This document shows positions 1 through 33,943 of a stretch of DNA of 33,943 bases, piece after piece. A program made the translations under genes and the position numbers. The notes under the pieces are model-generated. The model was not told the origin of the DNA and made no database searches. It saw only the letters and a program-made list of their open reading frames with translations. The DNA is taken from the NCBI GenBank assembly GCA_015487265.1, contig WFQD01000392.1, positions 1 through 33,943 on the forward strand, in the 5' to 3' direction. The number at the start of each line of letters is the position of its first letter. The stretch's first letter is position 1. The stretch is from Sulfurimonas sp. (lineage in GTDB: Bacteria > Campylobacterota > Campylobacteria > Campylobacterales > Sulfurimonadaceae).

Positions 1-470
1 AACTTGAAAAACGATATAAATATAATAGAGAAATACCATATTGGGAATGGGTATTTTTAAGAAATTTTAATCTTTTTTCTCAAAATGAAAAAAGAATTTT
101 TGTTCCCTGTAAAGAGAGAATATCAAATAAAAATTATTTTAGATTTGCATTAGTTGATAGCGGGATTTATCCAACTCAGGATGTCACAGCACTGTTTAAA
201 AAAGAAAATGTAAAAGAAAATATTTACTATATACTTGCTTTACTTAATGATAAACGAGTTTTTGATTGGTTGTCAAACAATGGAGTAGTCAAAGGTAATA
301 TTGTAGAGTTTTCAGAAAAACCGATTTCAAGTATACCGTTTAGGGCTATTGATTGGAGTAATAAAATAGAAGTTACATTACACGATGAAATTGTACAACT
401 GTGTAAAAAATATATAAATGGAAAAGATTGTTTATTGGAATTAAACAATAGTATCAATAAACTATTTTAA
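1..470 (+). CDS. C-terminal part of a type II DNA methyltransferase (probable HincII-type N6-adenine methylase), 5' end outside window
   Basis: An open frame enters from the window edge (first full codon at position 3) and stops with TAA at 468-470, giving about 155 residues. The visible part lacks the catalytic NPPY and SAM-binding motifs, which would lie upstream. It contains aromatic and basic segments with the look of a TaqI-like C-terminal target-recognition region, for example FVPCKERISNKNYFRFALVD and KGNIVEFSEKPISSIPFR. Its identity rests mainly on context: the next gene is a HincII-like endonuclease, and in known HincII systems methylase and nuclease are adjacent. Inference: it methylates adenine in GTYRAC and protects host DNA. 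The family call is moderate because the catalytic half is not visible. The DNA appears more AT-rich than the metabolic genes downstream, as expected for acquired restriction-modification cargo. Confidence 0.7.
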   Translation, partial: LEKRYKYNREIPYWEWVFLRNFNLFSQNEKRIFVPCKERISNKNYFRFALVDSGIYPTQDVTALFKKENVKENIYYILALLNDKRVFDWLSNNGVVKGNIVEFSEKPISSIPFRAIDWSNKIEVTLHDEIVQLCKKYINGKDCLLELNNSINKLF

Positions 471-481
471 TGAGGAAAATG

Positions 482-1255
482 ATGAGTTTAGTGAATTATG
501 AAGAATTAAAAAAAGAAGTTATAGGAACCAGTGTACCAAAACCACTTTCTGGAACATTGTCTGGACATGCAGCAGGAGAACCTTTTGATAAACATGTGTA
601 CTCCCAAATTAAAAGAAAATTTTCAGCTGAAACATTTAGACAGTATGAATATTTAAATTATTTATATTCTAAAAATTCAGATGCTAGAGGTTTTGAAGCA
701 AGACAAACTTTATTTAACTCTCCAACTGTTATGTTTTTATTAAGTAGAGGAAAAGATGTTACAGACAAATGGAATATAGACAATCAATTTGAAGAGAAAC
801 AAAATGACACTGCTGATATGTTAGTTGTTAAAGATGAATTTTTTGATATTATTGACATAAAAACTAGAAATATAGCTAAGAAAGCACAAGCACCAAATAT
901 TATTTCATCATATAAGCTAGCACAAGTGTGTGCTAAAATGATTGACAATAAGGAGTTTAATACATTTACAATTAATTATTTTGAAATAGATTGGTTGTTA
1001 GAAGATGATAAACTAGTGTGTAAAGATGCTCATGTTGCTAACTTGTTTAAAGCGAAACCAGAGGAACTATATATAAATTGGGCTTCAGGAATGCAAATAC
1101 AATTTCATGTTTCTGATTTGGAACAAAATTTTACTGGAACTATGCAAGAATGGGCAAAAGAGTATTTAAAGCATTTTGTAACACAAGCTAAAAAAAGAGC
1201 AAATTCAATGATAACTAAGTTTGTGAAACCATTCGAAAGATATATTCAAAATTAA
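482..1255 (+). CDS. Type II restriction endonuclease, HincII family (GTYRAC)
   Basis: A 257-residue protein that matches remembered HincII (258 aa) over its whole length, including SGTLSGHAAGEPF, FEEKQNDTAD, DIKTRN, AQAPNIIS, KLAQ.CAKMIDNKEF and YLKHFVTQA. The PD-(D/E)XK active site is intact: Asp112, Asp125 and Lys127 correspond to HincII Asp114, Asp127 and Lys129, and Gln136 corresponds to Gln138, which inserts into the DNA. HincII cuts GTYRAC to blunt ends. Three in-frame ATGs are possible (470, 479, 482). The one at 470 overlaps the methylase stop, but the GAGG at 472-475 is correctly spaced for 482, which also fits the family N-terminus. Methylase and nuclease therefore sit tandem and are probably translationally coupled. 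No C (controller) protein gene is visible. Confidence 0.93.
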   Translation: MSLVNYEELKKEVIGTSVPKPLSGTLSGHAAGEPFDKHVYSQIKRKFSAETFRQYEYLNYLYSKNSDARGFEARQTLFNSPTVMFLLSRGKDVTDKWNIDNQFEEKQNDTADMLVVKDEFFDIIDIKTRNIAKKAQAPNIISSYKLAQVCAKMIDNKEFNTFTINYFEIDWLLEDDKLVCKDAHVANLFKAKPEELYINWASGMQIQFHVSDLEQNFTGTMQEWAKEYLKHFVTQAKKRANSMITKFVKPFERYIQN

Positions 1256-1281
1256 TTTGATAAAAAAAAGGTATATAAAAA

Positions 1282-2319
1282 ATGAAAAACAGAATAGACT
1301 TTGAAACTGCGTTAAAACTGTACGATATGGATTTTTTTGAGTTAGGAAACCTAGCAGATGCAAAACGCCAAGAGTTACATGGGAAAAAAACCTACTTTAA
1401 CATCAACCGCCATATAAACCCCACCAATGTATGTGCGGATGTGTGTAAGTTTTGTGCTTACAGTGCAACACGCAAAAACCCAAATCAATACACTATGAGT
1501 CATGAAGATATTTTAAAAACAGTGGCTGAGATAGATACTCGTGGGGCTAAAGAGGTGCATATTGTCTCTGCGCATAACCCGAATGTCACACTTGATTGGT
1601 ATATGGGTATCTTTAAAAAGATTAAAACTCAGTACCCGCATATGCACATCAAGGCATTGACAGCGGCAGAAGTGGACTTTCTCTCACGCCATCATGGGTT
1701 AAGTTATGATGATGTTTTAGACTTGATGATAGAAAATGGTGTGGATTCTATGCCGGGCGGGGGTGCTGAGATTTTTGATGAAAAAGTGCGTGATAACATC
1801 TGTAAAGGTAAAGTAACTTCTGAGCAATGGATAGAGATTCATAGAAAATGGCATGAACGCGGAAAAAAGTCCAATGTTACCATGCTTTTTGGGCATATAG
1901 AATCACGCGAAAATCGGATAGATCATATGATGCGTATTCGTAATTTACAAGATGAAACAGGTGGATTTAACTGCTTTATTCCGCTTGTGTATCAAACTGA
2001 AAACAATTATCTTAAAATTGACAAACCTATTACAGCGAACGAGATTTTAAAAACCATGGCAGTTGCACGGCTTGTGCTTGATAATGTGCCAAATCTCAAA
2101 GCATACTGGGTGACTTCTACGGTAAATCTTGCACTCGTTGCACAAGAGTTTGGAGCGAATGATTTGGATGGAACGATAGAAAAAGAGTCTATCAACTCCG
2201 CAGCAGGGGCAAAAAGTGCCAATGGTGTTGTGCTTGAAGATTTTACCGCACTCATTAAAAATAGTGGTTTCACTCCAGTAGAACGCGATAGTCTCTATAA
2301 CGAGATAAAAGTCTGGTAA
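1282..2319 (+). CDS. mqnE: Aminofutalosine synthase MqnE (radical SAM)
   Basis: A 345-residue radical SAM enzyme of the futalosine menaquinone pathway. It joins the MqnA product (3-enolpyruvyl-benzoate) to SAM to give aminofutalosine. The [4Fe-4S] cluster motif CxxxCxxC is visible as CADVCKFC, directly after the family sequence NINRHINPTNV, and the conserved SMPGGGAEIFD block lies in the middle. The paralogue MqnC has a similar fold, but the N-terminal HINPTN..C.F.AYSA pattern and the length favour MqnE. It starts at ATG 1282, after an AAAGG ribosome-binding sequence. The restriction gene ends 26 bases upstream, so this is the junction between accessory and core DNA. The glycosyltransferase gene starts three bases after its stop. 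Confidence 0.9.
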   Translation: MKNRIDFETALKLYDMDFFELGNLADAKRQELHGKKTYFNINRHINPTNVCADVCKFCAYSATRKNPNQYTMSHEDILKTVAEIDTRGAKEVHIVSAHNPNVTLDWYMGIFKKIKTQYPHMHIKALTAAEVDFLSRHHGLSYDDVLDLMIENGVDSMPGGGAEIFDEKVRDNICKGKVTSEQWIEIHRKWHERGKKSNVTMLFGHIESRENRIDHMMRIRNLQDETGGFNCFIPLVYQTENNYLKIDKPITANEILKTMAVARLVLDNVPNLKAYWVTSTVNLALVAQEFGANDLDGTIEKESINSAAGAKSANGVVLEDFTALIKNSGFTPVERDSLYNEIKVW

Positions 2320-2321
2320 AA

Positions 2322-3137
2322 GTGAATATATCGGTTGTTATCCCTACTTATAATCGATATACACTTTTAAAACGAGCTATCGCATCGGTTTATGCACAAA
2401 CATACCTTCCAAAAGAAGTGATAGTTGTCGATGATGGCTCAGATGATGCCACACAAAAAATTCAAAAAGATTTTCCAGATATTGTTTACATTTATCAAAA
2501 AAATAGCGGTGTTTCTGCTGCTCGTAATCGTGGTATTTTCGCTGCAAAGCATGAGTGGATTGCATTTTTAGATTCAGATGATACTTGGCATGAGAACAAA
2601 CTCCACGAGCAACAAGATTTTCATCAAAATAATCCTGAAGTCCTCATAAGTTATACCGATGAAATTTGGATACGCAATTCCAAAGAGATAAAAATCCCAA
2701 AGAAATTTAAAAAAATAGGTAAAGATGCTTTTTTAGAAAATATTTCTTACTGTAATATTGCTCCCTCTTCGGTTTGTTTACATAAAAGTTTATTGGATAA
2801 ATATGGTCTTTTTGATACAAATTTAGAAGTGTGCGAAGATTATGATTTGTGGTTGAGGATTGCACTCAAAGAGAAGATAGCCTTGATAGATAAAAAACTT
2901 ATCAACAAATATGCTGGGCATGAGAATCAACTCAGTTTTAAACATTGGGGAATGGATAGGTTTCGAGTGCAAACATTGGAAAAGATTCTCCCTGATGCCT
3001 CTGCCTTACAAAAGAGAGACATCAAAGCAATGTTAGTACAAAAATATAAACTACTCTCAAAGGGTGCTTTAAAATATGATAAAAAGCAAGAGAGTATTTT
3101 GTATCAAAAAAGAGTAGATACTTTAGAACTTATGTAA
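2322..3137 (+). CDS. Family 2 glycosyltransferase
   Basis: A 271-residue GT-A fold glycosyltransferase. The N-terminus SVVIPTYNRYTLLKRAI is the typical GT2 opening. VDDGSDD near residue 40 is the nucleotide-sugar binding region, and DSDDTW near residue 88 carries the metal-binding DxD. A later segment, EDYDLWLRIAL, holds the ED catalytic-base motif of the family. No transmembrane segment is evident, so it probably works in the cytoplasm on a lipid- or polysaccharide-linked acceptor. Donor and acceptor cannot be read from sequence. The start is GTG at 2322, two bases after the mqnE stop, so it is probably read on the same mRNA. Its 3' end overlaps the convergent ATP-grasp gene by 8 bases. Confidence 0.85.
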   Translation: MNISVVIPTYNRYTLLKRAIASVYAQTYLPKEVIVVDDGSDDATQKIQKDFPDIVYIYQKNSGVSAARNRGIFAAKHEWIAFLDSDDTWHENKLHEQQDFHQNNPEVLISYTDEIWIRNSKEIKIPKKFKKIGKDAFLENISYCNIAPSSVCLHKSLLDKYGLFDTNLEVCEDYDLWLRIALKEKIALIDKKLINKYAGHENQLSFKHWGMDRFRVQTLEKILPDASALQKRDIKAMLVQKYKLLSKGALKYDKKQESILYQKRVDTLELM

Positions 3138-4308
3138 GGACATGCCCTACAAATTTACTCATATTATCTAAAATATCGCCCCCCTTTCTAAAGCTCAATC
3201 CACAGGACTCATAAGCGAAAAAGACGCCTGCTTGGTACTTCGCCCCTTGTGCATCTTTTGGAAATTCTACAAACTCTTGATAGATTTTTTTATGATTATC
3301 ATAAGGTCCCTCTGTTTGAGAAAAACAAGTGCCATCTTTTTCAATGATTTTTGTATTGGCTCCTTCTCTACCAAAAACAGTTTTCTCTACCTGTTTTGTA
3401 TCGACTAAAGGTTCAAATGATGTTTCTAAAAGGTAGGGAGAATCAGGAAAAAGTTCATATAAAATCTTCATCATCCCTTTGGATTGAAACAGCAAAGTAT
3501 AAGCAGGATTGAGGATGATTGCTTTTTGGTTGTTCATGATATTTGTGAGTGTTGTGGCAAGTTCTGGCTCATCAATGGCAATATCTTCCCATGGATAGAG
3601 TTTAAACCAGTACTCATAGTTGTTCTCATCAGCATCGTAAATTCCCTCTTCATCAAAATGTGTGTTTTCTAAGTACTCAAACGCAGTGTTAAAGCCTGCA
3701 TCTGTTGCCATTTGTTGAAGGAGTTTGGTTGTGACTTCTTCTTCATCATTGTTTGAGATAGAAGAAAAAAGAATTTTCCAGCCATCATAACGCTCATCAA
3801 ATGTATCGGTATCATCAAAAAGAGTAATGAGTCTTTTAAAATTTTCTTGTATAGATTCATAGATAGTGTTAAATTGTTGTGCTTCATCCATGTTGTTATG
3901 CACTAAAAGTGCCCATTGGAGGAGGGCTGATTCAAAGAGGGAAGTAGGGGTATCTGCATTAAACTCTATAAGCTTAATGGGTTTTCCATCAATCCCTCCA
4001 GCCAAATCAAAACGTCCGTAAATATGCCAATGCACATCATTTTCCCAACTTTTTTTGATAACATCTACAAGATTAAAAGGGATGCCTAGCTCAAAAAAGA
4101 GGTCATTTTCTATGACATGTTCAGCTGCTTGGACATACATATCATAAAGAGTATTGCCCGCCTCGTAGTAGGCTTCTGCTTCTTGGGGTGTGACTTGTAC
4201 GAGTTGGTCACTTACATATTTGCTTGCATCACTGTCTGTATGCCAGCTAAAGCCAAGTGCTTCGAGTTTGTCATCGGGGATACTTTGAAGGTTGTGTAAC
4301 TGTATCAT
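3130..4308 (-). CDS. Glutathionylspermidine synthase-like ATP-grasp amide ligase (YgiC/YjfC type)
   Basis: A 392-residue protein of the glutathionylspermidine synthetase (preATP-grasp) family, ligase domain only, without the N-terminal amidase of E. coli GspSA. The segment around residues 99-119 has the RxD pair (Arg99, Asp101) and ExN pair (Glu115, Asn117) that bind ATP and Mg in the family, followed by ADTPTSL. Towards the C-terminus are KTVFGREGAN and SCGLSFRKGGDI, typical of the YgiC/YjfC subgroup. These enzymes are expected to form an amide bond on a carboxylate, but for this subgroup the real substrate is not established, and glutathionylspermidine synthesis should not be assumed. The start ATG overlaps the stop of the lipoprotein gene (ATGA), which implies coupled production. 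Confidence 0.85.
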   Translation of the reverse strand: MIQLHNLQSIPDDKLEALGFSWHTDSDASKYVSDQLVQVTPQEAEAYYEAGNTLYDMYVQAAEHVIENDLFFELGIPFNLVDVIKKSWENDVHWHIYGRFDLAGGIDGKPIKLIEFNADTPTSLFESALLQWALLVHNNMDEAQQFNTIYESIQENFKRLITLFDDTDTFDERYDGWKILFSSISNNDEEEVTTKLLQQMATDAGFNTAFEYLENTHFDEEGIYDADENNYEYWFKLYPWEDIAIDEPELATTLTNIMNNQKAIILNPAYTLLFQSKGMMKILYELFPDSPYLLETSFEPLVDTKQVEKTVFGREGANTKIIEKDGTCFSQTEGPYDNHKKIYQEFVEFPKDAQGAKYQAGVFFAYESCGLSFRKGGDILDNMSKFVGHVLT

Positions 4309-4874
4309 CCTCCGAAAAATCCCCCACTACTTCTTGTTGTACTCTTCTTTGCACCGCCAAAAAAGCTCTTTTTTGTAGAAGATTTTCGAGCCGCTTTGCC
4401 TGCTGCTGAACGGCTATAGGCACTTCTGTTGGCACTTGTTGCGTTTCGTGCGAAATTTTTGTTATTAAAGAGTGAGTTTGCTATCATGTTTCCCATGAGC
4501 GAACCTGCGGCAACGGCGAGGATAGTTCCCGCAAGACCCATCCCTTCAGAACCACCATTGGCTTGTGTAGTTTCGCTTGTACCATTTTGTACTTTTTGGT
4601 ACTCTTGTTCGGCGAGTGCTTTCATTTCGGCTTCATTCATAAAGCGTTCCGTAACATTACCATAAGCATCTTTTTCGCGAATAATAGCACGAGTTGGACC
4701 TTCCGTTGGCATCTCCTCAACAACGACATATTTGCCATTTGCCTGTTGTTCTATAACTAAAAATTTGTTTTGTGCTTTTTCTTGTGGTGCTTCACAGCCT
4801 GCGAGCAGACTCATCATTAAGAGTCCAGAACTCCCAAGTCCAATTCCAGCTGAGATGGAAGAGATATGTTTCAT
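4305..4874 (-). CDS. UPF0323 family lipoprotein with Gly-Gly C-terminus
   Basis: A 189-residue predicted lipoprotein. A hydrophobic N-terminal signal ends in the lipobox LAGC, with Cys27 as the acylation site. A soluble region (about 28-105) is followed by a glycine/alanine-rich hydrophobic stretch, GLAGTILAVAAGSLMGNM (about 113-130). The tail is rich in Ser, Arg, Lys and Ala and ends SSGGFFGG. It resembles the UPF0323 lipoproteins of Helicobacter and Campylobacter. The architecture (lipobox, Gly-rich hydrophobic middle, basic tail ending in glycines) also recalls enterobacterial YgiB/YjfM (DUF1190), which are encoded beside YgiC/YjfC ligases, just as here. Function is unknown. The 4-base overlap with the ligase gene suggests the two work together. 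Confidence 0.8.
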   Translation of the reverse strand: MKHISSISAGIGLGSSGLLMMSLLAGCEAPQEKAQNKFLVIEQQANGKYVVVEEMPTEGPTRAIIREKDAYGNVTERFMNEAEMKALAEQEYQKVQNGTSETTQANGGSEGMGLAGTILAVAAGSLMGNMIANSLFNNKNFARNATSANRSAYSRSAAGKAARKSSTKKSFFGGAKKSTTRSSGGFFGG

Positions 4875-4878
4875 CTAT

Positions 4879-5325
4879 TTAATCCTTAAGTAATCTTTTT
4901 TTATCTAGAATTATAACTTTTTTTAGTTCATAATCGTAAAATGTGATTTGTTTTCTTCCTCTATAGTAGCTATCTCCTCGATATGTGTACTTTTTATCTT
5001 TGAGGAAAATATCTTTTTGGAGTAACATCATCTCTCCAAGCATCTTTCCTATGGGCGCTATGAGGGTCGCCGTGGCAAGCACAAAAAGAGAACCTACAAA
5101 AATAAGTGAGAGTTTTGCATTGTTTACATAGGTAATTACAAAGTCAATAAGCAGTGTAAAGAGGGTGAAAATATAAATGTTTTGATGATCTGCAAAGAGG
5201 ACATTATAATAGACAGGAATATGATGAAAGTCGATATAATTGATTTTAATCCCAACAAATATAAAGGCATCTAAAAGAAAAGTAAAGAGTAAACCTGTGA
5301 GTAGTGCTTGTAAGAGTTTTGTCAT
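4879..5325 (-). CDS. Small membrane protein of unknown function
   Basis: A 148-residue protein I do not recognise. The first two thirds are hydrophobic, with likely membrane segments near residues 5-26, 48-68 and 72-94. The last 45 residues are charged and rich in Lys, Asp and Tyr (DKKYTYRGDSYYRGRKQ), probably a soluble tail. The start ATG overlaps the stop of the Sua5-like gene (ATGA), and its stop is four bases upstream of the lipoprotein start, so it belongs to the same transcript. Its place beside the lipoprotein and ligase is reminiscent of the membrane protein YjfL in the E. coli yjf cluster, but I see no clear sequence resemblance to DUF350. Confidence 0.65.
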   Translation of the reverse strand: MTKLLQALLTGLLFTFLLDAFIFVGIKINYIDFHHIPVYYNVLFADHQNIYIFTLFTLLIDFVITYVNNAKLSLIFVGSLFVLATATLIAPIGKMLGEMMLLQKDIFLKDKKYTYRGDSYYRGRKQITFYDYELKKVIILDKKRLLKD

Positions 5326-5741
5326 CGCAGTCTCCTTTTGTGCTTTGTATTTAATTGAATAAGAGAAGATGCCTCTTTTTCTTGGAGTGAATTTTTATCT
5401 TCTATTATTATATCGGCTTTTGCTTCACAAAACACTCTCTCAAAGTTTTTTCCTGCTGCGTTTGCTGATGTTGAGTAGTACCAAGGAACATGAAGCAGGG
5501 TAGAATGGAGTTGATAAGTAGCAATGCGAAAGGCTCTGTTTTTGACAATAAAAGTTGTTTTTTTTGAACGACGGAGTAAGTTTTTATGTGCATTTGGAAT
5601 ACGAGTTTGCAAGCTTTTAAAATTTTTATATACTTTAATAAAAGGTTTTGTAGTGCTTCGTGATTTAATATTTTGGAGTTTTTGTTTATTTTGAGACAAA
5701 AAACCGACAGTTGTATCGGTTTGTGTGAGAATAACACTCAC
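5322..5741 (-). CDS. Short Sua5/YciO/YrdC-family protein (putative threonylcarbamoyl-AMP synthase-like)
   Basis: About 139 residues with a recognisable but diverged YrdC fold: TQTDTTVGF replaces the usual PTDTxYGL, IKSRSTTKPF corresponds to the K.R....P segment, and YSTSANAAG is the strongly conserved STSAN.SG motif. The family makes threonylcarbamoyl-AMP for tRNA t6A37. This member is much shorter than E. coli TsaC (190 aa), as seen in other Campylobacterota, so activity is inferred only. I prefer the GTG at 5741, which overlaps the carB stop (TAGTG) and places the TDT motif at the usual distance from the N-terminus. An ATG at 5783 would add 14 residues that merely re-read the end of carB. 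It lies in the carB transcript. Confidence 0.75.
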   Translation of the reverse strand: MSVILTQTDTTVGFLSQNKQKLQNIKSRSTTKPFIKVYKNFKSLQTRIPNAHKNLLRRSKKTTFIVKNRAFRIATYQLHSTLLHVPWYYSTSANAAGKNFERVFCEAKADIIIEDKNSLQEKEASSLIQLNTKHKRRLR

Positions 5742-8700
5742 TACTGCAGGAGAAAGTCTTGAAGTGCTTTTGAACTTGTCCATGAGTCACTGCCCATCTC
5801 ATCGAGTGCAAGAATTGCCGCTCTTGCTGCACTAAGTGTCGTAAAGTATGGAATGGTGCGTTTGAGTACCTCTTGACGAATCACGACAGCATCTTTTTTA
5901 CTTGTGTTATTGTCTGAGGTATTGATTGCCATGGCAATTTCATCATTTTTCATGCTATCTTCTATATTTGGACGTCCCTCTGAAATTTTGAGTACAAGAT
6001 CACATGCAATGCCTGCTGCTTCTAAAACAGCCTGTGTTCCTTTTGTCGCTACAAGTTTAAAGCCATGTTTGAGTAAACCACGACCAATTTCAGCAGCATG
6101 TTGTTTGTCTGTATCGACAAAAGATAAGAAACATGTGCCTCCCGTTGGAATTTTATTGCCCGCAGAGAGTTGCGCTTTGGCAAAAGAGACACCAAAGTTT
6201 GAGCTAATTCCCATGACTTCACCCGTTGATTTCATCTCAGGTGAAAGTACTAAGTCAGCACCGTAGAGTTTATGGAATGGAAAGACTGCTTCTTTGACAG
6301 AAACATGCCCTTTAAGACGTGGTTTTAAGAGTCCATTGACTTCTTGAACAATGTCATATTTATCATAAAATGCTAAAGAACTTCGCAATGTTTTACCCAT
6401 CATCACTCGTGTTGCTACTTTTGCAAGCGGCATACCTGTTGCCTTACTCACAAAAGGAACAGTACGGCTTGCACGTGGATTGACCTCTATAAGATAGATT
6501 TCATTTTGGTAGATTGCATACTGCACATTCATGAGTCCTACAACACCAAGACCAAGGGCAATCGTTTTGGTTTGTGCCTCTACTTGTGCCACCATAGCAT
6601 CGGAGAGATTAACAGGTGGGAGTGAGCAAGCACTATCTCCTGAGTGAATCCCCGCTTCTTCGATATGTTGCATAACGGAGCCAATATAGACTTCTTTACC
6701 ATCACAAATACAATCAACATCAAGTTCAATAGCCTGATCTAAAAATTTGTCTATAAGTACGGGAGCTTCATTGGAAACAGAGATAGCCAGTTCCATATAC
6801 TCTGCAAGTTCTTCTTGTGAGTAAACGATTTTCATCCCACGACCACCAAGAACAAAAGAGGGACGTACAAGTACAGGAAAGCCTAAGCGTTCAGCAATAG
6901 GTGCGGCATCTTCTTTTTTTGTAGCAAGACCATTTTCTGGTTGTTTGAGTGCATTTCTGATAACAAAGTCACTAAACTGTTCTCTATCTTCTGCAAGGTC
7001 GATAACAGCTGATGGTGTTCCAGCAATTTTCGCTCCGATTTTTGTCAGTCCATCTGCAAGTTTGAGTGGTGTTTGCCCACCAAAATGGACAATAATACCA
7101 TCAGGTTGTTCATTTTCAATCACTTCACGGACATGCTCAAAATCAATCGGTTCAAAGTAAAGTACATCAGAAGTGTCATAATCTGTTGAAACTGTTTCAG
7201 GGTTACAGTTGTGCATAATAGACTCAATGCCCATCTCTTTAAGGGCAAACGCAGCATGGACACAGCAGTAATCAAACTCTATTCCTTGTCCAATTCTGTT
7301 TGGACCACCACCTAAGATGAGGACTTTTTTCTTTTCACTCACACGAGAGGGAACATCAAGAAGTTGTGTGATGTTTGTTGTGGAGTAGAGGTAAGGAGTG
7401 AGTGCTTCAAACTCTGCGGCACAGGTATCGACTTCATTAAATTCTAAGTTAATATTGAGGGCTTTTCGTGCTTGAAATACCTCATTTTCAGAGACTGTGT
7501 GCTCTGTATTTTTTGTGATGAGTTGTGCAATGCGTTTGTCTGAAAAACCATCAGCTTTTACTTTTCGCATTGTAGCAGCATCAAATAAAATTTTATCATT
7601 TATTTGTGCTTCTGTTTCAATAATTTCTGAGAGTTGGTGCAAAAACCATGGGTCAATCGCACAAGTGTCAAACATATCTTCTATGCTCATACCTCGACGG
7701 AAACCCTCTGCTACATAGAGCATTCTATCTGCATTTGGACGACGGATTTCATGTTTGACAAACTCTGTATCTGCATCAATCTCATCAAAACCACATAAAC
7801 CAGTCTCTAAAGAGCAGAGTGCTTTTTGCATAGACTCTTTAAAGGTTCGTCCGATAGACATTACTTCACCGACTGATTTCATACTTGTACTGAGTGTACT
7901 AATGGCTTCTGGGAATTTTTCAAATGTAAAACGCGGGACTTTTGTAACAACATAATCAATCACTGGTTCAAAAGAGGCTGGTGTACCTGTAATGTCATTG
8001 GTAATTTCATCGAGTGTATAGCCAACAGCAAGGAGTGTAGCCACTTTTGCAATAGGGTACCCAGTCGCTTTAGAAGCAAGTGCAGAAGAGCGACTCACAC
8101 GAGGGTTCATCTCAATAACTATCATTCTCCCTGTTTTTGGGTCAATAGAAAATTGTACATTACTTCCACCCGTATCTACACCAATTTCACGTAAAATGTC
8201 AAAAGAGGCATTACGCATTCTTTGGTACTCTTTATCTGTCAGTGTGAGTGCAGGGGCTACGGTAATACTATCTCCCGTATGTACACCCATAGGGTCAAAA
8301 TTTTCAATCGCACACACAATAATACAGTTGTCTGCTTTGTCACGGATGACTTCCATCTCATACTCTTTCCATCCAAGCATAGACTCCATGATTTCAATTT
8401 CACTCACCGGAGAAGCGGCTAAACCCTCTTTTGCAAGTTCTTTAAACTCTTCCATGTTGTAAGCAACACCCGATCCACCACCCGCAAGGGTAAAAGAGGA
8501 ACGGCTAATAACTGGAAAACCGATGCGTTTGACTACTTCGATAGCTTCTTCAACACTATAAGCATTTTCACTTTTTGGTAAATCCATGCCAATTTTAAGC
8601 ATTGCTTCATTGAATGCAGAGCGATCTTCCCCTTTATGGATGGCTTCTGGAGAGGCACCTAAAAACTCTACACCCTCTAGCATTCCTTTTTCATACATAG

Positions 8701-9001
8701 ATGTTGCTACATTTAAAGCAGTCTGTCCACCCATTGTTGGTAAGACAGCATCAACATTCTCTTTTTTGATGATTTCAGCAATAACATCTTCTTTGATTGG
8801 TTCTATATATGTTCTATCTGCAAACTCGGGGTCAGTCATAATGGTTGCAGGATTGGAGTTAATAAGAATGACACGGTAGCCTTCTTCTTTGAGTGTTTTT
8901 ACAGCTTGTGTGCCAGAGTAGTCAAATTCACAAGCTTGACCGATAACAATCGGACCAGAACCTATAAGTAAAATAGTGTTGATGTCGGTGCGTTTTGGCA
9001 T
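5741..9001 (-). CDS. carB: Carbamoyl-phosphate synthase large subunit
   Basis: A 1086-residue protein of normal CarB length that makes carbamoyl phosphate for arginine and pyrimidine synthesis, using ammonia from the CarA glutaminase (carA is not in this window). Both duplicated halves are visible: [21 protein letters not shown] at the N-terminus and [18 protein letters not shown] near residue 560. Each is followed by an ATP-grasp domain, with the [18 protein letters not shown] and [18 protein letters not shown] signatures. The last ~130 residues form the MGS-like allosteric domain ([17 protein letters not shown]). It is preceded by a TATAAT -10 element at 9037-9042 and an AAAGGG ribosome-binding site, and it leads a five-gene unit. 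Confidence 0.98.
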
Positions 9002-9036
9002 TTTTACCCTTTGGAATAATCTTTAAAAATTAAGAG

Positions 9037-9042
9037 ATTATA
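9037..9042 (-). promoter_or_regulatory. Predicted sigma-70 -10 element for carB
   Basis: The minus strand reads TATAAT in the context AGCTATAATCTC, 35 bases before the carB start, in the only gap (73 bases) between the MipA/OmpV gene and carB. As is usual in this phylum, no good -35 hexamer is seen. Confidence 0.6.
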
Positions 9043-9074
9043 GCTAAAGGGCACTTAAAATTTGATGAGTTTAC

Positions 9075-9818
9075 TTAATACTCAAAGTTGTATATAAGCG
9101 AAAAGAGTCCTGAATAGATATACTTCGCATCAGTTAAAGGGCTTGCTGTTGCACTTGAAGAGAGTTTTTCTGCATGGAGATTGATGAGGGTAGAGAGTTT
9201 TTTTGTGAGTGGGTATTGTATATAAGTTTGTGCTCCAATTTGTAATCCAGATTGTGCGGAGTATTGTGCTCTTGAGAGTGTCGATTCTGTAGATTTTACA
9301 CCATAATAATAGTCTGTAAATGTAGCTGATTGGTAAGTAAATAAAAGGCTTGGATAGATTTGTAATTTTCCTAATGAGAGATTATACCCGAGTTCGGTTT
9401 GTGCTATCCAAGCATTGTTCTTGTAAAGTACATCTGTTAATAGCATGGTATCTATGAAAAACTGCTCTTTTTGAAGGCTAAACGCAACTCCTGCTTCAAC
9501 AGAGTTTTTACGCTCATCCATACCTGTTAAATAAGAAGAGTCTGAAGCTTTGTAGCCATAGACTCTTGGCTGTGCAGTCAGTGAAAGTCCCCAAGAAAGG
9601 TCCTTACTTTTAGACCCATAAAAGTAGGCACCAACCCGTGTCCATTTTGCATAAAATATATCACCGCTATAGTAAAAAAAAGGAGAAGGCAATACAATGG
9701 TATCAACACCTTTGTAGGGTTGCGTTTGTAAGTAGGGACCTGCACCTATAGTGATTTTTTGTGTGTTTTGAGCAAAGAGTGCTATACTTAAAAGTATGAC
9801 AAAAAAGAGTTGTTTCAT
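9075..9818 (-). CDS. MipA/OmpV family outer membrane protein
   Basis: A 247-residue protein with a cleavable signal peptide (hydrophobic to about residue 16, cleavage near FAQ-NTQ). The rest alternates hydrophobic and polar residues as in a beta-barrel and ends in Phe-Glu-Tyr (C-terminal aromatic, NFEY), a typical BAM-recognised barrel end. The early segment IGAGPYLQTQPYKGVD...PSPFFYYSGDIFY follows the MipA/OmpV pattern. MipA of E. coli scaffolds the murein hydrolase MltA with PBP1B; other members are stress-responsive outer membrane proteins. The ATG overlaps the mreC stop (ATGA), so it is probably translated together with the cell-shape genes. A MipA-like role in wall growth is inference from family and neighbourhood. 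Confidence 0.8.
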   Translation of the reverse strand: MKQLFFVILLSIALFAQNTQKITIGAGPYLQTQPYKGVDTIVLPSPFFYYSGDIFYAKWTRVGAYFYGSKSKDLSWGLSLTAQPRVYGYKASDSSYLTGMDERKNSVEAGVAFSLQKEQFFIDTMLLTDVLYKNNAWIAQTELGYNLSLGKLQIYPSLLFTYQSATFTDYYYGVKSTESTLSRAQYSAQSGLQIGAQTYIQYPLTKKLSTLINLHAEKLSSSATASPLTDAKYIYSGLFSLIYNFEY

Positions 9819-10576
9819 TTGAGTTTCCTTATAAGATAAAAATAATTGGGGTTATCTGCTTTGTAATACTGATCAACAATGGCATTTTGATAGCCTTGTG
9901 CTTTTTGTACGGAGAGTACCTGACCCACTTTGAGCCCTTTAAAAAAGATATTATCAAGTCCTGAACTTATGACTTCATCCCCTGCTTGAATGTTAAACCA
10001 TGCTGGAATAAACTTGATAACAATATGCTCACCACTGTTTCCATGGGCAATTCCCGGTGCATGCTGTGCTCCAACAAAGACAGAATATGAACACTGTATA
10101 TCGCGATTTAAAACTCCAAGTGCTTCCCCATTTTTTGGAATGACGATGCCTGCAACATACTCTTTATAGGTTAAACCATAAATTTTACTTGCATTATAGT
10201 CTGGTATTTGCATCCAAAGTTTATTGAAATCACCAAATTTTTGATAGGCAATTGTCCTGACTAATTCTACTTGGGGGTTTATTTTGAGTGGTGAGTTGTT
10301 TGCTTTGTATAAATCATTGATTTCAGTTGCGAGTTGCTGCATCACAAGGTGGTTGTTTTCATACTTTTGCAGAGAAGATTGCAGTTCTTCTATGTGCTGT
10401 ACTTGAAAAAAATGTTTTTCTATTTGGTTCTGAATATACTCCGTTGAAAAGTGATAGTATGATTTAAAGGAATTGAGTGCAGTGAGTAGTGGTTTTTGGA
10501 CACTATTGCTATAGTAAAGTGCACTCACAAAGAGTGCTACTAAGAGAATAAAAAAGCTGAAGACTTTTTTATTCAT
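9815..10576 (-). CDS. mreC: Rod-shape determining protein MreC
   Basis: A 253-residue bitopic inner-membrane protein that links cytoplasmic MreB to periplasmic wall synthesis. One N-terminal membrane segment (about 5-24, FSFFILLVALFVSALYY) is followed by a coiled-coil-prone stretch (about 45-90) and a beta-rich periplasmic domain. The motif SVFVGAQHAPGIAHG...I.F.PAWFNIQAGDEVISSGLD matches the MreC core (GD.V.TSG). The start is the ATG at 10576, overlapping the end of mreB by 8 bases; a TTG two codons further upstream (10582) is less likely. No mreD follows; instead a MipA/OmpV gene is coupled to its stop. Confidence 0.88.
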   Translation of the reverse strand: MNKKVFSFFILLVALFVSALYYSNSVQKPLLTALNSFKSYYHFSTEYIQNQIEKHFFQVQHIEELQSSLQKYENNHLVMQQLATEINDLYKANNSPLKINPQVELVRTIAYQKFGDFNKLWMQIPDYNASKIYGLTYKEYVAGIVIPKNGEALGVLNRDIQCSYSVFVGAQHAPGIAHGNSGEHIVIKFIPAWFNIQAGDEVISSGLDNIFFKGLKVGQVLSVQKAQGYQNAIVDQYYKADNPNYFYLIRKLK

Positions 10577-11606
10577 TCTCAAAAAGTTCTTGGAGTAAGT
10601 CTATCTCTTCAAGGGCACGACCAGTTCCCCGTGCAACGGCAAGTAAAGGTTCATCTGCAACATAAACAGGAATACGAACAATATTTGAGAGGTATTTGTC
10701 AAGTTGGCGAATGAGTGCTCCACCACCAGTGAGAATAATACCATGGTTTACAATATCACCTGCTAAATCAGGTGGCATTTGTTCAAGAACATCGCGCAAG
10801 GCTTCTGCAACTTCTTTGAGTGGCTCTTTCATTGCTTCTTTGACATCTTCACTAGTAAGCTCAACGGAGCTTAAAAGTCCTTCGACTTGGTCACGACCAT
10901 TGACAACCATTGTCAGTTCTTTGTCGAGTGTAATTGCAGTGCCTATTTTGATTTTAATCTCTTCTGCAACACGCTCACCTATGAGAAGATTATATTTTTT
11001 TCGAATATAGTTGATGATGTTTTGATCAATTTTATCCCCTGCTGTACGGATAGATTTTGAAAGAACAAGTCCACCAAGAGAGACAACACCAATTTCAGTA
11101 GTTCCCCCACCAATATCAACAACTAAATGCCCTTGTGGTTCGCGAATATCGACGCCTGCACCAATAGCTGCCGCCATAGGTTCTTCTATAAGAAATACTT
11201 CACGAGCTCCCGCTGAAAGTGCTGATTCTCGAACGGCTTTACGTTCAACCTGTGTGAGTCCATACGGGACACAGATGATGATACGTGGTGATATAAGAGC
11301 ACTTCGACCGTGCGCTTTTTGAATAAACTTACGAATCATCTTTTCCGTCATATCAAAATCAGCAATAACACCATCTCTCATAGGACGAATTGCACGAATG
11401 TTTCCCGGTGTTTTTCCTACCATCTCTTTGGCTTCTTTTCCTACTGCTAAAACTTTACTCTGCCCATATTTTTCATTTTTTACTGCGACAACAGAAGGTT
11501 CATTAATAATAATACCACGCCCCTTTGCAATGACGATAGTATTTGCTGTTCCTAAATCCACAGCCAAATCATTTGAAAAAAGCCCTATAATTTTGTTAAA
11601 TATCAT
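10569..11606 (-). CDS. mreB: Rod-shape determining protein MreB (bacterial actin)
   Basis: A 345-residue actin-fold ATPase whose filaments guide lateral wall synthesis. Visible signatures are DLGTANT at residues 17-23 (phosphate 1), the GRSALISPRIIICVPYG segment, VDIGGGTTEIGVVSLGG (phosphate 2) and GIILTGGGALIRQLDKYLS (adenosine motif). Length is normal. It starts at ATG 11606, 12 bases after the clpX stop, and overlaps mreC at its 3' end, forming part of the fabZ-lpxA-clpX-mreBC unit. Confidence 0.97.
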   Translation of the reverse strand: MIFNKIIGLFSNDLAVDLGTANTIVIAKGRGIIINEPSVVAVKNEKYGQSKVLAVGKEAKEMVGKTPGNIRAIRPMRDGVIADFDMTEKMIRKFIQKAHGRSALISPRIIICVPYGLTQVERKAVRESALSAGAREVFLIEEPMAAAIGAGVDIREPQGHLVVDIGGGTTEIGVVSLGGLVLSKSIRTAGDKIDQNIINYIRKKYNLLIGERVAEEIKIKIGTAITLDKELTMVVNGRDQVEGLLSSVELTSEDVKEAMKEPLKEVAEALRDVLEQMPPDLAGDIVNHGIILTGGGALIRQLDKYLSNIVRIPVYVADEPLLAVARGTGRALEEIDLLQELFENE

Positions 11607-11618
11607 TCTTGTTACACC

Positions 11619-12863
11619 TTATGCAGTTTTTTTTGTTGTTTTTTTAATGTAGACAGGTTCTGCCCCATCTTCAATAACTTCTTTTGTGATTAAAACTTCA
11701 TAGCCTTCATACTCTGGAAGCTCATACATGATGTCAATCATATTTTCTTCTAAGATGGCTCGAAGTCCACGCGCACCAGTCTTGCGTTTGAGTGATTTTT
11801 GTGCGATGGCACGCAGGGCATCTTCTTCAAAATTGAGTTCTACATTATCGATTGAGAAAAGCTTTTGGTACTGTTTTATGAGTGAATTTTTTGGCTCAGT
11901 AAGAATACGCACCATATCATCTTCACTAATCTCTTGAAGTGAAGCAATAATAGGCAGACGCCCAACAAGTTCAGGAATAAGCCCAAAATGCACTAAGTCA
12001 TCAGGCTCTACCATGTCAAATGTTGTTTTTTTCTCATCTTTTGTTTTTTTCTCATGCCCAAAACCTAAAACATTCTCCCCTTGCTTGCGTTTGAGTATCT
12101 CTTCAAGCCCATCAAACGCACCGCCGCAAATAAAAAGAATATTGGTTGTATCTATGGAAGTAAACTCTTGATTGGGGTGTTTTCTTCCACCTTTTGGTGG
12201 GATATTGACCGCTGAGCCTTCTACGATTTTTAAAAGTGCTTGCTGCACACCTTCACCACTGACATCACGAGTAATCGAACGGTTTTCACTCATGCGTGCG
12301 ACTTTATCGACTTCATCTAAAAAGATAATCCCTTGCTCTGCACGTTTGATGTCGCCATCTGCTGCTTGGAGGAGTTTTGTTAAAATGTTTTCAACATCTT
12401 CACCTACATACCCAGCCTCTGTAAGACTTGTCGCATCTGCAATTGCAATAGGAACATTTAAGACTCTGGCTATTGTTTGTGCCATGAGTGTTTTTCCACT
12501 TCCTGTTGGACCTATGAGTAAAACATTTGATTTTGCAATCTCTGTATCATCATCTGCAAGATTATGTGTTTTAAAAATTCTTTTATAGTGGTTATAAACA
12601 GCGACACTTAAAAGTTTTCTTGCTCGCTCTTGCCCAATGATGTAATCGCCTAAAAACTTATCAAGCTCTTTGGGTGTCATTAAGTTGTTTACAGCTTCTA
12701 AAAGTTCTTGATTATTGCTGTTTGTGGCTACTTTTTCATCACCAAACATAATTTTATAGGCTGAAACAACGCAGTTTTTACAGATATAAACGCCATTACC
12801 AGCAATGAGCGGGTTTTGTTCGCTTTCTCTTGCATCACAAAAGCTACAATTTCTATGTGTCAT
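11619..12863 (-). CDS. clpX: ATP-dependent Clp protease ATP-binding subunit ClpX
   Basis: A 414-residue AAA+ unfoldase that feeds substrates to ClpP. The N-terminal zinc-binding domain has Cys6, Cys9, Cys28 and Cys31. Walker A is GPTGSGKT (118-125), the pore loop GYVGEDVE lies at 151-158 and Walker B FLDEVDK at 181-187. The tripeptide of the ClpP-docking loop appears as LGF (in ENVLGFG) instead of the usual IGF. The C-terminal sensor-2 region [13 protein letters not shown] is present. Its ATG overlaps the lpxA stop by four bases (ATGA). Placement between lpxA and mreB ties its transcription to envelope genes. Confidence 0.97.
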
Positions 12864-13645
12864 ATATTTTTCCTCTCAAAAGGGATTCCTCTTTTTGTGT
12901 TTAGTACAAAGTTACATAAATTTTTTACATAAGCATTGTTTATATTTTCTAGTATTTGTGTTGCTACTTCTTTGAGTGGCTTGCCTGATTCAAAAAGCTC
13001 TTTGTAAGCTACTTTGAGGGCATTAATATCTTCTCTCTCTAATTGACGGCGTAAACCTGTGAGGTTCAAACCTCTCAAATTTGCACGATTTCCTTCTGCA
13101 AGACAATAGGGCGGTATATCTTGAGAGAGTGCAGAAGCCCCTCCAATCATGGCATAATCACCAATATGAATAAATTGATGAATAGGTGTCATACCACCAA
13201 TGACAACATGATTTCCAAGTTCAACATGTCCTGCAAGTGTTGCTGCATTTGCTAAGATACAGTTGTCGCCAATAATAACATCATGCCCCAAATGGACATA
13301 GCCCATAAAAAGGTTATTATTACCAATCACTGTTTTTCTTCCGCCACCTTCTGTACCAGGATTAAAAAGTGTAAATTCTCGAATGGTATTGTTATCACCA
13401 ATGATAAGCTCTACCTCTTCACCATGAAATTTTAAGTCTTGGGGTATAGAACCAAGTACAGCATGGGAAAATATTTTATTGTTTTTTCCGATGGTGGTTT
13501 TTCCATAAATACAAGCCCCTTGGGCGATAGTCGTTCCATCTCCAATTGTTGTCTCAGAAGAGATATGGCAAAACGCAGCTATCGTAACATTCTCACCAAT
13601 AATAGCACCATCTTCAATGACAGCAAGTGTGGATATATTTGACAC
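12860..13645 (-). CDS. lpxA: Acyl-ACP--UDP-N-acetylglucosamine O-acyltransferase LpxA
   Basis: The first enzyme of lipid A synthesis: it transfers a 3-hydroxyacyl chain from ACP to UDP-GlcNAc. With the GTG start at 13645 it has 261 residues, against 262 in E. coli. Most of it is a left-handed beta-helix of hexapeptide repeats (IGENVTI, IGDGTTI, IGKNNKI and so on). The catalytic histidine is His121 in YVHLGHD (E. coli His125). A further in-frame TTG at 13666 would lengthen the protein and overlap fabZ, but the AAAGAG ahead of the GTG and the [15 protein letters not shown]-terminus favour the shorter form. It directly follows fabZ, as in many Gram-negatives. Confidence 0.95.
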
Positions 13646-13655
13646 GGTGTGCTCT

Positions 13656-14105
13656 TTATTTATCAACTATCATAGCTTTGAGTTCAGCTTCGCTTGCGAG
13701 TTTATTATCAACATAAGCTTCCCCTTTGAGCATCCAGATAGTCCCTTTTTGCTTAATCACAGAGATGCGGTACTCAAGTTGGTCACCAGGGCGTACCGGG
13801 CTTCGAAATTTTGCCTTGTCAATACTCATAAAGTACACTACCTTAGAAGCAATCTCCTCTTCACTCATATCACCCATACTTAAAAATGAAAGAATACCAC
13901 CTGCTTGTGCCATACCTTCTAAAATCATGACACCTGGGTAAATTGGATGCCCTGGAAAATGTCCTTCAAAAACAGGTTCAGAGATAGAAACATTTTTATA
14001 TGCAATAATGGATTCACCCTCGTTTAAACTTGTAACACGGTCTACAAGTAAAAATGGGTAACGGTGAGGGAGAATTTTTTGTATTTCAACAACATCTAAA
14101 GTCAT
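13656..14105 (-). CDS. fabZ: 3-hydroxyacyl-ACP dehydratase FabZ
   Basis: A 149-residue hot-dog-fold dehydratase of fatty acid elongation that dehydrates 3-hydroxyacyl-ACP, the same intermediate LpxA uses. The motifs [14 protein letters not shown] (residues 11-24) and [22 protein letters not shown] hold the catalytic His49 and Glu63. The start is the ATG at 14105 with AAGG upstream. A longer frame beginning at 14144 is rejected because it would start upstream of the predicted -10 element at 14134-14139. It is the first gene of the fabZ-lpxA-clpX-mreB-mreC-MipA unit. Confidence 0.96.
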
Positions 14106-14133
14106 AAGAAGAGCCTTTATATAAATTTTGGCA

Positions 14134-14139
14134 ATTTTA
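14134..14139 (-). promoter_or_regulatory. Predicted -10 element for the fabZ operon
   Basis: The minus strand reads TTTTGGGTAAAATTGCC, with TAAAAT as the -10 hexamer 28 bases before the fabZ ATG. The same surrounding pattern (TTTTGGGTAGAATTGC) occurs upstream of rplU, which supports both. Confidence 0.55.
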
Positions 14140-14151
14140 CCCAAAAAATGA

Positions 14152-15234
14152 TTATAAAATGATTAGCTTTTCTTTTGTGTCTTCGTATGTTTTTGCATCG
14201 AGTTGCAGTGTGAGTTTCTTTTGAGAGATTTCTTCGACTACAATTATAGGTGTTAAGTCATAATGTGTCCCAAGAAGTGTATATCGTATAGCAATCTCTT
14301 CTTCAAAATCAGGTGCATTGTGTACTAAATCAGTGATACTTCTAAAATTGCGTTTACATAAGGCACTAAAATCTGCTAAAGTGATAAATTTAATCTCTTC
14401 ACGGTTAAAATAGTGCAACTTGTCAATGCTATACTCAATTTTTCCTTGAGCACGTTTGCGTGGAAGTGTAGAATAAGCAAGTGCATAGGCAGGAATGGAG
14501 GTTTTTTTGCCCTCGGTGAGTTTACAGTTAAATTGTCTGTAATTGAGAAATTTTTGTTTGATTATTTTATAGTCTATTTTTTCATCTTCAAGTTGCATGC
14601 GTTTTTTATACATGGCGAGACGCTCTTCTATAGAAGCAGGTAAAATGTTGTTTGAAATAGGTGAAAACATTTCATCCATGAGTTTGTCTTGTTGCTCTCT
14701 TTGCATAGTAAGCCCAAAGATACAGCCACAATAATCCTGACGATAAAGTTGTTCCTCTTTTGTTACACGGCTTTGGTCTTGAGTACCTCCGCCTGAGCGG
14801 TAATCAACAGCTATAAACTCTACACCGTTTTTTGCATAAAACTCATCGCCAACATGTTTGAGTTGTTCTTGGGATTTTAAGGGGCTCACAAGCAGGGTAG
14901 TCGTGATTTTTTTCTCGCCTAATTCGAGTGCTTTTTCTGCACTCACGGAAAAACGCTTATCAAAACAGACTTCACAACGAGCACCTTTTTCAGGCTCTTT
15001 TTCTAAGCCACGCACAGCTTCAAGCCAGTTTTCATAATCATACTCGCCCTCGAGTAGTTCAATGCCAAGCTTTTTACAACTGCGTTTGACATCAAGTAAA
15101 CGCAGTTGGTATTCTGAATAGGGGTGGATGTTGGGGTCATAAAAGAAACCTGTGAGTTTCTCTTCTGGGTAATCTGCCTGGAGTTTTTCTAAAAAGAAGT
15201 GGCTATCAACTGAACAGCAGATATGGACTAACAT
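14152..15234 (-). CDS. queH: Epoxyqueuosine reductase QueH
   Basis: A 360-residue protein of the QueH (former DUF208) family, which reduces epoxyqueuosine to queuosine in tRNA and replaces the unrelated QueG. The Fe-S and redox cysteines are visible: HICC (Cys6-Cys7) at the N-terminus, CEVC (Cys87, Cys90) and YCGC (Cys169, Cys171). [17 protein letters not shown] is typical of the family. The catalytic part ends near residue 180; the remaining ~180 residues form a C-terminal extension that I cannot assign. The start ATG abuts the stop of the cyclophilin gene with no gap, so the two are probably cotranscribed. Confidence 0.93.
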
Positions 15235-15741
15235 CTAATCTCTAGTTTCTACAACAGCAATAGAGTTGATAGCATCTTGCATTTGAATTTGAGAAAGAAC
15301 ATCAAAACTTGCTTTATCATCTCGCTCAATTGCACCAAAAACAGTATGGACACCATCAAGATGCGGTGTATCTACAAAAGTGATAAAAAATTGACTTCCA
15401 CCAGTATTTGGTCCTGCATGTGCCATAGATAAAGTTCCTGGAACATGCACAGAGGTGTTTTTATCTGTTTCGCAAGCAATCGCCCAATCAGGTCCACCCA
15501 TACCAGTTCCATCAGGACAACCACCTTGCGCCATAAATCCTGGGATAACACGGTGAAAAGTAAGGTTATTATAAAAACCTGTATTTGCCAAGTGTGCAAA
15601 GTTTGCTACAGTATTTGGTGCTTCTTCTGGAAAAAGTTTAATCCAAATAATACCTTTTGCTGTATCTATTTTTGCATATTGTTGTTTGAGTGACTCTTCT
15701 GCACTAATGTTATAATCTTTTAATTTTGCTCTTCCAAACAT
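15235..15741 (-). CDS. Cyclophilin-type peptidyl-prolyl cis-trans isomerase
   Basis: A 168-residue cyclophilin without a signal peptide, so it is cytoplasmic. The core signatures are [13 protein letters not shown] (residues 62-74, catalytic Arg64), [20 protein letters not shown] (102-121) and [10 protein letters not shown] (127-136). The N-terminal 25 residues before the barrel ([20 protein letters not shown]) are an extension found in some bacterial members. It catalyses proline isomerisation; a specific client cannot be inferred. It is preceded by a TATAAT at 15770-15775 and followed immediately by queH. Confidence 0.94.
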
Positions 15742-15769
15742 TCTAAGCCTTTGTGTTAATTTTTTTGAA

Positions 15770-15775
15770 ATTATA
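15770..15775 (-). promoter_or_regulatory. Predicted -10 element for the cyclophilin-queH unit
   Basis: The minus strand reads ACACTATAATTTC with TATAAT, 28 bases before the cyclophilin ATG, in the 45-base gap after kdsB. Confidence 0.55.
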
Positions 15776-15786
15776 GTGTAAAATTT

Positions 15787-16503
15787 TTAAAGAAAAATTT
15801 CTATAGCCCTTTGCAAGTCCTCTTTGGTGTCGATTCCAAATCCAGTGGAAGCCACTTTAAGCATAGTGATTTTCTTTTGGTGGTAGATGGCACGGAGTTG
15901 TTCTAACCCTTCTATATCTTCTATTGGGGCATCATTTAAGTTACAAAACTCATGTAAACTTTTTTTACTAAAGCCATAAATTCCAATATGACCAAAATAG
16001 TTCGCTCGACCACTTCTATTATAAGGTATAAGAGAACGAGAAAAATAGATGGCATTTTCTTCATTATCCATAATAACTTTGACAAGGTTTGGATCTTTGG
16101 CAGCATCCGCATTGATGGCATTATAACAACTCCCCATAATAAAAGGGGCTTTGCTCTTTTGAAGTGCTTGGAGTTTTTCTATAAGGACTTTGACAACATC
16201 AGGCTCTATAAAAGGCTCATCTGCCTGCACATTTATAATGATTTCATTATCATCAAGATTTAAAATAGTGGCACATTCATGAATTCTATCTGTTCCACTT
16301 TTATGTGTGGTTGAAGTAAGCATTGCTTCTACACCATGTTCTTTGCAGGTTTGAATGATGTGTTCATCATCAGCTGCAACAACAACACGGTCAAGGTGTG
16401 CCACTCTTTTGGCGGTGCGTACCACCATAGGAAGCCCCCCAATGTCTGCGAGTACTTTTTGTGGAAATCTTGTAGATGCAAGTCGTGCTGGAATAATAAT
16501 CAT
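15787..16503 (-). CDS. kdsB: 3-deoxy-manno-octulosonate cytidylyltransferase
   Basis: A 238-residue CMP-Kdo synthetase, which activates Kdo with CTP for the inner core of lipopolysaccharide. The N-terminus IIIPARLASTRFPQKVLADIGG is the nucleotide-binding signature. VVVAADDEHI, TSTTHKSGTDRIHE and INVQADEPFIEPDVV follow in the usual order. Length is slightly below the E. coli enzyme (248), within the family range. It is divergent from the methyltransferase gene, with facing -10 elements in the 55-base gap. Confidence 0.96.
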   Translation of the reverse strand: MIIIPARLASTRFPQKVLADIGGLPMVVRTAKRVAHLDRVVVAADDEHIIQTCKEHGVEAMLTSTTHKSGTDRIHECATILNLDDNEIIINVQADEPFIEPDVVKVLIEKLQALQKSKAPFIMGSCYNAINADAAKDPNLVKVIMDNEENAIYFSRSLIPYNRSGRANYFGHIGIYGFSKKSLHEFCNLNDAPIEDIEGLEQLRAIYHQKKITMLKVASTGFGIDTKEDLQRAIEIFL

Positions 16504-16521
16504 AATTTAATGCCCCTTGGA

Positions 16522-16539
16522 TATAATTGCATCATTATA
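16522..16539. promoter_or_regulatory. Divergent overlapping promoters, kdsB (-) and methyltransferase gene (+)
   Basis: The 55-base divergent gap holds TATAAT on the + strand at 16522-16527 (context TTGGATATAATTGCA) and TATAAT on the - strand at 16534-16539. Each -10 lies 31-32 bases before its start codon. The two sites are six bases apart, so RNA polymerase could probably occupy only one at a time. Confidence 0.55.
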
Positions 16540-16558
16540 ACTTAAGGTGCTTTAGGCA

Positions 16559-17254
16559 ATGCTTCTTTATCAACCAGAATCAGGATATTGTTACAATAGT
16601 GATTCGATTTTTCTTTATGATTTTATTAGCTCGTTTCATCCCAAAGGAAAGATGCTTGATGTGGGAGCAGGAAGTGGGGTGCTAGGACTCCTCGTAGCCC
16701 GTGATAACCCACGAGTAAGACTTGAAGCGGTGGAAATACAAGAAGAGTTTATACACTATTCGCAGACAAACGCAAGAGTAAATAAAATAGAATATACCCT
16801 GCACACAGGCAATTTTTTGCATTTAGAAGAGCAAAATAAATACGATTATATCATCTCTAATCCTCCTTTTTATCCATCGGGGGCACAAAAAAGTGAAGAT
16901 ACAATGTTGCAAATCGCAAGATATAATCATAATCTTCCCTTAGAAGATTTTTTTAAAAAAGTTTCTCGTCTGCTTAAACCCCATTCACATTTTATTTTTT
17001 GTTACGATGCCTCGCAGTTTGCTTTGGTATGTGCAGGCTTACAGAAAGTAAAATTAAGAGTTGTTGATGTACAATTCGTCCATCCAAAACAAGATAAAAC
17101 AGCATCGCTTGTGATGATTCATGCCCGTAATGGGTCAAAATCACTGATGAAAGTTTGGCCGCCTTTTATCAGTTTTGAAGGTAATACTATCTCAAAAAAA
17201 GCAGAAAAAATCTATGCAAAAGCAAAAACGCAGAGTATCAAATGTCAGATATAA
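16559..17254 (+). CDS. tRNA1(Val) (adenine37-N6)-methyltransferase-like protein (TrmN6 family)
   Basis: A 231-residue class I SAM-dependent methyltransferase. The early YQPESGYCYNSDSIFLYDFI matches the TrmN6/YfiC opening (QP..GYR...DS.LL..F). The SAM-binding motif DVGAGSG lies at 34-40, acidic motif VEIQ near 58-61, and NPPFY (101-105) is the catalytic motif of N6-adenine methylases. The likely product is m6A37 in tRNA1(Val), by family resemblance. It overlaps the next gene by 13 bases and begins a long + strand run. Confidence 0.85.
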   Translation: MLLYQPESGYCYNSDSIFLYDFISSFHPKGKMLDVGAGSGVLGLLVARDNPRVRLEAVEIQEEFIHYSQTNARVNKIEYTLHTGNFLHLEEQNKYDYIISNPPFYPSGAQKSEDTMLQIARYNHNLPLEDFFKKVSRLLKPHSHFIFCYDASQFALVCAGLQKVKLRVVDVQFVHPKQDKTASLVMIHARNGSKSLMKVWPPFISFEGNTISKKAEKIYAKAKTQSIKCQI

Positions 17255-17622
17255 TTAAAAAAGAGTCCTACCCATATGCCTTTACACCCTCTGCTTGTGC
17301 AAGCTGTGAAGGCAAATGCTGTACTGGTGAGAGCGGCTACATTTTTGTCACAAAAAATGAGATAGAAAAGATTGCAACATTGCTTGATTTGAGTGTTAAT
17401 GAATTTGGGGTAGAATACCTTTATAAGAAAGGGTATAAATACTCCATCAAAGAAGTAAAGATTGGGGACTCGTATGAGTGTGTCTTTTATGACAGAGCTA
17501 CAAATGGCTGTAAAATATATGCAGCAAGACCGAATCAATGTGCTACTTTTCCTTTTTGGGATTATTATAAAACCCGTGTTGATGAACTAAAAAAAGAGTG
17601 TCCAGGAATAATAGATGTTTAA
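17242..17622 (+). CDS. YkgJ family cysteine cluster protein
   Basis: A 126-residue cytoplasmic protein with the YkgJ (CxxxxCC-type) metal-binding pattern. Cys19, Cys22, Cys26 and Cys27 form the first cluster (CASCEGKCC); Cys80, Cys90, Cys100 and Cys120 follow, the third in the conserved RPNQCATFPFWD. These cysteines probably bind an Fe-S cluster or zinc; the biochemical role of the family is unknown. It overlaps both neighbours (13 bases upstream, 8 downstream), which suggests translational coupling with the tRNA methyltransferase and the TPR lipoprotein. Confidence 0.87.
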   Translation: MSDIIKKESYPYAFTPSACASCEGKCCTGESGYIFVTKNEIEKIATLLDLSVNEFGVEYLYKKGYKYSIKEVKIGDSYECVFYDRATNGCKIYAARPNQCATFPFWDYYKTRVDELKKECPGIIDV

Positions 17623-18793
17623 AATAGTATATACCCTTAGTGCTTTTCTTGTTATACTGTTTTTCAGTGCATGCTCAAGCTTATATGCAGATACACCACC
17701 CAATAAGAAATCTTTTGCAGCTGAAGATGTTTATATAATGTATGCACTGCGTGCAGAAGAGTTAAGAGATAGTCAATCAGCATTGCATTTTTTTAACATT
17801 CTTTATAAAAAATCAGGAAAAAAAGAGTACCTTTATAAAGCCCTTGCGCATCAAATAGTTCTCAAAGAGTATCATAAGGTACTTCAAAGAATAAACGCAG
17901 TGAGTTCAGCTACTCAGAACGATGTAAAATTACGCCGTTTAAAAGCGATTGCTTTGTATCAGCTCAAAAAGTATAAACTTGCACTCAAAGAGTTTACATT
18001 TGTTTATGGAAAAACGTATGATGAAAAGATATTAGATAAAATATCTGTACTCCTTTTTGCCAATTTAGGGCGCCAAGATGAAGCGATTGCAAAGCTTGAG
18101 ACCCATAGTCGTATAAGAGGGTGTTCTGAGCTGATTTGTAAACGCTTGATAGGCTTTTATGCAAGTACTCAAAATATAGAGGGTATTCTCTCTACCTATT
18201 TACGAATGTATGATAAAAATCGAAATGAAGCGATAGCAAAAAAAATTATAGAGATATATGGGTACCAAAAAGAGTATCAACAGATGATTGCGTTTTTGCA
18301 AAAGTATAAGATTGAACCAGAAACACTGTTAGAACTCTACAGTGTGACAAAAAATTATAAAAAAGCCTATAAACTTGCAGTAAAACTCTATAAAAAGAGT
18401 GGCGATATTAACTATTTGGGACAGAGTGCTGTTTTTGAGTATGAGAGCGCAAACAAAAAGAGTGATACAAAAGTTTTAAAAAGTGTTGTGCAAAAGCTAG
18501 AAAAGGTTGTCAAAGAAGCACCGAGTCCGCTGTACGAAAATTATTTAGGCTATGTTTTGATTGACCATGAAATTGATGTGAAAAAAGGGATGCAACATAT
18601 AGAAAATGTTTTGCAAGTGAAACCAAACTCAGCATACTATCTTGATTCATTAGCTTGGGGGTATTATAAACTCCACCAGTGTATGAAAGCGAAAAAAATT
18701 ATGGATAGAGTTGTGACACTCAAGGGTGGTGATGACCCTGAAGTACGCAAACATGTAAAAGTGATAAATCAATGTATAAAGGTAAAAAATTAA
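17615..18793 (+). CDS. TPR-repeat lipoprotein
   Basis: A 392-residue predicted lipoprotein. The signal [20 protein letters not shown] ends in the lipobox FSAC with Cys20. The remainder is alpha-helical, with repeated pairs of helices resembling tetratricopeptide repeats. The clearest is near the C-terminus (about 340-380), [20 protein letters not shown], which matches a TPR consensus. It probably sits in the envelope as a protein-protein interaction scaffold; partners are unknown. It overlaps the YkgJ gene by 8 bases and is followed by trpC after one base. Confidence 0.8.
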
Positions 18794-18794
18794 A

Positions 18795-19580
18795 ATGATT
18801 TTAGATGATATTATAAAAAAAACAAAAGAAGATTTACTCAAACGAGAAGCAGAATTCTCACTCGATTGGTTGGGGCGTTCGCTTGCGTTTAATGCTCGCC
18901 AACCAAGAGATGTATTTCCTTATTTACAAGCAACAGAGCAAGACCCTTATAGAATTATAAGTGAAGTGAAAAAAGCATCGCCTTCTAAAGGGGTAATCCG
19001 TGAAGATTTTGACCCCTTAGCGATTGCTCAAGCGTATGAGCGAGGGGGTGCAAGTGCTATCTCAGTGCTTACGGAACCACATTTTTTTCAAGGGAGTTTA
19101 GACTACCTTGGCGGGATTCGCCGCTATGTGGGGATTCCACTTTTGAGAAAAGATTTTATTGTCTCAAAATACCAAGTTTTAGAAGCAATGGTGCATGGGG
19201 CAGATTTTATTCTACTCATTGCTGCAGCTTTGAGTAAAAAAGAACTCAAAGATTTACTCAATTACACACGGCACTTAGGAATGGAAGCACTTGTTGAGGT
19301 GCATGATAAGCCTGATTTGGTAAAAGCTATCTATGCCGGGGCGGACATCATAGGGATTAACCATAGAAATCTACAAACATTTGAGATGAATATGAATCTT
19401 GCATATGATTTGATTCCTTTAATTCCAAATGGAAAAATTATTGTTGCCGAGAGTGGGATTTATGAGCATGGGCAGTTAGAAGATTTGAGTAAGGCGGGAG
19501 TAGATGCATTTTTAGTGGGTGAGTCACTTATGCGAACTGATGATGAAGAAGCTGCACTTAAAAAATTAAAATTTGGATAA
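18795..19580 (+). CDS. trpC: Indole-3-glycerol phosphate synthase
   Basis: A 261-residue TIM-barrel enzyme of tryptophan synthesis that cyclises CdRP to indole-3-glycerol phosphate. Family motifs are [14 protein letters not shown] (catalytic Lys region), [43 protein letters not shown] (catalytic Lys), [13 protein letters not shown] and VAESGIY, then [10 protein letters not shown] at the phosphate site. It stands alone, without other trp genes, between two lipoprotein genes, so it is not in a trp operon here. No leader peptide or attenuator is visible upstream. Confidence 0.97.
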
Positions 19581-19584
19581 ACAA

Positions 19585-19929
19585 ATGAAAAAAATTACAA
19601 CAATTTCACTCCTTACAATCATATTGTTTTTCAGTGGATGTACACAAGAGACACAAAATAAATTAAGCCGTGGCTTACAAAACTGGACAGGGGCACATGG
19701 CGTTTTAGATGTTTATATGGGTGGCAAATTAGTTTCACGTTTTATAGAGATAGATAAGCTTACAACAGCGACAAGTACAGATGGAAATATTCCACGAAAC
19801 TATAGATATGGCTATGGCTATTTAGATGTCAATCGAAATTTTAAAGTAGATAAGGGTGAAAAGAAAATATACTTTGAAATAAGTAATTACTCAACACCAT
19901 ATCTTTTTTATACAAATCCTACAAGATAA
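19585..19929 (+). CDS. Small lipoprotein of unknown function with EF-hand-like loop
   Basis: A 114-residue protein. The signal MKKITTISLLTIILFFSGC ends in lipobox FSGC with Cys19. I chose the ATG at 19585 since an upstream in-frame start overlaps trpC and would add four residues before the signal. The mature part contains TGAHGVLDVYMGGKLV and then DVNRNFKVDKGE (81-92). Its Asp81, Asn83, Asn85, Asp89 and Glu92 occupy positions 1, 3, 5, 9 and 12 of a canonical EF-hand calcium loop. Function is not known to me. It lies four bases after trpC and three before dapE, so it is part of the same transcript. Confidence 0.8.
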   Translation: MKKITTISLLTIILFFSGCTQETQNKLSRGLQNWTGAHGVLDVYMGGKLVSRFIEIDKLTTATSTDGNIPRNYRYGYGYLDVNRNFKVDKGEKKIYFEISNYSTPYLFYTNPTR

Positions 19930-19932
19930 AAT

Positions 19933-21027
19933 ATGCAAGTCATAGAACTTTTTAAAAAGCTCATTGAGACAAAAAGTGAAACACCTGATGATGGTGGCTT
20001 GCTAGACTTTATCGCTGAGTACTTAGCGGATTTTGAAGCGATTCGCATAGATGTGGGTGATGTGAAAAACCTTTTTCTTTACAAGAAGTTTTCTGATGGA
20101 GAGCATCTTTGTTTTGCTGGGCATGTAGATGTCGTTCCCGCAGGCGAGGGATGGAGTACAAACCCTTATGAGCTTGTTCAAAAAGATGGCTACCTCTATG
20201 GACGCGGTACACAAGATATGAAAAGTGGTTTGGCTGCGTTTATACAAGCCATCAAAGAAACCCAAACATTTCAAGGGACACTCTCTTTACTGCTTACATC
20301 CGATGAAGAGGGCGAGGGTGTCAATGGCACGGTAAAAGCCTTGGAGTATCTCAAAGCACATAATCTCCTGCCTGATGCAGCAGTGGTTGCAGAACCTACT
20401 TGTGAAACGCATTTTGGGGATGCTATCAAGGTTGGTAGACGCGGTTCTATCAATGGTTACTTGACACTCAAAGGTAAACAAGGACATGCTGCTTACCCTG
20501 AAAAAGCACAGAACCCTGTGCATAAAATAGCGACTATTTTACCAAAAATTGCAGGGGTTGATTTAGATGATGGCGATGCACATTTTGCACCGAGTAAGTT
20601 TGTGATTACAGATATTCGTGCGGGGATGGAAGTGACTAATGTCACACCTAATGCACTCAAAATGATGTTTAATGTTCGCAACAACACAAAAACAAATCAA
20701 GAGAGTATTCAAGCTTTTGTGGCAAAACATTTTGCAGGTTTGGAGTATGACTTGCGTTTAACACAGGGTTCTTACCCCTTCAAAACCGATACCAACACGA
20801 AAATAGTGCGACAAATGGATGATGCTATTTATAAAATTACAGGCTTACGAGCAAAACACTCAACAGCAGGTGGCACAAGTGATGCCCGTTTTTTAGCCCC
20901 TATGGGCATAAAAGTGATAGAATTTGGTGTAAAAAATGATACAATTCATGCACTCAATGAACGAACCACACAAAAAGAAGTAGAAGATTTAACGAAAGTC
21001 TTTAAACATTTAATTCAAAATTATTAG
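19933..21027 (+). CDS. dapE: Succinyl-diaminopimelate desuccinylase
   Basis: A 364-residue M20-family zinc metallohydrolase of the succinylase route to meso-diaminopimelate and lysine. Metal ligands are visible in FAGHVDVVPAG (His64, Asp66) and GRGTQDMKSG (Asp95). The catalytic Glu is in TSDEEGEG (Glu125/Glu126). The second-domain GRRGSINGYLTLKGKQGHAAYPEKAQNP is typical of DapE, and HSTAGGTSDARF near the C-terminus carries the family TGGTSD-like motif. It supplies a peptidoglycan precursor. Confidence 0.95.
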   Translation: MQVIELFKKLIETKSETPDDGGLLDFIAEYLADFEAIRIDVGDVKNLFLYKKFSDGEHLCFAGHVDVVPAGEGWSTNPYELVQKDGYLYGRGTQDMKSGLAAFIQAIKETQTFQGTLSLLLTSDEEGEGVNGTVKALEYLKAHNLLPDAAVVAEPTCETHFGDAIKVGRRGSINGYLTLKGKQGHAAYPEKAQNPVHKIATILPKIAGVDLDDGDAHFAPSKFVITDIRAGMEVTNVTPNALKMMFNVRNNTKTNQESIQAFVAKHFAGLEYDLRLTQGSYPFKTDTNTKIVRQMDDAIYKITGLRAKHSTAGGTSDARFLAPMGIKVIEFGVKNDTIHALNERTTQKEVEDLTKVFKHLIQNY

Positions 21028-21035
21028 GAGTCAAG

Positions 21036-21419
21036 ATGGAATTTATACAAACAAACGAAGCACCCTCAGCGATAGGACCATACTCACAAGCTGTTGTTGT
21101 CAATGGTATGGTTTATACTTCAGGGCAGATTGCATTAACCCCTGAGGGGAGTGATGAACTCTTAAGTGAAGATGTTGTAGTGCAAGCGGTGCGAGTAATG
21201 AAAAACCTTGAAGCTGTTTTAGAAGCTGCAGGAAGTTCACTCCAAAATGTTGTAAAAACAACAATTTTTTTAGCAGATATGGGAGATTTTGCAACTGTGA
21301 ATGAAATTTATGCAGAAGCTTTCGGGTCTCATAAGCCTGTTCGTTCAACCGTTGCGGTAAAAACACTTCCTAAAAATGCACTTGTTGAGATAGATGCAGT
21401 CGCTTTAGTGAAGGATTAA
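21036..21419 (+). CDS. ridA: RidA family enamine/imine deaminase
   Basis: A 127-residue YjgF/YER057c/UK114 protein that hydrolyses reactive enamine/imine intermediates released by PLP enzymes. The N-terminus ETNEAPSAIGPYSQAVVVNGMVYTSGQI (shown here without the variable first residues) and the C-terminal PVRSTVAVKTLPKNALVEIDAVA, with the substrate-binding Arg, are diagnostic. It has a good TAGGAG ribosome-binding site and sits eight bases after dapE. Confidence 0.95.
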   Translation: MEFIQTNEAPSAIGPYSQAVVVNGMVYTSGQIALTPEGSDELLSEDVVVQAVRVMKNLEAVLEAAGSSLQNVVKTTIFLADMGDFATVNEIYAEAFGSHKPVRSTVAVKTLPKNALVEIDAVALVKD

Positions 21420-21442
21420 ACTTTTCTTAAAGCAATTTTGGG

Positions 21443-21448
21443 TAGAAT
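21443..21448 (+). promoter_or_regulatory. Predicted -10 element for rplU
   Basis: TAGAAT in the context TTTTGGGTAGAATTGCAC, 37 bases before the rplU ATG. It matches the sequence ahead of fabZ (TTTTGGGTAAAATTGC). A second TAGAAT at 21463-21468 is too close to the gene and runs into the ribosome-binding site. Confidence 0.5.
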
Positions 21449-21484
21449 TGCACACTTTTTAGTAGAATTATAAGGAAATAATAA

Positions 21485-21793
21485 ATGTACGCAATTATTA
21501 AAAATGGTGGGAAACAGTATAGAGTATCTGAAGGTGATGAATTATCACTTGACAAAATGTCTCTTGAAGCTGGTGCAACTATAGAAATTAAAGAGGTTTT
21601 AGCAGTGAATGCTGGTGAACTTAAAGTTGGAGCTCCTTTTGTAGAGGGTGCTGTTGTAAGTGCTGAAGTTATCAGAGAAGGTCGTGATAGAAAAGTAATT
21701 ACTTTTAAAAAGCGTCGTCGTAAAGATAGTAAAGTAAAACGTGGTTTTAGAAGAGACTTTACTCGTGTTAAAATCACGAAAATAGCTGCATAA
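21485..21793 (+). CDS. rplU: 50S ribosomal protein L21
   Basis: A 102-residue ribosomal protein with the L21 opening [18 protein letters not shown] and the basic C-terminal [22 protein letters not shown] segment that binds 23S rRNA. Length is normal. An AAGGAA ribosome-binding site precedes the ATG. It is paired with rpmA as in nearly all bacteria, but separated from it by 143 bases rich in inverted repeats. Confidence 0.97.
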
Positions 21794-21916
21794 TTTTAAT
21801 TAAAAGCGACTAGTCGCGCAAGCTTTCCGCTGAGGAAAACCAAGCGTTAGCGTAATAAAAGGGACTTTGTTCCTTTTATGTAATAAATAAAAAAATGTTC
21901 CCTTCAATTTGGGAAC
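21794..21916 (+). repeat. Series of inverted repeats between rplU and rpmA
   Basis: Five inverted repeats follow one another in this intergenic stretch: TTTTAATTAAAA (21794-21805); GCGACTAGTCGC (21806-21817, perfect palindrome); TTTCC/GGAAA (21824-21828 with 21834-21838); a stem of about 11 pairs with a three-base loop (21855-21865 with 21869-21879, AAAAGGGAC/GTTCCTTTT core); and GTTCCC/GGGAAC (21897-21902 with 21911-21916). None is followed by a proper T-run on the + strand. The series ends nine bases before the rpmA Shine-Dalgarno sequence. It may be an mRNA processing or regulatory leader or a dispersed repeat unit. Confidence 0.6.
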
Positions 21917-21936
21917 CAAAATTTAAGGAGAATAGT

Positions 21937-22194
21937 ATGGCACATAAGAAAGGTCAGGGTAGTACACAAAATAATCGTGATTCGGCTGGTAGAAGACTTG
22001 GTGTAAAGAAATATGGTGGAGAAAGTGTAGTAGCTGGAAACATCATTATTCGTCAACGTGGAACAAAAATCCACCCAGGTAAAAATGTTGGTATGGGAAA
22101 AGATCATACAATTTTTGCATTGATTGAAGGGACAGTTGCTTTTGAGCGTAAAGATAAAAAACGCCAACAAGTTTCTATTATACCCGCTGCATAA
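21937..22194 (+). CDS. rpmA: 50S ribosomal protein L27
   Basis: An 85-residue ribosomal protein. The N-terminus [20 protein letters not shown] starts directly with the mature L27 sequence, without the Firmicutes-type cleaved extension. The start is the ATG at 21937 behind a good AAGGAG at 21925-21930. A longer in-frame reading from 21895 is unsupported. L27's N-terminus reaches the peptidyl-transferase centre. It is followed by a strong hairpin at 22202-22228. Confidence 0.97.
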
Positions 22195-22201
22195 TTCTAC
22201 T

Positions 22202-22228
22202 ATTATCTGAGCAATTTGCTCAGATAAT
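22202..22228 (+). terminator. Rho-independent terminator-like hairpin after rpmA
   Basis: ATTATCTGAGC and GCTCAGATAAT form a perfect 11-bp stem (12 with the closing A-T) around a short AATTT loop, seven bases after the rpmA stop. The following TTTCTACTTCTC is only moderately T-rich, so termination may be partial. Confidence 0.6.
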
Positions 22229-22305
22229 TTCTACTTCTCAGAGTTTATCACTCTTTCACAATTTAATAAAAACTTTAGATTAACAAAAAATAAAAAGGAT
22301 AGCAC

Positions 22306-23409
22306 TTGTTCACAGATAGTGTCGAATTAACAGTTTCATCAGGAAAAGGTGGACAAGGTTGTGTTGCGTTTCGTCGTGAAAAGTTTGTACTAAATGGTGG
22401 TCCAAATGGTGGTGACGGTGGAAAAGGTGGTGACATCTGGTTTAAATGTGATAACAACACACATACTCTCTCTAAATTTCAAAGAAAAATGCATATAAAA
22501 GCAGAGAAGGGAAAACCAGGCGAAGGTTCACGTATGAGTGGCAAAAGTGGTAAAAGAACGGTTATTGTTGTTCCGCCTGGAACACAAATACTCGATATAG
22601 AGACGGGAGAAGTGCTTTTTGATATGCTCAAAGATGGGCAAGAGGAGAAGTTTCTTGAAGGTGGAAAAGGTGGATTAGGAAACTACCACTTTAGAAGTCC
22701 TACAAATCAAAGACCTACCTATGCACAGCCTGGTGAAAAAGGGCAAACACGAGAGATAAAACTTGATTTAAAACTCATTGCCGATATTGGTTTAGTTGGT
22801 TTTCCAAATGTTGGAAAATCTACACTTATTTCAACTGTCTCAAACGCAACACCCGAGATTGCTAACTATGAATTTACAACACTTACCCCAAAACTTGGTC
22901 AAGTCAATATTGGCGATTATGAGTCTTTTGTTATGGCAGATATACCAGGAATAATTGGTGGTGCCCATGAAGGTAAAGGCTTGGGAATTAAGTTTCTCCG
23001 TCATATTGAACGAACACAAACACTGCTTTATATGATTGATTTAGCTTCATATAGAGATTTAAAAGAGCAGATTGAAGTACTCAAAAATGAGATTGCCTCT
23101 TTTAGTGAAAAACTTGCACATTCAAATTATGCTATAGCACTGACACGTGTAGATATTGTTCCACCTGAAGAGATTAACGAACTTGTGAATGGATTTTTAT
23201 CACTTCTTGGACTAGAAGCTTCTTCTAAAAATGAGTTTAATTTTGATGCTTCAATGCCTTTTTATGTCCAAGATTCGGCAGATACTTCTTTAGGGTACGA
23301 TAAAACACAGCCTTATTTGGTCGCCCCTATCTCATCAGCTACAAATAAAAACATAGAAGCTTTAAAATACGCACTTTTTAATCTTGTGCAAGCCCACAGA
23401 AAGTCTTAA
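22306..23409 (+). CDS. obgE: GTPase ObgE/CgtA
   Basis: A 367-residue Obg-family GTPase involved in 50S assembly and stress responses. The N-terminal glycine-rich Obg domain (about 1-158) includes [17 protein letters not shown] and [12 protein letters not shown]. The G domain then has GFPNVGKST (G1), a G3 [16 protein letters not shown], and TRVD in the G4 position (normally NKxD). The start codon is TTG at 22306, six bases after AAAGGAT; no ATG fits the conserved N-terminus [12 protein letters not shown]. The gene order rplU-rpmA-obgE is widely conserved. Confidence 0.96.
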
Positions 23410-23410
23410 A

Positions 23411-24178
23411 ATGCGAATTGTTGTTAAAGTTGGCAGTGCAGTTTTAACACAAGAGGATGCGATTGCCTTAGAGAGAATGCAGGCTCTTGTTGATTTTTTA
23501 GCAGAATTAAAAGAACACCATGAAGTGATTTTGGTCTCTTCAGGTGCTGTCTCCGCAGGATACACAAAACTCAAACTCGATAGAAATATTTTGCAAAACA
23601 AGCAAGCATTAGCATCTCTTGGGCAACCAGTGCTCATGAAAAAATATATGAAAAAGTTTGCATCCTATGGCATACTCTGCTCGCAAGTTCTTGTAACCTC
23701 TGCAAACTTGAGTAAAGAAGATGATATACAAAGAGTGCGTAACACCGTGAACACACTACTCAGTCATAATGTCATTCCTATTGTGAATGAAAATGATGCT
23801 ACAGCAACAGATGAACTTGAAGTAGGAGATAACGACCAACTCTCTGCATACATTGCAAAACACTTAAATGCAGATTTACTCATCATCCTCTCAGATATTG
23901 ATGCCTATTATGACAAAGACCCACACAAAGATACAAATGCAAGTGTTCTTAAAGTAGTCCATACGATTTCACAAGAGGAACTTGCCAAAGAAGCCAGTCC
24001 TCATAATGTTTTTGCAACAGGGGGTATTGTGACAAAATTAAAAGCAGCAGCTTATCTTTTAGAAGCAAATATTAACACATTTTTGGCAAGTGGCTTTCAT
24101 TTGGAAGATGTAAAAAGTTTTACACTTCACAATAATCACAAGGGTGGCACACTCTTTACAAAGGCGAACAGAGTATGA
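23411..24178 (+). CDS. proB: Glutamate 5-kinase, short form without PUA domain
   Basis: A 255-residue amino acid kinase that phosphorylates glutamate in proline synthesis. MRIVVKVGSAVLT is the ATP-binding opening; SSGAVSAGYTKL, NENDATATDELEVGDNDQLSA and LSDIDAYYDKDP are the kinase signatures, and ATGGIVTKLKAA lies near the end. It stops after the kinase domain and lacks the ~100-residue C-terminal PUA domain of E. coli ProB, as in other Campylobacterota. The ATG at 23411 is one base after the obgE stop. A further upstream reading would overlap obgE. Its stop overlaps the fmt start (ATGA). Confidence 0.94.
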   Translation: MRIVVKVGSAVLTQEDAIALERMQALVDFLAELKEHHEVILVSSGAVSAGYTKLKLDRNILQNKQALASLGQPVLMKKYMKKFASYGILCSQVLVTSANLSKEDDIQRVRNTVNTLLSHNVIPIVNENDATATDELEVGDNDQLSAYIAKHLNADLLIILSDIDAYYDKDPHKDTNASVLKVVHTISQEELAKEASPHNVFATGGIVTKLKAAAYLLEANINTFLASGFHLEDVKSFTLHNNHKGGTLFTKANRV

Positions 24179-25083
24179 AAATAATTTTTATGGGAACACC
24201 TGAATATGCACAAAGGATTCTAGCAAGACTCCTGCAAACCGATACCATGGAAGTGGTGGCTGTTTATACACAGCCAGACAAACCAGTTGGGCGTAAAAAA
24301 ATCATGACACCACCCCCTGTAAAAACTCTCGCACAAAAACATGCAATAGATGTCTATCAGCCAAGCAGATTACGAGAGGAAACAGTTGTAGAAGAACTTT
24401 TACAAATCGAGTGTGATTATATTGTGGTAGCAGCTTATGGGCAGATTTTACCTCGTGCTATTTTAGATCATGCTCCATGTATTAATCTGCATGCTTCGAT
24501 TTTACCACAATACCGTGGAGCAAGTCCTATTCAGCAAACACTGCTCAATGATGACAAGCAAACAGGTGTGACTGCGATGCTTATGGAAGAGGGCTTAGAT
24601 ACAGGAGATATTTTGAAAATTGTCTCTTTTGATGTCCCTAAAGATATGATGGTAGAGACACTTTTTGAAAAACTGACACAGATTGCCGCAGATTTATCTG
24701 TAGATGTTTTGCAAAATTTTGAACACATTACACCACAAAAACAGCTCGAATCTCAAGCCTCACATTGTAAAAAAATCACAAAAAAAGATGGTTTAGTAAA
24801 TTTTGATGATGCCCATTTACTCTATAGTAAATACCGTGCATTTACTCCTTGGCCGGGTGTCTATTTGGAAAATGGTATGAAGTTAAAAAAACTTGCACTT
24901 GTTGAGAAGTGTGCCCTTGGAAAAAGCGGAACAATTATAGAGATAAACAAAGATAATATTTTAGTCGCTTGTAAGAAAGGTGTGCTTCGTATCTTTTCTG
25001 TGCAACCACAATCGAAAAAAGAGATGAGTGTTGTTGCATACATCAATGGAAAGAGATTGGGTCTTGACGATATCTTATCTTGA
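24175..25083 (+). CDS. fmt: Methionyl-tRNA formyltransferase
   Basis: A 302-residue enzyme that formylates initiator Met-tRNA using 10-formyl-THF. The N-terminal IIFMGTPEYAQRIL, the catalytic region INLHASILPQYRGASPIQ (Asn/His) and MEEGLDTGDIL (Asp) are all present. The C-terminal OB-like tRNA-binding domain begins around residue 205 (NFDDAHLLYSKYRAFTPWPGVY). It is translationally coupled to proB by an ATGA overlap, and its end overlaps the start of birA. The peptide deformylase gene often found next to fmt is absent here. Confidence 0.97.
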   Translation: MKIIFMGTPEYAQRILARLLQTDTMEVVAVYTQPDKPVGRKKIMTPPPVKTLAQKHAIDVYQPSRLREETVVEELLQIECDYIVVAAYGQILPRAILDHAPCINLHASILPQYRGASPIQQTLLNDDKQTGVTAMLMEEGLDTGDILKIVSFDVPKDMMVETLFEKLTQIAADLSVDVLQNFEHITPQKQLESQASHCKKITKKDGLVNFDDAHLLYSKYRAFTPWPGVYLENGMKLKKLALVEKCALGKSGTIIEINKDNILVACKKGVLRIFSVQPQSKKEMSVVAYINGKRLGLDDILS

Positions 25084-25699
25084 GTCTGTTCCTTCAACAC
25101 AGGAGTATTTAAAAAACTTATTGCGAGAAAAACGGGTGAGTGCTCCTTATGCTGTTGTTGCAAAAATACAAACGCAAGGGAAGGGGAGTCGTGACAACTC
25201 TTGGATAGGCGCTGAGGGAAACCTTTTTCTCTCTTTTGCTCTATCCATTAAGTCTTTACCAAAAGATTTAAAAATAGCTTCTGCATCTATTTATTTTGCC
25301 TATATATTGAAAATGACATTAGAAGCAGAAAAGTCACAAGTTTGGTTAAAATGGCCCAATGACTTTTACATTGGTGAACAAAAAATCGGTGGTTTGATTA
25401 CACATCTTCTGGATGATACACTTGTTTGTGGTCTTGGAATGAATGTAAAGCAGAGTGTTAGGGGTTTTGCAAAATTAGACATTGTTATTTCTCAAGAGAA
25501 ATTACTAGAAAAATATTTTCAAAATCTTGAAAAAGCATTTTCATGGAAGCAGATTTTTAGCAAATATAAGCTAGAATTTTACAAAAGCCAGAGTTTTTTT
25601 ACACATAATCAAGAAGAAAAAATATTATTAGGAGATGCATCGCTTTTAGAAGATGGATCGATTCTAAGTAACAATGAGAGGATATACAGTTTAAGATGA
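25064..25699 (+). CDS. birA: Biotin--[acetyl-CoA-carboxylase] ligase, short form
   Basis: A 211-residue biotin protein ligase that lacks the DNA-binding repressor domain of E. coli BirA, so it should only biotinylate carrier protein. The motifs are YLESVPSTQEYLKNLL near the N-terminus, TQGKGSRDNSWIGAEGNLFLSF (normally GRG..GR.W; here KGSRDNSW) and LKWPNDFYIGEQKIGGLI with the catalytic Lys region. The start is uncertain: TTG at 25064 gives the usual N-terminus (TISYLESV) and has an AAGAG eight bases before it; an ATG at 25046 is an alternative. Either overlaps the end of fmt. The stop overlaps the parA start. Confidence 0.88.
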   Translation: MTISYLESVPSTQEYLKNLLREKRVSAPYAVVAKIQTQGKGSRDNSWIGAEGNLFLSFALSIKSLPKDLKIASASIYFAYILKMTLEAEKSQVWLKWPNDFYIGEQKIGGLITHLLDDTLVCGLGMNVKQSVRGFAKLDIVISQEKLLEKYFQNLEKAFSWKQIFSKYKLEFYKSQSFFTHNQEEKILLGDASLLEDGSILSNNERIYSLR

Positions 25700-26478
25700 G
25701 TGAAGTAATTGTAATTGCAAATCAAAAAGGTGGTGTTGGAAAAACAACAACTGCCGTAAACTTAGCAGCATCACTAGCTGTAGCTGAGAAAAAAGTACTG
25801 CTCATTGATGCAGATCCTCAAGCAAACGCAACAACCTCTTTAGGTTTTCATAGAAATGATTATGAGTTTAATATTTATCATGTACTCATCGGTGCAAAAA
25901 AGCTTAAAGATATTATTTTAAAATCTGATTTGCCTACACTGCATCTTGCTCCATCAAACATTGGACTTGTTGGGATTGAAAAAGAGTATTATGATACAGA
26001 AAATGCTAAAGGAAGAGAACTTGTGCTTAAACGTGCAATTGCAAATGTTGTAAAAGAGTATGATTATGTGCTTATAGACTCGCCTCCTGCGTTAGGGCCA
26101 ATGACGATTAATGCACTTTCTGCTTCAAACTCTGTATTGATTCCAATTCAGTGTGAATTTTTTGCACTTGAAGGTTTGGCACAGCTTTTAAATACAGTGA
26201 AACTTGTAAGAAAGTCAATTAATCCAAAACTGAAAATTAAAGGGTTTGTACCAACAATGTTTAGCTCACAGAATAATCTCTCAAAACAGGTTTTTGCAGA
26301 TTTACAGCAGCATTTTAAAACAAAACTTTTTAAAGATACGCAGAATGAATATATTGTCGTTCCAAGAAATGTAAAGTTAGCAGAATCTCCATCTTTTGGC
26401 AAGCCTGCAATTTTGTATGATGTGAAGTCGAGTGGGGCAGTGGCATACCAAAATCTAGCACAAGCTATAATCAAGTAA
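25696..26478 (+). CDS. parA: Chromosome partitioning ATPase ParA (Soj)
   Basis: A 260-residue Walker-type partition ATPase. The deviant Walker A KGGVGKTTTA is at residues 11-20 with the signature Lys. DADPQANATTSLG, LIDSPPALG (Walker B region) and PIQCEFFALEGLAQL follow in order. It lacks the N-terminal helix-turn-helix of plasmid type Ia ParA proteins, so it is the chromosomal type. It works with the ParB encoded immediately downstream to segregate the origin region, implying that oriC/parS may be not too far away, although no parS is seen here. Confidence 0.95.
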   Translation: MSEVIVIANQKGGVGKTTTAVNLAASLAVAEKKVLLIDADPQANATTSLGFHRNDYEFNIYHVLIGAKKLKDIILKSDLPTLHLAPSNIGLVGIEKEYYDTENAKGRELVLKRAIANVVKEYDYVLIDSPPALGPMTINALSASNSVLIPIQCEFFALEGLAQLLNTVKLVRKSINPKLKIKGFVPTMFSSQNNLSKQVFADLQQHFKTKLFKDTQNEYIVVPRNVKLAESPSFGKPAILYDVKSSGAVAYQNLAQAIIK

Positions 26479-26491
26479 AGGAAGCGAGTTC

Positions 26492-27331
26492 GTGAAGAGT
26501 ATGAAGTTAGGGAGAGGATTAGATGCTCTTTTAGGTGAAATAGATGAAGCCTACGATAATGAGGGAAGCCAAAAAGACACAGTTTTAGAGATATCCCTGC
26601 AAGAAGTTAAAGCAAATCCTTTTCAACCAAGAAAAAATTTTGATGAAGCCTCTTTGTTGGAGTTATCGGAGTCTATTAAAAATGAGGGTTTAATACAACC
26701 TATTGTAGTTAAAGAAAGTATTGATGGCTATACACTTATTGCTGGTGAGCGAAGATTACGAGCGAGTAAATTAGCTAAGTTACAGACTATTCGTGCGATT
26801 GTACTCAATAGTGATGATGAGAAAATGCGTCAGTTTGCATTGATAGAAAATATTCAAAGAGAAGAACTCAATTCTGTTGAACTTGCCTTTGCCTATCAAG
26901 AATTGTTAAAGTTACATGATTATACACATGAGGAACTCTCTTCACTTATTCATAAAAGTAGAACACATATTACAAATACTCTGCGTCTTTTACAACTTTC
27001 AGAGAAAACACAAAAAGCACTTATAGAGAAAAAGATTAGTGCAGGGCATGCAAAAGTACTCATTGGTTTAGATGATAAACAACAGCAACTTGTTGTAAAC
27101 TCAATTGTCGGGCAAAAGTTAAGTGTTCGTGAAGTTGAGGCAATAATAAAGGGAATGAAAACTGAAAAAACAGCTCCAAAGAAAAAAAGTACAACACAGA
27201 GTTATGATTTTTCTACCCTGCAAGAACAATTTTTAAATTTAGGCTTTAAAGCCAAAGTCAATAATAATAAATTTATTATAGAATTTGAGAGCGAAGCACA
27301 AATTAAGAACATGCTTAACTGGTTTTCTTAA
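26492..27331 (+). CDS. parB: Chromosome partitioning protein ParB (Spo0J)
   Basis: A 279-residue ParB/Spo0J protein. The opening KLGRGLDALLGE is conserved. The CTPase domain contains NPFQPRKNFDEASLLELSESI and LIAGERRLRASKLA (GERR motif). The helix-turn-helix region includes THEELSSLIHKSRTHITNTLRLL, and a C-terminal dimerisation domain follows a Lys/Thr-rich linker (about 225-240). The start is GTG at 26492, seven bases after AAAGGAAG; an ATG at 26501 lies too far from that site. It lies 13 bases after parA. Confidence 0.95.
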   Translation: MKSMKLGRGLDALLGEIDEAYDNEGSQKDTVLEISLQEVKANPFQPRKNFDEASLLELSESIKNEGLIQPIVVKESIDGYTLIAGERRLRASKLAKLQTIRAIVLNSDDEKMRQFALIENIQREELNSVELAFAYQELLKLHDYTHEELSSLIHKSRTHITNTLRLLQLSEKTQKALIEKKISAGHAKVLIGLDDKQQQLVVNSIVGQKLSVREVEAIIKGMKTEKTAPKKKSTTQSYDFSTLQEQFLNLGFKAKVNNNKFIIEFESEAQIKNMLNWFS

Positions 27332-27345
27332 AATTCTTTCAACTT

Positions 27346-27364
27346 TTTAACATAGTTTAACTAT
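27346..27364 (+). promoter_or_regulatory. Direct repeat / inverted repeat upstream of the atp promoter
   Basis: TTTAAC occurs at 27346-27351 and again at 27356-27361, exactly ten bases apart (one helical turn). ATAGTT/AACTAT (27352-27357 with 27359-27364) forms an inverted repeat within it. The element covers the expected -35 region of the atp promoter, so it could be a regulator site. Functional status is unproven. Confidence 0.35.
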
Positions 27365-27383
27365 CCTTTCAATTTAAAAGTAG

Positions 27384-27389
27384 TATAAT
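27384..27389 (+). promoter_or_regulatory. Predicted -10 element for the ATP synthase operon
   Basis: A perfect TATAAT in AAAGTAGTATAATGGCGC, in the 80-base gap after parB. Transcription would start near 27396, just ahead of the AGGAGGTG Shine-Dalgarno sequence at 27402-27409, giving a very short 5' leader. The ATG at 27388 lies inside this -10 box and cannot be the translation start if the promoter is used. Confidence 0.65.
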
Positions 27390-27411
27390 GGCGCAACTTT
27401 TAGGAGGTGCT

Positions 27412-27834
27412 ATGTTAGATATAAATCCGATACTACTTTTGATCACATTTGTTGTATTTCTTTCGCTTATAGCCGTTTTAAACAGTTGGCTTTATAATCC
27501 ATTATTTAGTTTTATGAATAAACGCGATGCAGACATTAAAAACGACTTAAACAAAGTTGGTTCTAATGATGCTGAAATTGCGGAGTTAAACACAAAAGCT
27601 GAATCAATTATTATGAATGCCAAACTCGAAGCTGCGGCCCTGAGAGAAAAAGTTATTGCGGATGCTAAGGAATTAGCAGAGAGTAAGATAGAGGCAAAGC
27701 GTGCGGAGCTCGCAGAGGAATATTTAGAATTTGAAAAATCTTTGCAAAATTCTAAAGAACAATTAACAAAAGATTTAATGTTAGACATACCACAGTTTCA
27801 AGAAGCTGTTAAAGCTAAACTAAATCAAATATAA
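27412..27834 (+). CDS. F1Fo ATP synthase subunit b' (AtpF')
   Basis: A 140-residue peripheral-stalk subunit. One N-terminal membrane helix (about 6-24, LLLITFVVFLSLIAVLNSWLY) is followed by a long charged helix typical of b-type stalk subunits, rich in Ala, Glu and Lys. The start is the ATG at 27412 directly behind a near-perfect AGGAGGTG; an upstream ATG at 27388 is rejected because it falls in the -10 box. Campylobacterota, like cyanobacteria, carry two different b subunits, and this is the first. It opens the atp operon. Confidence 0.9.
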   Translation: MLDINPILLLITFVVFLSLIAVLNSWLYNPLFSFMNKRDADIKNDLNKVGSNDAEIAELNTKAESIIMNAKLEAAALREKVIADAKELAESKIEAKRAELAEEYLEFEKSLQNSKEQLTKDLMLDIPQFQEAVKAKLNQI

Positions 27835-27843
27835 GGATGTTGG

Positions 27844-28356
27844 ATGAGTAGAATTATTGTACTAATGCTAATGATATCAACTTATGCATTGGCATCTGAA
27901 GCAGAACATGCAGGAACAGACATCGTTCAAAGAACGGTAAACTTCTTGATTTTTGCAGGTTTGATTTGGTATTTAGTGGCAGAACCAGTGAAGAACTATT
28001 TTACTTCAAGAAGTCAAGCAATTGCTGATGATTTAAAAAGAGTTCAAGACAAACTAAATGAATCAATCACTCTTAAAAAAGAGGCTTTGGCAAAAATTTC
28101 TGAAGCTGAAAAATTTGCAACAGAACTTGCTGAAATTTCTAAAAAAGAGAACAAAAACATCAATGATAAAATAATGACACAGTGTGATGCTGATTTAGAA
28201 GCAGTTGCAAAACAGCATGTGGCATTAATGGAATTTGAACAAAGAAATATGGTTCGTGGTGTTGTAGAAGAGATACTCAAAGAGACATTAGGCAAAGCAT
28301 CTGAAAGTTTTGATAAAGAAGCGATGGCAAATGTTCTTTTAAAGAAGGTAGCATAG
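27844..28356 (+). CDS. atpF: F1Fo ATP synthase subunit b
   Basis: A 170-residue second peripheral-stalk subunit. The N-terminus MSRIIVLMLMISTYALASEAEHAG looks like a signal sequence preceding the true membrane anchor (about 33-50, VNFLIFAGLIWYLVAEPV), a layout seen in related AtpF proteins. The rest is a long charged helix that pairs with AtpF' and contacts delta. An AAGGA ribosome-binding site sits six bases before the ATG. The delta gene begins directly after its stop codon. Confidence 0.92.
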   Translation: MSRIIVLMLMISTYALASEAEHAGTDIVQRTVNFLIFAGLIWYLVAEPVKNYFTSRSQAIADDLKRVQDKLNESITLKKEALAKISEAEKFATELAEISKKENKNINDKIMTQCDADLEAVAKQHVALMEFEQRNMVRGVVEEILKETLGKASESFDKEAMANVLLKKVA

Positions 28357-28890
28357 ATGGAAGAATTAATAGCAAAAAGATATATTAAAGCTTTGAAAGC
28401 AAATGCTGATTTGGACTCTATGAAAGAGATGACAACGGTTTTTTCTACATTGGCACAATCATTTAAAAATGATAAATTTTTAAATATTATTGACAATCCT
28501 AATGTGGATGTAAAAGAAAAATCTACAATTTTATTAGATGCTGTCAAACAAGCAAACTCTAGTAAAATTGATAACTTTATTAAATTATTAGTTGAAAACA
28601 AGCGTATCAGTATTATTCCTGCAATAGCAAATGAATTACAAAAAGATATTGCACATTCAACAAAAACTTATGAAGGTGTTGTATATAGCGATACAAATAT
28701 AGACACAAAACTTATCGAAAATTTAAGTGCAGGTCTTGGAAAAAAATTTAATGCTACAATTACTTTAAAGTCTGTCAAAAATGACTTTAATGGTATTAAA
28801 GTAGATGTTGAAGGGCTTGGCATAGAGATTAATTTCTCTAAAGATCGCATCGATAGTCAAATTATAGAACATATAATTAAAGCAATTTAA
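28357..28890 (+). CDS. atpH: F1Fo ATP synthase subunit delta
   Basis: A 177-residue OSCP/delta subunit that joins the peripheral stalk to the top of F1. It starts with [13 protein letters not shown] (compare the family IA.RYA.AL). The C-terminal part [26 protein letters not shown] corresponds to the conserved delta signature, usually ending in GG.....G..V.D.S; here the end, [16 protein letters not shown], is somewhat diverged. Zero spacing from atpF. Confidence 0.93.
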
Positions 28891-28913
28891 TTTTAACGAG
28901 AGGAGAACAGATA

Positions 28914-30431
28914 GTGGTAGCAAAAATACAAGCTGATGAAATTAGCTCAATAATTAAAGAACGTATTGACAACTTTGAATTAAGTGTTGATATTAATGAA
29001 ACTGGTAAAATTGTTTCTTATGCTGATGGTGTTGCACAAGTTTACGGACTAAGCAATGTTATGGCTGGGGAAATGGTTGAGTTTGAAGATGGAACACAAG
29101 GTTTAGTAATGAACCTTGAAGAGAGTGCTGTGGGTATCGTTATCCTTGGTGCTGGTACTGCACTTCGTGAAGGTATGAGTGTAAAACGTTTAGGAAAACT
29201 TTTAAGAGTTCCTGTTGGTGATGCACTTCTTGGTCGTGTTGTCAATGCTCTTGGTGAGCCAATTGATGGAAAAGGTCCAATTGAAACTACTGAAACTCGT
29301 TTCGTAGAAGAGAAAGCACCGGGAATTATGAACCGTAAATCAGTACATGAGCCATTAGCAACAGGAATTAAAGCGATTGACGCACTTGTGCCAATTGGTC
29401 GTGGACAACGTGAGCTTATTATTGGTGACCGTCAAACTGGTAAAACTACAGTTGCAATCGATGCAATCATTAACCAAAAAGGGAATGGTGTTTCTTGTAT
29501 CTATGTAGCAATTGGTCAAAAAGAATCAACAGTAGCACAAATTGTTCGTCGTTTAGAAGAGCATGGTGCTATGGAATATACTATTATTGTATCTGCAACT
29601 GCTGCTGAAGCTGCTGCGTTACAATTCTTAGCACCATATACGGGTGTTACTATGGGTGAATACTTCCGTGATAATGCACGTCATGGTCTTATTGTGTATG
29701 ATGATTTATCAAAGCATGCAGTTGCTTACCGTGAAATGTCACTAATTCTTCGTCGTCCTCCAGGTCGTGAAGCATATCCAGGGGATGTTTTTTATGTTCA
29801 CTCTCGTCTTCTTGAGCGTGCTGCAAAAGTATGTGATGAAGATGGTGCGGGTTCATTGACTGCATTACCTATTATTGAAACACAAGCGGGAGATGTTGCA
29901 GCTTATATTCCAACAAATGTTATCTCTATTACAGATGGTCAGATTTTCCTTGAGACTGAACTTTTTAACTCAGGTGTTCGTCCAGCAATTAATGTTGGTC
30001 TTTCTGTATCTCGTGTTGGTGGTGCTGCTCAAATTAAAGCAACAAAACAAGTGGCTGGTACACTTCGTCTTGACCTTGCACAATACCGTGAACTGCAAGC
30101 ATTTGCACAGTTTGCATCTGACCTTGATGAAGTTTCTCGTAAACAACTTGAGCGTGGACAAAGAATGGTTGAAGTACTTAAACAAGGGCCGTTTTCTCCT
30201 CTTTCAGCTGAGAAGCAAGTGGCAATCATCTTTGCTGGAAATGAAGGTTTCTTAGATGATTTTGATGCATCAAATGTTGTACGTTTTGAGTCTGAAATGT
30301 ATCCATTTATCGAAGCATCGTATCCACAAGTATTTGAAAACATTAGAAGTGCTGGTAAAGTTGATGATGAAACGAAAGCACTTTTAACAAAAGCACTTGA
30401 AGAGTTCAAAGCTAGCTTTGTAGCAGCATAA
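28914..30431 (+). CDS. atpA: F1Fo ATP synthase subunit alpha
   Basis: A 505-residue non-catalytic nucleotide-binding subunit of F1. The P-loop GDRQTGKT is at residues 171-178; the [22 protein letters not shown] segment precedes it, and the signature [17 protein letters not shown] lies near residue 358. Length is typical. The start codon is GTG at 28914, eight bases after AGGAG. Codon choice and GC content look slightly more biased than in neighbouring genes, as expected for high expression. Confidence 0.98.
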
Positions 30432-30441
30432 GGATTACTTT

Positions 30442-32752
<2,311 letters not shown>

Positions 32753-32764
32753 TAAAGGACTAAA

Positions 32765-33157
32765 ATGGACACATTTAAACTTGAAATCTTAACTCCAAAT
32801 GGTGAAATCTTTAATGGTGAAGTACTGAATGTTGTGCTTCCTGGTGAAGAGGGAGAGTTTGGAGTTTTAGCAGGACATGCCTCTGTAACTACATTGTTAG
32901 AAGCGGGTGTTGTTGATGTTGAAAAAGAAGATAAATCAGTTGAATCTATTCTTATTAACTGGGGTGTTGCTCAAGTTGATGAAGAAAAAGTTATTATTTT
33001 AGTAGAAGGTGCAGTTGCTATTCGTGGTGAGAATGAAAACGAAATTGCAGATGCACTTGAAGAAGCGAAGAAGTTAATCAGTGATATTGCCGATGCAAAT
33101 CCAGCGATTGCTTCTGTGTCTGCCAAAATTGAATCAGCGGCACAAGGACTTCTCTAA
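32765..33157 (+). CDS. atpC: F1Fo ATP synthase subunit epsilon
   Basis: A 130-residue F1 subunit that couples and inhibits rotation. The N-terminal beta-sandwich has FKLEILTPNGEIFNGEV and LPGEEGEFGVLAGHASVTTLLEAGVV, the family signature. The C-terminal helical part (from about 88, ENENEIADALEEAKKLI) is present. It closes the F1 genes; subunits a and c are not encoded in this cluster. It has an AAGGA ribosome-binding site and is followed after three bases by the tolQ-like gene. Confidence 0.95.
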   Translation: MDTFKLEILTPNGEIFNGEVLNVVLPGEEGEFGVLAGHASVTTLLEAGVVDVEKEDKSVESILINWGVAQVDEEKVIILVEGAVAIRGENENEIADALEEAKKLISDIADANPAIASVSAKIESAAQGLL

Positions 33158-33160
33158 TCG

Positions 33161-33727
33161 ATGATAAATAGTATCATAGATTTTTATCTTAAAAGCCACC
33201 CAGTTACTATAGGTGTATTGTTGCTTTTAGCTCTCTACTTTATTATACTTAACTGGGTGTTTTTATATCGTTATCTCTCTTTAAATGCTTGGCATGAGAG
33301 AGAAAACAACTCTTTGGAAACACTTTTAATGGGTGCTTCAACTGTCACAGAAAACTCTTTTTTAAATAATTTTATAAAATCAAGTAATACTATTTCAAAA
33401 GAAGTTTTAGACTTAGCTATGCTTGCTGCAACAAAAGAGGCGACAAAAGGTTTATCAATACTCTCTATTTTTGCTTCCACTACACCTTTTATAGGGCTTT
33501 TTGGTACAGTCGTTTCTATCTTAGATACATTTAAACATATTGGTCATAGCAGTGGGAGTATGTCAATTGTATCAAGTGGTGTTTCTGATGCTCTTGTTGC
33601 CACTGCATCAGGTATATTTGTCGCTGTTTTTGCCTATACTTATCATCAAATTATGAAGCGAAAATCATTTGAAATTATTAGTTATATTCAAATGCAAAGT
33701 GATGCGATTTTAGCACGAAAAGTGTAG
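33161..33727 (+). CDS. MotA/TolQ/ExbB proton channel family protein
   Basis: A 188-residue inner-membrane protein with three likely membrane segments (about 16-34, 103-125 and 142-162). The conserved pore region TPFIGLFGTVVSILDTFKHIG is diagnostic of TolQ/ExbB, as is SGVSDALVATASGIFVAVFAY. It forms a proton-driven motor with the TolR/ExbD protein that follows. Placement directly after atpC and before tolR/exbD is the arrangement found in Campylobacterota, where the cluster usually continues with tolA/tolB/pal. TolQ versus ExbB cannot be decided from this alone; TolQ is slightly favoured by that context. Confidence 0.9.
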   Translation: MINSIIDFYLKSHPVTIGVLLLLALYFIILNWVFLYRYLSLNAWHERENNSLETLLMGASTVTENSFLNNFIKSSNTISKEVLDLAMLAATKEATKGLSILSIFASTTPFIGLFGTVVSILDTFKHIGHSSGSMSIVSSGVSDALVATASGIFVAVFAYTYHQIMKRKSFEIISYIQMQSDAILARKV

Positions 33728-33729
33728 TT

Positions 33730-33943
33730 ATGATTTATGATTGGGAAGACAAACCTGAGTTAAATATTACACCGCTTGTAGATGTGATGCTTGTTTTACT
33801 CGCTATTTTGATGGTGATTGCTCCTAACATTATTTATGAAGAAAATATAAAATTACCGCAAGGCTCTACCTCACAACAACTTGCAAAAATTCCGCCTGTT
33901 CACATTACAATAGATAAAGATTTAACACTGAAGATCAATAAAG
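33730..33943 (+). CDS. Biopolymer transporter ExbD/TolR family protein, 3' end outside window
   Basis: The first 71 residues of an ExbD/TolR protein, cut by the window edge. The start MIYDWEDKPELNITPLVDVMLVLLAILMVIAP includes the invariant NITPLVDVMLVLL motif, whose Asp carries the proton in the membrane helix. The periplasmic part begins with QGSTSQQ and VHITIDKDLTLKIN. It starts two bases after the tolQ-like gene, and the two proteins form one motor complex. Confidence 0.92.
   Translation, partial: MIYDWEDKPELNITPLVDVMLVLLAILMVIAPNIIYEENIKLPQGSTSQQLAKIPPVHITIDKDLTLKINK

Follow-up and report, generated by a model that had tools for sequence, protein, structure and literature searches.

The window analysed in this study, a stretch of 33,943 nucleotides from Sulfurimonas sp., encodes a UPF0323-type lipoprotein and an ATP-grasp ligase, and the comparison of Campylobacterota genomes supports that the two are an obligate pair which is gained and lost together. 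On balance we favor the view that the ligase amidates the C-terminus of the lipoprotein, most likely with spermidine and before or during export, the two genes then being a minimal lipoprotein-modifying system. A modification of the C-terminal glycine had been put forward in the original prediction; the obligate pair and a tail signature across phyla, as expected for a substrate, speak for this proposal, but the Gly-Gly end as such did not hold up.

The gene pair in the window

Both genes are located on the minus strand. The lipoprotein (positions 4305–4874, 189 amino acids) has a signal peptide, the lipobox LLAGC and a conserved central region, followed by a glycine-rich hydrophobic stretch and a basic tail of Ser, Lys, Arg and Gly (STKKSFFGGAKKSTTRSSGGFFGG) with an internal KKSFFGG motif and the C-terminus SSGGFFGG. 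The codons of these last eight residues occupy positions 4308–4331, and from the sequence and the conservation of the tail the carboxylate of the last Gly is the proposed substrate. The gene of the ligase (3130–4308, 392 amino acids) begins within the stop codon of the lipoprotein gene: bases of the TGA are shared with the ATG in a 4-nt ATGA overlap (4305–4308), which may couple the translation of both proteins. The two open reading frames and their overlap had been predicted in this form and are confirmed. In addition, it had been considered that the small membrane protein encoded upstream (4879–5325, minus strand, 148 amino acids) could be a third component. We reject this as a general rule, as the protein is a neighbour conserved at the genus level only; one member of the genus has the pair without it, a homologue is present in a genome without the pair, and we judge it to be outside the core. 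A DUF350 partner, as present in other phyla, was not found in the six Campylobacterota genomes tested.

The lipoprotein matches the NCBIfam profile NF003146 (UPF0323-type) over nearly its full length with E=1e-47 and 162 bits, the cut-off being 194 bits, and the Campylobacterota lipoprotein profile with E=2.3e-60. When aligned with lipoproteins encoded beside the same ligase (35 rows, 30–73% identity), Cys27 of the lipobox is invariant and conserved columns are common. No Pfam family, PF06693 (DUF1190) included, matches the lipoprotein of the window at E<=0.1. Comparison of the central regions of UPF0323 and DUF1190 with hhalign yields a probability of 81% and E=1.3e-5 over 61 columns with 13% identity, which is no more than suggestive of a homology between both families.

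The ligase belongs to PF03738 over its whole length (411 bits vs a curated cut-off of 29.3). In a phmmer search of solved structures the best matches are E. coli YgiC (7uk8, 6e-38) and YjfC (7uk6, 2.5e-34), and GspSA and trypanothione synthetase come next. The AlphaFold model (pTM 0.80, mean pLDDT 73.5) gives the same picture: Foldseek places 7uk6, 7uka, and 7uk8 at ranks 1–3 of the PDB and GspS after those, with TM scores of 0.78 for YjfC, 0.74–0.75 for YgiC, and 0.65–0.75 for GspS. Arg99, Asp101, Glu115, and Asn117 had been named as nucleotide and metal residues, and correctly so, since they align with Arg316, Asp318, Glu330, and Asn332 of E. coli GspS and are invariant in 65 aligned ligases. 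The same applies to K277, K309, R314, Q344, and R374, which correspond to GspS K498, K533, R538, Q568, and R598; E189 (E391 in GspS) is found in 64 of the 65. Thr is found at the positions of both GspS Ser335 and Ser337. At the position of GspS Asp610, which helps to bind spermidine in GspS, the window ligase has Lys and most of the 65 ligases have Lys or Arg.

GspSA (E. coli gss; 2io7-2iob, 3o98) thus has the synthetase fold and the invariant ATP/Mg and carboxylate-handling residues in common with the window ligase. Unlike GspSA, however, the window ligase is a synthetase only, with no amidase domain, reads NADTPTS where GspS has NADSASC, and is accompanied by a lipoprotein, whereas gss has no adjacent lipoprotein partner. 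A function as glutathionylspermidine synthetase (EC 6.3.1.8) was rejected because the protein scores 109.8 bits with the equivalog profile NF007801, far under the cut-off of 882, and the fused amidase domain is absent. Judging from PF03738, the fold, the catalytic residues and the lipoprotein partner, we assign the window ligase to the YgiC/YjfC type, and peptide–spermidine ligation is its predicted activity.

Pairing and lipoprotein tail in Campylobacterota

Of 298 Campylobacterota genomes, 270 have the PF03738 ligase and 272 a match to the lipoprotein profile. Not a single genome has the ligase without the lipoprotein, and 26 genomes spread over many families have neither gene. As these 26 lipoprotein-less genomes lack the ligase too, the pair has repeatedly been lost as a unit. 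We consider the repeated joint losses a better argument than the Fisher value for co-occurrence (p=2e-35), because the latter ignores phylogeny. The lipoprotein is found alone only in G212 and G232. In G232 the gene is cut by the contig end; in G212 the GG end of the lipoprotein is intact and no ligase was found, so that the ligase is either truly lost or was missed. The lipoprotein gene is upstream of the ligase gene on the same strand in 37 of 40 inspected loci, nearly always directly; in the remaining three the genes are far apart and both are kept, with lipoproteins ending in FGS, MGA, and IGG.

The last two residues of 49 Campylobacterota lipoproteins are GG (33), GS (9), GA (3), AS (2), NS, and FF (one each). 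Four proteins are therefore without a G-[GSA] end, two with AAS, one with FNS and one (G122, ending in FF) with a poly-T frameshift, the other frame of which ends in SSGFFGG. What is conserved is an order of residues, namely a hydrophobic or aromatic residue, Gly and a small residue. With one UPF0323 protein per genus, a hydrophobic-Gly-[Gly/Ser/Ala] end is observed in 28 of 33 proteins, whereas shuffling of the last 25 residues gives an expectation of 0.6. The internal G/S-F-F motif, which reads KSGFFG or KKSFFGG, is nearly invariant.

In addition, acidic residues make up 0.2% of the last 30 amino acids vs 8.7% of the Campylobacterota proteins overall. The alpha-carboxyl group is thus about the only carboxylate on the tail, and a carboxylate-activating enzyme directed to the tail would have essentially this group alone to act on. 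A graspetide-type RiPP, in which side-chain carboxylates are ligated, was rejected on the same count, as the Asp and Glu acceptors are lacking.

The tail in other phyla and in phages

The original prediction noted that E. coli has two similar pairs, ygiB-ygiC and yjfM-yjfC, and this is indeed the case. YgiB ends in SRSMGG and YjfM in RGHWGG, and both have an internal motif as well (TRGGFG and SRGGYG, respectively). Like in the window, the lipoprotein gene is upstream of the ligase gene on the same strand and the lipoprotein has an internal motif (RGGFG or RGGYG in E. coli) and a hydrophobic-Gly-Gly end, and the ligases, at about 30% identity, have the same fold and the same catalytic residues. 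On the other hand, YgiB and YjfM are DUF1190 proteins, whereas PF06693 gives no match with the lipoprotein of the window; the window pair is without PspA, DUF2491 or DUF350 partners and has the stop/start overlap.

A GG or GS end together with a similar internal motif is also found in the ligase partners of Rhizobium, Pseudomonas, Paracoccus, Vibrio, Azospirillum, Acinetobacter, Paraburkholderia, Deinococcus, and Nonomuraea and on a Bacillus plasmid, which shares an identical ligase with a Bacillus phage. The prediction of the tail was tried on a fresh set of 80 ligase loci from Actinomycetota. All 80 have an open reading frame ending beside the ligase, with the motif [RK]GG[FLIA]G 7–23 residues before the end. 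The end is G[GS] in 78 of 80 vs 20–29 expected by shuffling, and the penultimate residue is Gly in 79 of 80 vs 33–39 in shuffled tails; as these loci are related to one another, they are to be read as one independent test and not as 80. Acidic residues amount to 2.7% in the last 30 positions and 0.75% in the last 10, which is less strict than in Campylobacterota.

At six phage loci such a tail lipoprotein is encoded no more than a few genes away from the ligase. In phage Motura a homospermidine synthase, the tail lipoprotein and the ligase are encoded in a row, and a DUF350 gene is present too. The lipoprotein of phage DSS3_VP1, which lies across the record end, ends in SFGG, and a DUF1190 lipoprotein of Photobacterium encoded about 120 kb away from the ligase still ends in GWGG.

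Taking all groups together, the penultimate residue is Gly in 141 of 146 proteins and the last residue is Gly in 82 or Ser in 60, that is, one of both in 142. The predicted conserved Gly-Gly end is therefore borne out at the penultimate position, but strict Gly-Gly is not the rule. Homologues without conserved terminal glycines had been named as a refutation of the original prediction, and with 60 tails ending in Ser this is in part what we found. Several of the tail lipoproteins match no Pfam family or match PF06693 weakly; hence the tail is what these lipoproteins share, and it is distributed more widely than the body. By sequence, lipoproteins of several phyla and of large phages have a common tail: it bears an internal [RK]GG[FL]G-like motif, is nearly devoid of acidic residues and finishes with Gly-(Gly/Ser).

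The ligase class and the operon type as such are already known: operons linked to the PSP system have been described in which an ATP-grasp peptide ligase similar to GspS occurs together with a DUF1190 lipoprotein, DUF350 and polyamine genes (Ravi et al. 2024, PMC11237479). The passages of this paper on the operon contain neither the C-terminal signature nor the C-terminus as a substrate, and unlike these operons the window pair has no PspA neighbour. As far as the surveyed literature goes, two findings are new, namely that the two genes form an obligate pair in Campylobacterota and that the tail signature extends across phyla, although earlier proposals of the same substrate are possible. A comparative genomics study by Iyer et al. 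from 2009 reportedly may contain a related suggestion.

A proposed C-terminal modification and its alternatives

We infer the tail as substrate, spermidine as donor and the following order of events. The internal motif ([RK]GG[FL]G elsewhere, KKSFFGG in the window) would serve recognition by the ligase, which would then activate the alpha-carboxyl group of the lipoprotein as an acyl phosphate using ATP/Mg. An amine, most likely spermidine, would attack the acyl phosphate to give a C-terminal polyamine amide. As the ligase shows no signal peptide, the modification is proposed to take place in the cytoplasm, before or during export. A possible benefit would be a cationic tether to the membrane or to LPS or a cap against carboxypeptidases. 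Since 60 of 146 tails end in Ser, the proposed reaction would require a ligase that tolerates either residue at the end.

The leading candidate for the donor is spermidine, because RefSeq names E. coli YgiC and YjfC peptide--spermidine ligases and because a polyamine synthase is encoded in the Motura operon. According to its title, a study by Pederick (2023, cited in PMC12568646), on which the RefSeq names are based, found the E. coli relatives to be peptide-spermidine ligases in vitro. Spermidine availability in Campylobacterota can be taken as given: the spermidine gene nspC is present in all relatives tested and is general with or without the pair; it was not found in the fragmented assembly of the window's own genome. 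As genomes without the pair have nspC too, it says nothing about the donor.

Could the tail be conserved for some other reason? The alternative that fares best, though we regard it as rather improbable, is that the ligase makes a small soluble peptide-polyamine similar to glutathionylspermidine and that the lipoprotein is a partner whose tail binds the ligase or the metabolite without being modified. Metabolites of this kind are the products of the distant homologues GspS and trypanothione synthetase, and the internal RGGFG-like motif, which shows the same degree of conservation as the end, could serve for docking. Such docking, however, leaves unexplained why otherwise unrelated lipoproteins keep an acid-free extreme C-terminus with a penultimate Gly and a small last residue; moreover, YgiC is reported to be without glutathionylspermidine synthase activity (Sui 2012 as cited in PMC12506659).

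We think it unlikely that the C-terminus is joined to another amine, that is, to a protein lysine, peptidoglycan, phosphatidylethanolamine or an amino acid, giving a cross-link or a double membrane anchor. ATP-grasp enzymes take many amines, the counterpart of GspS Asp610 is Lys in these ligases, and genomes have the spermidine genes whether or not they have the pair, all of which would suit a different donor; the in vitro ligation of spermidine named in the title of Pederick 2023 (cited in PMC12568646) and the polyamine synthase of Motura argue for spermidine instead.

Very doubtful is a cleavage in the style of ubiquitin-like precursors, where a protease would first cleave at the internal motif (after RGG, for instance) and so create a new end for the ligase to act on. 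RGG is part of the internal motif of most DUF1190 and actinobacterial tails, but the Campylobacterota motifs are KSGFFG or KKSFFGG, no protease gene is seen beside the pair, and the original C-terminus, then free to vary, is nevertheless conserved.

Even less credit can be given to the idea of a constraint on the DNA, in which GGAGG would serve the ligase gene as ribosome-binding site and so preserve the Gly codons at the end of the tail. It is true that most tails end in GG at gaps of -8 to 6 nt and in GS, GA or AS at 8 to 12 nt. Yet GGAGG occurs in the last 9 nt of only 14 of 37 tails, all four synonymous Gly codons are used and vary freely, and the Ser-ending tails use TCT, TCA, AGC, and AGT. 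Furthermore, the GG end persists at gaps of 66–349 nt, and the end is kept in unlinked or reversed pairs (Paracoccus, Paraburkholderia, Photobacterium, phage DSS3_VP1 and the Campylobacterota loci L047, L049, and L052). Codon usage, gap distances and unlinked pairs thus reject such dual coding as a full explanation. A ribosome-binding constraint may still tune the last codon (Gly vs Ser), since the occurrence of GG or GS is correlated with how far away the ligase start lies. Least probable of all is that the Gly-Gly end is a by-product of a low-complexity tail: Ser, Gly, and Lys are indeed abundant in the tails, but chance composition is rejected by the shuffle tests in Campylobacterota genera (G[GS] ends in 3.8 after shuffling vs 28 of 33) and in the Actinomycetota.

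Amidation of the C-terminus, the reading that we prefer, has to deal with a topology problem which was not addressed earlier, namely that a cytoplasmic ligase meets a tail that is normally exported. We propose modification before or during export as the simplest general solution. Alternatively, in Campylobacterota the second hydrophobic stretch of the lipoprotein (LAGTILAVAAGSLMGNMIA in the window, mean hydropathy 1.64; 1.2–1.9 across 49 relatives) could leave the basic tail inside. This stretch is missing or much weaker in the partners from other phyla and is therefore not a general answer.

A member of the UPF0323 family can be identified in Campylobacter jejuni through published primers: those for Cj0371 give the start MKKIKK and the end SSFGS, which is the UPF0323 tail (PMC4944492; compare our locus L002). 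A C-terminal GFP fusion of Cj0371 was seen at the cell poles, and the protein is predicted to be transmembrane (PMC6104132); both fit an inside tail and are weak evidence for it. In the papers on Cj0371 the protein figures in motility and chemotaxis, and the ligase goes unmentioned. A C-terminal GFP on Cj0371 would also block the proposed modification site.

Somewhat more tentatively than for the modification by the window ligase, we suggest a widespread modification in several phyla and phages, in which YgiC-class ligases would read a tail code (the motif, an acid-free spacer and Gly-(Gly/Ser)-COOH) and add a polyamine cap. The UPF0323 pair of Campylobacterota would be the minimal two-gene form of such a modification. 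YgiC and YjfC have peptide-spermidine ligase activity in vitro and, as far as the surveyed literature goes, no known cellular substrate; the pairing and the tail signature name the C-terminus of YgiB, YjfM, and UPF0323 as a candidate. If this is true, bacteria would have a new class of envelope protein modification, the capping of C-termini with a polyamine, which phages carry as well, and the polar protein Cj0371, so far characterized only by its motility, chemotaxis, and virulence phenotypes, could be approached biochemically.

Variants of the lipoprotein tail

In the Campylobacterota loci, the residues at which the lipoprotein ends go along with the distance to the ligase gene. Where the ligase start lies at most 6 nt away or else far off, the tail ends in GG, and where the ligase start is found 8–12 nt downstream the tail ends in GS, GA or AS. 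Constraints of ribosome binding or of translational coupling perhaps account for this pattern. In genome G122 a run of eight T within the tail codons (locus L045, 1995–2090) shifts the frame and the FGG end is replaced; the run is either a fault of the assembly or, possibly, a means of switching the C-terminus by phase variation. Genome G113 (L046/L061) carries two tandem UPF0323 copies preceding a single ligase, and both copies end in FGG despite their diverged bodies. The lipoprotein profile search likewise gave two matches in G156. On a Leptolyngbya plasmid, the gene of a distantly related PF03738 ligase from cyanobacteria is preceded by one for a 389-aa protein (L071, 2506–3675) with the C-terminal end RVSGMGSSRSGGASS, possibly a further tail variant.

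Other genes of the window and its genome

Positions 5322–5783 of the window (minus strand) encode a 153-aa Sua5/YciO/YrdC-like protein (Pfam, 1.6e-6) which scores far under the cut-off for threonylcarbamoyladenylate synthase and is possibly a degenerate or specialised paralogue. The carboxynorspermidine decarboxylase gene nspC was not found in the window's own genome assembly (491 contigs, 7.9% contaminated) and is present in all 27 relatives tested; its absence is probably an assembly gap.

Large phages

The ligase and a lipoprotein with the tail signature occur together in six large-phage loci (L076–L081: Aes012, LAh_6, Motura, LemonAid, OspM_OC and DSS3_VP1), the hosts being Aeromonas, Achromobacter, Acinetobacter, Ochrobactrum and one marine host. 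In Achromobacter phage Motura (L078, 668–4261) homospermidine synthase, tail lipoprotein, ligase and DUF350 membrane protein form a single gene run, with one small gene before the DUF350 gene, and this run is a putative phage-borne polyamine-ligation cassette. The presence of both genes in these large phages suggests that the lipoprotein–ligase pair is an envelope system exploited by phages.
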